A DNA stretch of 64,000 bases, taken from assembly GCF_023256195.1 (NCBI RefSeq), contig NZ_JAGDWX010000012.1, positions 26,685 to 90,684 on the forward strand, written 5' to 3'. Made by a program: the position numbers and the translations under genes. This DNA comes from Acidithiobacillus sp. (GTDB taxonomy: Bacteria > Pseudomonadota > Gammaproteobacteria > Acidithiobacillales > Acidithiobacillaceae). Position 1 is the stretch's first letter, and every line of letters begins with the position of its first letter. This document shows, in pieces, positions 1-64,000 of the stretch. The notes beneath the pieces were generated by a model, which saw only the letters and a program-made list of their open reading frames with translations, did no database searches and was not told where the DNA came from.

Positions 1-37
1 AGGAATTAGTAGGATGCTCCCAGAGTGAGGTGAAGCA

Positions 38-523
38 ATGAAATTGACGACCAAAGGCCGCTACGCGGTCACTGCGATGCTCGATCTGGCCCTGCACCAA
101 GAGAGTGGGGTGGTGACCGTCGCCGATATCTCGCAGAGACAGCAGATCTCGGTGGCCTATCTGGAGCAGCTTTTTGGTCGGCTGCGCCGGCGGGGGCTGG
201 TCGAGAGCGTGCGTGGCCCCGGTGGTGGTTATCGCCTTGCCGATCCTAGGGCAGAAATTCCCTTGACCCAGATCGTCGAGGCGGTCAACGAATCTATCCA
301 CACCACCCAGTGTGGCGGCGATCCGGTGCAGTGTTGCAAAGGCGAAGGCCAGCAGTGTCTGACCCACGATCTCTGGGAAGCTCTGGGGCAGCGGATAGCG
401 GATTTTCTGGGTGGCATCACCCTGGCTCAATTGGTGGAAGAGCAGCGGCGCAAGGAGCAACAAGTGGCCGCTCCGATGCGCCTGACGGCGCGTGTCCGAC
501 CCAGTGAGCCCCTACACGGTTGA
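38..523 (+). CDS. iscR: Rrf2-family Fe-S regulator IscR
   Basis: [20 protein letters not shown] start, Rrf2 wHTH, Cys cluster [19 protein letters not shown]; first gene of isc operon. Confidence 0.95.
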
Positions 524-536
524 GGAGAATGTGACG

Positions 537-1805
537 ATGAATCAGGTCAAGTCCCTGTCGGATTGGAAGATGCAGTCGCTGGAAAGCATCCAGCAGCAAC
601 GTCCCATCTATCTCGACTATCAATCGACCACGCCGGTGGACCCGCTGGTCCTCGAGCAGATGCTGCCCTACCTGACCCAGGAATTCGGCAATCCGGCGAG
701 CCGCTCGCACAGCTACGGCTGGACCGCCGAGGAGGCGGTGGAGCGGGCGCGGCAGCAGGTGGCCGATGCCATCCACGCCGACCCCAAGGAAATCGTCTGG
801 ACATCGGGCGCGACGGAGTCGACCAACCTGGCCCTGAAGGGTGCGGCCCATTTCTATTCCGGCAAGGGCAAGCACCTCATTACGCTGCGTACCGAACACA
901 AGGCGACTTTGGACACCTGCCGCCAGTTGGAGCGCGAGGGTTTCGAGGTGACCTATTTGGATGTGCAGGAGAATGGTCTGGTGGATCTCGACGCTTTCGT
1001 CGCAGCTCTGCGTCCAGACACCATTCTCGCCTCCGTGCTGTTCGTGAACAACGAGATCGGCGTCATTCAGCCCATGGAGGAGATCGGTCGCATCCTGCGG
1101 GAGCGGAAGATCCTCTTCCACGTCGATGCCGTCCAGGCCCTGGGCAAGGTGCCCGTGGACGTGGAGGCTATCCACGCCGATCTCATGAGCCTGTCAGGGC
1201 ACAAGATCTACGGTCCCAAGGGTATCGGCGCCCTCTACGTGCGGCGCAAACCGCGGGTGCGGGTAGAGGCGCAGATCCACGGTGGCGGTCACGAGCGCGG
1301 CATGCGCTCCGGCACCCTGCCGACGCATCAGATCGTCGGCATGGGGGCGGCAGCGGAACTGGCGGTGCAGTCCATGGAAAGCGACTCCCGCCGTATTCGG
1401 CAACTGCGCGACCGGCTTTGGCATGGTATCCAGGAGCGGGTGGAGGAGGTCTATGTCAACGGTGACATGGAGCACCGGGTACCACACAATCTCAATGTGA
1501 GCTTTGCCTTCGTGGAAGGCGAGTCGCTACTGATGGCTCTAAAGGGGATTGCGGTATCCAGTGGTTCTGCCTGCACCTCGGCGAGTCTCGAGCCCTCCTA
1601 CGTATTGCGGGCGCTGGGCAAGTCCGATGAGCTGGCCCACAGCTCCATACGCTTCGGCATCGGTCGCTACACCACCGAGGAAGAGATCGATACCACCATC
1701 GAACTCATTGCCGCCAAGGTGGGCAAGCTGCGTGAGCTCTCGCCACTATGGGAGATGCATCAGGAAGGTATCGACCTCAACAGTATTCAGTGGGCGGCGC
1801 ACTGA
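537..1805 (+). CDS. iscS: cysteine desulfurase IscS
   Basis: [53 protein letters not shown]; internal ATG at 537 preferred over ORF start 492. Confidence 0.96.
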
Positions 1806-1852
1806 GCTTTTTGCCCGTCGCAAGATCGGAATCGAGAAAGGAGTGAATTACC

Positions 1853-2278
1853 ATGGCCTACAGTGAAAAAGTCATCGATCATTATGAGAATCCGCGCAAT
1901 GTCGGGAGTTTCGACAAGGGCGATGAGTCCGTTGGCACCGGCATGGTGGGCGCGCCAGCCTGTGGTGACGTCATGCGTCTGCAGATCCGGGTGAACGAGC
2001 AGGGCATCATCGAGGACGCCCGCTTCAAGACCTACGGTTGCGGTTCTGCCATTGCCTCGTCGTCCTTGGTGACCGAGTGGGTGAAGGGCAAGACCCTGGA
2101 CGAGGCCATGACCATCAAGAACAGTCAGATCGCCGAGGAGCTGGAGCTCCCTCCCGTGAAGATCCACTGCTCGGTGCTGGCGGAGGATGCCATCAAGGCC
2201 GCGGTGCAGGACTACCTCCAGAAGCACGGGGGTGCTGCCGAAAATCACAGCGTCGCCGCTGAAGCCGCGAGTCACTGA
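1853..2278 (+). CDS. iscU: Fe-S scaffold protein IscU
   Basis: MAYSEKVIDHYENPRNVGSF, GAPACGDVMRLQI, KTYGCGSAIASSS, VKIHCSVLAEDAI. Confidence 0.97.
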   Translation: MAYSEKVIDHYENPRNVGSFDKGDESVGTGMVGAPACGDVMRLQIRVNEQGIIEDARFKTYGCGSAIASSSLVTEWVKGKTLDEAMTIKNSQIAEELELPPVKIHCSVLAEDAIKAAVQDYLQKHGGAAENHSVAAEAASH

Positions 2279-2287
2279 GGTAAGGCC

Positions 2288-2611
2288 ATGGCCATCGTCA
2301 TGACGGAACGGGCTGCCGATCAGGTGCGTCGCAGCCTCGCCAAACGCGGCAAGGGACAGGGTATCCGCATCGGGGTCAAGACCAGCGGTTGCTCGGGCCT
2401 TTCCTACGTGATGGAGTTCGTGGACGAGCCAAGGCCCGAGGATCGGGTGTTCAGCCACGAGGACGTACGACTCTTCGTGGATCCCAAAAGCCTGATCTAT
2501 CTGGACGGGACGGAGCTGGATTTCACCCGGGAGGGTCTGAATCAGGGCTTTCGCTTCAACAACCCCAATGTCAAGAACACCTGTGGTTGCGGCGAGAGTT
2601 TCACGACCTGA
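2288..2611 (+). CDS. iscA: A-type Fe-S carrier IscA
   Basis: [16 protein letters not shown] and C-terminal CGCGESF. Confidence 0.96.
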
Positions 2612-3234
2612 TGGCCGTGCTCCACTGTTCTCAGTGCGGGGCCGAGTACGCTCCCTGTAGCGTGCTTTGTCCCGCCTGCGGTGCCCTGCTGCCCTTTGAT
2701 CCCTCCTGCAGCCTCTTTGCCGTTCTAGGGCTCGGTGAATCCTACGACCTGGATGGGACGGACCTGCGCACGCGCGCCGTGGAGCTGCAGCGGCGGCTCC
2801 ATCCCGACCGTTTTGCCCAGGCTCCGGCATCCTTGCAGCGTCGCTCGCTGGAATGGAGCACGCGGATCAATGAAGCGGCGGCGGTGCTTGGGGATCCCTT
2901 GCGCCGCGCCGACTATCTGTTCGCGCGCCGCTACGGACGCTCAGCCCTTAGCGAAGCCCAGGGTAGCATTCGCGATCCGGAGCTCCTCATGCGGCAGATG
3001 GAGCTCCGGGAGCAGCTGGAAGCCATCAGCGAAGCGCGCGACCAGGCGGCCCTGGATGCCTTGCGCAGGCAGATCGCCGAAGATGAGCAGCGTTTGCAGC
3101 AGCAGGTGGCTCAAAATCTTGCGGTAGTCGAGGGTGGCAATGAGGCTCTGGCCGGCGCCCTGCAGGAGTGGCAGTATCTGCGCAAGTTGCGGGCCGAGCT
3201 GGATCGCAGTGAAGAGTCCTGGGATTTCGCCTAG
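2611..3234 (+). CDS. hscB: co-chaperone HscB with N-terminal tetracysteine motif
   Basis: J-domain HPD (RRLHPDRFA), C-terminal helical domain, position before hscA; ATG at 2611 within longer ORF. Confidence 0.92.
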   Translation: MAVLHCSQCGAEYAPCSVLCPACGALLPFDPSCSLFAVLGLGESYDLDGTDLRTRAVELQRRLHPDRFAQAPASLQRRSLEWSTRINEAAAVLGDPLRRADYLFARRYGRSALSEAQGSIRDPELLMRQMELREQLEAISEARDQAALDALRRQIAEDEQRLQQQVAQNLAVVEGGNEALAGALQEWQYLRKLRAELDRSEESWDFA

Positions 3235-3267
3235 GACGAGCCGGGCGTAAAGCACGAGGAGAGAACC

Positions 3268-5133
3268 ATGGCGTTGATGCAGATTGCCGAACCGGGCCAG
3301 AGTGGCGCTCCCCACGAGCGGCGTCTGGCCATCGGTATCGATCTCGGCACGACCCATTCCCTGGTGGCGACAGTGCGCTCGGCCATACCCGAGACCATTC
3401 CCGATGCCGAGGGGCGCGTGCTGCTGCCCTCGGTAGTGCACTACGCTGCCGATGGACGGGTGGCAGTGGGCTACGAGGCCCGCGCCGCCGCTGTTGAGGA
3501 TCCGCACAACACCATCGCTTCCGTGAAGCGCTTCATGGGGCGAGGAGCCGCCGATGTCGGCCGCCTTGCCGGGCACCTGCCCTTCGAGATCGTGCCTGGG
3601 GATGGCATGGTGCGGATCCGTACCGTCGCCGGCGACAAGAGTCCGGTGGAGGTCTCCGCCGAGATCCTCAAGGTTCTCAAGGAGCGGGCCGTGGCCGCCC
3701 TGGGTGAGGAGCCTCAGGGTGCGGTCATCACCGTGCCGGCCTATTTCGACGACGCGCAGCGGCAGGCCACCAAGGACGCCGCTGCCTTGGCCGGTCTGCC
3801 GGTGCTGCGTCTGCTGGCGGAACCCACGGCGGCAGCGGTGGCCTACGGCCTCGACAAGAACTCCCGCGGTCTCTATGCCGTTTTTGATCTGGGCGGCGGA
3901 ACCTTCGATTTCTCTCTGTTGCGTCTGCAGCAGGGGGTTTTCGAGGTACTGGCGACCGCGGGGGATGCCGCCCTGGGTGGCGACGATATGGACCACGCCA
4001 TAGCCGAGCACTTGCTGGCAGAGTTCCCCGACTACGCCGGGGATGCGGGTTTCCGGCGACAGAGCCTGCAGCTTGCGCGCGGCCTGAAGGAGCGTTTGAG
4101 CGAGGCGGATATGGCCAGTGCGCAGCTGGTGCTGCCCACCGGCGAGAGCCGCAGCTGGACGCTGCAGCGCCGCGATCTGGAGAATTGGATCCAGCCCATC
4201 CTGCAGAAAACCCTGACGCCCTGCCGGCGAGCCTTGCGCGATGCGGGGGTGGAGCGCTCTGCCATCGACGGCGTGGTACTGGTGGGGGGCGCGACCCGCG
4301 TGCCCTTGCTGCAGCGCATGGTGGCGGAATTCTTTGGCCGGGAACCCCTCACGGACATCGACCCCGATCGCGTGGTCGCACTGGGTGCGGCCATACAGGC
4401 CGATGCCCTGGTGGGCAATCAGCGCGAAGATCTTCTGCTCATGGACGTTCTGCCCTTGTCTTTGGGACTGGAAACCATGGGCGGGCTGGTGGAGAAGATC
4501 ATTCCCCGCAATACTCCCATCCCCGTGTCCCGTGCCCAGGAGTTCACCACCTTCAAGGATGGCCAGACGGCCATGTCCATCCACGTGTTGCAGGGCGAGC
4601 GGGACCGGGTGGAGGACAATCGCTCGCTGGCGCGTTTCACTCTGCGTGGCATTCCTCCCATGGTCGCGGGACAGGCGCGTATCCGCGTGACTTTCCAGGT
4701 GGATGCCGATGGCCTGCTGGCGGTCAGCGCCGAGGAAACCAGTACCGGGGTACGCGCCGAGGTACAAGTGAAACCCTCCTACGGTCTCGACGATGCGGCC
4801 ATCACCCAGATGCTCCAGGACGCGCTGCAGCATGCCGCCGACGACGTCGAGCATCGCCGCCTGGCTGAGGCCCGGGTGGAAGGTGAGCGGGCGCGCGAGG
4901 CCCTGGCAACGGCCATGGCCGCAGACGCAGCCTTGCTGTCGGAGTCGGAACGCCAAGCCATCGAGGCGGCTCGAGTCGATCTGGAGCGAGCTCTGGCGGG
5001 AACCGACGCCGACGCCATCACCGCGGCCACGGAGGCCCTGGAGAAGGCGGCCGAAGTGCTGGTGGAACGACGCATGAATCAGGCCGTGCGCAGCGCCATG
5101 GCCGGCCACTCCATCGACGAATGGAAGAACTGA
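3268..5133 (+). CDS. hscA: Hsp70-family chaperone HscA
   Basis: [37 protein letters not shown]; isc operon position. Confidence 0.96.
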
Positions 5134-5472
5134 ATGACCCACATCCGTGTCCTGCCTCACCACGAACTCTGTCCCGAAGGCGCCGAATTCGATGCCGAAC
5201 CCGGAGAGAGCATCATCGAAGCGGCGCTGCGCAACGGCGTGCACATCGAGCACGCCTGCGAGATGTCCTGTGCCTGTACCACCTGCCACGTGATCCTGCG
5301 GGAGGGTTTCGACAGTCTCGAACCCGCCGAGGAAAAGGAAGAGGATCTCCTGGACAAGGCCTGGGGCCTGGAGCCCACTTCCCGATTGAGCTGTCAGGCC
5401 AAGGTAGGCGACACCGATCTGGTCATCGAGGTTCCCAAGTACACCATCAATCTGGAAAAGGAGCGACACTGA
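5134..5472 (+). CDS. fdx: ISC-type 2Fe-2S ferredoxin
   Basis: CEMSCACTTCHVI cluster motif. Confidence 0.95.
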   Translation: MTHIRVLPHHELCPEGAEFDAEPGESIIEAALRNGVHIEHACEMSCACTTCHVILREGFDSLEPAEEKEEDLLDKAWGLEPTSRLSCQAKVGDTDLVIEVPKYTINLEKERH

Positions 5473-5666
5473 TGCGTTGGACGGACACGCAGGATATCGC
5501 CATCGCTCTGGATGAGGCCCACCCCGATGTGGACGTGGCGCGCATCCGCTTCACGGATCTCCATCGCTGGGTGACGGAACTGCCGGAGTTCGAGGACGAC
5601 CCCCAGCGCTCCAACGAGGGTATCCTGGAGGCCATTCAGATGGCCTGGCTCGCCGAAAGGGATTGA
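5472..5666 (+). CDS. iscX: IscX family protein
   Basis: MRWTDTQDIAIALDEAHPDVD...FEDDPQRSNEGILEAIQMAWLAERD. Confidence 0.94.
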   Translation: MRWTDTQDIAIALDEAHPDVDVARIRFTDLHRWVTELPEFEDDPQRSNEGILEAIQMAWLAERD

Positions 5667-5673
5667 GCCGGGC

Positions 5674-6720
5674 GTGGCGCGGATCGTCGTCGCCCTGTCG
5701 GGTGGGGTGGACTCGGCGGTGGCGGCAGCGCTTTTGGCCGAGGCGGGTCACGATCTGCTGGGTGTTACCCTCCGCCTCTGGCCGCAAAGTCGCTGCTGCG
5801 ATGAGCGGGATATCGAGGATGCGGCGGACCTGTGCGCACAGCTGGGCATCCCTTACCAGGTGCTGGACTACCGGCAGCGTTTTCGCGAGGCCATCGTCGA
5901 GCCCTTCGTTGCCGACTATCTGGCCGGGCGCACGCCCAATCCTTGTGCGCGCTGCAATCAACTCCTGAAATTCGACGCCCTGTGGCAGGAAGCGGCCGCT
6001 CTGGGTGCGGACTTCCTGGCGACGGGACATTACGTTCGTCTGCAGCAGCAGGGAGAGGACTGGCAGCTCTGGCGCGCCTTGGACCATCGCAAGGATCAAT
6101 CCTACTTCCTTTTTGCCCTGCCGGCGCAGCTTCTGCCCCGGCTGCGCTTCCCGCTGGGCGAGTGGCGCAAGGAAGAAGTGCGTGCTTGGGCGCAGCAGCG
6201 TGGTCTGAAGATTGCCGGAAAAGGGGACTCCCAGGATCTGTGTTTCATCCCGGGAGGCGATACCGGCGCCTTTGTCAAGGCACACGCCCCGGTAGCCGTT
6301 GAGGCTGGGGAGATCGTCGACGACACCGGGGCGGTGCTGGGGCGGCACGAGGGTCTGGTGCACTACACCGTCGGTCAACGTCGGGGTCTGGGTGGCGGAG
6401 CTGCAGAGCCGCGCTACGTCGTCGCCTTGGATAGCGCGCACAATCGCCTGCGGGTGGGCCCCGAGGCCGCCCTCTACCGAAACGAGACGGCGTTGCGGGA
6501 CTGCAACTGGTTGACAAGTCAGAGGGCTGGGCCCGACACTCCCGTTGCGGTCAAGTTGCGCTACGCGGCCGCTCCCGTTGCGGCGACGCTGCAGCCGCTG
6601 GAGGGAGCCGCGGCAAAGCTGCGCTTCGCGGCGCCGCAGCGGGCCATTACTCCCGGTCAGGCGGCGGTGTGCTACGATGGCGAGCGCCTGCTGGGGGGCG
6701 GCTGGATCGTTGACGGGTGA
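5674..6720 (+). CDS. mnmA: tRNA-specific 2-thiouridylase MnmA
   Basis: GTG start; SGGVDSAVAAALL, NPCARCNQLLKFD, GDSQDLCFIP, HYTVGQRRGLG. Confidence 0.95.
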   Translation: MARIVVALSGGVDSAVAAALLAEAGHDLLGVTLRLWPQSRCCDERDIEDAADLCAQLGIPYQVLDYRQRFREAIVEPFVADYLAGRTPNPCARCNQLLKFDALWQEAAALGADFLATGHYVRLQQQGEDWQLWRALDHRKDQSYFLFALPAQLLPRLRFPLGEWRKEEVRAWAQQRGLKIAGKGDSQDLCFIPGGDTGAFVKAHAPVAVEAGEIVDDTGAVLGRHEGLVHYTVGQRRGLGGGAAEPRYVVALDSAHNRLRVGPEAALYRNETALRDCNWLTSQRAGPDTPVAVKLRYAAAPVAATLQPLEGAAAKLRFAAPQRAITPGQAAVCYDGERLLGGGWIVDG

Positions 6721-6762
6721 GGCATGCGTTGGAATTGGGTTCTGAGGGAGGGGCGAGAACCA

Positions 6763-7506
6763 GTGTCCGATCTCGAGCAAGGCAAAACCGTCTACCGCAT
6801 CCTGGTGGTGGAGGATGAGGAAGGCATCCAGGAGCTCTTGCGTCTGAGCCTGCAGAAGCAGGGCTTCGAGGTGACCTGTGTGGCGAGTGTGGAGCAGGCC
6901 GAGGAACGCCTGCAGGATCCCATGCCGCATCTCGTCGTTCTGGACTGGATGCTCCCCGGCGAGAGCGGCGTGGCCTGGTGCCGCAGTCTGCGTCGCCAGG
7001 AGCGGACCCAGAGCCTGCCCATCATCGTCCTCACCGCCCGCGGGGAGGAAGGGGATCGAGTCCATGGCCTCGAGTCGGGCGCCGATGATTATCTGTCCAA
7101 GCCCTTTTCCCCGCGGGAGCTGGGCGCCCGGGTTCAGGCACTGCTGCGCCGCAGCTACGGCGGACTGACACCCAGCCACGTTCGCATCGGCGACCTGCTG
7201 GTGGATATCAAGGCGCATCGCGTCATGCTCGACGAAGCGCTGGTGTCCATGGGCCCAACGGAGTTTCGCATGCTGCGTCTCTTCGCCACCAATCCCGACC
7301 GCGTCTACTCGCGCGAGGCGCTGCTGGATCACATCTGGGGACGGCAAAGCTTCATCGAGGAGCGTACGGTGGACGTCCACATTCGCCGTCTGCGTCGCGC
7401 CTTGGCCAAGGTGGGCTATGCCAACATCATCGAGACGGTGCGCGGTGAGGGTTACCGCTGCAACCCTCTGGCCCCCCGCGGGGTCATGGTGGAGGAGGAT
7501 GCGTGA
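6763..7506 (+). CDS. phoB: phosphate regulon response regulator PhoB
   Basis: Receiver domain plus OmpR-type DNA-binding domain (GPTEFRMLRLFATNPDRVYSREALLDHIWG); GTG 6763 follows GGGAGGGG. Confidence 0.93.
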   Translation: MSDLEQGKTVYRILVVEDEEGIQELLRLSLQKQGFEVTCVASVEQAEERLQDPMPHLVVLDWMLPGESGVAWCRSLRRQERTQSLPIIVLTARGEEGDRVHGLESGADDYLSKPFSPRELGARVQALLRRSYGGLTPSHVRIGDLLVDIKAHRVMLDEALVSMGPTEFRMLRLFATNPDRVYSREALLDHIWGRQSFIEERTVDVHIRRLRRALAKVGYANIIETVRGEGYRCNPLAPRGVMVEEDA

Positions 7507-8858
7507 GTTTTCTGCGGGCCTGGTTCCCGCTGCTGCTGCCCCTGGGTCTCGCCCTGCTGTGGTGGTGGGGCCAGGTCCCGCTGCACCAGATCGCCGCCTT
7601 TCTCTGGGTGTCCGCCTTCGTCGCGGCACTGTGGGTGGGCTGGCACCGGCAGCAGGCCCTGCGCTTTCGCGCTTGGTTCCGGGAAAAGCGCACCAGCATG
7701 CCGCCCTTGAGTGCGGGGATCTGGGAGGAGACCTTTGCTGAGGGCTATCACTGGCGTCGGCATCAGGAAATCACCCAGCGCCAGTTGAGTGCCCAGATCG
7801 TGCAGCTGCGCGACGCCCTGCAGGCCATGCCCGACGCCGTCATCCTGATGGACGAGGATGGTCGTCTGCTCTGGGTGAATCCGGCGGCGGTACAGCTCCT
7901 CGGTCTGCACTGGCCCGACGATCTCGGCAAACCCTTTGCCTACTGGCTGCGGCTGCCGCAGATGCGTCAGTTTCTGGGGGGTGAGGGCAGCACAGCCATC
8001 CAGATGCCCATGCCCCGGGATCCGGAGCGGGTGGTGGAGGGGCTACGCTATCCCCTGGGCGATGCCGGGGCCTTGGTACTCTTTCGCGACATCACCCGCC
8101 TGCGCCAGCTGGAGCAGGTGCGCCAGGATTTCGTCGCCAACGTCTCCCACGAGTTGCGCAGCCCCCTGACCGTCATTCGCGGCTTTCTCGAGAATCTGCT
8201 GGACGGTCCGCTGGGCCGGGATGCCGAAGTCGGTCCGCAGTTGCGGCTGATGGAGACCCAGAGCCAGAGGATGCAGTCTCTGGTGGAGGATCTCCTGTCC
8301 CTGGCCCGCATGGAATCGACGGAGCCCGATCCGCAGCGCCTCCAGGAACTCTTTCCCGCGGAGCTCTTGCGGCGCAGCCTGAGCAGCCTCGCCCCCCAGA
8401 TTCAAGAAAAGGCCCTGCAGCTGCAGCTGGAGGTGGACGAGGAGCTCGCCATCCTCGCCGAACCGCTGGATATCCAGAGCATCGTCCACAATCTCGTGGA
8501 CAACGCCGTGAAATACTCTCCCGCAGGTCGTGCCATCCGCGTGTTCTGGCTCGAGCTGGCTACGGAGCTGCTGTTTGCGGTGGAAGATCAGGGCGATGGT
8601 ATCGCGCCCGAGCATCTGCGTCGCATCACCGAGCGCTTCTATCGCGTCGATCGCGGTCGCTCCCGGCGTGTCGGCGGTACGGGCCTGGGCCTTGCCATCG
8701 TCCGCCATGCGGTGGAGCGTTACCACGGACGCCTGGAGATCGATAGCGAGCCTGGACATGGCTCGGTCTTCCGCGTCCATTTTCCCCAGGCCTTGGGTCG
8801 TCGCCGTAAGCTGCAGAGAGACCCCGAGGCGCAGGCCGCTGTCATCAAAGTGTCATAA
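7503..8858 (+). CDS. phoR: phosphate regulon sensor kinase PhoR
   Basis: PAS region, H-box VANVSHELRSPLTVIRGFLE, N/G boxes; overlaps phoB end. Confidence 0.93.
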   Translation: MSFLRAWFPLLLPLGLALLWWWGQVPLHQIAAFLWVSAFVAALWVGWHRQQALRFRAWFREKRTSMPPLSAGIWEETFAEGYHWRRHQEITQRQLSAQIVQLRDALQAMPDAVILMDEDGRLLWVNPAAVQLLGLHWPDDLGKPFAYWLRLPQMRQFLGGEGSTAIQMPMPRDPERVVEGLRYPLGDAGALVLFRDITRLRQLEQVRQDFVANVSHELRSPLTVIRGFLENLLDGPLGRDAEVGPQLRLMETQSQRMQSLVEDLLSLARMESTEPDPQRLQELFPAELLRRSLSSLAPQIQEKALQLQLEVDEELAILAEPLDIQSIVHNLVDNAVKYSPAGRAIRVFWLELATELLFAVEDQGDGIAPEHLRRITERFYRVDRGRSRRVGGTGLGLAIVRHAVERYHGRLEIDSEPGHGSVFRVHFPQALGRRRKLQRDPEAQAAVIKVS

Positions 8859-8872
8859 AATACCGTTATACT
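8839..8872 (+). promoter_or_regulatory. PHO box plus -10 (PhoB-dependent promoter)
   Basis: CTGTCAT-CAAA-GTGTCAT (8839-8856), 10 bp, TATACT (8867-8872); upstream of pstB. Confidence 0.8.
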
Positions 8873-8891
8873 CGGGAAGATTTTTACTCGG

Positions 8892-9671
8892 ATGGGGGAC
8901 AACATGGCGGAGCAAGGCAAGCCCAAGATCAAGGTAAGCCACCTGGATTTTTTCTATGGTAACAATAAGGCGCTGAAAGATATCAACATCGAGCTTCCCG
9001 AAAAGCAGGTGACGGCCTTCATCGGTCCCTCCGGTTGCGGCAAGTCGACCCTGCTGCGGGTATTCAACCGCATGTACTCCCTCTATCCGGGCCAACGGGC
9101 AACGGGGCAGGTGCTGCTGGACGGCGAGGACATCCTCAGTCCCAGCATCGACGTCAACCTGCTTCGGGCCAAGGTGGGGATGGTCTTCCAGAAGCCGACG
9201 CCTTTTCCCATGTCCATCTACGATAACATTGCCTTCGGCATCCGCCTCTACGAGAAGCTGCGCAAGGTGGAGATGGACGAGCGTGTCGAGCAGGCCCTGC
9301 GGCAGGCAGCCCTCTGGGATGAGGTCAAGGACAAGCTCAAGGCCAGTGGTCTGAGTCTCTCGGGCGGCCAGCAGCAGCGCCTCTGCATCGCCCGGGCGGT
9401 GGCCGTCAAGCCCGAGGTCATCCTTCTGGATGAGCCCACATCGGCCCTGGATCCCATCGCGACCCTGAAGATCGAGGAACTGGTCAGCGAGCTGCGCGAT
9501 CGTTTCACCATCCTTATCGTCACGCACAACATGCAGCAGGCGGCCCGCGTGTCCAACTTCACTGCCTTCATGTACCTGGGGGAGATGGTGGAGTTTGGCC
9601 CGACCCAGCAGCTCTTCACCAACCCGCAACAGAAACAGACGGAAGATTACATCACCGGTCGCTACGGCTAA
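8892..9671 (+). CDS. pstB: phosphate ABC transporter ATPase PstB
   Basis: Walker [36 protein letters not shown]. Confidence 0.94.
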
Positions 9672-9682
9672 GGAGTACGGTC

Positions 9683-10402
9683 ATGGACAAAGAACCCCAC
9701 ATCTCGCAGCGTTTCGACGAAGAACTTCAGGGTGTACACGAACTGGTCCTGACCATGGCAGGCGTCGTCGAGGATCAGTTCGCCAATGCCATGCTGGCTT
9801 TGCAGCACCAGGATAGTGAGTTGGCCAATGAGATCATTTCTCGGGACGCCGTGGTCAATGGCTATGAGGTCCGCATCGAGGAAGAGTGCATCGGTATTCT
9901 GGCGCGACGGCAGCCGGCGGCCGGCGATCTGCGTCTGGTGATGACCCTCATCAAGACCATCGCCGACCTGGAGCGCATCGGCGACAAGGCTGCCAAGATC
10001 GCCAACATGGTGCTGTCCATGGGGCACGGTTCCCAAGGGATCCACAGCAATTTTCTGCGGGACGTCCACGGCATGGGCGAGTATGCCCTGCGCATGCTGC
10101 GCGAGGCCATGGATGCACTGGCTCGGGCCGATGCCGATGCGGCCATCCGCATCGCCCGTGGTGACGAGGAACTCAATCAGGAGTACCGCGCGGCGACGCG
10201 GCGCCTGGTGACCTACATGATGGAGGATCCACGTACCATCACCGCCGCCATCGACGCTCTGTTCATCGCCAAGGCCGTGGAGCGCGTCGGTGATCATGCC
10301 CGCAACGTCTGCGAGTACGTGATCTACCTTGCCAAGGGGCGCAATGTCCGCCATATTCCCTTGGAACAGGTTGCCAAAGACCTCCAGAAAGGAGCTTCAT
10401 GA
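9683..10402 (+). CDS. phoU: phosphate signalling protein PhoU
   Basis: HISQRFDEELQGVHELVLTMAGVVE; conserved PhoU helices (IGDKAAKIANM, VGDHARNVCEYVIY). Confidence 0.94.
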   Translation: MDKEPHISQRFDEELQGVHELVLTMAGVVEDQFANAMLALQHQDSELANEIISRDAVVNGYEVRIEEECIGILARRQPAAGDLRLVMTLIKTIADLERIGDKAAKIANMVLSMGHGSQGIHSNFLRDVHGMGEYALRMLREAMDALARADADAAIRIARGDEELNQEYRAATRRLVTYMMEDPRTITAAIDALFIAKAVERVGDHARNVCEYVIYLAKGRNVRHIPLEQVAKDLQKGAS

Positions 10403-11907
10403 CCCTGCCGTCCTCAAGTCCCGAGCCTGCGCTGCTCGCCGCCGTCGATCTCGGCTCCAATTCTTTTCACATGGTGGTGGCGCAGGAGTGGGGGACGGAG
10501 CTGCGGCTATTGGACCGCTTGCGGGAGGGAGTGCGTCTGGCGGAGGGCCTGGGTGAGGATGGCAGCCTCGATCCCAAGGTGGCGAGCCGTGCCCTGGAGT
10601 GTCTGGCGCGCTTTGCTCAGCGCCTGCAAGGGGTGCCGCCGGAGCGGGTACGGGTCATCGGTACCAACACCCTGCGTCTGGCTACTCGCGCCGAGGACTT
10701 CGTTGCCGCCATTCAGAAAACCCTGGGTTTTCCTGTGGAGATCGTGGCGGGGCGGGAAGAGGCACGGCTCATCTACCTGGGTGTGGCCCACAGCCTGGCG
10801 GTGGATGCTGGTGAGCGGCGGCTGGTCATCGACATCGGCGGCGGCAGTACCGAGGTGATCGCTGGTACCGGGTTTCAGCCCTGGATCACCGAAAGCCTGA
10901 GTTACGGCTGCGTGGGCTCGACCCGAAAGTTCTTCGCCGATGGTCGGATCACCGAGGCCGCCATGGCAGCGCTGCAGAATCGGGTGCGCCTCGCCATCGA
11001 GCCGAGTCTGGGCGATTATTTTCGCCACGGCTGGGATCAGGCCATAGGATCCTCCGGCACCATCAAGGCGGTCCTGCGGATTCTTGGCGAGAACGGGCTG
11101 GGCAGCCGCATCACCCCAACGGGTTTGGAATGGCTGCGTGAGCAGGTACTGCAGCTGGGGCAGATCTCGGCCCTGCATAAACTGCGGGGTCTGAAGGCGG
11201 AGCGGGCGGCGGTCTTCCCGGGCGGTCTGGCCATCCTGTTGGCTCTGTTCGCCTCACTGCGCATACAGGAAATGCGCTTTTCCGAAGGCGCGCTGCGGGA
11301 AGGCGCGATCTATGATCTCCTCGGTCGCATCCATCACGAGGATAGTCGCGAGCTCAGTATTGCCAATCTGCAGCAGCGTTTTCACAGTCAGGTGCAGCGC
11401 AATGCCGAGGTGACGGAGTGGGCGGTGCGGCTGTTTGCTGCGGCGCGCCACGTTTGGGGCCTGCACGATGGTCATCTGGCCTGGCTGCGCTGGGCGGCCG
11501 CCACCCACGACATCGGTCTGGATATTGCGCACTCGGGCTTCCACAAGCACGGCGAGTATATCTGGCGCAACGCCGATATCGCGGGCTTTTCGCGGCGCGA
11601 GCAGAACCTCATCGCCTGTCTGGTGCGCTGCCAGCGGAAAAAGCTCCTGAGTCTCTCGCAGTTGCAGGCGTTTGGAGTGGCGGCGGAGGATGCCGAGCCC
11701 TTGCAGCAGCTGGCCGTGCTGCTGCGCCTGGCCATCGTCCTGCAGCGGGGCGCCGCCGGCCTTGCGCACACGCCGACCCTGACCATCCGTGGGCGGACGC
11801 TGGAGCTGCGCTTCCCGGCGGACTGGCGCGCCGTCGCCCCTCTGCTGGCCGCCGATCTGGAGCAGGAGCAGGGTCTGGTAGGCCCCGATTTTCAAGTGCT
11901 CTTCTAA
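10399..11907 (+). CDS. ppx: exopolyphosphatase Ppx/GppA
   Basis: AAVDLGSNSFHMVV, IDIGGGSTEVI, HD-like C-terminal domain. Confidence 0.93.
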   Translation: MTLPSSSPEPALLAAVDLGSNSFHMVVAQEWGTELRLLDRLREGVRLAEGLGEDGSLDPKVASRALECLARFAQRLQGVPPERVRVIGTNTLRLATRAEDFVAAIQKTLGFPVEIVAGREEARLIYLGVAHSLAVDAGERRLVIDIGGGSTEVIAGTGFQPWITESLSYGCVGSTRKFFADGRITEAAMAALQNRVRLAIEPSLGDYFRHGWDQAIGSSGTIKAVLRILGENGLGSRITPTGLEWLREQVLQLGQISALHKLRGLKAERAAVFPGGLAILLALFASLRIQEMRFSEGALREGAIYDLLGRIHHEDSRELSIANLQQRFHSQVQRNAEVTEWAVRLFAAARHVWGLHDGHLAWLRWAAATHDIGLDIAHSGFHKHGEYIWRNADIAGFSRREQNLIACLVRCQRKKLLSLSQLQAFGVAAEDAEPLQQLAVLLRLAIVLQRGAAGLAHTPTLTIRGRTLELRFPADWRAVAPLLAADLEQEQGLVGPDFQVLF

Positions 11908-11935
11908 ACAGTAGCCTTGCAGGGAGGGGATCCTC

Positions 11936-12541
11936 ATCGATCTGTTCAACGGGCTCCTGGAGAGCCTCGGCTACGCGCCCATCACCCTGGATATGGTGAT
12001 AGAGTTCCTGCGCCAGTATGGCTACGGAATTCTTTTTCTCGGAACGCTCCTGGAGGGTGAGGCGGTGGTGGTCATTGCCGGCGCCCTGGCCCAAGCCGGG
12101 ATTCTGGAATTGCCCTGGGTGATTGTCGCTGCCTTTGCCGGCAGCACCATCAACGATCAGGTGCTGTATCAGGTGGGTTACCACTATGGCGAACGGGTGC
12201 TTGGCTGGATTCCGCATTTTTTGCGCCGAACGGTGGTCAAGGCGGAAACACTCATTCGCCGCTACGGCAATGTCATCACCTTGGTGTTTCGCTTCATCTA
12301 CGGCACCCGCACCATCACCCCCATTCTCCTGGGGGTACACCGCTACCCGCCGCGCCGGTATCTGTGGATGAATCCCCTGGCCGCGCTGATTTGGTCCGTG
12401 GTGTTGTCGATAGTGGGTTTTCTGCTTGGCGCCTCGTTGCGGCCGCTGCTGAAGAATGTCCACAACGTTCAGCTGGCATTGTTGGGGCTGCTCATCGTCG
12501 GCGCTGTCGTCGCCTGGTGGCTGCATCGCCGCCGATCCTGA
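11936..12541 (+). CDS. DedA-family membrane protein (start uncertain; first ATG at 11993)
   Basis: FLGTLLEGEAVVVIAGALAQAG, FRFIYGTRTITPILLGVHRYPPRRYLWMN; SD-like AGGGAGGGG at 11921-11929. Confidence 0.82.
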   Translation: MDLFNGLLESLGYAPITLDMVIEFLRQYGYGILFLGTLLEGEAVVVIAGALAQAGILELPWVIVAAFAGSTINDQVLYQVGYHYGERVLGWIPHFLRRTVVKAETLIRRYGNVITLVFRFIYGTRTITPILLGVHRYPPRRYLWMNPLAALIWSVVLSIVGFLLGASLRPLLKNVHNVQLALLGLLIVGAVVAWWLHRRRS

Positions 12542-12574
12542 GGGCCCGGGCGGCTGCCGCAAGCCCCGCGACGA

Positions 12575-12603
12575 TTGCGGGTGCCGGGATTATTTGCTAT
12601 AAA
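12575..12603 (+). promoter_or_regulatory. putative sigma70-type promoter of rpsB
   Basis: TTGCGG-N17-TATAAA. Confidence 0.6.
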
Positions 12604-12632
12604 CCGCGTGGGCTTGCGGGCCCAAATTCACA

Positions 12633-12687
12633 CACCGATCGGCGCAGGCGCGCGGGTGTCCCTCGGGATCGTCGTCTGGGATCGGTG
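12633..12687 (+). promoter_or_regulatory. rpsB 5' leader stem candidate
   Basis: Inverted repeat CACCGATC (12633-12640) / GATCGGTG (12680-12687) in the predicted 5'UTR. Confidence 0.45.
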
Positions 12688-12718
12688 GCGGACAGAAACC
12701 CTTTTCAGGAGTATTTCC

Positions 12719-13474
<756 letters not shown>

Positions 13475-13513
13475 TAGGCGGTTCGCGCAAAGCACAGACA
13501 CAAAGGAGCAGCT

Positions 13514-14392
13514 ATGGCTATTTCTGCGCAGCAGGTCAAGGAATTGCGGGAGCGCACCGGCGCCGGCATGATGGAATGCAAGACGGTCCTGACGGAGGCC
13601 GATGGCGACATGGAGGCGGCGGTGGATCTCCTGCGCAAGCGGGGACTCGCCAAGGCCGATAAGAAGTCGGGACGGGTGGCGGCCGAGGGGCGCATCGCTC
13701 TGGCCGAAGGTGCCGACGCGCGCTCCGCGGTGGTGCTGGAGGTCAACTGCGAAACGGACTTCGTGGCCAAGAACGACGCTTTCGTCGCCTTTGCCCAGGA
13801 TTGCGCCGCCGCCGCGCTGGAGCGGGGCATGGTAGAGGTGGCGCAGCTGCTGGCCGATGCCGAGCTGGAAGAGCGGCGCAAGACCCTGGTCAGCCAGTTG
13901 GGTGAGAATATCGCCTTGCGCCGTCTGCAGCGCCTGGAAGTGTCGGAGGGTCGGGTGGGCAGCTATCTGCACGGTAACCGCATCGGCGTGCTGGTGGCCC
14001 TGGAGGGGTCGGGCGCTTCGGAGGAGCTGGGCCGCGATCTGGCCATGCACGTGGCGGCGTCTCGCCCCGAAGTGGCATATCCCGAACAGGTATCGGCCGA
14101 GCGCTTGGAGCGGGAGAAGGAAATCTACCGTGCCCAGGCAGCGGAAAGCGGTAAGCCCGCCGAGATCGTCGAGAAGATGATCAGCGGTCGGATGAGCAAG
14201 TTCGTCAACGAGATCGCCCTGGTGGGTCAGGCCTTCGTCAAGGATCCGGATCGCAGCGTGGGCGATCTGCTCAAGGCACAACCGGGGCTGCGGATTGCCG
14301 GTTTCGTCCGTTTCGAGGTGGGCGAGGGCATCGAAAAGAACCAAGGTCCGGATTTCGCTACGGAGGTCATGTCCCAGGTCCGGGGTGCCTGA
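13514..14392 (+). CDS. tsf: elongation factor Ts
   Basis: VKELRERTGAGMMECKTVLTEADGDMEAAVDLLRKRG. Confidence 0.97.
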   Translation: MAISAQQVKELRERTGAGMMECKTVLTEADGDMEAAVDLLRKRGLAKADKKSGRVAAEGRIALAEGADARSAVVLEVNCETDFVAKNDAFVAFAQDCAAAALERGMVEVAQLLADAELEERRKTLVSQLGENIALRRLQRLEVSEGRVGSYLHGNRIGVLVALEGSGASEELGRDLAMHVAASRPEVAYPEQVSAERLEREKEIYRAQAAESGKPAEIVEKMISGRMSKFVNEIALVGQAFVKDPDRSVGDLLKAQPGLRIAGFVRFEVGEGIEKNQGPDFATEVMSQVRGA

Positions 14393-15677
<1,285 letters not shown>

Positions 15678-15678
<1 letters not shown>

Positions 15679-16433
15679 TGACGGGGCTGGAATCTGCGGC
15701 AACGCGGCCACGGCACCTGGCCATCATCATGGATGGCAATGGGCGCTGGGCCTATCGGCGGCACCTGCCACGAGTGGCGGGACATCGGCGGGGCGCCGAG
15801 GTAGTGCGGGAGATGGTGCAATCCTGTGTCGAACTGGGGGTGGGGCACCTCACGCTCTTTGCCTTCAGCACCGAAAACTGGCGTCGTCCGCCCCTGGAGG
15901 TTCGTCTGCTGATGAACCTGTTCCGCCTCATGTTGCGGCGCGAAGCCCGTCGCCTCCACGAAAACGGCGTGCGTCTGCGGATCATCGGCGACCGTCGAGC
16001 CCTGGATGGGGATATCGTCACGCTTATCGAAGAAGCGGAGACCCTGACCGCTGACAATGATCGTCTGACCCTCAACCTTGCCGTCAACTACGGGGGGCGC
16101 TGGGATGTGGCGCAGGCGGCGCGCGCCGCCGCCCTGCAACTGCAGCGTCAGGGCCGGGATCTGGCGGAGTTGGACGAGGCGAGCATTGCGCCGCATCTGG
16201 CTCTGGCAGACAGCCCCGAGCCGGATCTCCTCATTCGCACCGGCGGTGAGGAACGTATCAGCAATTTTCTGATCTGGCAGATGGCCTACACCGAGTTTTA
16301 CTTTACCGAGGTGCTCTGGCCAGATTTTGACCGCGACGCCCTGGAGCAGGCGCTGCGTTCTTTCGCGCAACGGCAGCGGCGTTTCGGGCGCACCGGCGAT
16401 CAGCTTCTGGAAGACGCTTGCGGCAGCGAATAG
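15678..16433 (+). CDS. uppS: undecaprenyl diphosphate synthase
   Basis: HLAIIMDGNGRWA, FAFSTENWRRP, IRTGGEERISNFLIWQMAYTEFYF. Confidence 0.96.
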
Positions 16434-17221
16434 TCACCGCGCTGCTGCTGTTCCTAGTCTTCCTTCCCCTCGTCTATTGGGCACCCTCATCCGTCTTCCG
16501 TCTCTTTCTCGCGGTCATTTTCTTTTTTGCCTTGGACGAATGGCTGCAGCTGGCACAGATCGCTTGGCATCGCGGCTGGGCAGTCTCGGGGAGTCTGGTG
16601 TTCGCGGCCCTCGCCTTTTCACAGGGACAGAGTGCGTGGCTCTGGGCGGTGGCCGCCGGCGTCTTCTGGCTGCTCGTCCCCATCGTCCTGTGGCGCGCCC
16701 GCACGCGCAGGGCGCAAGGCCCTGCCACGCCGCACTGGATGGCAGCGCTGGCGCTGCCGGTCCTCTTTCCGGCCTTCCTACTGGCGGCCGCCTTGCAGGG
16801 CCAGCGCCCGTCTTTCCTGTTGTGGATTGTTCTGCTGGTCAGCGCTACGGACATCCTGGCGCTTGCCGTGGGCAAGACCTGGGGACGCTCGCCCTTGGCG
16901 CCCTGGCTGAGTCCGGCGAAGACCTGGGAAGGTCTGTTCGGCGGCTTGCTTGCCGGGCTGATGATGGGCACACTGGGAACACTGGTCTTGATCGGTAGCG
17001 GGCTCTGGACACTGGCTGCCGGCGCCACATTGGGCGTGCTGGTGGCGGCCTTCGGCGTCGTTGGCGACCTTTTGGAAAGTCTGCTCAAAAGGCGCAGCGG
17101 TCGCAAGGACAGTGGCAGACTCCTGCCGGGTCACGGGGGCGTGCTGGACCGGATCGATGCGATGCTGGCGGGAATTCCGGTGTTTGTTCTGGGTCTGATA
17201 GCTCTGGGTTGGTGGAAATGA
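16418..17221 (+). CDS. cdsA: phosphatidate cytidylyltransferase
   Basis: Multi-[15 protein letters not shown] and [35 protein letters not shown] signature. Confidence 0.95.
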
Positions 17222-18384
17222 AACGCGGAATCTGCATTCTGGGAGCCACGGGCTCCATCGGTAAAAGCACCTTGGACGTCATTGCCAGGCATCCGGAGGA
17301 GTTCCAGGTCTTCGCCCTCACAGGGCACCACCGGGTCCAGGAAATGCTGGAGATAGCACTTCGGCACCATCCCGAGTTCGTGGCCATGGTCGATCCCGCG
17401 GCGGCAGAGACGCTGCGAACGGCCCTGGTGGCCGCCGGTCAGGGACAGATCCGCGTCGGCAGTGGCAGCGAGGCGCTGCTGGAGGCGGTCCAGTGGCCGG
17501 GCGTTTCCGAGGTGATGGCGGCTATCGTCGGTGCCGCCGGGCTGATGCCGACCCTCGCGGCAGTGCGCGCTGGGCACCGGGTCTATCTGGCCAACAAGGA
17601 ATGTCTGGTTATGGCCGGCGCCTACTTCATGGAGGAGGTGCATCGCCACGGAGCCACCTTGCTGCCCATCGATAGCGAACACAATGCGGTTTTCCAGTGC
17701 TTCGGAGATCCCAAAGGGGTGCGCCGCATCCTGTTGACGGCCTCTGGTGGGCCCTTCCGTACCTGGCCTTTGGAGCGCCTGCAAGACGTCACCCCGGATC
17801 AGGCCTGCGCGCACCCCAACTGGGTCATGGGGCGGAAGATCTCGGTGGATTCGGCGACCATGATGAACAAGGGGTTGGAGGTCATCGAGGCGCACTGGCT
17901 GTTCTCCCTGCCAGCGGAGCGCATCGACGTGCTGATCCACCCGCAGAGCATCATCCATTCCATGGTGGAGTATCTGGATGGCTCGGTGCTGGCGCAATTG
18001 GGCAACCCGGACATGCGCACCCCCATTGCCCACGCCCTGGCGTACCCGGAACGCATGCACAGCGGCGTGTCTTCCCTCGATCTGGCGCGCGGGCCTGCCC
18101 TGGAGTTCGAGGAGCCGGATCTCGCCCGATTCCCTTGTCTGGGCCTTGCCTTTGCGGCCTTGCGGGCGGGCGGGGCGGCGGCGACCGTGCTGAATGCCGC
18201 CAACGAGGTGGCAGTGGCTTCCTTTCTGGATGGTCGCCTGCCCTTTGCCGCCATTGCCCGACTCGTGGAGCAGACCCTCACCGATTTCCAGCCGGAGCAG
18301 CCTCAGGATCTGGAGGCTGTGCTCGACATCGATGCCGAAGCCCGACGGGTCGCTACGGCGCGCCTCGGGCTGGCCGCGGCCTGA
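17218..18384 (+). CDS. dxr: 1-deoxy-D-xylulose 5-phosphate reductoisomerase
   Basis: [45 protein letters not shown]. Confidence 0.96.
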
Positions 18385-18397
18385 GCGATCGACGTTC

Positions 18398-19753
18398 ATG
18401 GGCCTGTTGCTGACCCTGCTGGCCTTCGTCATCGCCATCGGTCTGCTGATTCTGGTGCACGAATCCGGCCACTTCTGGGTGGCGCGGGCCATGGGGGTCA
18501 AGGTCCTGCGTTTCAGTGTCGGCTTTGGCAAACCGCTGCTGCGCTGGCAACGCAGTCCCGAGGACACCGAGTACGTCATCGCCGCCTTCCCTCTAGGGGG
18601 CTACGTGAAGATGCTGGGGGAGCAGGACGGGTCCGAGCTGCCACCGGAGCAGCGGGCCCGAGCCTACGATCAGTTGCCACCAGCAAGGCGATTTCTCATT
18701 GCTCTGGCTGGGCCCGCGGCCAACTTCGTGCTGGCTGTGGTGGCCTATACGGGGGTGGCGCTCATCGGTATCCCGGGTCTTGCGCCCATCGTCGGCACGG
18801 TGAGCCCAGGTGGTCTCGCACAGCGCGCCGGTCTGGTGGCCGGTGACCGGATTCTGGCCGTCGACGGACATGCTGTCGATACTTGGGAGGATTTGCGTAT
18901 GGATCTCCTGGCCGCGGCAGTGTCCGGTGAGCGCCTGCAACTGCGCGTGCGCAGCCCCGGGGGCAGGACGGAGCTGCGTACGCTGTCGCTGCGGAAACTG
19001 CCCCCAGACAGTGTCGGCCCCGGCTTCGTGGAAAAGACCATGGGGCTGGGTCCCTATCTACCGCCGTTGGTGGGCGCAGTGCAGACCGATAGTCCGGCAG
19101 CCAAGGCCGGACTCCAGCCCGGCGATCGTATCCTGGCGGTAGACGGTCGGCCGGTATTCAGTTGGCAAGACCTGGCCCGGCGCATCGAGGCGCATCCGCA
19201 TCAGCGGATTCTGCTGCGATTTCAGCAGCGGGGGGTGACGCAGGAGCGTTCCTTGACCACCGAGTACGTGCTCGATGCCGAAGGACACCCCCAGGGACGG
19301 ATCGGTATCGTCATGGCGCCGCTGCCGGCGGATCTCATCGTGCGCAAGGAGCGGGGTCCGCTGGCCGCTGTGGTCTACGGCGCGCGTCAGACCTGGACCA
19401 TGTCGGTTCTGACGGTGGAGATGCTCGGGCAGATGATCTCGGGTCGGGTGTCACCCAGCAACATCAGCGGTCCCATCGGTATAGCCGAAGCGGCGGGTGC
19501 GAGCTTCGCCGCTGGTCTGGCACCCTATCTCGGCTTTCTGGCACTCATCAGCATCAGCCTGGGTGTGCTCAATCTGCTGCCCATTCCCGTCCTGGATGGC
19601 GGGCATCTGCTTTTTTGCACGGTGGAGATGGTGATGGGCAGGCCCTTGTCGGCGGCGGTGGTGCAAAAAGCGCAGATGATCGGTATAGTGCTGCTTCTGA
19701 TGCTCATGTCCTTCGCCTTCTACAACGATATTCTGAGACTGTTGAAACCGTGA
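18398..19753 (+). CDS. rseP: site-2 protease RseP with PDZ domains
   Basis: ILVHESGHFWVAR (HExxH), GPAANFVLAV, LLPIPVLDGGHLL. Confidence 0.95.
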   Translation: MGLLLTLLAFVIAIGLLILVHESGHFWVARAMGVKVLRFSVGFGKPLLRWQRSPEDTEYVIAAFPLGGYVKMLGEQDGSELPPEQRARAYDQLPPARRFLIALAGPAANFVLAVVAYTGVALIGIPGLAPIVGTVSPGGLAQRAGLVAGDRILAVDGHAVDTWEDLRMDLLAAAVSGERLQLRVRSPGGRTELRTLSLRKLPPDSVGPGFVEKTMGLGPYLPPLVGAVQTDSPAAKAGLQPGDRILAVDGRPVFSWQDLARRIEAHPHQRILLRFQQRGVTQERSLTTEYVLDAEGHPQGRIGIVMAPLPADLIVRKERGPLAAVVYGARQTWTMSVLTVEMLGQMISGRVSPSNISGPIGIAEAAGASFAAGLAPYLGFLALISISLGVLNLLPIPVLDGGHLLFCTVEMVMGRPLSAAVVQKAQMIGIVLLLMLMSFAFYNDILRLLKP

Positions 19754-22095
19754 AAAAAATCAGCCTCGTACCTCAAGCCTCCAGCGCCCTTGTCGCAACT
19801 GTGGCGGTAGTCGGCAGTGTCTGGGCGGTACCCGCCCTGGCCTTCTCGCCCTTTACCGTCAAGAATATCGAGATCCGTGGCTTGGAGCATATCGCGCCGG
19901 GTACAGTCTACAACTATTTACCGATCCACATCGGTGAGACCGTGGACGACCAGAAGGCGCAACAGGCCATCAAGGAACTCTACTCCACCGGTTTTTTCCA
20001 GAATGTCACCATCGCCCGCGCTGGCGACGACCTTCTGGTGGTGGTCAAGGAGCGGCCGATCATCGCAAGCATTCGCACGAAGGGTATCAAGGCGTTCTCC
20101 AAGGACGAACTGCAGAGTACCTTCAAGGGTATCGGTCTGGAGGAGCGGCACATTTTCAACCGCGCAGTCCTCGACCAGGTGGTGCAGGGTTTGCAGCAGC
20201 AATACGAGGGCATGGGCTACTACAACGCCAAGATCACGACCCACGTAGAAAAACTGCCACGTAACCGTGTAGCTATCGATATCGATGTGCACCAGGGCGA
20301 ACAGGCCAGCATAAAACAGGTGACCATTGTCGGGAATCATGCCTTCAGTGAGAGTCGTCTGCGTGGGCTCTTCTCCATCGGTGCGCCCGATGCTTTTTCC
20401 TTTTTTACCAAGAACGATCGCTACTCGCGAGAGAAACTGGAAAAAAGTCTGGAGAAATTACACGACTTTTACCTCGACCGCGGATATCTCAATTTTGCCA
20501 TCGAGTCGTCCCAGGTTCAGGTTACGCCCAACCGTCGCTACGTCTATATCACCGTCAATATCCATGAAGGCCCGGTCTACCGCATCAGCAAGGTGAGTCT
20601 GACCGGCAATCTCGTGCTCCCGCGCAAGGAGCTGGAGAAGCTGGTGGAAATCAAGCCTGGTGAGCGTTTCTCGCGGGCACGCATCAATGACACCAACCAG
20701 GCCATTGCGGAAAAGCTGGGCGATTACGGCTATGCCTTCGCCAATACGACTCCAGTGCCCGAGGTGGATGAGAAAAAACACGAGGTGGCCATCGATTTTC
20801 AGGTGGATCCCGGCAATCGCGTCTACATCCGGCGCATCGAGATCAGCGGCAACGACAAGAGCCGGGATTATGTGATCCGTCGTCAATTCCGCCAGATGGA
20901 AGGCGCGCTCTACAACCGGGAGCTCATCGATCGCTCCAAGCTGCGCCTGCAGCAGACCGGTTTCTTTGACAAGGTGGAGACCAAGACCGTGCCGGTGCCG
21001 GGCCACCCGGACGAGCTGGACCTGGACGTCCATGTCAGCGAACGGCCGACGGGCAGTTTCAGTGTGGGCGTGGGTTACTCCAATGCCGAGGGTTTCCTTT
21101 TCAACGGCTCCATCAGTCAGAATAACTTCATGGGCACCGGCAATGCGCTGTCCTTCTCTGCCAATGTCGGCGGTCTGGGCACGGCCTACAACCTGTCCTT
21201 TACCAACCCCTATTTCACGCCCGATGGTATCAGCCTGGGCTTCAACCTGTATCGGAACGACACTAATCTGTCGACCCTGGCCATTGCGCCTTATCGGGAG
21301 ATCGACTACGGTGCTTCCGTAACCCTGGGTATTCCGGTGCTGGAATACGTCTACGACTACATGACCCTGGGTTTTGACCACACCAACATCAACCTGCAGA
21401 ACGGCGCCAATTATCCGCTGTATCAGAACTACATCGACCTATATGGGAATTCTGCCAATTCCATTACCCTGGGCAACGATCTCGTCTACAACAGCACCAA
21501 TTCGCCCATCTTCCCCACCAAAGGCGTGTACGGTAGCCTGTCCTTGAAGGCAGCGGTGCCGCCGGGCAAATTGCGCTTCTACAAGGCTGAGATCAAAGCC
21601 AATTACTATCACCCCTTCACCTCCTGGCTGTCGGGAGGACTGGGTGCGCGGTACGGCTTCATCAACAGCTATTCGGGCAAGCCGGTGCCTTTCTTCGACA
21701 ACTTCTATCTGGGTGGGCCGACGACCCTGCCGGGCTATCAAACCTACGCCCTGGGTCCGCAGATCGATGGCTACCCCGTAGGTGGTACGCGCGAACTGCT
21801 GCTGGATGCCAACCTGTACTTCCCGCTGCCGGGCCTGCAGGACAACAAGAATTTTCGCATGAATCTCTTCGTGGCCAGCGGTTGGGTCTATGGCGTGAGT
21901 GCCAATTCCGCGGGTAACTTCCAATACACCAACAATTACTTCCCGAGCCTCGGCAACCTCCGCACCACGGCGGGTGTAGGTTTTCTGTGGATCAGCCCTC
22001 TGGGTCCCTTGCGTCTGTCCCTGGCCATTCCTCTCGACAAGAAGCCGGGTGATCTGACCCAGCCGCTCCAGTTCACCGTAGGAAACGCCTTCTGA
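19750..22095 (+). CDS. bamA: outer-membrane assembly factor BamA
   Basis: GTG start; POTRA repeats, beta-barrel domain, terminal Phe; between rseP and skp. Confidence 0.95.
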   Translation: MKKISLVPQASSALVATVAVVGSVWAVPALAFSPFTVKNIEIRGLEHIAPGTVYNYLPIHIGETVDDQKAQQAIKELYSTGFFQNVTIARAGDDLLVVVKERPIIASIRTKGIKAFSKDELQSTFKGIGLEERHIFNRAVLDQVVQGLQQQYEGMGYYNAKITTHVEKLPRNRVAIDIDVHQGEQASIKQVTIVGNHAFSESRLRGLFSIGAPDAFSFFTKNDRYSREKLEKSLEKLHDFYLDRGYLNFAIESSQVQVTPNRRYVYITVNIHEGPVYRISKVSLTGNLVLPRKELEKLVEIKPGERFSRARINDTNQAIAEKLGDYGYAFANTTPVPEVDEKKHEVAIDFQVDPGNRVYIRRIEISGNDKSRDYVIRRQFRQMEGALYNRELIDRSKLRLQQTGFFDKVETKTVPVPGHPDELDLDVHVSERPTGSFSVGVGYSNAEGFLFNGSISQNNFMGTGNALSFSANVGGLGTAYNLSFTNPYFTPDGISLGFNLYRNDTNLSTLAIAPYREIDYGASVTLGIPVLEYVYDYMTLGFDHTNINLQNGANYPLYQNYIDLYGNSANSITLGNDLVYNSTNSPIFPTKGVYGSLSLKAAVPPGKLRFYKAEIKANYYHPFTSWLSGGLGARYGFINSYSGKPVPFFDNFYLGGPTTLPGYQTYALGPQIDGYPVGGTRELLLDANLYFPLPGLQDNKNFRMNLFVASGWVYGVSANSAGNFQYTNNYFPSLGNLRTTAGVGFLWISPLGPLRLSLAIPLDKKPGDLTQPLQFTVGNAF

Positions 22096-22097
22096 TC

Positions 22098-22646
22098 ATG
22101 CGGGTGAGGATGCGTGGAAACCGGCTCTGGCTGCTCGTCCCGGCGTTGCTGCTGTGCGTCTGGGCGCCCAACGGGGTGGCGGAGGGCATCAAGATAGGCT
22201 TCGTGGACCTCGACAAGGCGCTGCGCGAGCTGCCCGAGGCCCAGGCGGGTGCGGCCAACCTCAATCGTCAGATCGAGGCGCGACAAAAGGAGATCGAGGC
22301 CAAGCGACAGGAGATCGACATTTTTCAGCGCAACCTGGAAAAAGATTTCCCCAAGCTGAGCAATGCGCAGCGCCAAGAGAAGGAGGCGCAGCTGCAGGCC
22401 ATGGTCATGAACCTGCAGAAGTATCAGCGCAAGGCTCAGGATGAGATCAGCGTACAGCGCAACGAGATCCTGGAGAAGATTCAGAACCGCCTGGTGCGAG
22501 TGGTCAGCCAGATCGGTCAGGCCGGCCACTACACCCTCATTCTCAACGACAAGTCCGTGCTCTACGTCAATGGCGCCATCGATCTGACCCAGCAGGTGGT
22601 GGCGGCCATGGAGAAGCAACCCGCGGGCAAGGGTGACCGGAAGTGA
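22098..22646 (+). CDS. skp: OmpH/Skp-family periplasmic chaperone
   Basis: Signal peptide, [15 protein letters not shown], coiled-coil; position. Confidence 0.88.
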
Positions 22647-22647
22647 T

Positions 22648-23715
22648 ATGAGTAGGCCAGCTGCTCCGTCCCTCAGTCTGGGTGAATTGGCGCAGGTGGC
22701 CAAGGCGCAACTGCGAGGCGACGGTCGGTTCCTGGTAAAGGGGGTGGCACCCCTGGAAGAGGCCGGACCCCAAGACCTGAGTTTTTATCAGCCTCCCCGC
22801 TCACCCCAGATTCTGCGCGAGACCCGTGCCGGCGCGCTCATTCTGAGGGAGCAGGAGGTTGGGCTCTACGGCGGTCATGCGCTGATCAGCAGCAATCCCT
22901 ATGCAAGCTTCGCGCGCGTGTTGCAGCACCTCTACCCGGTGACCCGGCCGGTGCCCGGGGTGGAGGCGGGAGCCTGGGTTGCCAGCGACGCCCGCGTGCA
23001 CCCTGGTGCCTGCATCGAAGCGGGAGTGCGGGTGGCGGCGGGGGCCATCGTTGAGGACGGTTGCTGGCTGGAAACGGGCGTGGTTCTTGGTGCGGGGGTA
23101 CGACTGGGCGCAGGTTGTCACCTTTTTCCGGGCGTGAAGGTCTACGCAGGTTGTGAGATCGGGCCGGATTGCACCATTCACGCCAATGCCGTCATCGGCG
23201 CCGATGGCTTTGGCTTTGCCCCGGACGGGGATGCCTACGTCAAGATTCCGCATATCGGCGGGGTGCGCATTGGGCGTGGCGTGGAGATCGGTGCCAACAG
23301 TTGCATCGACCGTGGGGTGATGGCCGATACCGTCATCGGCGACGGCGTCAAGATCGATAATCTGGTGCAGATTGGTCATAATGTCACCGTCGGCGAGCAT
23401 ACGGTCATTGCCGGACAGACGGGAGTGTCGGGCAGTACCACTATCGGTGCCCACTGCCGCATCGGCGGTCAGGTAGGCTTCGCGGGCCATATCCGCATCG
23501 CCGATGGCTGCATCATCGCGGGCCAGAGTGCCATCACCCACGATCTGCGCACGCCGGGGGTGTATTCGGGGGTGCTGCCCGCCCGCCCAGTCCGGCGCTG
23601 GCGGCGCTTGGTGGCGCGCTTCGACGCCCTGGAGGAGTTTGCGCAACGCTTCAAGCAATGGGAGAAGACGGCGGCTGCCCGCGCTTCGGCCCACCGGGAG
23701 GAGAGTGACGACTGA
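22648..23715 (+). CDS. lpxD: UDP-3-O-acylglucosamine N-acyltransferase
   Basis: Left-handed beta-helix hexapeptides; operon position. Confidence 0.95.
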
Positions 23716-24161
23716 TGGTGCAACTGGATGTTCGTGAGATTCTGAAACGCCTGCCTCACCGCTACCCTTTCCTGCTGGTGGATCGTGTGGAGGAACTGGA
23801 GCCGAATCGCTATCTGCGGGGGCTGAAAAACGTCACGATCAACGAGCCCTACTTCCAGGGCCACTTCCCGGATTTCCCGGTCATGCCCGGAGTACTGATT
23901 ATCGAGGCTCTGGCGCAGGCCGCGGCTCTCCTCGCCTTCGTCTCTGAGGGGAAATACGGCGAAAACGAAGCGGTATACTTTGCCGGTATCGACAAGGCGC
24001 GTTTTCGCAAACCCGTGGTTCCGGGGGATCAGCTGATCCTGCTTGCGGAGGTCAGTCGCCGTCGTGGTGGCATGTGGCAGATGCAGACCATGGCGCGGGT
24101 GGGCGATACCCTGGTCGCATCGGCGATGCTCATGGCCACCCTGCGCGAGCGCGACGCATGA
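23715..24161 (+). CDS. fabZ: 3-hydroxyacyl-ACP dehydratase FabZ
   Basis: LPHRYPFLLVDRV, FQGHFPDFPVMPGVLIIEALAQ. Confidence 0.96.
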   Translation: MVQLDVREILKRLPHRYPFLLVDRVEELEPNRYLRGLKNVTINEPYFQGHFPDFPVMPGVLIIEALAQAAALLAFVSEGKYGENEAVYFAGIDKARFRKPVVPGDQLILLAEVSRRRGGMWQMQTMARVGDTLVASAMLMATLRERDA

Positions 24162-24940
24162 CCGCGGCCGTCCACCCCCAGGCGGCCATCGACCCCTCTG
24201 CCCGTCTCGGTGCCGACTGTGAGGTGGGTCCCTTTGCGGTGATCGGCGCCGATGTGGAACTCGGCGCGCACTGTTGGATCGGTGCGCATGCCGTGATCGA
24301 GGGACCTTGCCGTATCGGTGCCCACAATCGCATCCACCCTTTTGCCTCCATCGGCAGCGCTCCTCAGGATCTCGGCTATCGCGGCGAGCGGACGGAGCTC
24401 GTCGTCGGCGAACACAATACCTTTCGCGAATTCGTGACCATCAACCGTGGCACGGTCAAGGGCGGCGGGGTGACCCGCATCGGCGACCATAATCTCTTCA
24501 TGGCCTACTGTCACGTGGCCCACGACTGTCAGATCGGCAATCACGTGGTCATGGCCAATGCGGCGACCTTGGCGGGGCATGTCCGCGTCGAGGATTATGC
24601 CATTCTCGGCGGACTGTCGGCCGTCCACCAATTTGCCCGAGTAGGGGCGCATGCCATCCTCGGGGGTGGGACCATGGCGCCGCTGGACGTGCCGCCTTAC
24701 ATGATGGCGGCGGGCAATCACGCCAGCCTGCACGGTATCAACGTCCGCGGGCTGGCGCGACGCGGCATTCCGCGCGAGACCATCCTGCAGATCAAACGCG
24801 CCTATCGGGTGCTGTTCCGCTCCGGGCAGCGTCTGGAGGAGGCCATGGAGGAGCTGGAGAGGCGCGGCCTCGATGCCCCGGAAATCGCCCACCTCCTAGC
24901 CTTTCTGCGGGCCACGCAGCGGGGTATCACGCGGCCATGA
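24158..24940 (+). CDS. lpxA: UDP-(2,3-diamino)sugar / UDP-GlcNAc acyltransferase LpxA
   Basis: HPQAAIDPSARLGADCEVGPFAVIG; hexapeptide repeats, GLARRGIPRE. Confidence 0.94.
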   Translation: MTAAVHPQAAIDPSARLGADCEVGPFAVIGADVELGAHCWIGAHAVIEGPCRIGAHNRIHPFASIGSAPQDLGYRGERTELVVGEHNTFREFVTINRGTVKGGGVTRIGDHNLFMAYCHVAHDCQIGNHVVMANAATLAGHVRVEDYAILGGLSAVHQFARVGAHAILGGGTMAPLDVPPYMMAAGNHASLHGINVRGLARRGIPRETILQIKRAYRVLFRSGQRLEEAMEELERRGLDAPEIAHLLAFLRATQRGITRP

Positions 24941-25890
24941 AGGCGCTGCGCACGGCGGTGGTGGGAGTGGGTCACCTCGGTCGCTTTCACGCCCAGAAGT
25001 ACGCGGCCTGCTCCGACCTGCAAGGGGTTTTCGATCAGGACCCCGAGCGCGCGGCGGCGGTAGCGGCGGAACTGGGCTGTATTGCCTTCCCCAGTCTCGA
25101 GGCACTGCTGGCGCAGGTGGACGCCATCTCCATCGCGACGCCTACCTCGACCCATTGCCAGGTAGCCACGGCGGCCTTGAATGCCGGCGTGCATTGTCTG
25201 GTAGAGAAACCCTTCACCTTGGACCTGGCCGAAGCTGAGTACCTGGAGGAACTTGCCGCCCGAGTGGGAAAAGTGCTGGCGGTAGGCCACATCGAACGGG
25301 CGCATCCGGCCATCCGCACCCTACGCGAGCGCGGTTTTGGCGCCCCTCGTTATCTGGAAGCGGAGCGCCTTGCTCCCTTCAAGCCCCGTTCTCTGGACAT
25401 CGATGTCATCATGGATCTCATGATTCACGACCTGGATCTCACGCTCTGGCTCAGCGGCGAGGCCCTCCAGGACATCCGCGCCGTGGGCGTGGCAGCGGTG
25501 ACGGATAAGGCCGACATGGCCAATGCCTGGGTGACTCTGGACAGCGGTGCCGTGGCCAATCTCGCGGCCTCACGGGTGGTACGGGAGCCGGTGCGCAGGA
25601 TGCGGATTTTCTGGGAGGATCGTTACGCTTCCGTCGACTTCATGGCGCGGCAACTGCGCCTGGTGGAACGCGGCGGTGGCTCCGTCCCTGGTATCCCCGG
25701 GGTAGCGGAGCAGGTACTGGAGTTGCCAGCGGAGGATGCTCTGGAGTTCGAGGTACGGAACTTTCTGGGGGCGGTATTGGGGCGTGAGATGGCTCTGTGC
25801 AGTGCCCGCGAGGGCCGACTCGCCCTTGCCGCGGCTTTGGGCGTGCGGGCCGCCGTAGAGACCTTTTTGCAGGGTGAGGAGGCAGGATAG
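24937..25890 (+). CDS. gnnA: Gfo/Idh-family UDP-sugar oxidoreductase, GnnA-like
   Basis: VVGVGHLGRFHAQKYA, VEKPFTLDLAEAE; located lpxA-X-Y-lpxB as described for A. ferrooxidans gnnA/gnnB. Confidence 0.85.
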   Translation: MKALRTAVVGVGHLGRFHAQKYAACSDLQGVFDQDPERAAAVAAELGCIAFPSLEALLAQVDAISIATPTSTHCQVATAALNAGVHCLVEKPFTLDLAEAEYLEELAARVGKVLAVGHIERAHPAIRTLRERGFGAPRYLEAERLAPFKPRSLDIDVIMDLMIHDLDLTLWLSGEALQDIRAVGVAAVTDKADMANAWVTLDSGAVANLAASRVVREPVRRMRIFWEDRYASVDFMARQLRLVERGGGSVPGIPGVAEQVLELPAEDALEFEVRNFLGAVLGREMALCSAREGRLALAAALGVRAAVETFLQGEEAG

Positions 25891-27029
25891 TGTCCGGAGC
25901 AGTGAAGAAAATGGTATCGCCGGCCGATCCGGCGCCCATTCCCATGGTGGATCTGCGCCAACATTATGCGCCGCTGAAGGAAGCCATGCTGGCGGGTATT
26001 GGCGCGATCCTGGAGGGGGCGAGCTTCATTCTGGGGGAGCACGGGCGAGCGCTGGAGGCGGAGATCGCCGCCTTCATCGGTGTCCGGCATGGGGTCGGCT
26101 GTGCCTCGGGCACCGATGCCCTGATGTTGGCGTTGCGCGCCCTGGACATCGGTCCGGGGGATGAGGTCATCGTTCCCACCTTCACCTTCATCGCCACCGC
26201 CGAGGCCGTGCGCTACGTCGGCGCTACCCCTGTCTTCGTCGATGTCGACGACCGCTACTATCGCATCCAGCCCGAGGCGGTGGCAGCCGCCATCACGCCG
26301 CGCACGCGGGCCATCATTCCCGTCCACCTCTATGGCCTCGGCGCCGATATGCCGGTGCTCCTGGAGCTGGCCGCGGCCCACGGTCTGGAGGTCATCGAGG
26401 ATTGCGCCCAGTCCCTGGGCGCCACCTTGGGCGAGCGCAAGCTGGGGAGCTTCGGTCGCCTGGCCTGCTTTTCCTTTTTCCCCAGCAAGAATCTGGGCGG
26501 CGCCGGCGATGGCGGGATGGTGGTCACGGACGATGCCGAACTGGCCCGCCGCCTGCGGGGTCTGCGCAATCACGGATCCTGGCAGACCTACCAGCACGAG
26601 GTGCTGGGTTACAACAGCCGCCTCGATGAGATCCAGGCCCTGATCCTGCGAGAGCTCTTTGCCCACATCGACGACTACACCCGTGGCCGCCAGCGGGCTG
26701 CGGGCTACTACGGTGAGGCTCTAGCCGATCTGGATCTGCGGCTGCCGGAGGTGCCCGCCGGTCAGAACCACGTCTATCATCAGTACACCATCCAGGTGCG
26801 GGACCGTGATGCCCTGCGCGCGGCTCTACAGGCCGCCGGTATCGCCAGCGCCATCTACTATCCCATCCCGGGTCACCGCCAGCAGGCCTTTGCCGATCTC
26901 GCCCCCGCCTCCTGCCCGGTGGCGGAACGCCTCAGCACGACGGTGCTCTCCTTGCCCATGTTCCCGGAGCTGCAGCCCGAGCAGGTGGAACGTATCGCCA
27001 CGGTGATCCGCGCCCACCTGCAGGCCTGA
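25890..27029 (+). CDS. gnnB: DegT/DnrJ-family PLP aminotransferase, GnnB-like
   Basis: PMVDLRQHYAPLKEAM, EDCAQSLGATL, SFFPSKNLGGAGDGGMV (PLP Lys). Confidence 0.87.
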   Translation: MSGAVKKMVSPADPAPIPMVDLRQHYAPLKEAMLAGIGAILEGASFILGEHGRALEAEIAAFIGVRHGVGCASGTDALMLALRALDIGPGDEVIVPTFTFIATAEAVRYVGATPVFVDVDDRYYRIQPEAVAAAITPRTRAIIPVHLYGLGADMPVLLELAAAHGLEVIEDCAQSLGATLGERKLGSFGRLACFSFFPSKNLGGAGDGGMVVTDDAELARRLRGLRNHGSWQTYQHEVLGYNSRLDEIQALILRELFAHIDDYTRGRQRAAGYYGEALADLDLRLPEVPAGQNHVYHQYTIQVRDRDALRAALQAAGIASAIYYPIPGHRQQAFADLAPASCPVAERLSTTVLSLPMFPELQPEQVERIATVIRAHLQA

Positions 27030-27031
27030 GG

Positions 27032-28165
27032 ATGGGGACCCCGGTTTTCCTGGTGGCGGTGGAGCGCTCGGGGGAAACCTTGGGGCTCGATATCCTGCGC
27101 CGTGCCGAGGCGGCGGGGCTCCAGCTGGACTGGTCCGGGGTAGTCGGACCGCGGCTGCGCGAGGCGGGTGTGCGTCCCGTAGCCGATGGTGAGGTGCTGG
27201 CGATCATGGGGATCGTCGAGGTGTTGCGCCACTACGGTGCCCTGCGTCGGCTGTATGCGCGCATCGAGACGGTGCTGCGCGAGGAACGGCCACAGGCGGT
27301 GGTGCTCATCGACCATCCGGCCTTCAATCTGCGCGTAGCGCGCCTGGCCAAATCCCTGGGTATTGCGGTGCTCTACGTGGTAGGGCCGCAGATCTGGGCG
27401 TGGCGGGCGGGCCGCATCGCCAAGATGCGCGAACGCATCGATCGCATGCTGGTGCTCTTTCCCTTCGAGCGCCCGCTCTACGCCGAGGCAGGTATCCCCG
27501 TGCAGGTTTTGCCTCACCCGCTGCTCGCGCAATGTGCGGCGGCTCCCAGTCGGGAAGCAGCGCGGGCCGCCCTGGGTATCGCCGCCGATGTACCGTTGCT
27601 GGCCCTGCTTCCCGGCAGCCGGCGCACGGAATTGCGACGCCTGGCACCGGCCATGGTGGAGACGGCGAGACGCCTGCGCCAGCAGCGGCCGCAGGTGGAG
27701 GTGGCCGTTGCCTTGGCGCGTGAGGATCTCCTACCACTGTGGCAGGCGGCCTTGGGCGATGAGAGCGGCATCCGTCTGGTGCTGGCCCAGAGCCTGACGC
27801 TGCTGGCCGCTGCCGACCTCGTGTTGGTGGCATCGGGGACGGCGACTCTGGAAACGGCGCTCATGCGCCGACCGGCGGTGGTGGTCTATGCCATGCAGCC
27901 TATCACCTATTGGCTGGCGCGGCGGCTGGTCCGGGTACCCTTCGTGGCCATGCCCAACATCCTTCTGGAGCGGAGAATCTACCCGGAGTATCTACAGGAC
28001 GACTTTCGTCCCGAGGTCGTGGCGGCGGAACTGGAGCGGCTGCTGGGTCCGGCTGGGGCCGCGCAGCGCGAGGCCCTATCGGCGCTTCCGGAAAAATTGC
28101 AGGGGGACGACGATGCGGCCATTGCCGACGCCCTGCGGGCGGTTCTGGGGCCGGTCCATGCCTGA
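27032..28165 (+). CDS. lpxB: lipid-A-disaccharide synthase
   Basis: [42 protein letters not shown]. Confidence 0.95.
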
Positions 28166-28739
28166 GCTGGAGCACCGCGGTTGCGGTTGGGTGGGCCTCG
28201 ATGAGGTAGGGCGCGGTCCCCTGGCAGGCCCGGTGACGGTGGCGGCGGTGATTCTGGCGCGGCCGCTGCCGGGCCTTGCCGACTCCAAGAAGCTCAGCCC
28301 GGCGCGGCGTGCACACCTGGCCCGGCAGATCCGTGCCGAGGCGAAGGCCTGGTCCATCGCCTGGGCTGGCAGCTGGGAGATAGAACGCTACAATGTCCTG
28401 CAGGCCACCTTGCGGGCCATGGACCGTGCCCTGCAGGCTCTGCCGCCGGGCCCCTGGCGGGTAGCGGTGGATGGCAACCGGGCGCTGCCCCACTGGCACG
28501 CGGAGACTCTGGTGAAAGGCGATAGCCGTCTGGATGCCATTGCAGCAGCCAGTATCCTCGCGAAAACAGCGCGGGATGCGGAAATGGATGCCCTGGATCG
28601 GCATCTGCCGGGCTATGCCTTTGCCCAGCACCGCGGTTATCCCACGCCCTTGCACCTCGCCGCGCTGCAACGGCTGGGTCCGAGCCTCATCCATCGGCGT
28701 GGCTTTGCGCCGGTGGCGGCACTCACGAGGAACGCATGA
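28158..28739 (+). CDS. rnhB: ribonuclease HII
   Basis: [37 protein letters not shown]. Confidence 0.96.
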
Positions 28740-31700
28740 GCCACTGCGGTTTCGTCCATCTACACGTGCACTCCGAATATTCCTTGGAGGATGGCATCAT
28801 CCCCATCAAGGCCCTGATCCGCCGATGTGTGGATTGGGGCATGCCCGCCATTGCCGTCACCGATCACGGCAACCTCTTTGCCCTGGTCAAATTCTACGAG
28901 GCTGCACGCAACGCCGGAGTCAAGGCCATCATCGGCAGCGAGGTCTGGCTGTGTCAGCCGGATCAGCCCGAGGATCCCAGCAGCCTGGTCTTGCTCTGCC
29001 GGAATCGCCAAGGCTTTCGCAATCTCAGTCGACTCCTGAGTCGGGCTTATCTCGAAGGTCTGCAGCACGGCCGACCGCAGTTGCAGCGAGACTGGCTGGA
29101 GGGCCACACGGATGGCCTCATCGCTCTATCCGCCGCGGCCCGTGGTGATGTTGGCCGTGCCCTGCTCCAGCATCAGCCGGAACAGGCTCGCCAGTGGGCC
29201 CAGCGTTATGCCCAATGGTTCCCAGACGCCTTCTATCTGGAACTGCAACGCAATGGCGAGCCAGGGCAGGAGGCTTTGGTGGCAGCGACGGTGGAGCTGG
29301 CCTGTGCACTGGATCTGCCGGTGGTGGCCACCAATAACGCCCATTTTCTCGATGCAGAAGACTTCAAGGCCTTTGATGCCCGCCAGTGTATCGCCGCCGG
29401 CTATACCCTGGACGACGAACGGCGTCCGCGTCGCTTCAATCCGGAGCATCGCCTGGCATCGCCAGCGGAGATGCTGGAGCGATTCCGCGATCTGCCCGAG
29501 GCCTGCATCCACACCTTAGAGATCGCCAAGCGCTGCAATGTCGAGCTTACTTTAGGCAAATATGCCTTGCCGGATTATCCGACCCCCGACGGCAGCCCCA
29601 TCGATCAATACTTTCAGAAGGAGGCAGAGCGCGGCCTGGAGGAGCGCCTTGCGGCCTTGGGAATCGATGGCGCTGCGGCGACCCCTTACCGCGAGCGGCT
29701 GCTGCGGGAAGTGGATGTCATCCGCCAGATGGGTTTCCCCGGCTACTTCCTCATCGTTGCGGACTTCATCCAGTGGGCCAAGGACCACGATGTGCCCGTG
29801 GGGCCCGGGCGCGGCTCTGGCGCCGGCTCGCTGGTCGCCTACGCGCTGCGCATCACCGATCTGGATCCCCTGGCTTATGGCCTGCTCTTCGAGCGTTTTC
29901 TCAATGTCGAGCGGGTTTCCATGCCGGATTTCGACGTCGACTTCTGCATGGACCAGCGGGATCGGGTGATCCAGTACGTCGCCGAGAAATACGGGCGGGA
30001 ACGCGTGGGGCAGATCATCACCTTTGGCACCATGAAGGCCCGCGCCGTCGTCCGCGACGTCGGTCGCGTGCTCAACCTCCCCTACGGTTTCGTCGATCAG
30101 CTGGCCAAGCTGGTGCCGGGAGATCTGGGCATGACCCTGGCGCGGGCCCTGGAGGAGTCGGAGGAGCTGCGCCGACGGCAGACCGAAGAGGACGACGTGC
30201 GTGAGCTTCTGGACATCGCCCTGCGGCTGGAGGGGCGGCCACGCCACGCATCCACCCACGCCGGCGGCGTGGTCATCAGTCCGGAGCCCCTCGCGGACCG
30301 CCTGCCGCTGTTCAGCGATGCGACGGAGGGCAGCGGCAACGTCACCCAGCTGGACAAGGACGACGTGGAAAAGATGGGCCTCGTCAAATTCGACTTTCTC
30401 GGCCTGCGCACCCTCACCATCCTCGACATCGCCCTCAAGGGTATCAACCGGGCCCGCGCGCAGAGGGGCGAGCCACCTTTGGATCTGCAGCGTATCCCAT
30501 TGGACGACGCCGCGACCTTCGCCTTGCTCAAGTCGACCCACACCGTCGCCGTCTTCCAACTGGAGTCCTCGGGCATGCGCGATCTGCTGCGTCGCCTGCA
30601 GCCCGACAACTTCGGCGATATCATCGCCTTGGTGGCGCTCTTTCGTCCTGGCCCCTTGCAGTCGGGCATGGTCGACGATTTCATCGCGCGCAAGCATGGC
30701 CGCGCGGCGGTGAGCTATCCGCACCCCGATCTCAAGGCGATTCTGGCCGAGACCTACGGCGTCATGGTCTATCAGGAGCAAGTGATGCAAGTCGCCCAGA
30801 TCCTGGCCGGCTACTCTCTGGGCGGCGCCGATATCCTGCGGCGCGCCATGGGCAAGAAAAAGGCCGAGGAGATGGCCAAACAGCGGGAGATATTCCTGCA
30901 AGGCGCGGCGCGACGCCAGATCGATCCCCATCAGGCCGGCGCCATCTTCGACCTCATGGAAAAATTTGCGGAATACGGCTTCAACAAGTCGCACTCCGCT
31001 GCCTATGCCCTGGTTTCCTACCAGACCGCCTACCTCAAGGCCCACTACCCGAGCCACTTCATGGCGGCGGTGCTCACCGCCGACATGGATCACACCGACA
31101 AGATCGTTGCCATGATTGGTGAGTGTCGGCGCATGGGTCTGGCCATTCTACCGCCATCGGTGCAGCACAGCGCCCTGGAATTCCTGCCAGTGGCCGAGGG
31201 CATTCGTTTTGGACTCGGGGCTATCAAGGGACTGGGCCGCAGCGCCGTGCAGGCCATCGTTGCCGCGCGGGATTCCGACGGACCTTTCCGCGACTTTTTC
31301 GATTTTCTCTGCCGGGTCGACCTGCAGCGGCTCAATCGCCGAGCCCTGGAAGCCCTCATCAAGGCTGGGGCCCTGGACGAAGTCGGTCCGTCGCGGGAGT
31401 ACCTCCTGGCATCTCTGGATACCTTCCTGGAGGCTGCTGCCCAGACGCGCGAAGCCCGCGACAGTCAGCAGATTTCTCTCTTGGGTGGTCCGGAAGAGCA
31501 GCCCACGGCTCCTCCGTGGCAGGAAGCTCCAGCCTGGACCGGGATCGAGCGCCTGCAGCGCGAGCGGGAAACCCTGGGCTTCTACCTCAGCGGCCACCCT
31601 CTGGTGGAGCATCGCGCGCAATTGACCGCCATGGGGGCGCAGGAGCTGGGTGCCCTCACGGCGGCTAGCGGCCTGGTGCTGGTGGCCGGGATTGTCGTCG

Positions 31701-32236
31701 GACGACGTAGCACCCGCAGCAAACGCGGTGATCGCATCTATTTTCTCACCCTGGAGGATGAGGCGGGACGCTGCGACGTGGTCGTCTTTGCCGAGACCTG
31801 GCAGCGTGCCGAATATCGTGGCGAAGGCGATGCCCCCCTGCTGGTGCTGGGTGAGGTCGGCGAGGACAACTATTCCGGCAGTTTGCGCCTGACCGCGCAG
31901 CGGCTGCTGGCCCTGGATGAGGCGCGCGCCCTGCTGGCGGAGGAACTGGAGTGTCGGCTGCGGGAAGGGACCTCTGCGGCTCAGCTGGCGTCCTGCCTCG
32001 GTACGGAGCGAGGATCGTTGCGTCTGCGGCTGTGCCTGCCCCTGCCCGATGGCATCGAGGTCGTTCTGGAGCCGGATGAGAACTGGTACATCGCTGCCTC
32101 GGAGACGGTCCTCAGCCGGCTCGCGGAGCTCGCACCGGTGGAATCCTGGCGGTGGCGTTTTGCGCCCGTCGGCAAGCTCGTGGACAATGTCGTCTCCTTG
32201 GAACAAGGTCGCGCCCTGCGGCGGCGGCCGGCCTGA
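28736..32236 (+). CDS. dnaE: DNA polymerase III alpha subunit
   Basis: PHP domain [68 protein letters not shown]. Confidence 0.97.
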
Positions 32237-32290
32237 GGGTTGGACGTCGCCGCTGCGACCCAAAAAACGCTAGGCCATGAAGGAGTGCCC

Positions 32291-33241
32291 ATGAAGACCA
32301 GTTACCTGGATTTTGAGCAGAGTGTCGCAGAGCTGGAAGGCAAGGTAGAAGAGCTGCGTGCCCTGAACCAGCCGGGTATCGAGGAGGATATCCGTCGCCT
32401 CGAAGTGAAGGCACGCAAGGAACTGCAAAGAATCTACAGCAAGCTGAGTGCCTGGCAGACCGTGCAGGTGGCGCGGCATCCACAGCGGCCCTACACCTTG
32501 GATTACGTCGCGGCGCTCTTCGAGGATGTGCAGATGCTGGCAGGCGATCGCGCTTACGCCGACGATCCCGCCATCGTCGGTGGCCTCGCCCGCTTCCACG
32601 GTCACGGTATCGTCTGGATCGGTCAGCAGAAGGGCCGCGACACCAAGGAAAAGATCCAGCGCAATTTCGGCATGCCCCGCCCGGAAGGTTATCGCAAGGC
32701 CCTGCGCCTCATGCGCCTCGCCGAGCGCTTCCAGTTGCCCCTTTTTACCTTCATCGATACGCCCGGCGCCTATCCCGGCATCGGTGCCGAAGAGCGGGGT
32801 CAGAGTGAGGCCATTGCCCGTAATCTGGCGGTGATGTCCGATCTTGGCGTACCGATTCTTGCCACGGTCATCGGTGAGGGGGGCTCCGGCGGTGCCTTGG
32901 CCATCGGTGTCGCAGACCGCCTGCTGATGCTGGAATACAGCGTCTATTCCGTCATCTCTCCCGAAGGCTGCGCCTCCATCCTCTGGAAGGACGCGGCCCA
33001 GGCGGAGACCGCCGCCGACAACCTGGGCATCACCGCACGCCGGCTGCACGGACTGGGTCTGGTGGATGAGGTGGTGCCGGAACCCCTGGGCGGTGCCCAG
33101 CGCGACCCCGAAGCCGTCTTCCGGGAGCTGGACCAGCGGCTGCAGAGCCACCTCGGTCAGTTACTAGGCCAGGACAAGGGCAAGCTCCTCAGCAACCGCT
33201 ACGAGCGCCTGATGCACTACGGGGTGGTAGGCGCCGCTTGA
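32291..33241 (+). CDS. accA: acetyl-CoA carboxylase carboxyltransferase alpha subunit
   Basis: [52 protein letters not shown]. Confidence 0.97.
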
Positions 33242-33251
33242 GCTGCGGCGC

Positions 33252-34652
33252 GTGAAGGAGGATCTCGAGGCGCTGCTGCGCCGCAGGCTCTGGCAGGAGT
33301 GGGGGCTGACATCGGCGACGAGCCTGATCCTGGCTTTCAGCGGTGGGCGCGATTCCAGCGCCTTGTTCTGGGCCCTGCACGCCATCGGCCAGTCATTCAT
33401 CGCCGCGCACGTGGATCACAGCTGGCACCCACGGAGTGCCGACTGGGCGGCGCGCTGTGAAGAGGTGGCGACGGCGGCTGGCGTGCCCTTCGTCCTGCGC
33501 CACCTGCCCGCGGATAGTTCCGGCGAAGGTCTGGAGGACCTCGCACGACGCGGTCGCTACCGGGTCCTGCAGGAGCTTCTTGCTCCGGGGCAATGGCTGC
33601 TCACGGCCCAGCATCGCGACGATCAGGCAGAAACTTTTCTGCTGCAGGCCCTGCGCGGCGCCGGAGTGGCAGGACTGGCGGCCATGCCCTGGCGCCGGCC
33701 TCTGGGCACCGGGGTGCTGGCCCGTCCCCTGCTGGATTGCCCGGGGCAAGTCCTGCACGATTACTTGCAGAGCCGCGGCCTCGGCTGGATCGAGGATCCG
33801 GCCAACGCGGATCCGCGCTTTGCCCGCAGTCGCGTGCGCCAGCAGCTCCTGCCGACCCTCGGCCGTCTGGGTTGGCCCGATGCCGCCCCGGCTATCGCCC
33901 GCAGCGCTGCCAATCTGGCGGACAGCCTCTCCGTAGAAGCCGACTGGTTTCGCCGGATGTGGAGCGATTATTGCCGCGAATATCCCCAGGAGGGTAGCGA
34001 GCCGCGCCTTGCTCTGGATTTTCTGCGCCGTCTGCCCCAGGCCCATTACCGGGTGTTTCTGCGCCAGTACCTGCGCCATCGCCAGATGGCGCTACCCCGC
34101 CAGGAAGACCTGCGGATCCTTCTGCATCGCACAGCCCAGCCCAGCCATGGTCAGCGCCTGTTCTGGCCCGGCGTGGAGACTTGGATGCAGGGGGGGTGGC
34201 TATGGCTGTGGCCTGGGGATCTGCACTGGAGCGACGCTGGTCCCAGCGGGCTCTGGTGGCCCACGACCTCTGCCGGTATTGGCCGCGGTTTCGCCTGGAG
34301 CTCGCGGGGAGATGGCTCCGCGGCACCCGGTAGGCGGGTACATCGACTGGACCCCGGGCGGCTCTTCGGGCCCTTGCACTGGGGGCGGCCGCAGCCGGGC
34401 ATGCGCTACCGGGATGCGGCAGGGCATCACCGTCCTCTGAAGAAGCTTCTGCTGGAGGTGGGCGTGCCGCCCTTTCTGCGACCTCGATTACCTCTGCTTT
34501 GGGATGGGCAGGGGCATCTGGTGCTCATGCTGGGTTTTCCCCAGTGGGCCGGTCTGGGCGGGACGGCGGATGGACCCCTGCAGATCTGGCCGCAGCCAGA
34601 GGATCGCTGGGATTTTGCTCTGAAGTTCGAGGAACCGTCCAGCCCCCGCTGA
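33252..34652 (+). CDS. tilS: tRNA(Ile)-lysidine synthase
   Basis: PP-loop FSGGRDSSAL; HVDHSWHPRS, AQHRDDQAETFLL. Confidence 0.93.
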   Translation: MKEDLEALLRRRLWQEWGLTSATSLILAFSGGRDSSALFWALHAIGQSFIAAHVDHSWHPRSADWAARCEEVATAAGVPFVLRHLPADSSGEGLEDLARRGRYRVLQELLAPGQWLLTAQHRDDQAETFLLQALRGAGVAGLAAMPWRRPLGTGVLARPLLDCPGQVLHDYLQSRGLGWIEDPANADPRFARSRVRQQLLPTLGRLGWPDAAPAIARSAANLADSLSVEADWFRRMWSDYCREYPQEGSEPRLALDFLRRLPQAHYRVFLRQYLRHRQMALPRQEDLRILLHRTAQPSHGQRLFWPGVETWMQGGWLWLWPGDLHWSDAGPSGLWWPTTSAGIGRGFAWSSRGDGSAAPGRRVHRLDPGRLFGPLHWGRPQPGMRYRDAAGHHRPLKKLLLEVGVPPFLRPRLPLLWDGQGHLVLMLGFPQWAGLGGTADGPLQIWPQPEDRWDFALKFEEPSSPR

Positions 34653-34684
34653 CGGCGTGTCGAGACCAAGCCGGTCCTTGGGTT

Positions 34685-34703
34685 CATACCGACCGTATGG
34701 TAT
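34685..34703. promoter_or_regulatory. palindromic operator candidate upstream of OYE gene
   Basis: CATACCGACCGTATGGTAT: ATACC-N8-GGTAT and nested CATAC-N5-GTATG. Confidence 0.4.
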
Positions 34704-34744
34704 CTTTGGCCGCAATCGTTTTCGTTGAGACAAGGAGCAGAATC

Positions 34745-35836
34745 GTGCAGCAGGAAGCCTCAAAACAGACGCAGAAGGATCTTTTCGCACCCTGGCAGCT
34801 GGGCTCTTACCGCTTGCGCAATCGCATCGGCCTCGCGCCCATGACTCGCATGTCTTCGGAAAAGGACAGCATTCCGCGGCAGGACGTCCTGGATTTTCTG
34901 GTACGCCGGGCCGAGAACGGGGTGGCCCTCATCACCACCGAGGCTATCGTCAGCGATTACGAGAGCGCCCAGGGTTATCCCGGTCAGGCGCGTCTGGTCA
35001 CACAACGACAGATCGATGCCTGGGCCGAAGTCAATGGCCGTATCCGCGCCGCTGGTGGGGTATCCATCCTGCAGATTTTCCACTGCGGGCGCGTCGCCTG
35101 GCCGGAGGTGAATCCGGCGCAGCGCATCGTCGCCCCCAGCGCCATCGCCCCGCGCCAGGCCAACCCTCTGACCCAGGCTCCCTATCCCGTGCCGGACGCC
35201 ATGTCTCTGTACGATATCGAGCACAGCATCCAGGGCTTCGTGGAGACGGTCAAGGGTGCCATGGCGGCAGGTTTCGACGGGGTGGAGATCCACGGTGCCC
35301 ACGGTTATCTCATCAGCCAGTTTCTGTCCAGCTACAGCAACCAGCGGGACGACGCCTACGGCGGCTCTCTCGATAATCGCTTCCGTTATGCCCGCGAGGT
35401 GGTGGAAGCGGTTCGCCCCTGGGTGCCACAGGACAAGCTGCTCTTTTTCCGTATCTCCAACTGGGGTGTGGTGGATATGGAGGTCTCCCTGTTTGCCGAT
35501 GCCCAGGAGTGGAAGGATCTCATTGCCCATATCGATGCCTTGCCTATCGACGCCATCTCCGTGTCCACCTACCGCTTTTCCGACGAGGCCTTTGGCAGTG
35601 GCATGAACATGGCCCAGCTGACGCGTAGCGTCAGCCGCAAACCCATCCTGATCTGCGGGCAGATCCACGACCGCGACACGGCGGAGGCCGCGCTGGTGGA
35701 TGCCGATATGGTGCTCTCGGGCAAGTCGCTGCTGCTGAACCCGCACTGGGTGGCGGACATTCAGGCGCGCAAGCCCCTGCGTGCCTACCGCTCCGAGGAA
35801 GCCAACATCGCCTACACCAAGGAGCCCCTGCCCTGA
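34745..35836 (+). CDS. NADH:flavin oxidoreductase / Old Yellow Enzyme family
   Basis: LFAPWQLGSYRLRNRIGLAPMTRMSS, FDGVEIHGAHGYLISQFLSSYSNQRDDAYGGSLDNR; GTG start after AAGGAG. Confidence 0.92.
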   Translation: MQQEASKQTQKDLFAPWQLGSYRLRNRIGLAPMTRMSSEKDSIPRQDVLDFLVRRAENGVALITTEAIVSDYESAQGYPGQARLVTQRQIDAWAEVNGRIRAAGGVSILQIFHCGRVAWPEVNPAQRIVAPSAIAPRQANPLTQAPYPVPDAMSLYDIEHSIQGFVETVKGAMAAGFDGVEIHGAHGYLISQFLSSYSNQRDDAYGGSLDNRFRYAREVVEAVRPWVPQDKLLFFRISNWGVVDMEVSLFADAQEWKDLIAHIDALPIDAISVSTYRFSDEAFGSGMNMAQLTRSVSRKPILICGQIHDRDTAEAALVDADMVLSGKSLLLNPHWVADIQARKPLRAYRSEEANIAYTKEPLP

Positions 35837-35871
35837 GAGGGGCGGTGGAGGCACCGGACCGTGACTTGAGC

Positions 35872-37413
35872 TCAGCGGTCTGAGGTCTGCGATGTCTCGC
35901 CGATGATTTCGAGGATCTCGGCAAAGCGCTGCGGGTCTGCCACTGTCCGCGGTATCTTGTTTTGTCCGCCGAGCCTCCCTGCCCGACGCAGCCACCGAGC
36001 GAAGCTGCCCGGTGGCAAGAGAAGGACACGAGGAGCCAGCAGCTGCAGGCCACGGTGCTCCTGATAGTCGGCGTTGCGCGCCTGCAGCTCGCGGTCGATG
36101 GCATGGGCCATGGCTTCCTCACGGGTCTGTCGCTGTGTCGGTGACGCATCCGCGATGGTGGACTCCACGAGAAAAAGGTGACGGCCGCGACCCGGTGCGG
36201 CCGGGTCCAACCGCGCCCCCACCATCCACTCGACGATGGGATGACCGTCCTCGGTGGCGGCCCGGGCGATGGCGGCCCGCAGTTCTTCTGGGTGCAGGTG
36301 TTCGCCAAAGACCGACAGATAATCTTGTAGGCGTCCCACCACGGCGATGCGTGGCGGTCTACGGCTGAGAATGCGTACGGTATCGCCGATGCGGTAGGAC
36401 CAGAGACCAGCAGCGGTACTGAGTATCAGCGCATAGTCCTCATCCAGGACGCAGTCTTTGAGCCAGTGGCGCTGCGGACGTTCCTCCCCGAGCTCGCGTA
36501 CGGGGACGAATTCGTAGAAGGCGCCGTGCTCGAGATGCAGGCGCAGGCCGGCTTCGGGCTTGTCGTCGGCACTGGCGATGAAGGCTTCGCTGGCGGCATA
36601 GACTTCGCGCAGTTCGGCGCGGGTATCCCGGAGGTAGGGGGCGAAGAGCGGGCGATAGGGTGCAAAGGGCACACCGCCGTGCAGCAGCAGCTCCAGCCGC
36701 GGATAGGGGGGTGGGGTGCCCCGGAGGGCGCTCACGGCCTCCAGCAGCAGGAGCAGCCAGCTCGGCGTACCACTGAGCTGGCGAATGTCGTAGCGGAGGC
36801 TGTCCTTGGCCAGAACCCGCAGTTTTTCATCCCAGTCTGCCAGCAGTGCAAGACGCTTGGGTGGATAGACCCAGGGCCGGGACCACCAGGGCATAGTCTC
36901 AGCGGCGATACCGCTTAGATCGCCCGCTTTTACCCCAGGCGCCAGGGATTGCAGGTCGGTACTGCCGCCCAGCAGAAAGGATCGGCCAGCCAAGGGCCGG
37001 GCCCAGGGGCAGGCCTGCTGGTGCCAGACCAGGGTATCCAGGGCGGCGCGCCGCTGGGCCCGGAGCATGGCGCGGCTCAAGGGTAAGTACTTGCTGCGCC
37101 CACTGCTCGTGCCCGAGCTCAGGGCAAACCAGGGAATGGGATCGGGCCAGGTCTGGTTCCGGATCCGCGGGAATGCAGCTTGCCAGTATTGCCGCCAGAA
37201 GCTCTCATAGTCGCGCAATGGCACCCGCTGCTGAAAATCGCGCACCGTTCCGATGCGCGCAAAGTCGTGCTCCTGGCCGAAACGGCTGGCGCGCGCGTGG
37301 CGTATGAGACCTTGCAGCAACTGCCGCTGGCATTGCACGGGATCCATGGCGTCCAAATATCGGGCCCGGCGCCCGGCATAGTGGCGAAAGCCGGCATCCA
37401 GCGCCTCACTCAC
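35872..37413 (-). CDS. GH3 family acyl-adenylate/acyl-amido synthetase
   Basis: FALSSGTSSGRSKYLPLS (ANL-type P-loop), REVYAASEAFIASADDKP, YRIGDTVRI; GTG start overlaps upstream stop (GTGA). Confidence 0.82.
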   Translation of the reverse strand: MSEALDAGFRHYAGRRARYLDAMDPVQCQRQLLQGLIRHARASRFGQEHDFARIGTVRDFQQRVPLRDYESFWRQYWQAAFPRIRNQTWPDPIPWFALSSGTSSGRSKYLPLSRAMLRAQRRAALDTLVWHQQACPWARPLAGRSFLLGGSTDLQSLAPGVKAGDLSGIAAETMPWWSRPWVYPPKRLALLADWDEKLRVLAKDSLRYDIRQLSGTPSWLLLLLEAVSALRGTPPPYPRLELLLHGGVPFAPYRPLFAPYLRDTRAELREVYAASEAFIASADDKPEAGLRLHLEHGAFYEFVPVRELGEERPQRHWLKDCVLDEDYALILSTAAGLWSYRIGDTVRILSRRPPRIAVVGRLQDYLSVFGEHLHPEELRAAIARAATEDGHPIVEWMVGARLDPAAPGRGRHLFLVESTIADASPTQRQTREEAMAHAIDRELQARNADYQEHRGLQLLAPRVLLLPPGSFARWLRRAGRLGGQNKIPRTVADPQRFAEILEIIGETSQTSDR

Positions 37414-39623
37414 GGGCCTCTCAGCTCCAGGCGATGGCGGCAGCGGCGCAAAACGGCCTCGCGACTCAGCGGCAGGGGAATGTAACGACCCTCGCGCCAG
37501 TGTGGGATCTGATCGTCGAACTGCGCACTGTCCAGCCAGCCATCCTGACCGCCTAGAAGTACGCAATAATTGTCGTCCACGTCCTCGACACGGCAGAGGA
37601 AGCGGGCCTGGGCACCGAAACTGGCACGGTGTGGACCGCGTACCAGTCCGTGTGCCACCTTCATGGGCGTTTCGCGGGAGCCGGCGCTGGCCCACTGATG
37701 GCTCGGCAAGAGCCGACCAAGCAGCGGAAAAGCAGCCAGCCAATGGGCGCTGCGCAGGCGATGCAGATCGCCCCAGCGGGGATAGCGGCGCCAACGCCGC
37801 CAGGCCAAGGCCGCTGCACGCCCAAGGAGTCGGCGTCGCAACTCGATATCCAGAGCATCGAGATCTGCGGGGAGGAACTGGCAGATGCTCCCCCAATCCG
37901 TCGTCCCTCGCCAAAAGGGCTGGACGCGCCCCATGCCTTTGACGGTGGCGGCGAGAAGCAGTTCGAAAGCGGCGGCGCCCTGACTGTCCACCGTATAATC
38001 CCCGGACCAACTCTTCAGTGCAGAGCGCAGCGCCGCCGACGCCGGTGCATCGTCCAGCCGCTTCGCCAGGAATCTGGCGAGGCTCCGAGCCCTTGCGGAG
38101 TGGACATCCCCTTGCCAGGCCATGAGCTGCGCAGCTGTAACGGGCCCGCGGCGTTCCCGAAGCAACTGGCGAAGACGCTCGACCCGATCGGGGGGGCTGA
38201 AGAACAGGCCGATGAAATCCGAGCCGGCCGGCCGGTCGTTGGCCGAGACCACCAGGCCCTCCACCGCGGGACTACCGGGGACGGTGGAGTAGAAGGCATC
38301 TTGCGTCTGTGGTACACCTGCCGGGTTAGGGCAGTCCTGGCTCCCTGCGGTCCAGCGCATCTTCGGGTCTCGCGGATCGCGCAGAATATCCGGATAGTCG
38401 CTGCGACGCCGCGGCAGGGTCGCCGCAAAGATGTGCTCCACGCGACCGCGACGGTCCGCCGCCAGGAAATTGAGGCCGGGAACGGACCAGCATGGGAAAA
38501 TTCGCCGCAGGGCACCGGCTTCTGTGGCGCGCATCAGATCCAGCAGCGGCGTGAACTCGTCGCTGGGACGATGTCCCATCCAGGCCAGTGCAAGCTTTTC
38601 TGGACCCTTGGGCCAGAGGCGGGCGTCGCTGATCACGGGGCCGACCGCCGTCCAGCGCCGCCAGATGGTTTTGGGGGGCAGGAAGCGCCGACGCAGCTGG
38701 ATGCGTTCGCGCCGACAGATGTCCTTATCGTCCACGGCGAAGAGGTCGCTGCTGAGAGAGCGCAGGTTGGTCCCACCCCAGGCCAGATCTGCATTGCGTC
38801 CGATGCTGACGAAGGGGAGGCCGACGGGAGCGAGACCCACGGCATCCAGCCCCGGCGCGTGCAGTCCGAGGAGCAGCCAGGTGTTGGGCAGGGCAAAACC
38901 CAGGTGCGGATCGCTGGCAAGCCAGGTGCCGCCGCCCTCGCCCTCGGCGATGGCAAAGGCATTGCTGCCACTGCGCGCGACGCCGAAGAAAGCCGCCAAT
39001 TGGGTACTGACCGCGGCACCCGCAGCCCCCTGGCCCTGTCCAGCTTGGAGCAGACGCTGCCAGCGGTCGGCCCAGCCGGGCTGCCGGCGCAGCCGCAGAA
39101 AGCGCGCATAGAGCAGCCAGTGCACGTCGGCGGCGATGACCCGGCTCATCCGAACGATATCCAAGGGTTCCCAGGAGCGGCGTTGCAGTCCGAGCCAGCG
39201 GAACTCCGGCGGGCATCGCTGCTGCGCCGCGCCATAGGCATTGAGCCCAAGGACAAAGGCCTCCAGCCAGTCGCGGGTACGCTGGGGCAACAGGGCGAGG
39301 ATTTCCGGGGCCGCTCTGCCGGGGTCAAGGCGGCGGATCAAATCGTCGACGGGCGTGAGCAGCGGGCCCAGGAGCTCGCCCATGCGCCCCTCAGCCAGGT
39401 AGCGCAAAAGGTAAAGCTGGGTCTCGCGTAGATGGCACTGTACCAGGCCAAGGCCAAGGGCTAGATCGTGGTCGTTCTCCGCGTAGATCTGCGGGATCTG
39501 GTGTTCGTCCCACAAGATCTCGACCCCAGCCTCAAGAGGCAATCCATGGCGCGGAAACGACTGCAGTCTACTGGCCAGGGACTGCCTTCGCCGATTCTGC
39601 AAGGATGCGTGTCGCCTAAGCAT
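37410..39623 (-). CDS. penicillin acylase family (Ntn-hydrolase) protein
   Basis: GSNAFAIAEGEGGGTWLASDPHLGFALPNTWLLLGLHAPGLDAVG, IGRNADLAWGGTNL. Confidence 0.88.
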   Translation of the reverse strand: MLRRHASLQNRRRQSLASRLQSFPRHGLPLEAGVEILWDEHQIPQIYAENDHDLALGLGLVQCHLRETQLYLLRYLAEGRMGELLGPLLTPVDDLIRRLDPGRAAPEILALLPQRTRDWLEAFVLGLNAYGAAQQRCPPEFRWLGLQRRSWEPLDIVRMSRVIAADVHWLLYARFLRLRRQPGWADRWQRLLQAGQGQGAAGAAVSTQLAAFFGVARSGSNAFAIAEGEGGGTWLASDPHLGFALPNTWLLLGLHAPGLDAVGLAPVGLPFVSIGRNADLAWGGTNLRSLSSDLFAVDDKDICRRERIQLRRRFLPPKTIWRRWTAVGPVISDARLWPKGPEKLALAWMGHRPSDEFTPLLDLMRATEAGALRRIFPCWSVPGLNFLAADRRGRVEHIFAATLPRRRSDYPDILRDPRDPKMRWTAGSQDCPNPAGVPQTQDAFYSTVPGSPAVEGLVVSANDRPAGSDFIGLFFSPPDRVERLRQLLRERRGPVTAAQLMAWQGDVHSARARSLARFLAKRLDDAPASAALRSALKSWSGDYTVDSQGAAAFELLLAATVKGMGRVQPFWRGTTDWGSICQFLPADLDALDIELRRRLLGRAAALAWRRWRRYPRWGDLHRLRSAHWLAAFPLLGRLLPSHQWASAGSRETPMKVAHGLVRGPHRASFGAQARFLCRVEDVDDNYCVLLGGQDGWLDSAQFDDQIPHWREGRYIPLPLSREAVLRRCRHRLELRGP

Positions 39624-39903
39624 CGGGGCTCCTGCGCCGGAGGGTCTCGCGCCCACCTAGTTCATGGTAGTCGCCACGGTGCCTGCGGACAAGGACGGAC
39701 GTCCCGACGGGGGCGATGCACGCCGAGCTTCAGCCCTAGATAAATCTGCGGATTATTGGAACATTATAAAAAATGGGCGGAATTATTGAGAGCGCCGTGA
39801 GTATGCTTGGCTCCCCGATTTTGACGGAACCATTGCTCTACCAAGAGGTCAAAGCGAACACAGGAGAACTCCTGCGTATCAAGATCCAATAGAGGAGGCG
39901 GTA

Positions 39904-40587
39904 ATGAATAAATTACTTGCAGCTGGTGTTTCGGCAAGTGTTGCTTTATTGGTTTACGGTACCGCGTGGGCTACGCCCCTGTCCCAGACATTGAACAGTG
40001 TAGGAGTGTACGGCAACGTCACCGGGGCGACCAATGATGGCGGCAACACCACCGGCGGTATTGGGGTTCGCGCTTCTATATATCGGGATAATTTCCTTTT
40101 TTCAGCAAATTATCGCCACGATTTCGGAGCAGCTTTCCAGAATCCCACGGGTGGGGATACCAATGCGGTGAATGTCAAGGGCGCGTATCTGATTCCCTTG
40201 TCGGAAAATTTTGCCGTCGGCCCCTATCTGTCGTATCAGTATACCCGTTTCACCCTGAACGACGCGAACTCCGGTGCCTTTCATTACAGCAATAATGCCA
40301 TTGGCGGCGGCGGCTACGCGGCCTTCAGCCAGGGGCCGCTGACCTTGACTGGCAACGTGGGCTACCTCTCCGGCGTGTCTGCCACCTACAGCTACACCAA
40401 CGGCGGCTATCGCCAGGCCTTTACCAGCGCGCATGGCTCCGCTAACGTGCTACAGCTCGGTGTGCAGGCAGATTATCAAGTATCCGGACCCTGGTACGCC
40501 TTCACCGGCTTCAAATGGGATCGCTATATGCACCACGGCGACTTCAATCTGCTGCAGGGTAATGTGGGGCTCGGTTACAGCTTCTGA
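39904..40587 (+). CDS. YfaZ-like outer-membrane protein
   Basis: Signal peptide (to ATPLSQTLNS), alternating beta-strand pattern, C-terminal GLGYSF. Confidence 0.7.
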   Translation: MNKLLAAGVSASVALLVYGTAWATPLSQTLNSVGVYGNVTGATNDGGNTTGGIGVRASIYRDNFLFSANYRHDFGAAFQNPTGGDTNAVNVKGAYLIPLSENFAVGPYLSYQYTRFTLNDANSGAFHYSNNAIGGGGYAAFSQGPLTLTGNVGYLSGVSATYSYTNGGYRQAFTSAHGSANVLQLGVQADYQVSGPWYAFTGFKWDRYMHHGDFNLLQGNVGLGYSF

Positions 40588-40611
40588 TTTTTAGCTTCGC
40601 GAAGATCGTAG

Positions 40612-40641
40612 ACCCTGCCGCGCGATGCGGCAGGGTTCTTT
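40612..40641 (+). terminator. intrinsic terminator
   Basis: ACCCTGCCGC-GCGAT-GCGGCAGGGT followed by TCTTT; 25 nt after preceding stop. Confidence 0.85.
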
Positions 40642-40649
40642 AATCGGAT

Positions 40650-40928
40650 TCAGCCAAGACGCGGTTCGCGACGACGATGACTCTGCGATGGTTCCGGCTC
40701 GCCGGCGTCCGCGCTGCTCAGCCAGATGCGTAGCGCCCAGACGAAGGTCACGATCCAGAAGATGACGGTCCATCCCAATAGCAGGTTGGTGGCGACGAGG
40801 CCAGGGCGAGCATGTCCTGCGGCCCAGGATAGGAGACTGGGCAAGATATAGATCAAAGTCCCCAATAGCGTTCCCAGTAGCAACAGCACATCAAAACCGT
40901 GAGGACTGTAAAATAACCAGTGTATCAT
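40650..40928 (-). CDS. superinfection-immunity (Imm)-like small membrane protein
   Basis: Two TM helices; YILPSLLSWAAGHARPGLVATNLLLGWTVIFWIVTFVWAL resembles PF14373 by eye. Confidence 0.7.
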   Translation of the reverse strand: MIHWLFYSPHGFDVLLLLGTLLGTLIYILPSLLSWAAGHARPGLVATNLLLGWTVIFWIVTFVWALRIWLSSADAGEPEPSQSHRRREPRLG

Positions 40929-40954
40929 GACTGTCCCTCTCTCTTCTGTGGACT

Positions 40955-41371
40955 TCAGACGGCACTGTCAAGCAGTTTCTCCGCCTGTCTTGCCGTATTT
41001 CGATGACCGTCCGCGGCCGCCATTTTCCAGTAATGGATGGCTCGCTCGGCATTTTGCTCTACGCCCCAGCCGTGCGCATAGGCATCGCCCAATTCCAGCT
41101 GGGCTGGTGCGTTCAGATTTTTGGCTGCCAGCCGCCACCAGTGCACGGCCTTGGCAAGATTCTGGTCCACGCCGGTACCGGCAGCGTATGCCAGTCCCAG
41201 GCGATACTGGGCCGGGGCATAGCCCTCACGGGCGCTGCGCTCCAGTTGCGATATCTGCGCAGCCGTCCAATGCAGCGCGGTGCCGGAAGCGGGTAGCGCC
41301 CAGGCGTCCGCAGCGAGAGCAAGGGAAAAGGCAAGACCTAGAGCCACTGTACCGCTAGCCCGTCCCAACAT
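40955..41371 (-). CDS. Sel1-like repeat exported protein
   Basis: Signal peptide; AQYRLGLAYAAGTGVDQNLAKAVHWWRLAA and AQLELGDAYAHGWGVEQNAERAIHYWKMAA. Confidence 0.85.
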   Translation of the reverse strand: MLGRASGTVALGLAFSLALAADAWALPASGTALHWTAAQISQLERSAREGYAPAQYRLGLAYAAGTGVDQNLAKAVHWWRLAAKNLNAPAQLELGDAYAHGWGVEQNAERAIHYWKMAAADGHRNTARQAEKLLDSAV

Positions 41372-41685
41372 CAGTTCTCCACCCGATTTTTTTTCATGGC
41401 CCGTTTTGTCGATGAGGATTTCTGGTCGTTCACTGCCGCCTCGCGCAGCGCACAGCCCGGCACGAGGTAGTCCGGATTGATATCCTGCATACGCGCCTCA
41501 TTTTCCGTCTGGCAGACGTAGGTAGAAACGTTCGCATGGGCGATATAGCCGCCGGAGCCCATCTGCGCGAAGCTGGCTGCAGGGAATAAGGTCGCAGCGA
41601 GGCACAACCCGCTCATCCACACGGAGCGCAGAGTGGGCCACTGCCAGTAAAAGCGCTTATGTCGTGATTGATCGTTGCGCATCAT
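41371..41685 (-). CDS. small exported hypothetical protein
   Basis: Hydrophobic signal segment (SVWMSGLCLAATLFPAASFAQ); stop overlaps Sel1 gene start. Confidence 0.6.
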   Translation of the reverse strand: MMRNDQSRHKRFYWQWPTLRSVWMSGLCLAATLFPAASFAQMGSGGYIAHANVSTYVCQTENEARMQDINPDYLVPGCALREAAVNDQKSSSTKRAMKKNRVEN

Positions 41686-41764
41686 GTTCTCATCTCGATA
41701 GGCCTTGGTCCGAGGAAATTCTCTCACCCGCCTAAGACCACGAAAAGCCTCCGAGGTTCGGACA

Positions 41765-41788
41765 TAAAAAAAGGGCCCGAAGGCCCTT
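41765..41788 (-). terminator. intrinsic terminator of the HKAP-repeat gene
   Basis: Minus strand AAGGGCC-TTCG-GGCCCTT followed by T-tract. Confidence 0.85.
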
Positions 41789-41805
41789 GCGCGGATCCTT
41801 TCGGA

Positions 41806-42072
41806 TCAGCTCTTCTTGCTGACGACGTGCTTGGCCATCGGCTTGTGCACGACCTTCTTGGCGGCCATCTTGTGCATGGGAGCCTTGTGCATCGGGGCCT
41901 TGTGCGCCACCTTCTTCTTCATCGGAGCCTTGTGCACGGGAGCCTTGTGCATCTCGGACTTGACAGGAGCCTTGGCGGTCTCCTTGGCAGGGGCGGTGGT
42001 GGCAGCGAAGGCGGAAGAAACCGCAAAGACCGAAATCAGGGCAACCACCACAGCGGAAGTTTTGACGGACAT
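41806..42072 (-). CDS. small exported Lys/His/Met/Pro-rich repeat protein
   Basis: MSVKTSAVVVALISVFAVSSAFA signal peptide then HKAPVHKAPMKKKVAHKAPMHKAPMHKM; SD AGGAG. Confidence 0.8.
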   Translation of the reverse strand: MSVKTSAVVVALISVFAVSSAFAATTAPAKETAKAPVKSEMHKAPVHKAPMKKKVAHKAPMHKAPMHKMAAKKVVHKPMAKHVVSKKS

Positions 42073-42232
42073 GGTATATCTCCTCATAGAAAAAGTGGTA
42101 CAGCACCTTACTCTAAGCAAACGCCATGCCAATTATATAACTATCGGATTATTATGGGATATCGTGAATGATCCGGGAGCCTGTGTGGGAGGCTTCTGTC
42201 GTGGCGCGGCGACGTTGGCGCTGCGGATGGGC

Positions 42233-44071
42233 CTATCTGATGTAAAATCCTGAGTCCTCGATGTCGGGTCGCCGCGACAGCGAAGGGGTTTCGCCCAGAC
42301 CTTGCAGTTCCGCAAAGTTGCGATAGGGTTCGCAGCTTCCCAGGAGTTCCTCGTGCGTACCGGTGGCGATCAGATGCCCCGCCTCCAGTACGGCGATACG
42401 ATGGGCGTGGACGATGGTGGCCAGACGGTGGGCAGCTACCAGTGTGGTACGGTTGGCTGTCAACAGCGCCAGCGCTTCCTGAATGAGTCGCTCATTCTCT
42501 GCGTCGAGAGCACTGGTGGCCTCGTCCAGGATGAGTATGCGTGGATCGCGCAGCAAAGCCCGAGCGATGGCGATACGCTGACGCTGGCCACCGGAGAGGG
42601 AAACCCCTTTTTCACCCACGTGGGTCTGCAGACCCTGCGGCAGGCGCTCGGTAAATTCGTCCACTCGCGCCGCCTGCACGGCCCGCCGCAGGGCTGCCTC
42701 CGTCGCGTCGGGACGGGCCATGCGGATGTTGTCGGCAACGCTCATGGAAAAAATGACGGCCTGCTGTGGGACGATGGCAATCTGGCGGCGCAGTTCGTGC
42801 AGGCGCAGTTCACGCAGATCCCTGCCATCCAGCAGGATGCGACCGCTCTCGGGCTGATAGTGGCGCAGCAGCAGGCTGAACAGGGTGCTTTTACCGGCAC
42901 CGGAGGCCCCTACCAGTGCCAGGGTTTCCCCCGGCGCGATGTCGAGATCTATGTGGTGCAGTGCGGCAATGTCGGGACGGCTGGGATAGCGGAAGGAGAC
43001 GTCGACGAAGCGCAGGCTGGCTGGTCTGCTTTCGTGCAGGATTGGGCTCGGATTGGGGATCTCTGCGGCATCGGTCTTTGCCTCTTCCGGTTTCTCATCC
43101 AGCAGGGCCAGGAGACGCTCCGTGGCGCCGGCCAGTCGCCCCAGCTGCCCCCAGAGGCTGCCCAGCGTCGACAGGCTGCCCGTGGCCATGAGGGCATAGA
43201 TGAGAAAGGCGGCGAGCATGCCCACCTGGGCATGGCCGTGCAGTACCAGCCAACCGCCCAGATACAGCATGGTGCTGAGTAGACCAAAGATCAGTACCCC
43301 GCTGACGAGGCTGGCGCCGGCCTGAACGCGAATCCGTCGACGCACCTGTTCCAGTAGACGGGCGATATCCTCGCGATAGCGCGCCTCGGCCGCGGCTTCC
43401 TGAGTCATGGCCTGTACCACTCGAATGCCGTTGAGGCTTTCTTCGGTGTGCGCCGAGAGGTCGGCCAGATAATCCTGTTCGAGACGGCTGTACTGTCGCT
43501 GCAGCCGCCCGGCACGCAGATTGATCCACACCAGGGGCGGCAGGATCAGGATGCCCGGCAGCACCAGCAGCGGGAGGGTGGTCACCATCAGCAAGAGCGC
43601 CCCCAACAGCGTCAGACCACTTTGCAGGGCGCCGCCGAGGACAGCCGCCAAGCCAAAGCGCAGGATGGTGACGTCGCTGCTGAGGCGGGAGATGACCTCG
43701 CCGGTGCGGAAGCTCTCGAAAAAGGGCGCGGGTAGCCGCAGGACGTGCGCAAAGACCTCTTGCCGCAGATCCGCAACGATGCCCTGTCCGATCCAAGTGG
43801 CCAGAGCCTCGCGAGCGGCCCGTGCCGCCACCGTGAAAAGACCGAGAACGAACAGGGCGATGCTGGCCAGCAACAGTATCCGGGCCTGGATGAAGCCGTG
43901 ATCCAGCAGAAGCCGCGCACCTTGGGGCAGGGCCAGACTGCCGGCGGCGCTCAGCAGAAGCGACAGCAGATAGAGTGCAAACAATCCATAGCGACCGCGC
44001 AGAAATGGCAGCAGCTTGAGCAGCACCGAAAAGTTGCGGGTGGTCGGTCTCTGCCAGGGATTAGCGGCCAC
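42233..44071 (-). CDS. ABC exporter (fused permease-ATPase, MsbA-like)
   Basis: Six TM N-terminus; Walker A GASGAGKSTLF, LSGGQRQRIAIARALL. Confidence 0.88.
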   Translation of the reverse strand: MAANPWQRPTTRNFSVLLKLLPFLRGRYGLFALYLLSLLLSAAGSLALPQGARLLLDHGFIQARILLLASIALFVLGLFTVAARAAREALATWIGQGIVADLRQEVFAHVLRLPAPFFESFRTGEVISRLSSDVTILRFGLAAVLGGALQSGLTLLGALLLMVTTLPLLVLPGILILPPLVWINLRAGRLQRQYSRLEQDYLADLSAHTEESLNGIRVVQAMTQEAAAEARYREDIARLLEQVRRRIRVQAGASLVSGVLIFGLLSTMLYLGGWLVLHGHAQVGMLAAFLIYALMATGSLSTLGSLWGQLGRLAGATERLLALLDEKPEEAKTDAAEIPNPSPILHESRPASLRFVDVSFRYPSRPDIAALHHIDLDIAPGETLALVGASGAGKSTLFSLLLRHYQPESGRILLDGRDLRELRLHELRRQIAIVPQQAVIFSMSVADNIRMARPDATEAALRRAVQAARVDEFTERLPQGLQTHVGEKGVSLSGGQRQRIAIARALLRDPRILILDEATSALDAENERLIQEALALLTANRTTLVAAHRLATIVHAHRIAVLEAGHLIATGTHEELLGSCEPYRNFAELQGLGETPSLSRRPDIEDSGFYIR

Positions 44072-44158
44072 GAAGTCTCGCCCTTCGCCTTGCGCGGAGG
44101 TCCGAACCCCGGTGCCGGGGCTTCAGCCAGCGTCGCGGTAGGGCCCCAGCGCGGATGT

Positions 44159-44908
44159 TCAGCGATCCTCGCGGAAGATTTTGTCGACCCGCGCCTGTGC
44201 TCGTGGCTTGATCACGAGGCGATCGATGTTGACGTGCGCCGGTAGGGAGAGTACCCAGCGTACCGCTTCGGCGATATCCTCGGCGTGCAGGGGCTCGAGT
44301 CCGGCGTACACCGCCCGTGCGCGCTCCTCGTCACCATCGAAGCGCACCAGCGAGAACTCCGTCTCGGCGAGCCCCGGGTCGATTTCCGTCACGCGGATGG
44401 GCAGTCCCAGCCACTCCAGACGCATCGTTTCACTGATGGCGCGCACGGCGTGCTTGCAGGCGGTGTAACCCGAACCGCCGGGATAGGTTTCCGAGCCAGC
44501 GACAGAGCCGATGTTGATGACCGTCGCCAGGGGTGCGGCACGCAACTGTGGCCAAAGTGCCTTGGTCACCCGCGCGAGCCCCAGGACATTGCTCTGCCAC
44601 ATCTGCTCCCAGTGTTCCTCGCTGAATTCGGCGATGGGCTCGAGGCCCAGAGCGCCGCCGGCGTTATTGACGAGGACGTGCACCGGCCCTGGAAGGCTGC
44701 GCGCAAACTCCGCCACGGAGTCGCCGGAACTCACGTCCAGCACCTTGGGAATCCCACCGTGCTGGGCCGCCAGCTGCTCCAGCCGCTCCTTGCGCCGTGC
44801 CGCCCAGATCACGTTATAGCCTTGCCGCAACAATACCTGCGCAATGGCGGCACCAAAGCCCGACGAGGCACCGGTCACGACTGCCGTTTTTTGTTCTTCC
44901 GCGCCCAT
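44159..44908 (-). CDS. SDR-family oxidoreductase
   Basis: TGASSGFGAAIAQVL, NNAGGALG, YTACKHAV. Confidence 0.92.
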   Translation of the reverse strand: MGAEEQKTAVVTGASSGFGAAIAQVLLRQGYNVIWAARRKERLEQLAAQHGGIPKVLDVSSGDSVAEFARSLPGPVHVLVNNAGGALGLEPIAEFSEEHWEQMWQSNVLGLARVTKALWPQLRAAPLATVINIGSVAGSETYPGGSGYTACKHAVRAISETMRLEWLGLPIRVTEIDPGLAETEFSLVRFDGDEERARAVYAGLEPLHAEDIAEAVRWVLSLPAHVNIDRLVIKPRAQARVDKIFREDR

Positions 44909-44920
44909 GTCTTCCTCGCT

Positions 44921-45508
44921 TCAGTGCAGATCCGCGCACAGAGACTGGCGCACGGCTTCCGGTACCGATACCTGCACCGTATAGAGCGGGTGATCCACCC
45001 CAAAGTGCAGGGGGGCACCGTCCAGAGCCTGCCGCTTCTGTTCGGCGCTCAATTGAAAGCGCAAAAAATGCACGGTAGAGGTCTTCTCATCCGTGGTGCG
45101 CGAGAGATCCTCGTCGGCAATGGCGTAGAGGCGCTCACCCTCGGCGACCTGCACCCAGACGCGATCTTCGATACCCACCAGTTCGCGGCAGCGCTGCTGG
45201 CGTTCCGCCCGGTCTGGGTATTCCAGCATGAAGGTGGCCTTCCAGTTATCGCCGTCGGGGATCAGGGGGTTGTAGGCCGCGAGCTCCTCCTCGATGGCCG
45301 TCGGCTCGAAGATCTTCTCGACGCGCAACATCTCCTGAACCTGATAGTGGATGCTCAGGCGATCTTCAAAGTAGAGGGTGGCGTGTTCCCCCAGGGGCAG
45401 CCGACGTCGGCTCTTATGCTCCATGACCTGTTGGCGGAATCCAGCGCGCTTCTCGGCGTAGTGTTCCAGGGTCCAGAGATCCGCACGTTGCAGCTTTTCC
45501 ATCGTCAA
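44921..45508 (-). CDS. DUF3501 family protein
   Basis: Recognisable sequence and coupling to Fe-S protein/rubrerythrin. Confidence 0.75.
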   Translation of the reverse strand: MTMEKLQRADLWTLEHYAEKRAGFRQQVMEHKSRRRLPLGEHATLYFEDRLSIHYQVQEMLRVEKIFEPTAIEEELAAYNPLIPDGDNWKATFMLEYPDRAERQQRCRELVGIEDRVWVQVAEGERLYAIADEDLSRTTDEKTSTVHFLRFQLSAEQKRQALDGAPLHFGVDHPLYTVQVSVPEAVRQSLCADLH

Positions 45509-46875
45509 TCCTCCAGTCCGTAAGCATAGGCCAACATGCGCCAGGGGGTCTGGGGCCGTGGTGCTTCCTCCAGTCCCCAGAGTTCGCGAATCTGTTCCGC
45601 CGCCAGCGGGCAGTCGCTACCCCAGTGGGCGGGATTGGCTTCCTTCATCCGCTGCGCGATGGGCCGGCCGATCTTGCAGGCGTGGGCGTGAAATTCGGCT
45701 TTGACGGTATAGGTGCCATCGTGTCCCGAGCAGCGTTCGATGACTTCCACCGAGGTGTCCGGTATCAGGCTGAGGATCTCCCGGGCCTTGGAACCGATGT
45801 TCTGGACCCGCTGGTGACAGGCCGCGTGGTGCATCACCTTCCCCAGGCTGTGCTGAAAGTCCGTGCGCAGCAGGCCTTCCTTTTGGCGCAGGGAGAGATA
45901 CTCCATGGGATCGAAGATGCGCTCCTTGACCCGCTGTACGTCGGCGTCCTCGGGGAAAAGCAGCGGCAGCTCCTGCTTGAACATCAGTACACAGGAGGGA
46001 ATGGGGGCAACGATGTCGTAACCCGCTTCCACCAGGCGCAGCAGCTGCGGAATATTCGCCTCTTTGGCGCGGCGCACCGCTTCCAGGTCGCCCAGCTCCA
46101 GTTTCGGCATGCCGCAGCAGCGCTCTTTTTCCACGGTGCGCAGGGCGATACCATTGTGCCGATAGACGCGGGCGAGGTCGGTGACGATCTCTGGATCGTT
46201 GTGCTCGCCGTAGCAGGTGCTGAAGAGAGCGACTTTACCGCTGGTTCGCTCCCCCGCCTTGGGCTCTGGATCGTCGCCGTCTGCCAGGAGTCGGGCGAGC
46301 TGGTGGCTGGCCAATTCTTCGGCAAAGTCCGGCAGTGGCGCATCCTTGGATATGCCGAGGGCGGCTTCCATGCTGGCGCGCACCCGGGGCGACTGGTTGA
46401 GATGGTTGACGGTGGCCGACACCACCGGAATACCAGCCAGGCGACCGAGAAGGTCCGTGGAGGTCAGCGCCTCGTCCCGCAAGGACGCCCCCTGCTCGCG
46501 GTAGTGCACGGCCTTGGCGCGCAGCATGAGGTGGGGAAAATCCACTTCCCACTCGTGGGGCGGGACGTAGGGGCACTTGGTCATGAAACACAGGTCGCAG
46601 AGGAAACACTGCTCTGCCACCCGATAGAAATCCTTTTTGTCGACGCCATCCAGTTCCAGGGTCGGCGAGTTGTCGATGAGGTCGAAGAGGGTGGGGAAGG
46701 CCTGGCAAAGGCTGACGCAGCGTCGGCAGGTGTGGCAGATGTCGAATACCCGTTCCAGTTCGGCATCCAGTTTGTCGTGCTGGTAGAACTCCTCAGACTG
46801 CCAGGGGATGGGGTGACGATAGGGAGTCTTGTCCGAAGACGCCGTCGGCCTCCCGTTTGCTTGATCCGCAGCCAT
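45505..46875 (-). CDS. CCG-domain Fe-S oxidoreductase (heterodisulfide reductase/GlpC-like)
   Basis: [40 protein letters not shown] and variant CSGHDGTY. Confidence 0.87.
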
Positions 46876-46933
46876 GGTGGCACTCCATAGATCGGTGCAG
46901 GCGCCGTTGCCAGCGCCTGCGGATGCTCAGGGA

Positions 46934-47350
46934 TCAGCCCAGCTCGTCGAGGGCCTTCTGGAAACGATTGGCGTGGGAGCGCTCGGCCTTGGCCAGGGTC
47001 TCGAACCAATCGGCAATCTCGTCAAATCCCTCTTCCCGGGCGACCTTGGCCATGCCTGGGTACATATCGCTGTATTCGTGGGTCTCGCCCACCACAGCGC
47101 TCTTCAGGTTGGCGCGGGTATCGCCGAATGGCTCGTTGGTGGCTGGGTCTCCGACCTTTTCCAGATATTCCAGGTGTCCGAAGGCGTGGCCGGTCTCACC
47201 CTCGGCAGTGGAGCGGAACACCGCTGAAACATCGTTGTAGCCCTCTACGTCGGCTTTGGATGCAAAGTAGAGGTAGCGTCGATTGGCCATGGACTCGCCG
47301 TGAAAGGCATCCACCAGGTTGGCCGCCGTCTTACTGCCTTTGAGTTCCAT
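46934..47350 (-). CDS. rubrerythrin
   Basis: [45 protein letters not shown] at 47350 after GGAGG. Confidence 0.92.
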
Positions 47351-47402
47351 TGCGTTTCCTCCATAGGTCAGATGGGACATCCCCGTTTTCACAGGTGATC
47401 TG

Positions 47403-47431
47403 AGTCTAGACTGCGTATAAAAAGACGTCAA
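47403..47431 (-). promoter_or_regulatory. sigma70-type promoter for rubrerythrin cluster
   Basis: Minus strand TTGACG-N17-TAGACT. Confidence 0.7.
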
Positions 47432-47529
47432 GGAAGAACAGATCGGGACGGTCGGCGCAGCGACCGGCCCCCCGAAAGCGGCACAAGCTGTGCGTGCGGG
47501 CGAAGGTCAGGGTTGCAAGGCCCCCGACC

Positions 47530-48366
47530 TCAGACGCCGATACCGTGCAGCTGGACGCGCCAGTTGCGGGCCTTGACGGTCTGTACCTGCCGCCCTGGCA
47601 GACCGAAGCTCTCCCGCAGGAAGCACCAGCCGTACAGACCCACCAACTGTAGCAGCGCGACGGCCAAAAAGCCGATGAAGAGGGCCGCTGGCTCGGTGTG
47701 CAGACGGGCCGTCAAGAACTGGGTCAGACCCTGGAGGGCCAGGCTTGCCAGCAAAAAAGCGAGCCAGACGCGGACGTTGACGAGGACGGCCTGAAAGCCT
47801 GCCAGCAGGGCGATGTAACCGGTGCGTGTGATGCCAGCCACTACCACCCCGACGGAGAGCAGCAGGAAGACATTGCCGAGCAGGATCTGGGCGTTTCCCA
47901 GGCTGTTGCTGATGAGGGAACGCAGCCACAGCGGCAGGGCGTCCCAGGCGGCGGTGTGCAGGTGATGCAGGCTCGCTGCCGTGGACAGATGATCTTGAGT
48001 CAGGATGGCGCCGAGGTACTGGCGCAGTGCCAACATCAACAGCAGTAGTATCAAGAGTAGTACGGCCAGATCCAGCATCAGCCGGAACAATGGCCACCAG
48101 GGCACCTGACCCAGGCGGCGCAGGACCGGGAGCAGGTCGGTCTCGCCGCCGTGCACGGCCATGGTGATGGAAAAGACCAGGGTCATCTCGACGCAGGCGA
48201 TGGGTATTCCCAGCAAGAGTGGCTGCCAAGCGGTATTCACGGCGGAAAGCACGCCGAAGAGCAGGAGAAAGGCCGCAGGTGCGCTGCCCATGAGGCCCCA
48301 GGACTCTCGCCACCAACGGCGGATCCAGCCGGGCTCCACGGGCTGTGGCTTGAGCAGCGCGCTCAC
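47530..48366 (-). CDS. multi-pass membrane protein of unknown function
   Basis: Several predicted TM segments; overlaps xseA stop by 4 bp. Confidence 0.75.
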   Translation of the reverse strand: MSALLKPQPVEPGWIRRWWRESWGLMGSAPAAFLLLFGVLSAVNTAWQPLLLGIPIACVEMTLVFSITMAVHGGETDLLPVLRRLGQVPWWPLFRLMLDLAVLLLILLLLMLALRQYLGAILTQDHLSTAASLHHLHTAAWDALPLWLRSLISNSLGNAQILLGNVFLLLSVGVVVAGITRTGYIALLAGFQAVLVNVRVWLAFLLASLALQGLTQFLTARLHTEPAALFIGFLAVALLQLVGLYGWCFLRESFGLPGRQVQTVKARNWRVQLHGIGV

Positions 48367-49703
48367 TCCGGTGACCGTCCCTCTACCCGCAGCGAGAGCC
48401 TGCCGTGTGCCAGGGTCGCTTGCAGGTCTGCTCCAGGAGCGACGGCCTGACTGTCCCGGACGATACGGCCACTGGAGTCGCGCAGGATGGCAAAACCGCG
48501 CTCAAGCACGGCCTCCGGATTCAGCAACTGCAGCGCCTGCTGCAGCTGCAGGAACCTCTGCCGGGCCTGATCCAGTCGCGCGCGCATGGCGCGCTCCAGC
48601 GCCAGACTCTGCGCCGACAGATGGCGTTGGGCTTCCTTGAGCTGACGCTCGGGATGGTGACTGCGGTGGCGGCGCTCCAGATTTTGTAGGCGCTCGCGGG
48701 CTTCCCACAGGCGTCGCTGTATGGCCTGATGCAGCCCCTGTTGCAGAGCAGCCAGGTGGCGTTGCTCGTGGTCCAGCGCCTGCCGCGGGTCGCGCAGACG
48801 CAGACGCAGGTGATCCAGACGCTGCATGGCCTCGTGCAGCCGACGCTCCATACTGCGCCGCAATTGCTGCTGAAGTTTTTCCGTGCGTTGCAGGATCTCG
48901 CTCCCATCGGGGCTTGCCGCCTCGGCCGCAGCCGTTGGCGTTGGTGCCCGCAGATCCGCGGCGAAGTCGGCAATGGTGAAGTCGATCTCGTGGCCGATAC
49001 CCGTTACCACCGGCAGGGGGCAGGCCCGTATGGCCCGCGCCACGCTTTCTTCATTGAAACACCAGAGATCTTCGGCACTGCCGCCGCCGCGGGCGAGAAT
49101 GACGAGATCCTCCCGACGCCGCTGTCCGGCGCGTTGCAGCGCCGCGCAGATCTGTGCGGCGGCCTGTTCGCCCTGCACCAATACAGGGTAGACGACGATC
49201 TCCAACAGTGGCCAGCGGCGGGCCAGGGTTACGCGGATATCGTGCAGGGCGGCGCCACTGGCGGAGCTGATGACTGCCACGCGCCGTGGCCAGGCGGGCA
49301 GGGGGCGCTTGAGCTCGGCGGCGAAGAGCCCCTCGGCCGCCAGTTTCTCCTTCAGGGCGGCGAAACGCGCCTGTAGATCGCCCGCCCCTACCGGGGTCAG
49401 ACTCTCGATGAGCAACTGAAAATCTCCGCGCCCCTCGTACAGGGTGGGCTGCGCCAAAACCTGCACCTGCAGGCCGTCTTTCGGGCGCAGGCAGCACTGG
49501 GCGTTGCGGGTGCGGAACATGGCACAGCGAACCTGCGCCCGATCGTCTTTCAGGGAGAAATACCAGTGCCCCGAAGCGGGCTGTACGAAGTTGGAGATCT
49601 CCCCGGTCACCTGCAGCAGCGGAAAATTGCCCTCCAGAATCTCGCGCACGCTGCGATTCAATTCGCTGACGCTGAGTACTGGGATTTCCGCTTCAACGGC
49701 CAT
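48363..49703 (-). CDS. xseA: exodeoxyribonuclease VII large subunit
   Basis: LSVSELNRSVREILEGNFPLLQVTGEISNF, RGGGSAEDLWCFNEE, PVVTGIGHEIDFTIADFAADLRAPTPTAAAE. Confidence 0.96.
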   Translation of the reverse strand: MAVEAEIPVLSVSELNRSVREILEGNFPLLQVTGEISNFVQPASGHWYFSLKDDRAQVRCAMFRTRNAQCCLRPKDGLQVQVLAQPTLYEGRGDFQLLIESLTPVGAGDLQARFAALKEKLAAEGLFAAELKRPLPAWPRRVAVISSASGAALHDIRVTLARRWPLLEIVVYPVLVQGEQAAAQICAALQRAGQRRREDLVILARGGGSAEDLWCFNEESVARAIRACPLPVVTGIGHEIDFTIADFAADLRAPTPTAAAEAASPDGSEILQRTEKLQQQLRRSMERRLHEAMQRLDHLRLRLRDPRQALDHEQRHLAALQQGLHQAIQRRLWEARERLQNLERRHRSHHPERQLKEAQRHLSAQSLALERAMRARLDQARQRFLQLQQALQLLNPEAVLERGFAILRDSSGRIVRDSQAVAPGADLQATLAHGRLSLRVEGRSPE

Positions 49704-49794
49704 GCACACACCCTCCAGCCTTGACCCATTCCCACACAGCATTTAAGGTCAGCCTAACACGAATCCTCAGCAAACGACGAGACAAGGAGGCCCC

Positions 49795-50178
49795 ATGGCC
49801 GTAGTAGAATTGACCCAGGAAAATTTTGAGGCGACGGTAACGGGCAACGACATGGTACTCGTCGATTTCTGGGCCCCGTGGTGTGCGCCCTGTCGGGCCT
49901 TCGCGCCCATTTTTGAGGCAGCCTCCGAAAAGCACCCGGACGTCGTCTTTGCCAAGGTCAACACCGATGTGGAGCAGGAGCTGGCAGGCGCTTTCCAGAT
50001 CCGTTCCATTCCAACCCTGACCATCTTTCGCCAGCAGATCGGCATTTTCTCTCAGGCCGGATCGCTCCCGGCCAGCGCCCTGGAAGAGGTCATCCAGCAG
50101 GCCCTGGCTCTGGATATGGACCAGGTGCGCAAGGAGATCGCCGCGCAGCAGAACGGCCAGGGCGAGCCCTCCGCCTGA
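49795..50178 (+). CDS. thioredoxin-fold protein (WCAPC active site)
   Basis: VDFWAPWCAPCRAFAP, IRSIPTLTIF. Confidence 0.92.
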   Translation: MAVVELTQENFEATVTGNDMVLVDFWAPWCAPCRAFAPIFEAASEKHPDVVFAKVNTDVEQELAGAFQIRSIPTLTIFRQQIGIFSQAGSLPASALEEVIQQALALDMDQVRKEIAAQQNGQGEPSA

Positions 50179-50202
50179 CCGGCCGTATCGGGCGCCTGCA
50201 CT

Positions 50203-50640
50203 TCAGGTGCCCGTCAGTATCTGTGCCAGCATCAGGGCCAGCAGGACGATCACCGCGGTGGTCAGGCCCGTGCGCAGGGGCATGAACCAGGCGGGAAGCT
50301 GGACCCGAGAGCGCAGACGCCAGTCTGCCAGCCACTGGGCGATGAAGCCCAGTATCAAAATGAGAATGGCCGTGGGTGGCGCCCACCACAGAGCCATGAA
50401 GGCCCACAAGGCGGGGATGACGCTCCAGAGCAGGAGCATCGGTGCCTCGCGCTCCTGCTCCCGATCCAGGGCCAGGCCCCAATGAATGGCACCCAAGAAA
50501 CTCAGGATGATGGCGGCGTAGAGGTTGCCCAAGGTCGCGGCGACAATGCCATAGCCTTTGAAGAACGCAAAATTCGCCAGTACCAGCGGCAGGATGCCGC
50601 TCCAGCCCAGGATCCGAGCCATACTCTTGCTGTCATTCAT
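50203..50640 (-). CDS. DUF3429-like membrane protein
   Basis: GWSGILPLVLANFAF, LGAIHWGLAL; multiple TM. Confidence 0.7.
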   Translation of the reverse strand: MNDSKSMARILGWSGILPLVLANFAFFKGYGIVAATLGNLYAAIILSFLGAIHWGLALDREQEREAPMLLLWSVIPALWAFMALWWAPPTAILILILGFIAQWLADWRLRSRVQLPAWFMPLRTGLTTAVIVLLALMLAQILTGT

Positions 50641-50815
50641 CGTGGGTGGTCTCCGCGGAGTGCTGGCTGATCGGCGCCGAGTTGGTGGAACTGCTGCTGC
50701 CGATCCCGGCGGGCTGAATATTGGTAAAGCCGATGACCACCAAGCCCACCATGGCCGCCGCCCACAGCAGCAGGAACAAGCCCATCAGCAGAGTACCCGT
50801 CTTTGGACGTTTCAT
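50633..50815 (-). CDS. small single-TM hypothetical protein
   Basis: One TM helix and Ser/Thr-rich tail; overlaps next gene start. Confidence 0.5.
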   Translation of the reverse strand: MKRPKTGTLLMGLFLLLWAAAMVGLVVIGFTNIQPAGIGSSSSTNSAPISQHSAETTHDE

Positions 50816-50833
50816 GATCTTTGTCTCCGGTAG

Positions 50834-51691
50834 TTACCAGGCGCTGACATGGCGCACACCCAAAAAATGCATGTTCAGGGGAATCTCTATGCGCCGGGTC
50901 TGTTTGCGCAGCTGCTCCGAGAAGGGCGTATAGGGAAAGGACAGGCGAATGATACGCTCGGCAGCGGCATCCAGTGCGGGGTTCCCCGAGGAGTGATCGA
51001 CGATGATCCGCTCGAGATCGCCCTGGGGATTCAGCACCACCGTGACCTTCAGGCTACCCACCATCTCACCAGGGTAGTTGAGATCCCCAATGCGCTCCAG
51101 CTTCTGGATCCAGCCGGCGATGTAGAAATCGGCCACGGGCCCCGAAGGATTCTTGAATTTGGGCAAGGGTGGGCTGGCCGTCGCCTGCCGCGCCGCCTGG
51201 TCCATCTGTTGTTCCAGCGTACCCAGGCTGATGCGCGGCGGCGCCTGGGCTTCTGCTCGGGCATTCGGAGCACTGGCGGGGGTCGCGGGCGCCTTGCTCG
51301 GCTCCGGCGGGTGTCTCGGGGCCAGAGCCTGAGACACCTTGGGCGGCACCGGTGCCGTCTTCTGCACCTTCGGCTTCGGCGTTGTCATGGGCCGCGGTAC
51401 GGCTTTGGGCGGCACTTCAGTCTTCGGGGTCGCGCGGATGGGCGGGGCCGTCTTCGGTCGGGCAACGCTGGGGCGACTGGGTGCGACGGGTTGCGGCATG
51501 ATCTGAAAGGTCTTGTTCTCGACCTGAGGGCTTTTGAGGCGCATGGGGTGGGGGGGCGACACGTGCACCCATAGCGCCAGAAACAGCGCTACCACCGCCG
51601 CCGAGAGTCCAAGCCAGGGTAGCAGGCTCTCGCTCCAATGCGGCTTCTCTTCCGGAACCAAGAAATAGAAAGGTCTTTCAGCGCTAAGCAA
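50834..51691 (-). CDS. TonB-like energy transducer
   Basis: N-terminal TM, Pro/Lys-rich linker, C-terminal GSLKVTVVLNPQGDLERIIVDHSSGNPALDAAAERIIRLSFPYTPF. Confidence 0.8.
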   Translation of the reverse strand: MLSAERPFYFLVPEEKPHWSESLLPWLGLSAAVVALFLALWVHVSPPHPMRLKSPQVENKTFQIMPQPVAPSRPSVARPKTAPPIRATPKTEVPPKAVPRPMTTPKPKVQKTAPVPPKVSQALAPRHPPEPSKAPATPASAPNARAEAQAPPRISLGTLEQQMDQAARQATASPPLPKFKNPSGPVADFYIAGWIQKLERIGDLNYPGEMVGSLKVTVVLNPQGDLERIIVDHSSGNPALDAAAERIIRLSFPYTPFSEQLRKQTRRIEIPLNMHFLGVRHVSAW

Positions 51692-51789
51692 GGACGCTAC
51701 ACCTCGGCCGGCTGTCGTGGATCTGCATGGCGCCTAGCTTGAGGCATCGCCTCCCATGAGTAAAGGGAGCGCTGCGGTGCAAGGCCTTG

Positions 51790-53325
51790 TCAGCGGGGGC
51801 GGCGCAGCTCCCGCAGCTCCGGCAGGCGCTGGGCCCACAGCAGGGCGAAATAGAGAGCGATGGCCGCGCCGATGAGGATCAGCAGGTGCACGAGACGCTC
51901 CCAGAGACCCCAGTGCAACCACTGCAGATTCACTCCTCGTCCCCACCACAGAAAGAGGCCCATGACAGCGGCAGCGAGACTGGTCTGACGCAAGAATCGC
52001 CGCCATCCCGGAAAGGGGCGATAGATACCATCGCGGCTCAGGCGCCGGGCCAGCATCGTGGCATTCACCAGCGCTGCGGCGGTAGTGGCCAGGGCCAGGC
52101 CCAGTTGCCGAAAATGCCAGGCCAGGATCAGACTGATCACGACATTGACCAGCACGCTGATGACCCCGAAACGTACCGGGGTTCGCGTATCCTGGCGCGC
52201 GTAGAAGGCGGGCGCGAGAACCCGCGCGGCGATGATGGGGACGATGCCAAGGCCATAGCCCACCAGACTCAGGGCGCTCTGCGCCGCATCTTCTGCCGTG
52301 TAGGCGCCGTAGTGGAAGAGGGTGATGAGCAGAGGCTCCGCCAGCAGGACGAGACCCAAGGTGGCGGGAAAGCCCACCAGCCAGGTCCAGCGTAGACCCC
52401 AGTCCAGGGTGGCGGGGAATTCCGTCGAGCCGCTGGCGGCCTGACGCGAGAGCAGGGGCAGAACCACGGTGCCCAGGGCGACGCCGAAGACCCCCAGTGG
52501 GAATTCCACGAGACGGTCGGAGTAGTAAAGGTAGGACACCACGTTGGCACCCACCAGAGAAGCGAGGATGGTATTCAGAAAGAGATTGACCTGGGCCACC
52601 GATGCGCCAAAGGCCGCGGGGCCCATGAGTCGCAGGACTTTGGCCACACCCGGATCCTGTCGACGCAGGTGTGGCCAGTGTAGGTGGCCGACACGCCGCA
52701 GCGCCGGGATCTGAAAAAGCAGCTGCGCCACGCCACCCAGGGTCACCCCCCAGGCCACCGCCGCCGCTGGTTGCGGACTGTGCGGCGCCCACAGTAGGGC
52801 GGCCCCGATGATGCCCAGATTCAGAAATACCGGACTGAAGGCGGGCACCGTAAAATGGCCGTAGGTGTTGAGGATCGCGCCCGAGAGTGCTACCAGAGAA
52901 ACCAGCAGGAGGTAGGGAAAGGTGATGCGCAGTAACTCCACCGTCAGGTGGAATTTGCTGGCATCCGCTGCAAATCCCGGTGCAATGAGTAGCACCAGGA
53001 TGGGCGCTGCGACCATGCCCAGAACCGTCACTACCACCAGAGTCAGGGTCAGCCAGCCGCTGACGTCCTCTACAAAGGCGCGGGTGTCCGCCGCACTGCG
53101 CTGACTGCGGTACTCCCCAAGCACGGGGATGAAGGCCTGTGAGAACGCCCCCTCACCGAAGAGTCGACGGAACAGATTGGGAATGCGCAGGGCGACGAAG
53201 AAGGCGTCGGCCATGGGTCCGGCACCGAAAAGGTGCGCCAGTACGACATCGCGGACGAAGCCCAGCAGTCGGGACAACAGGGTATTGCTACCGACCTTGA
53301 GAACACTGCGAAGGCTTTGGGACAC
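51790..53325 (-). CDS. murJ: lipid II flippase MurJ
   Basis: GFVRDVVLAHLFGAGPMADAFFVALRIPNLFRRLFGEGAFSQAFIPVL. Confidence 0.95.
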   Translation of the reverse strand: MSQSLRSVLKVGSNTLLSRLLGFVRDVVLAHLFGAGPMADAFFVALRIPNLFRRLFGEGAFSQAFIPVLGEYRSQRSAADTRAFVEDVSGWLTLTLVVVTVLGMVAAPILVLLIAPGFAADASKFHLTVELLRITFPYLLLVSLVALSGAILNTYGHFTVPAFSPVFLNLGIIGAALLWAPHSPQPAAAVAWGVTLGGVAQLLFQIPALRRVGHLHWPHLRRQDPGVAKVLRLMGPAAFGASVAQVNLFLNTILASLVGANVVSYLYYSDRLVEFPLGVFGVALGTVVLPLLSRQAASGSTEFPATLDWGLRWTWLVGFPATLGLVLLAEPLLITLFHYGAYTAEDAAQSALSLVGYGLGIVPIIAARVLAPAFYARQDTRTPVRFGVISVLVNVVISLILAWHFRQLGLALATTAAALVNATMLARRLSRDGIYRPFPGWRRFLRQTSLAAAVMGLFLWWGRGVNLQWLHWGLWERLVHLLILIGAAIALYFALLWAQRLPELRELRRPR

Positions 53326-53337
53326 GGCAGAGGAGAT

Positions 53338-55344
53338 TCAGGGCTGGGGAGCGGCGGTAGCGGCTACCGGCTCGAGCCCACTGCTATCTTGCAATTGCCA
53401 CAGGGCCAGCGGGTCTGGCTCCTTACCGTCAAGCAGAGCGCTGTAGATGGCCGTGTTGCTCAGCACGGCCTGCACGTAGTCCCGGGTCTGCCGATAGGGA
53501 ATATTGGCGGCGAAGATGGCACCGCTCCAGGGATCCGCCTGCGGATTCCAGCGCTGGAGCCAGCGCGCTACGGCGCCGGGTCCGGCATTGTAGGCCGCTG
53601 CGGCGAGAGGCAGCGCGCCCTGGAATCGCTCCAGTACGTGCGCCAGATAGGCGCTGCCGATCTCCAGGTTACCGGTATCGCTATGCAGGTCGGCGGCGGC
53701 CAGCATCGGCCTGCGACTCTTGATCCAGGCCGCGGTGGCGGGCATGACCTGCATGAGCCCCTGCGCCCCGGCGGAGGAGGCTATGCCCGGAGCAAAACCC
53801 GATTCCTGGCGGATCAGACCTGCGACGAAGGCCGGATCCAGGCCGTTGTCCCGCGCTGCGGCGAGAATGGCCCGACGAAAGGGGAGCACAAAGCCTTGGC
53901 GCCAGTCGCCATCGTTGCGCACGCGGGTACTGGCATTGATGACCAGCAGCCAGGCCTGCCGATCGGCAGCGGCGGACGCCGCGGCGCGAACATCGCCGGA
54001 GTTGGGCAGGCTATCCAGCAGGTGCTGCCACTCGGCCAAGGCATCAAAGTACAGACCGAGACGATAGAGCGTGATGGCGCGCCGAAAATCTCCCTGGCTG
54101 GCCAGCGTCGCCGACGATTGCGGTGCCGGGTCCGGGGCCGAGCTGGGCAGGCGTAGGGGACGTCCCAAGGCCGCCAAGGACAGCTGACCTGCATAGTCCC
54201 AGGGCGAGGCCAGTCTGGTGAAGGTCGCCCGCGCTCTATCCACCTGTCCCTGCTGCCACTGGGCAAAGGCATTCCAGAACTGCCACTCGCCGCGTTCCCT
54301 TTGCGCGGTCGGCATCAGCGCGTAGGCCCGCTCCACCAGGGGCCAGTCGCGGGCGCGCAGTGCGGCGCGCAGCATCCAGGCCGAGACCTCTTCGTCGGGA
54401 CGATAGCTGGGATCGATGCGATAGGCCTGCGCGTACCAGGTCGCCGCTTCCATGCGCAGCTGACGCGCCGCACTCCAGGCAGACTGATACAGGATTTCGG
54501 CGCGCAGGGCCGCCGGCAGCTCTCGTCCCTGACTCGAGGAGATCCAGGCCACGGCGCGTTCCGGTTGCTGATAGGCAAGCTGCAACAGCGCCAGGCGCAT
54601 GAGCTCCCGGGTCTCGGGGGTCTCCGCGCCCGAGCTTGCCGGATCTATCCGTCCCTCGATCCACGCGCCGGGGTTCTGTACCAGTCGTGGCAGGCTGCGG
54701 GCCGCCGGTGCCGGCAGAAAGGGTGCGAACTGCAGGGCCTGCTGAAAGAAACCCTGACGGAAAAAGCGCTGCAACTGCTCCCAGAGAGCCGTCTGGGATA
54801 TCTGACCGGTAGCCAGCGCGGCCTTGGCCAGGCCATTGCAGGCCTGATCCGTCGGCGAAGCGGCGCGCCACAGGAGCAGCGGCGGTACCAGATCCATCTC
54901 CGAGCTCAACAGGGGGTCGCTCGCAGCATAGCAGCGCAGGCTGATGAGCTGCGGTGCCGGTCCCTGGCGATAGACCTGGGCAAAGGCAGTCCAGTCCTGA
55001 CGTTTGCCCAGCTGCAGCAGCCACTGCCGGCGCAGCAGCTCCGGCGCCACTCCTGAGGGGAATTGTCGAGCGTAGCGCTCGTACTGGGCCTGAGTGAGGG
55101 TGGACAGGCGTGGCTGCAGGGCCCAATAGCCGACCCAGGATCCCATATAGGTCTGGCCGAGCTCGGGGAGGGCGCTGGCCGCCGGGAGATAGTCCTTGTT
55201 AGCGAAACCTCTCGCCGCCTGACGAAGCAGTTGCTCTTGCGCCGGCGTCAAGTCAGCGACGGCGTGTGCCGCCAAGGGTAGCAGGGCGACCACTGCGGCC
55301 GCGGCACACAGAGCGATGTTGGGCAGGCGGCGCGGCCGGGGCAT
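53338..55344 (-). CDS. slt: soluble lytic murein transglycosylase
   Basis: SLT domain GLIRQESGFAPGIASSAGAQGLMQVMPATA, AAYNAGPGAVARWL. Confidence 0.92.
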   Translation of the reverse strand: MPRPRRLPNIALCAAAAVVALLPLAAHAVADLTPAQEQLLRQAARGFANKDYLPAASALPELGQTYMGSWVGYWALQPRLSTLTQAQYERYARQFPSGVAPELLRRQWLLQLGKRQDWTAFAQVYRQGPAPQLISLRCYAASDPLLSSEMDLVPPLLLWRAASPTDQACNGLAKAALATGQISQTALWEQLQRFFRQGFFQQALQFAPFLPAPAARSLPRLVQNPGAWIEGRIDPASSGAETPETRELMRLALLQLAYQQPERAVAWISSSQGRELPAALRAEILYQSAWSAARQLRMEAATWYAQAYRIDPSYRPDEEVSAWMLRAALRARDWPLVERAYALMPTAQRERGEWQFWNAFAQWQQGQVDRARATFTRLASPWDYAGQLSLAALGRPLRLPSSAPDPAPQSSATLASQGDFRRAITLYRLGLYFDALAEWQHLLDSLPNSGDVRAAASAAADRQAWLLVINASTRVRNDGDWRQGFVLPFRRAILAAARDNGLDPAFVAGLIRQESGFAPGIASSAGAQGLMQVMPATAAWIKSRRPMLAAADLHSDTGNLEIGSAYLAHVLERFQGALPLAAAAYNAGPGAVARWLQRWNPQADPWSGAIFAANIPYRQTRDYVQAVLSNTAIYSALLDGKEPDPLALWQLQDSSGLEPVAATAAPQP

Positions 55345-55346
55345 GG

Positions 55347-55715
55347 TCAGCGCTGACGCAGGTGTAGCCAGCGGCTGAGATGCTTGCTGACGGATGCCAG
55401 ACGGTTGGGATGGTCCTCGGCCAAGGGGCCAACGTGGAGATTCAGGGGCTCGCAATGGTCCTTGCCGTGACAGATCACCCCGTGCGACTGACAGTTGGCT
55501 CCGGCGGCCTTGAGGATCTCCACCATCTGCTCTTCCGCCTCTGCGCCACAGCGCCCGTCGTATTGAATGAGCACCAATTGTTTTTCCGGGATATGATCAA
55601 TGTGTCCGCCCATCTCCTCGAACTGCCGAAGTTTCTCCAGAGCGGCCGGGGTGACGCCGTGGAGCGCGCCACTGATGATGAAACGGGCCGGGCGTTTGGG
55701 CTGAGAGTTCTGCAT
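55347..55715 (-). CDS. hypothetical protein with Cys/His-rich C-terminus
   Basis: Intact ORF abutting slt; NCQSHGVICHGKDHC. Confidence 0.6.
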   Translation of the reverse strand: MQNSQPKRPARFIISGALHGVTPAALEKLRQFEEMGGHIDHIPEKQLVLIQYDGRCGAEAEEQMVEILKAAGANCQSHGVICHGKDHCEPLNLHVGPLAEDHPNRLASVSKHLSRWLHLRQR

Positions 55716-55736
55716 CGTGAATGTACCTCCTGGGAG

Positions 55737-56609
55737 TCACCCATCGGGGCGGGTTCCAGAGTTCGGACCGGCACCATGATGCCAGCTTGTCTCGCGCCGA
55801 GAAAGCCTTGCTCTGATCCCCGAAGGCGAAGGCAGCAGCCCGCCCCCGCGTAGAACGACGAAGAGCACTGCGCCCAGCGTACCGACAAAAAAACCCAAAG
55901 GCCAGTTGCTCCAGTAGGACAGCGCGATGGCCGACCAGACCAGGAGTTCTGCCAGAGCGATGCTGATCAGAAAGGCGCGGGCGGGATGCGCGCTGAGGCG
56001 CTGGGCGGCGGCGGCAGGGGCCACCAGCAAGGTAAAGACCAGCAGGGTGCCGACAACGGGCAGGGCCGTTGCCGTCACGATGGCGAGCAACCCCAGGAAG
56101 AGCCACTCCATGCCCGCCCGGTTTATCCCGCAGATGGTCGCCAGGTCGGCGGCGGCGGACTGTAGCAGGAGCGGACGAAAGCTCAGCACGGTCACCGCCA
56201 GAACCAGCAGCGACACAGCCGCCGTAGGCAGCAGCTCACGATGGGGAATGCCCAGAACCTCACCGAAGAGCAGAGCGTAGACCGCCGGCGCATAGGCCCC
56301 CGTCAGACTCAGCAAGAGCGCTCCCAGAGCCAGAAAACTGCTGAGGAGAAGGCCGATGGCCAGATCCTTCGGGCCGAGGCGTGAGCTTTGCTGTACAAAC
56401 ACTACGCCGAGGAAGGCGAAACCCAGAAGACCGATCATGGGATCGATGCCCGTCAGCACCGCCGCCGCGCCACCGGGGAAAGCGCTCAGGGGTAGGGCGT
56501 GGGCGGCAAAGACCGAGCGCCGGATGACCGTAAAATAACCGATGGCACCCGCTGCCAGGGCCAGAAAACTCGCCGCTATCCAAGTGGGCAGCATGTAATT
56601 TGCAAACAT
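55737..56609 (-). CDS. metal-type ABC permease (ZnuB/MntB-like)
   Basis: GIDPMIGLLGFAFLGVVFV, PVVGTLLVFTLLVAPAAAAQRLS; ATG at 56609 in longer ORF. Confidence 0.85.
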   Translation of the reverse strand: MFANYMLPTWIAASFLALAAGAIGYFTVIRRSVFAAHALPLSAFPGGAAAVLTGIDPMIGLLGFAFLGVVFVQQSSRLGPKDLAIGLLLSSFLALGALLLSLTGAYAPAVYALLFGEVLGIPHRELLPTAAVSLLVLAVTVLSFRPLLLQSAAADLATICGINRAGMEWLFLGLLAIVTATALPVVGTLLVFTLLVAPAAAAQRLSAHPARAFLISIALAELLVWSAIALSYWSNWPLGFFVGTLGAVLFVVLRGGGLLPSPSGIRARLSRRETSWHHGAGPNSGTRPDG

Positions 56610-57520
56610 CAGCAGTCCTCGGCGCAGGCGCTGGGTGGTGGCGCTGCGGTCGTCCAGGTGCTTCCGCCCCAAAACGCTGTCCACAGGCCCGCTCCCAGAT
56701 ACTCCAGCAGCGTCAGCAGCACGATGAAGAAGCTCACCGGCCAGGAGGTTCCCGAAAACCAGTAATAGCTCTGCCAGGACAGGAGGATCCCCAGGACGAC
56801 GGCGAGCACGGCAAGCAGCGCCGCCAGGAGAAAGGCCCAGACGGGACGCGTCGCCAGTTGCAGGGCGGCGCCGGCCGGGCCCAGGAGCAGAGCCGTCGCC
56901 AGTATTGCCCCGACGGTCATGGCGGAAATGGCGGCGGCAAGTCCCAGCAGGAGGAGGTAGACGAGTTCGAGCAAGGCGACGGGAATCCCCTGTGCCCGGG
57001 CGAGATCGGCATCGGCGGCGATGAGGAGCAGCGGTCGATAGCCGAGGACGATGACACACAAGGTGCCAAAGGTGAGCAGCAGGACCACCGGCGCAAGGCT
57101 GGGCGGCAAGGCAAAGAGAGATCCAAACAGCACGGTCACGGTACTGCCCGAGGCACTGGTGGTGGTCATGGCAAGGTACAGAAGGAGGGCCGTGAGCCCC
57201 AGACCCGCGCCGAGCACGATACCGGTGGCCAGATCCCGCTCGCGCGCTTCCCGCAGACCCAGCCAGGCCATGGCAAGGGCGGCGGCCCAGGCCATGCCCA
57301 GGAAACCCCAGAGCGCCGAGATACCCAGGAGGAAGGAGGCAGCACCCCCGGCGCTGCTGATGTCGCCCAGGGCATGTCCGGCGAAGGCGTGGCCGCGCAG
57401 CAGGGTAAAGACTCCCAGGCTGGCATTGATGAGGGCGGCGCAGACCCCGATCACCAGGGCAGTCTGCACCGCCGAGTCGGCGAAGAAGGCACTCCAGTCC
57501 ACGGCCAGCGCCTGCAGCAT
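56609..57520 (-). CDS. metal-type ABC permease (ZnuB/MntB-like)
   Basis: [50 protein letters not shown]. Confidence 0.85.
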   Translation of the reverse strand: MLQALAVDWSAFFADSAVQTALVIGVCAALINASLGVFTLLRGHAFAGHALGDISSAGGAASFLLGISALWGFLGMAWAAALAMAWLGLREARERDLATGIVLGAGLGLTALLLYLAMTTTSASGSTVTVLFGSLFALPPSLAPVVLLLTFGTLCVIVLGYRPLLLIAADADLARAQGIPVALLELVYLLLLGLAAAISAMTVGAILATALLLGPAGAALQLATRPVWAFLLAALLAVLAVVLGILLSWQSYYWFSGTSWPVSFFIVLLTLLEYLGAGLWTAFWGGSTWTTAAPPPSACAEDC

Positions 57521-58377
57521 CAGGCCTCCTCCCTTGGCGACGGTGGTGGCAGCTCGGTGCCGGCGTGACGCATTTCGCCGGGCCCGTCCGGGGCATCTGG
57601 CAACACCAGAAAGCGGCCGTGGTGGCGCAGAACCGTCACGGGATAGCCATACAGACCACTGAGCACGTCCGGACGCACCACCTCGTCCACGGTGCCTGTG
57701 GCCGCCCGCCCACCCACCAGATACACCAGACGATCCAGCACCGGCAGGAGGGGATTCATGTCGTGTGCCGTCACCAGGACCGTGAGTCCGTGTTCGCGGA
57801 CCAATGTGCCGAGGAGCTGGACGAGGCTCGTAGTACTGCGAAAATCCAGATTGGCCAGGGGCTCATCCAGAAGCAGCAGGCGCGGCTCGCGCACCAGAGC
57901 GTGGGCAATGACCGCACGCTGCTGCTGCCCTCCGGAAAGTCGCCCCAGACGCTGGTCTGCAAAGTGCTCGGCGCCCACTGCCGCGAGCGCCGCCTTGGTG
58001 GCCGCCTGATAGCGGCGCCGCCGCCAGGGTAGGCCAAAGTGCCTGCCACTGAGACCGAGCTCAACCAGATCGCGGGTACGCAGCGGCAGCTGCGGGTCAA
58101 AGGCAATTTTCTGGGGAACGTAGCCGACCAGATCGCGCGCCTTCCCGACCGAACCCCCCGCCAGGCGGATGGTCCCGGACGCGATGCGCTGCAAGCCGAG
58201 AATGCTACGTAAAAGCGTCGTCTTGCCCGCGCCATTTTCGCCAATGAGGCCACAGAGAACGCCGCTCTCCAGGCTTAGATCCAGACCTTCCAGAACCTGC
58301 CGGCCACCCAGACGCACGCCGAGGTTCTCGATCTGTAGCAGGGGTTCTGTAGGTGCTGGCGTGGAGCTTGAGGGCAT
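57520..58377 (-). CDS. metal-type ABC ATPase
   Basis: Walker [28 protein letters not shown]. Confidence 0.88.
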   Translation of the reverse strand: MPSSSTPAPTEPLLQIENLGVRLGGRQVLEGLDLSLESGVLCGLIGENGAGKTTLLRSILGLQRIASGTIRLAGGSVGKARDLVGYVPQKIAFDPQLPLRTRDLVELGLSGRHFGLPWRRRRYQAATKAALAAVGAEHFADQRLGRLSGGQQQRAVIAHALVREPRLLLLDEPLANLDFRSTTSLVQLLGTLVREHGLTVLVTAHDMNPLLPVLDRLVYLVGGRAATGTVDEVVRPDVLSGLYGYPVTVLRHHGRFLVLPDAPDGPGEMRHAGTELPPPSPREEA

Positions 58378-58526
58378 GACGCATCACTATGCAACCGGGT
58401 TGCGCGATGATTCACCCTCCGGCACCCGTCGTCAAGGCCGGTCAAGGCCTTTGGCGGTCCCGACCTGTGTTGCTCTCGCCAGGGGTGTCGGCAGTTTCAT
58501 GCCCTGCCGCCGCCCGTGTGGCCAGG

Positions 58527-59765
58527 TCAGGACGTGCTGCCCAGACTTTGCGCGGGCCGGTTCGGATGACGCGGTAGGAAGGCCGCCAACAAGCCGATGA
58601 GCGGCAGAAAGGCGCAGATTTCGTAGACGCGCACGATACCCCACAGGTCTGCCAGCTGCCCTAGCATGGCAGCACCGACACCCCCCAGACCAAAGGCAAG
58701 CCCAAAGAAAAGGCCAGAGATGGTACCCACCTTGCCGGGCACGAGTTCCTGCGCGTAGACGACGATGGCCGGAAAAGCCGACGCCAGCAGGAAGCCGATG
58801 ATCAGAGTGAGCAGGGCACTGGTGGTGAGGCCCACATAGGGAAGGGCAAGGGTAAAGGGCGCGATGCCCAGCAGCGATACCCAGATCACGGTCTTGCGAC
58901 CGATACGATCGCCGATGGGCCCGCCCAGCAGGGTACCGGCTGCCACCGCCGCCAGGAAAAAGAAGAGGTGCATCTGTGCTTCGCGCACCGGTATGGCAAA
59001 GCGCTGCACCAGGTAGAAGATCAAATAACTGCTGATGCTGGTGAGATACAGGAACTTGGAAAACATCAGCGCCACCAGAATACCGAGACTGCGGCGCACC
59101 TGAGTGCGGGGTAGGGGCTGCCGATCAACTATAGCCCGGCGGTTCCGAGGCTGGCGATGCTGGTGCTGATACCAGCGCCCGACAAAGCTCAGGATGACAA
59201 TGGCAAGCAAGGCCACCGCCGAGAACCACGACAGACTGTGCTGCCCGTTGGGCATGACGATGAAGGCGGCAAGGAGGGGGCCGGTCGCCGTACCGACGTT
59301 ACCCCCGACCTGGAAGATGGACTGCGCCAGCCCGTGACGCCCGCCCGAAGCCATGCGTGCCACGCGCGATGACTCCGGGTGGAATACCGAAGAGCCGAGA
59401 CCGATCATCGCCGCCGCCAGCAGCAGCACGGGATAGTTGGGCGCCACGGAGAGCAGAAGCAGGCCGAGGAAGGTGGAGACCATGCCCAAAGGCAGCGAGT
59501 AGGGTAGAGGGTGGGCGTCGGTGTAGCGGCCCACCAGGGGCTGGATGATGGACGCCGTCAGCTGATAGGCCAGCGTGATGAGGCCGATCTGGGCAAAACT
59601 CAGATCGAATTGGCCCTTGAAGAGCGGATACACCGCCAGCATCAAGGACTGAATACTGTCGTTGAGAAAGTGGGACACGCTGATGGCCCCCAGCACCTCG
59701 AAGCGTGTGCGCTCGGCGGGGTCACGGGGGAGTGTGCGCTCCTGGAGAACTTCGTTGGTCGACAT
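58527..59765 (-). CDS. MFS transporter, fosmidomycin-resistance (Fsr)-like
   Basis: ISVSHFLNDSIQSLMLAVYPLFKGQFDLSFAQIGLITLAYQLTASIIQPLVGRYTD, GLGSSVFHPESSRVARMASGGRHGLAQSIFQVGGN. Confidence 0.88.
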   Translation of the reverse strand: MSTNEVLQERTLPRDPAERTRFEVLGAISVSHFLNDSIQSLMLAVYPLFKGQFDLSFAQIGLITLAYQLTASIIQPLVGRYTDAHPLPYSLPLGMVSTFLGLLLLSVAPNYPVLLLAAAMIGLGSSVFHPESSRVARMASGGRHGLAQSIFQVGGNVGTATGPLLAAFIVMPNGQHSLSWFSAVALLAIVILSFVGRWYQHQHRQPRNRRAIVDRQPLPRTQVRRSLGILVALMFSKFLYLTSISSYLIFYLVQRFAIPVREAQMHLFFFLAAVAAGTLLGGPIGDRIGRKTVIWVSLLGIAPFTLALPYVGLTTSALLTLIIGFLLASAFPAIVVYAQELVPGKVGTISGLFFGLAFGLGGVGAAMLGQLADLWGIVRVYEICAFLPLIGLLAAFLPRHPNRPAQSLGSTS

Positions 59766-59932
59766 GCTTTGGCTCGTTGCGGGACGGCAAATCCAGTGGC
59801 GCAGTGTAGGATGAGTCTAGGATACCGTCCAGTCGGTGTCTTGGGTGTCTGTCCCCACCCCACGCTTTTTTGCTGACGACCCCGGGCCAAGCTCGGTATC
59901 ATCCCCTGGTCGAGACTCTGGGGAGAGGCAGC

Positions 59933-61390
59933 ATGGCGGCTTTTGGTACCAGTGGATTGCGGGGTCTGGTGGAGGAGTTGGACGATGGCCTCGTCTACGG
60001 CCACGTTCTTGCCTTTCTCCGGTATCTGGAGGAACTTCGGGAATTCGCGCCGGGTGGTGCCGTCCTCCTCGGCGGCGATCTGCGGCCCAGCACACCAGCC
60101 ATTCTCGAGGCCGCCTGGGCGGCGGTGTGCGATGCCGGGGGTAGGCCCCATTTTGCCGGTTTCCTGCCGACTCCGGCTCTGGCGCTGGCGGGCTTCCAGC
60201 GGCGCGTGCCGTCCCTGATGGTGACGGGCAGTCACATTCCCTTCGACCGCAATGGCATCAAGTTCAATCGGCCCCACGGGGAGCTCGGCAAAGTCGATGA
60301 GGCGGGCATCCTCGACCACCTCGCTGGCATCCCCGTGCCCCCACGGGATGAACAGGGACGACTGCGTCACCGGCCCGTCCTGCCCGCGCCCGATGCCCGA
60401 TACGCGGACGACTACCTCGCGCGATACCGGAGCTGCCTGGATGTGGATGCCCTGGCGGGGCTGCGTATCGGCCTCTACCAGCATTCCGGTGTGGCACGCG
60501 ACCTCCTGGAGGCGCTCCTCGCTGGCTTCGGTGCCGAGGTGGTTCCCCTTGGGCGTACAGAGGAATTTGTCCCTATGGATACTGAGGCTCTGCGTCCGGA
60601 GGACAAAGAACTCGCAGTCCGATGGGTGCGGGAGCATGGTCTGGACGCCCTGGTCAGCACCGATGGCGATGCCGACCGACCGATGCTTGCGGACGAGCAC
60701 GGCAGTTGGTGGCGCGGCGATCTCCTCGGCCTCGTCAGCGCCCAGATCCTGGGTGCCGATGCCGTGGCAACACCGATTTCCAGCAACACCGCCCTGGAAC
60801 GCAGCGGCTCCTTTGCCCAGGTCATCCGCACACGCATCGGCTCGCCCTACGTCATCGCCGCCATGGACGAGCTGCGGGAGCAGGGCTACGGTCGTATCGT
60901 CGGCTACGAGGCCAATGGCGGACTGCTCCTGGGTTCGGAGATTCCTTGGGAGCATGGAACGCTGACCGCCTTGCCCACGCGCGATGCCGTCCTGCCAATG
61001 CTTGCTGCACTGCGCGAGGCAAGGCGCCAGGATCGACCTCTCTCCACTCTGCTGGCCGGTCTGCCGCAACGCTTTACCAGCAGTGACCGTCTGCAGGACT
61101 TTCCCACCCAGCTCAGTCGCGATCGCCTGCAACACTACCAAGGGGCGGAGGGTTGCGACCATTTTGGCGAGGATTTTGGCGATCTCTGCGGCGGTCATCC
61201 CTTGAATCTGGACTACAGCGACGGCGTTCGCGCCTTTTTCCCGAGCGGCGATATCCTGCACCTGCGGCCCTCGGGCAACGCACCCGAACTACGTTGCTAC
61301 ACCGAGGCAGACTCAGCCTCGCGCGCCGAGGAACTACTGCGCGGGGCGCTGGCCCGACTGTCACGCTGGCGAAGCCCAGGGGAGGCCTGA
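59933..61390 (+). CDS. phosphomannomutase/phosphoglucomutase family
   Basis: FGTSGLRGLVEEL, TGSHIPFDRNGIKF, DGDADRPML, EANGGLLLG. Confidence 0.88.
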   Translation: MAAFGTSGLRGLVEELDDGLVYGHVLAFLRYLEELREFAPGGAVLLGGDLRPSTPAILEAAWAAVCDAGGRPHFAGFLPTPALALAGFQRRVPSLMVTGSHIPFDRNGIKFNRPHGELGKVDEAGILDHLAGIPVPPRDEQGRLRHRPVLPAPDARYADDYLARYRSCLDVDALAGLRIGLYQHSGVARDLLEALLAGFGAEVVPLGRTEEFVPMDTEALRPEDKELAVRWVREHGLDALVSTDGDADRPMLADEHGSWWRGDLLGLVSAQILGADAVATPISSNTALERSGSFAQVIRTRIGSPYVIAAMDELREQGYGRIVGYEANGGLLLGSEIPWEHGTLTALPTRDAVLPMLAALREARRQDRPLSTLLAGLPQRFTSSDRLQDFPTQLSRDRLQHYQGAEGCDHFGEDFGDLCGGHPLNLDYSDGVRAFFPSGDILHLRPSGNAPELRCYTEADSASRAEELLRGALARLSRWRSPGEA

Positions 61391-61684
61391 TTGTCGCGAC
61401 GCTCCGGGAGCCTTGTGCTCTATCTGGGTCTTAGCCTGCTTCTGCTGGCCCTGTTTCTCATGGTGCTGCGTTATCTGGGCGTGGTCTTTGCGACCAGCGC
61501 CAAGGCCCAGCTGGCGCTCCAGACGGACAACGCTGAGGCCATGGTATTGCTGCACCTGGCGCAGATCCTCAATTGGGTCCGTTGGCGCTGGATTGCCTAT
61601 ATCCTCTCTGCAGGCGTAGTCCTGACGCTCTGGGATACCCTACGAAGCCTCTGGTCGCGGGTACGACCGCCGCGCCGACGCTGA
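61391..61684 (+). CDS. small two-TM hypothetical protein (TTG start)
   Basis: Two hydrophobic segments; directly follows upstream stop. Confidence 0.55.
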   Translation: MSRRSGSLVLYLGLSLLLLALFLMVLRYLGVVFATSAKAQLALQTDNAEAMVLLHLAQILNWVRWRWIAYILSAGVVLTLWDTLRSLWSRVRPPRRR

Positions 61685-61724
61685 TCCTGCAGCAGGGCGT
61701 ATCGTGTCGGCTCGTCCTGCACTC

Positions 61725-63155
61725 TCAGGCCGGTGGCAGACTGGATTCGCTCCCGCGACGCTGCGCCATGAGCGTCGGCAGATCGTCCAGATTCCAGGCG
61801 GCGACAAAAGCCGCCAGGGTCAGAGCCGCGGCGATACCGAAATCCCAGCGCAGGGCGTGAACGATGTGCGTGGCGGCAAGGTGGTCCGAGGCGGCGGGCG
61901 TGACGCCCAGAAAATGGCTGAAGACCGCACCGAAGCCCGCCACACCCAGGGTTCCGCCCAGAGAGCGGAACAGCGATACCGTCGCCGTCGCCACGCCCAG
62001 ATGCCGATGAGGCAGCGCCCACTGCGCCGACAACACCATGACCTGCATGGTAGAGCCCAAGCCCACACCCAGCAGAATCAGCGCGCCGTCGATCTGCCAC
62101 AGCGGCGTCTGTACCGCAATGTGCGAGAGTAACCACAGCGCCAGGGCCGTCAGCAGCGTCCCCAGGATCGGCACCATCCGAAACTTTTGATGCTTGCTGA
62201 TCCAACGTCCACTGAATACCGAAGTCAACAGCATTCCGACCAGCAAGAAGAGCATTTCCAGACCCGATTCCGTCGGCGTAAATGCCCGCACCGTCTGGTA
62301 GTAGGTGGGTAGAAAACTGATGGAGCCAAGCATGGCTGCCCCAACGAAAAAAGATACGATCACACTGGCACTGAAGGTTTTATGACGAAAAAATACTAAA
62401 GGCAATATGGGTTCAGGATGATGCGGACTCCAGAAAAATATCCCCCATACGCTCGCCGATATCAAAGCAAGAAGAACCCAAATCCAGGAGTCATGCGCGC
62501 CAAATTCCATCAGCAATACCAGCGCCGATAGGCCGAAGAACAGGGATCCCGCACCGACGATATCAAAGGGAAAACGCTTTCTCTGAGTCTTTGGAAAAGC
62601 CCATTGAACGATAATCAGGCAGAATATTCCGAAAGGAATATTTATGTAGAATATCCATCGCCAGCCAAAAGTTTGGACGACAAAGCCGCCCAGAAAAGGC
62701 CCAATGAGGGTTGCCAGTCCGAATGCCGCACCTACCAGGCCCTGATATTTGCCGCGTTGCTCCAGCGGCAGGAAGTCGGCAATGCTGGCGATGGCCGTGA
62801 CCAGGATACCGCCACCACCGAGACCTTGCAGCGCGCGAAACAACACCAGACTCTCGAGACTCCAAGCCAGACCTGAAAGGATCGAGCCCACCAGAAAGAA
62901 GGCTACGGCAAAAGTCAGTACCACCTTGCGCCCCATCAGATCCCCGAGCTTACCGTAAATGGGCAGGGAGACGGTGGAACTGAGTAGATAGGCGGTAATC
63001 ACCCAGGGCAGGTGGGCGAGTCCGTGCAGATCCTCGGCAATGGTCGGCAAGGCAGTGGCCACCACGGTCTGATCCATGGCCGCCAAGAAAATGGCCGAGA
63101 GCACGGCCAGAAACATGCTTTTCTGGGCCAAAGACAAACGGTAGGGTGCAGACAT
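61725..63155 (-). CDS. MFS transporter, DHA2 (EmrB/QacA, 14-TM) family
   Basis: AAMDQTVVATALPTIAEDLHGLAHLPWVITAYLLSSTVSLPIYGKLGDLMGRK. Confidence 0.93.
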   Translation of the reverse strand: MSAPYRLSLAQKSMFLAVLSAIFLAAMDQTVVATALPTIAEDLHGLAHLPWVITAYLLSSTVSLPIYGKLGDLMGRKVVLTFAVAFFLVGSILSGLAWSLESLVLFRALQGLGGGGILVTAIASIADFLPLEQRGKYQGLVGAAFGLATLIGPFLGGFVVQTFGWRWIFYINIPFGIFCLIIVQWAFPKTQRKRFPFDIVGAGSLFFGLSALVLLMEFGAHDSWIWVLLALISASVWGIFFWSPHHPEPILPLVFFRHKTFSASVIVSFFVGAAMLGSISFLPTYYQTVRAFTPTESGLEMLFLLVGMLLTSVFSGRWISKHQKFRMVPILGTLLTALALWLLSHIAVQTPLWQIDGALILLGVGLGSTMQVMVLSAQWALPHRHLGVATATVSLFRSLGGTLGVAGFGAVFSHFLGVTPAASDHLAATHIVHALRWDFGIAAALTLAAFVAAWNLDDLPTLMAQRRGSESSLPPA

Positions 63156-63405
63156 GAACACTCCCCGAGACCGGTCGGCGTGGTGCTCGCGATGGTAACA
63201 CAAAGAAGTCGGACGAAGGGTGGCTGAGGGCTCGCTATCGCAACACCCATGGCTTCCTCTGAGACTGGAGACAACTGCCTTAGGGTCGCGGGACCGCCTC
63301 GCCGGCGACTCACGAAATCAAGGAGACAGTCGGGTGGGTCCAGCGCCCTTGCGCCGTCTTTCATCGGGACGATGTGCCAGGATATAGCGGCTTTCTCATT
63401 CGAGA

Positions 63406-63464
63406 TGGTGCCCAGGGCCGGACTCGAACCGGCACGGGAAAACCCGAGGGATTTTAAGTCCCTC
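63406..63464 (-). pseudogene. truncated tRNA-Leu(UAA), 3' portion only; probable att site
   Basis: Minus strand AGGGACTTAAAATCCCT-CGGGTTTTCCCG-TGCCGGTTCGAGTCCGGC-CCTGGGCACCA; no D-arm or 5' acceptor strand upstream. Confidence 0.85.
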
Positions 63465-63602
63465 TTCGCCCATTTTTTACCCGTTTCGCGTCAAATGCTT
63501 ACTCCGGCGCGTCCTTTGTGTTTCAATGGTTTAGGCTTGTCATCCGTTCCCTATCATTCCCTTCCACCCCCTCTCATTCCCATCACCCGCTCCTTTTTCA
63601 GT

Positions 63603-63639
63603 GTCCAGCCAGTGTCCAGATTGTCCAGATCGCGTCCAG
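63603..63639 (+). repeat. four GTCCAG repeats, possible integrase arm-type sites
   Basis: GTCCAG at 63603, 63614, 63623 and 63634 (spacing 11, 9, 11 bp). Confidence 0.65.
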
Positions 63640-63747
63640 CCGCCGCCAGCGGAGACCCCGCCTGCACCGTTCTATTCTCGTAAACCAAAGGCGCGCTTTA
63701 TTAACGTAGCGTTATCTCAGTTTCATTCATATATACCATTCAAAAGA

Positions 63748-63797
63748 GTTTGCACCTGAATTTGCAAACCTTGGGAAAAACGACTATAATTACAGTC
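63748..63797 (+). promoter_or_regulatory. sigma70 promoter overlapped by two palindromes
   Basis: TTGCAA (63762-63767)-N17-TATAAT (63785-63790); GTTTGCA-N8-TGCAAAC over -35; GACTATAATTACAGTC over -10. Confidence 0.75.
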
Positions 63798-63857
63798 GAG
63801 TGCGGGGATAGCAGCGCAGCGACAAGGGCGACTCGGGCCTTTCCCCAGCACTGACAT

Positions 63858-64000
63858 ATGAAAGCCGAGATGATCGAGGACAAGGCAATGAAACACAAAC
63901 ATGTTTTTGGTAGCATTCGCACACCCGCAGAACTTGCCGAACAGCGCAAAGAACAAGCCGCGTTCGTCCGCGCAGACAAGCGCCATGGCGTGATCAGTAA
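63858..64000 (+). CDS. partial ORF, first gene of element
   Basis: Open from ATG 63858 (MKAEMIEDKAMKHKHVFGSIRTPAELAEQRKEQAAFVRADKRHGVIS...) to window edge; downstream of strong promoter. Confidence 0.5.
   Translation, partial: MKAEMIEDKAMKHKHVFGSIRTPAELAEQRKEQAAFVRADKRHGVIS

What the first reader, a model, noticed from the sequence alone, without database searches (positions are those of the whole stretch)
35872..39623. Translationally coupled amide-maker/amide-breaker pair: penicillin-acylase-family hydrolase + GH3-type ligase
The acylase stop and the GH3 GTG start share GTGA, so both proteins come from one message. GH3 enzymes adenylate carboxylic acids and join them to amines or amino acids; penicillin-acylase-family Ntn hydrolases cut N-acyl bonds, including acyl-homoserine lactones. 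Together they could form, remodel or recycle one N-acyl compound such as an N-acyl amino acid or AHL-type signal. The acylase has no obvious signal peptide, whereas characterised relatives are largely periplasmic, so both may act in the cytoplasm. The substrate is unknown.
Basis: partly seen in the sequence, partly recalled or inferred. Interest (0 to 1): 0.72.

Follow-up and report, generated by a model that had tools for sequence, protein, structure and literature searches.

The report
Paired amide-making and amide-breaking enzymes
Two overlapping genes, one for an enzyme that joins an acid to an amine and one for an enzyme of a kind that cuts such bonds, have stayed side by side in distantly related bacteria, and the joining enzyme is a close relative of one that makes the first half of ornithine membrane lipids, so the pair is probably a small module that builds and unbuilds an N-acyl amino acid lipid.

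Summary
A 737-aa penicillin-acylase-family (PF01804) gene at 37410-39623(-) overlaps a 513-aa GH3 gene at 35872-37413(-) by GTGA. All catalytic and nucleotide-binding motifs are intact. The adjacency is not strain-specific. I found the same acylase-GH3 order, usually overlapping or within 30 bp, in 26 genomes of Acidithiobacillus, a further gammaproteobacterial family, several alphaproteobacterial families and Desulfofustis. In an even Pseudomonadota sample all 4 strong GH3 homologues had the acylase next to them. The two trees agree (Mantel r 0.86).

The GH3 protein matches OlsH, the ATP-dependent N-acyl-ornithine synthetase described in 2025, over its full length (483 bits; paired relatives up to 610; family cut-off 620). 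It is thus a near relative, not a certified OlsH. OlsH's known partner, the alpha/beta-hydrolase OlsI, is replaced here by the acylase.

Nine paired acylases are predicted lipoproteins. The Acidithiobacillus copies have lost the lipobox, so a cytoplasmic acylase is a lineage-specific state.

The quorum-signal reading is weak: no LuxI in this genome. An OlsBA-like operon is present, so the pair is not needed for ordinary ornithine lipid. Substrate and reaction direction remain unproven.

The parts
37410..39623 (-). Penicillin-acylase-family Ntn hydrolase (S45/PF01804), 737 aa, no signal peptide; first gene of the pair
35872..37413 (-). GH3-family ATP-dependent acyl-amido synthetase, OlsH-like, 513 aa, GTG start; second gene of the pair
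37410..37413 (-). GTGA overlap of GH3 start and acylase stop (translational coupling)
39629..39633 (-). AGGAG ribosome-binding site, 5 nt before the acylase ATG
38964..38966 (-). Ser220 codon, predicted N-terminal nucleophile (beta-chain residue 1) after autoprocessing; residues 197-219 before it are the low-confidence spacer of the model
   Evidence: invariant in 27 homologues; model pLDDT <50 at 197-219
38904..38906 (-). His240 codon (matches PvdQ His beta23)
   Evidence: invariant in 27 homologues; PvdQ residues from PMC5474475
38238..38240 (-). Asn462 codon, predicted oxyanion-hole Asn
   Evidence: invariant in 27 homologues
37090..37119 (-). GH3 nucleotide motif I, SSGTSSGRSK (residues 99-108)
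   Evidence: motif as described for OlsH in PMC12493201
36586..36606 (-). GH3 nucleotide motif II, EVYAASE (residues 270-276)
36382..36408 (-). GH3 nucleotide motif III, GLWSYRIGD (residues 336-344)

Best explanation
The pair is a conserved two-enzyme N-acyl amine module. The GH3 protein activates a free fatty (possibly 3-hydroxy) acid with ATP and joins it to an amino acid, most likely ornithine or another common amino acid, as its relative OlsH does. The acylase is its dedicated partner on the same product class: it forms an acyl-enzyme on Ser220 and removes the N-acyl group, so that the N-acyl amino acid or amino-lipid is turned over or remodelled and the free acid can be re-used by GH3. 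In many species the acylase is a periplasm-facing lipoprotein, so making and breaking are on opposite sides of the membrane; in Acidithiobacillus the export signal is lost and both enzymes are expected in the cytoplasm. Shown here: gene order, coupling, catalytic motifs, folds, OlsH relationship, co-inheritance and signal loss. Inferred: the substrate, that both enzymes share it, and hydrolysis as the acylase's main reaction.
For: GH3 matches the OlsH model over residues 3-506 with 483 bits; acylase-paired relatives score 526-610 (cut-off 620), above Rhodobacterales GH3s without an acylase (455-461) and Geobacter ones (361-364). OlsH makes N-acyl-ornithine from free fatty acid, ATP and ornithine (PMC12493201). 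Motifs conserved in 43 GH3s and 27 acylases. Acylase adjacent in 26 genomes and next to 4 of 4 strong GH3s in a 399-genome phylum sample. The GH3-linked acylases are a discrete subfamily: 748-989 bits, next best 361; 4 of the 5 such genes lie beside GH3. Trees agree, Mantel r 0.86 (permutation maximum 0.37), 14 of 24 splits shared. Both genes decayed together in G765. GH3 partner type follows GH3 clade. Models resemble plant GH3 synthetases (TM up to 0.77) and D-succinylase, a hydrolase acting on D-amino acid derivatives (TM 0.76). Lipobox in nine paired acylases, Cys->Phe in the A. ferrooxidans group.
Against: No substrate was tested. GH3 falls below the OlsH cut-off and the window copy is the lowest-scoring acylase-paired one scanned. 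An OlsBA-like pair lies in the same genome, so N-acyl-ornithine may already be supplied. Two opposed enzymes in one compartment would waste ATP unless regulated or acting on different molecules. One sampled member of the acylase subfamily (G409) has no GH3 at all.
Confidence: 0.42

Rival explanations
1. The acylase is the second-step acyltransferase: it takes the place of OlsI and transfers an acyl chain through its Ser220 acyl-enzyme onto the hydroxyl of the N-(3-hydroxyacyl) amino acid made by GH3, giving a full acyloxyacyl amino-lipid.
For: OlsI is also a hydrolase-fold protein that became an O-acyltransferase and sits in one operon with OlsH. Geobacter GH3s have an alpha/beta-hydrolase-like gene in the same upstream position that the acylase holds here.
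Against: Penicillin-acylase-family enzymes are known as amide hydrolases. In nine species the acylase is a predicted lipoprotein, away from acyl-CoA and acyl-ACP. The host already has an OlsA-like O-acyltransferase beside OlsB.
Confidence: 0.2
2. Relay: the acylase hydrolyses a different N-acyl compound (for example an imported or endogenous N-acyl amino acid or AHL) to give free acid, which GH3, an enzyme that needs free acid, ligates to a new amine.
For: OlsH needed added free fatty acid and was silent in living E. coli, which the authors explain by lack of free fatty acid (PMC12493201). A periplasmic acylase in part of the family suits an imported substrate.
Against: No LuxI in this genome, in G001 or in G003; no transport gene conserved beside the pair.
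Confidence: 0.15
3. Acyl tag for export or maturation, as with PvdQ: GH3 N-acylates a molecule in the cytoplasm, and the acylase removes the acyl group after transfer.
For: Opposite membrane sides of the two enzymes in the lipoprotein clades.
Against: No conserved biosynthetic or export genes with the pair; the acylase is not exported in Acidithiobacillus, so the logic would fail there; PvdQ model score only 23 bits.
Confidence: 0.1
4. The two enzymes act on unrelated substrates and are linked only by shared expression.
For: No substrate known; a subfamily acylase without GH3 exists (G409), and close GH3s without acylase exist (L050, L063).
Against: Order and tight spacing kept across Pseudomonadota and Desulfofustis, congruent trees, joint decay.
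Confidence: 0.13

Closest known systems
OlsH (Sinac_1599) of Singulisphaera acidiphila, GH3-type lyso-ornithine lipid synthetase (NCBIfam NF052613; PMC12493201)
   Same: Same family over the whole length, the three nucleotide-binding motifs, similar length, an operon partner that handles acyl groups.
   Different: Score below the equivalog cut-off; partner is an Ntn acylase instead of alpha/beta-hydrolase OlsI; no OlsG gene beside it; host also has OlsBA-like genes.
D-succinylase of Cupriavidus sp. P4-10-C (PDB 7EBY, 7EA4) and cephalosporin/penicillin acylases of the S45 family
   Same: Fold, spacer plus Ser beta1 architecture, His and Asn of the active site.
   Different: About 24% identity; no signal peptide in the window copy; genetically tied to an amide synthetase.
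AHL acylases PvdQ and MacQ
   Same: Same superfamily and catalytic residues (Ser beta1, His beta23, oxyanion Asn).
   Different: PvdQ model hit only 23 bits against a 950-bit cut-off; no LuxI synthase in this genome; no signal peptide.
Plant GH3 amido synthetases (JAR1/GH3.11, GH3.15)
   Same: Fold and reaction type (adenylate, then amide with an amino acid).
   Different: About 18% identity in structure alignment; bacterial, shorter.

Membership tests
GH3 amido synthetase family | GH3 N-terminal, middle and C-terminal domains and three nucleotide-binding motifs | tested here: met
   PF03321, PF23571, PF23572 above cut-offs; motifs intact; fold matches plant GH3
OlsH lyso-ornithine lipid synthetase (NF052613) | Score at or above the curated equivalog cut-off of 620 bits | tested here: not met
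   482.7 bits for the window protein, up to 610.5 for paired relatives
OlsH lyso-ornithine lipid synthetase (NF052613) | ATP-dependent ligation of fatty acid to ornithine | not testable with these tools
   needs an enzyme assay
OlsH-OlsI pathway | OlsI-type alpha/beta-hydrolase in the operon | tested here: not met
   the neighbour is a PF01804 acylase and nothing else is co-directional and contiguous
S45 penicillin-acylase Ntn hydrolases (PF01804) | Whole-length PF01804 match, spacer and N-terminal Ser nucleophile, active-site His and Asn | tested here: met
   4e-126; Ser220/His240/Asn462 invariant; fold
S45 penicillin-acylase Ntn hydrolases (PF01804) | Signal peptide and periplasmic maturation | tested here: not met
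   no hydrophobic or cleavable N-terminus in the window copy, while nine paired homologues have a lipobox; by inspection and hydropathy, no dedicated predictor
S45 penicillin-acylase Ntn hydrolases (PF01804) | Autocatalytic cleavage before the Ser | not testable with these tools
   needs purified protein
AHL acylase (PvdQ type) | Match to the PvdQ equivalog model | tested here: not met
   23.2 bits, cut-off 950
AHL acylase (PvdQ type) | Hydrolysis of AHLs | not testable with these tools
   needs an assay; LuxI absent from this genome

The most novel reading that the evidence does not exclude
A penicillin-acylase-type Ntn hydrolase works as a lipid acyltransferase or transacylase in a further amino-lipid pathway beside OlsBA, OlsF and OlsH-OlsI, with an OlsH-type ligase making the N-acyl amino acid. 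In acidophiles this acylase has moved from the periplasmic membrane face into the cytoplasm.
Probability: 0.18. Interest if true: 0.75.

Novelty: new variant of a known kind. Interest (0 to 1): 0.5.

Why it matters
Bacterial GH3 enzymes are numerous (the OlsH paper reports over 7500 BLAST hits) but only OlsH appears characterised in the papers found here. A conserved, translationally coupled acylase partner gives a genetic handle on what this branch makes and how it is undone. It would also be an amide-making and amide-breaking pair kept together over large phylogenetic distances, with an apparent change of compartment in Acidithiobacillus; ornithine-containing lipids of Thiobacillus thiooxidans were reported in papers cited by PMC4484230. 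I found no paper describing the pair; only open-access PMC text was searched.

Tried and rejected
1) AHL signalling: rejected as lead because LuxI (PF00765) is absent from G000, G001 and G003 and present only in G018; other AHL synthase types were not tested. 2) Pair as the missing ornithine-lipid pathway of Acidithiobacillus: rejected, since an OlsB-type gene is in nearly all genomes of the family and in this genome it overlaps an OlsA-like gene. 3) Link between the pair and OlsB: 7 of 7 pair genomes tested have PF13444, but so do 55% of the phylum sample, so it is not informative. 4) Part of an aryl-polyene-like cluster: only in the A. ferrooxidans-type locus, about 0.6 kb away; not conserved. 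5) First genome-contig scan with the single protein gave no loci; viral contigs gave none. 6) Alignment reasoning about an invariant Asp166 in the acyl pocket was dropped: no coordinates were available to check it. 8) I could not fetch the S. acidiphila OlsH or OlsI sequence, so comparison rests on the NCBIfam model, and whether the Geobacter hydrolase is OlsI is open.

Full report
What is there. The window lies in a 1.98-Mb, 37-contig genome (G000:C28). G001 and G018 are called caldus-like and ferrooxidans-like here from my recollection of their chromosome lengths, which the tools did not confirm. On the minus strand a 737-aa acylase gene (39623-37410) is followed by a 513-aa GH3 gene (37413-35872). 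Stop and start share GTGA. AGGAG lies 5 nt before the acylase ATG. The unit converges on an FMN oxidoreductase gene and diverges from a gene at 39904, so it is a two-gene operon by position.

Integrity. The acylase covers PF01804 end to end. Its model (mean pLDDT 82) is closest to D-succinylase 7EBY, then cephalosporin acylases, MacQ, penicillin G acylases and PvdQ. Residues 197-219 have low confidence, as expected of an inter-chain spacer before Ser220. Ser220, His240 and Asn462 are invariant in 27 homologues; PvdQ uses Ser beta1, His beta23, Val beta70 and Asn beta269 (PMC5474475). The GH3 model (pLDDT 91) matches plant GH3 amido synthetases, and its three nucleotide motifs are intact.

Which GH3. 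The only NCBIfam hit is OlsH, NF052613, at 482.7 bits over residues 3-506, under the 620 cut-off. Acylase-paired relatives score 526-610, GH3s of Rhodobacterales without the acylase 455-461, and Geobacter GH3s 361-364. OlsH makes N-acyl-ornithine from free fatty acid, ATP and ornithine, and its operon partner OlsI adds the second chain (PMC12493201). The authors expect other amino acids for relatives outside the planctomycetes, so ornithine is likely but not certain here.

Conservation of the pair. A profile scan of named genomes gave 36 loci. In 20 the acylase is directly upstream of GH3 with a gap of -8 to +29 bp, and in one it is 2.5 kb upstream. With the window, G001, G018, Indioceanicola profundi, G508 and G681 this makes 26 adjacent pairs, from Acidithiobacillus, another gammaproteobacterial lineage, Acetobacteraceae, Defluviicoccus, Azospirillaceae, Acuticoccus, Siccirubricoccus and Desulfofustis. 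Nine of the 23 junctions measured have the same 4-base overlap. In an even sample of 399 genomes of the phylum, all four strong GH3s are paired. The GH3-linked acylases form a discrete subfamily: five hits at 748-989 bits, next 361; four of the five are beside GH3, and G409 has no GH3. No third gene is conserved in distant taxa. Trees of the two proteins agree (Mantel r 0.86 against a permutation maximum of 0.37; 14 of 24 splits), although shared descent of the hosts contributes. On both trees the Acidithiobacillus and G033 sequences group next to Acetobacteraceae-type sequences, which suggests joint horizontal transfer.

Losses. Within the family only 5 of 29 genomes have an intact GH3. G765 holds remnants of both genes, mostly 85-90% identical in pieces to the G018 copy, at the corresponding locus. 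The pair is dispensable and was lost as a unit there.

Where the acylase works. Nine paired acylases start with a lipoprotein-type signal and lipobox, for example LLALLAMLPGC|AALFP. The A. ferrooxidans group keeps the segment as LPGFAALFP, with the cysteine gone and the core broken; in the window and in G001 it has vanished. Loss of export in Acidithiobacillus is the simplest reading. It fits an acidic periplasm, but that cause is my inference, and lipobox loss also occurs in other species. These calls are by inspection and hydropathy, not by a trained predictor.

Mechanism. Shown: two intact enzymes of opposite chemistry, coupled and co-inherited. Inferred from OlsH: an N-acyl amino acid product. 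Inferred from position and family: the acylase acts on that product. I favour hydrolysis (turnover or remodelling, 0.42) over acyl transfer in place of OlsI (0.20), relay of free acid (0.15), export tag (0.10) and unrelated substrates (0.13). The transfer idea has a precedent in OlsI, and Geobacter GH3s have an alpha/beta-hydrolase-like gene in the same upstream place. Against it stand the OlsBA-like operon of this genome and the lipoprotein forms.

Verdict. Real, conserved, and undescribed in the literature I could search (only open-access PMC text). It is a new variant of a known kind: an OlsH-like ligase with a new type of partner. Interest 0.5, since the chemistry is unproven but directly testable.

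Noticed in passing
L122 (G765:C1:1962001-1977000), about 7467-8550: Decayed remnants of both acylase and GH3, mostly 85-90% identical in pieces to the G018 copy, at the same locus beside the aryl-polyene-like genes; short GH3 C-terminal scraps also in G771 (L123) and a second one in G018 (L124).
   Followed up: partly
L028 (G018) 206-8484: Run of minus-strand genes about 0.6 kb beyond the pair: membrane protein, AMP-ligase, LpxL-like acyltransferase, flexirubin-type LolA2-like protein, MMPL-like exporter, ketosynthase; looks like an aryl-polyene or flexirubin-type cluster.
   Followed up: partly
L069 7878-12536 (Seohaeicola) and L068 (Ruegeria sediminis): GH3 without acylase beside a GNAT-like gene, an SDR and a serine-palmitoyltransferase/BioF-like PLP enzyme: possibly a sphingolipid-like or other amino-lipid cluster.
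   Followed up: partly
L074, L075, L077, L078, L082 (Geobacter and kin), gene upstream of GH3: About 360-400-aa protein with only weak Abhydrolase_6 similarity in the position of the acylase; could be an OlsI counterpart.
   Followed up: partly
L121 (G409:C10), 8543-10651: A member of the GH3-linked acylase subfamily in a genome with no GH3 hit; what it acts on there is open.
   Followed up: partly
L103 (G000:C37) 7737-9421: OlsB-like and OlsA-like genes overlapping in the window's own genome; both fall below the NCBIfam equivalog cut-offs.
   Followed up: yes
L031 (G258) 8549-11186: GH3 (37% identical) with a GNAT/FemAB-like neighbour inside a menaquinone gene cluster, no acylase.
   Followed up: partly
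window 39904-40587 (+): 227-aa outer-membrane-like protein with a signal sequence and no Pfam or NCBIfam match, divergent from the pair and present at the same place in G001 (L027 13010-13690).
   Followed up: partly
window 41806-42132 (-): 108-aa secreted-looking protein with repeated HKAPMHKAP-type lysine/histidine/proline segments.
   Followed up: no

Follow-up and report, generated by a model that had tools for sequence, protein, structure and literature searches.

The 64,000-nt window analyzed here (C28:26685-90684, from a genome of 1.98 Mb in 37 contigs) closes on what is quite probably the attachment-site remnant left by insertion of an Acidithiobacillaceae tyrosine-recombinase element into tRNA-Leu(UAA), with the integrase preserved at the opposite flank, on contig C33, most likely contributed by a second, later element. 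The left boundary is marked by a displaced 3' half of the tRNA, and the features around it are listed in Table 1.

On the minus strand, window positions 63406-63463 correspond to the 3' half of tRNA-Leu(UAA), and foreign sequence replaces everything upward of the anticodon stem. Read on that strand (...GGGTAAAAAATGGGCGAAGAGGG-ACTTAAAATC-CCTCGGGTTTTCCCGTGCCGGTTCGAGTCCGGCCCTGGGCACCA), the fragment comprises an anticodon stem-loop (~63464-63446), followed by a long variable arm, a T-arm, and the CCA at 63408-63406; the D-arm and 5' acceptor strand are missing. The original prediction of a minus-strand tRNA-Leu(UAA) truncated in this way is seen both in the sequence and in the match to the intact gene, while its span of 63406-63480 is right at the start and overruns at the other end, where ~16 bp lie beyond the homologous part, inside element sequence. 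tRNA finders make no call at the fragment: ARAGORN reports zero tRNAs in the window, and Rfam gives a sub-threshold tRNA-like match (63415-63482) with none at gathering score.

The fragment aligns with the genome's intact tRNA-Leu(UAA) over 58 bp at 95% identity (E = 3.7e-20), which excludes a chance match. All three differences fall in the variable arm, which reads CGGG-TTTT-CCCG in the fragment versus CGGC-TTAT-GCCG in the intact gene. Compared with the version common to the rebuilt copy and the congener (CGGCTTATGCCG), the fragment's arm (CGGGTTTTCCCG) carries two compensating changes that keep the stem, along with one loop change. These compensating changes speak for descent of the fragment from a working tRNA rather than for decay. 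Searched as an exact sequence, the variable arm in the form seen in the fragment has no match in the GTDB species genomes or IMG/VR.

Table 1. Features at the right end of the window (window coordinates).
Feature	Position	Strand	Remarks
MFS transporter gene, chromosomal left flank	61725..63203	-	Pfam MFS_1; 84% DNA identity to G001:C1:871284-871502, ~2.1 kb from the intact tRNA of G001
Displaced attachment-site fragment at the element's chromosome side: tRNA-Leu(UAA) 3' part with anticodon stem-loop, variable arm, T-arm, 3' acceptor strand, and CCA	63406..63463	-	58 bp/95% to C33:1594-1678; uncalled by ARAGORN
Anticodon loop region ACTTAAAATC, probable strand-exchange region	63450..63459	-	Where identity of relatives' fragments starts; 3' halves swapped downstream in G008 and G002
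Left end of integrated element, cut by contig end	63464..64000		Unrelated to tRNA 5' half
GGGAAT-type repeats between arm sites and core	63538..63596	-	Identified by eye
Four CTGGAC repeats, putative arm-type integrase binding sites	63603..63639	-	Plus-strand GTCCAG at 63603, 63614, 63623, 63634; spacing 11, 9, 11
ORF start (MKHKHVFGSIRTPAELAEQRKEQ...), probable element gene, cut by contig end	63892..64000	+	Similar to N-terminal part of a 212-aa ORF, G026:C883

Because C28 stops at window position 64000, the predicted far end was sought on other contigs. The sole complete tRNA-Leu(UAA) of the genome is located at C33:1594-1678 (minus strand), 1.6 kb into that contig from its left end. On the element side of this tRNA, 88 bp from its 3' end, a complete tyrosine recombinase of 346 aa is encoded (C33:466-1506, minus strand; Pfam PF00589, E = 7.6e-30). 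The nearest named relatives of the recombinase are integrases of Acidithiobacillus species and metagenome-assembled Proteobacteria; judged from these relatives, the element would belong to the family Acidithiobacillaceae. The intact tRNA and the 3' fragment share the same orientation (both minus) and are colinear with the congener, as in the Islander definition of an island, here on two contigs, with a tyrosine integrase gene between tRNA and fragment. At the far flank, a complete tRNA-Leu(UAA) on the minus strand that shares about 55-60 bp with the fragment had been anticipated, as had an integrase near one of the ends; C33 supplies the copy, with 58 bp in common, and the recombinase adjoining it.

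The two flanks are found joined in the one congener available for comparison (G001), where a single contig carries, in this order and within 3 kb, the MFS gene known from the window's left flank, one intact tRNA-Leu(UAA), and the right-flank gene of C33, with no fragment. This order identifies the C28 right end and the C33 left end as the two flanks of one insertion site. The congener presents an empty site in the Islander sense, its flanks surrounding one intact tRNA; the intervening 1.9 kb differs and contains toxin-antitoxin genes and transposase debris. The joined flanks bear out the proposed orientation, with chromosome left of 63406 and element right of 63464. The original prediction named the same fragment with the same flanks in element-free relatives as evidence against it; the congener has those flanks, and the fragment is absent.

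Fragments in three relatives locate the crossover within the anticodon loop. In G008, the rebuilt tRNA combines the host 5' half with a very different 3' half, and the displaced fragment retains the family-type 3' half. In G002, the fragment is identical to the tRNA of sister genomes and species, with the rebuilt copy one base different, and the G022 repeat begins exactly at CTTAAAA. Across relatives, fragment identity starts at or just before the anticodon loop, as in the anticodon-loop class A; an anticodon-centered attachment-site class is also known from Islander (PMC4383910), and published Acidithiobacillus elements have direct repeats of ~45-50 bp over the tRNA 3' part, e.g., 77,45 for Arg-TCT (PMC3826726). 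With the crossover in the anticodon loop, the window fragment would be the 3' half that the host tRNA had before integration. The fragment's variable arm differs from the family consensus, so this reading assumes an earlier change in the host lineage. The G008 tRNA-Leu(UAA) itself (G008:C49:1270-1354) appears to be a working gene, and its 3' half, strongly unlike that of the family, is evidently element-supplied.

To the right of the fragment, relatives match 63464-64000 only in short stretches, which lie close to another integrase-type gene in G026 and to a tRNA-Leu linked to an integrase in G027. In plasmid and phage collections, the sole matches lie in the tRNA part of the query. The 212-aa ORF of G026:C883 lies near a gene with an integrase-type N-domain. 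At L082:1845-2438 of the same contig, an integrase-type N-terminal domain is fused to a domain matching PADLOC PDC-S57 profiles, and the catalytic recombinase part is absent. GGGAAT-type repeats recur at distal ends in G008, G002, and G027. The C28 end overlaps no other contig of the assembly. The last 55 bp of C20 begin both C33 and C3, forming an assembly-graph junction, so C20 is not assignable to one element; it may belong to the element between C28 and C33. C20:1-6602 encodes the N-terminal part of HsdM, two metallophosphatases, an AAA ATPase, and an LprI-like gene, with no transfer genes seen.

Elements of this integrase family carry short repeats at two places, beside the start of the integrase and close to the displaced fragment. 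The window CTGGAC repeats and the C33 GATGCAC repeats share two 7-mers (p = 0.66) and are thus not of the same class. Integrase-proximal repeats of the tRNA-Leu(UAA) integrases of G027, G002-C22, and the G008-C31 remnant do share 7-mers with the window CTGGAC repeats (p = 0.001 each). Among controls, both ends match in seven of eight elements, including the G008 tRNA-Leu pair (p = 0.001), G022 (p = 0.003), and five tRNA-Arg(UCU) pairs (p = 0.002-0.004), one of them the C3/C19 element of the same genome; the G002 pair matches weakly (p = 0.26). The GATGCAC pair pattern occurs in the genome at C33 only and the exact CTGGAC pair at the window end only. The mismatch between window and C33, together with the CTGGAC-class matches elsewhere, indicates that different elements, stacked in one tRNA or merged in a hybrid, probably contributed the window end and the C33 integrase, and that at least two elements probably used the host's tRNA-Leu(UAA). 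Integration by a tyrosine recombinase into the tRNA 3' half, as first proposed, is supported, with the refinement that the C33 integrase is probably not the maker of this junction. CTGGAC repeats accompany MAGFYEQ-type N-domains at three different tRNAs; judging from the putative arm sites next to the fragment, the junction-making integrase had an arm-binding domain of this type. In G008, a decayed CTGGAC-class integrase lies next to the displaced fragment, with a TGCAGCACA-class element on the fragment's other side. In G027:C10 (L083), a complete tRNA-Leu(UAA) (770-854) is preceded by GATGCA repeats and followed, on its 3' side, by a CTGGAC-class integrase.

In a comparison of 59 tRNA-linked integrases from the order and related metagenomes, the arm motif goes with the N-terminal 48 residues and the tRNA with the rest of the protein, a pattern that suggests swappable modules. 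Pairs with ≥70% identity in these 48 residues and <60% in the remainder (n = 42) have arm 7-mers in common in 88% and the same tRNA in one; pairs with 70-88% identity in the remainder and <60% in the N-domain (n = 29) have arms in common in 3% and the same tRNA in 22. After removal of near-duplicates, arm words are in common for 36 of the 48 partners by N-domain, where 4.6 would be expected (permutation p = 0.0005), and the tRNA is the same for 16 of the 23 partners by the remainder. As the pairs lack independence and the thresholds were picked after seeing the data, this is a strong pattern and not a formal proof. In an overall partial Mantel analysis, arm similarity is weakly correlated with both domains (0.14 each, p = 0.001), and the separation is visible in the high-identity bins. 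Alignment-free structure prediction of the integrase is poor except for residues 1-50, which form a predicted β-β-β-α domain (pLDDT 82-95) that would fit an arm-binding fold. The exchange pattern of N-domain and arm repeats is well supported. A wider proposal, in which the N-terminal arm-binding domain and arm repeats form one exchangeable unit, the rest follows the tRNA, and stacked elements differ in arm class, is tentative and somewhat doubtful as a whole; its stacking rule is drawn from two cases, CTGGAC with GATGCAC here and the CTGGAC remnant with TGCAGCACA in G008. Different classes would possibly be favored in stacked elements because the same classes would excise each other. Acquisition of an arm-binding domain in tyrosine recombinase evolution is already published (PMC8138268), and we found no paper in the open-access literature on domain-plus-sites exchange within an integrase family.

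In the history that we favor, a tyrosine-recombinase-driven integrative element would have entered tRNA-Leu(UAA) through strand exchange in the anticodon loop and rebuilt the tRNA with a 3' half of its own. This would have displaced the original 3' half of the host to the far end, now window 63406-63463, with element DNA starting at 63464 and filling the unassembled gap from the C28 right end to the C33 left end. A second element, with the C33 integrase of another arm class, would later have entered the rebuilt tRNA by tandem accretion. Such a two-element array requires an inner junction, with a third fragment of the tRNA and a second integrase of the tRNA-Leu clade; this junction is missing from the assembly and may be unassembled or deleted.

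The unseen third fragment also fits a single hybrid element that originally had CTGGAC arms at both ends and later exchanged its proximal arm and integrase N-domain for a GATGCAC-class cassette, probably becoming immobile. Such cassettes clearly vary independently between integrases, and the N-domain of the C33 integrase is 73-75% identical to the Ala/Arg/Leu(UAG)-type and the rest 81-83% identical to the G027 and G008 Leu(UAA) integrases. However, stacking at tRNA-Leu(UAA) is directly seen in G008, and with the C28-C33 gap unassembled, the missing inner junction is weak evidence; we consider the hybrid unlikely. The simplest history is one ordinary element inserted by the C33 integrase, as C28 and C33 ends flanking one ancestral locus would allow, where either the CTGGAC repeats are not arm sites or the two ends use different sequences. 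The end-to-end repeat match in seven of eight controls and the pairing of CTGGAC with MAGFYEQ-type N-domains at three tRNAs argue against it and render it improbable. A decayed tRNA gene or pseudogene without any mobile element would account for the truncation, with the contig ending ~520 bp further on, but is scarcely credible beside the intact copy with its integrase, the congener's conserved flanks, the arm-site repeats, and a compensated variable-arm stem unlike random decay. Loss of the tRNA without a mobile element was rejected on synteny and integrase.

Two further tRNAs of the genome are used by such elements. A second element of the same integrase family occupies tRNA-Arg(UCU), with an intact tRNA (C3:1658-1734) and integrase, a 48-bp displaced fragment (C19:2408-2455), and matching arm repeats. 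The third tRNA is tRNA-Phe, with a displaced 3' half at C12:1792-1837 and an interrupted integrase gene by the intact tRNA-Phe (C31:19789-19865); repeat identity of the C12 fragment also begins at the anticodon stem-loop.

The modularity of the integrases is an interesting by-product, and the island boundary itself is ordinary and well documented. As an island border, it puts tRNA-Leu(UAA) on the map of mobile-element sites in acidophiles. Displaced fragments record the former 3' half of a tRNA, making the functional tRNAs host/element chimeras. Arm-site repeats can serve as a tag that assigns each junction to the integrase behind it, a help in resolving tandem islands, and these tags suggest that arm recognition can be swapped without a change of target site.

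Anticodon stem/loop recombination of Acidithiobacillus ICEs is reportedly, by its title, the subject of Castillo et al. (2018, RNA Biol); the crossover mapped here by fragment comparison likewise lies at the anticodon loop, with tRNA-Leu(UAA) as the target. The element resembles tRNA-borne ICEs, IMEs, and islands of the same bacterial family, such as ICEAcaTY.1, GIAcaTY.5, and ICEAcaSM.2 (PMC3826726) and the A. ferrooxidans iMGEs (PMC10322971), in its repeat-adjacent integrase beside a rebuilt tRNA and in direct repeats covering the tRNA 3' part. Unlike in those elements, the arm repeats of the present ends do not match, and the two copies of the direct repeat are not identical. The main text of the A. 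caldus paper (PMC3826726) lists no tRNA-Leu site, and tRNA-Leu, in two spellings, is absent from the A. ferrooxidans text (PMC10322971). Islander records 125 tandem arrays of two or more islands (PMC4383910). In contrast to Islander islands, the present ends lie on two contigs and the array is deduced from arm-site class; as in those islands, a 3' fragment and a regenerated tRNA mark the ends (PMC4383910).
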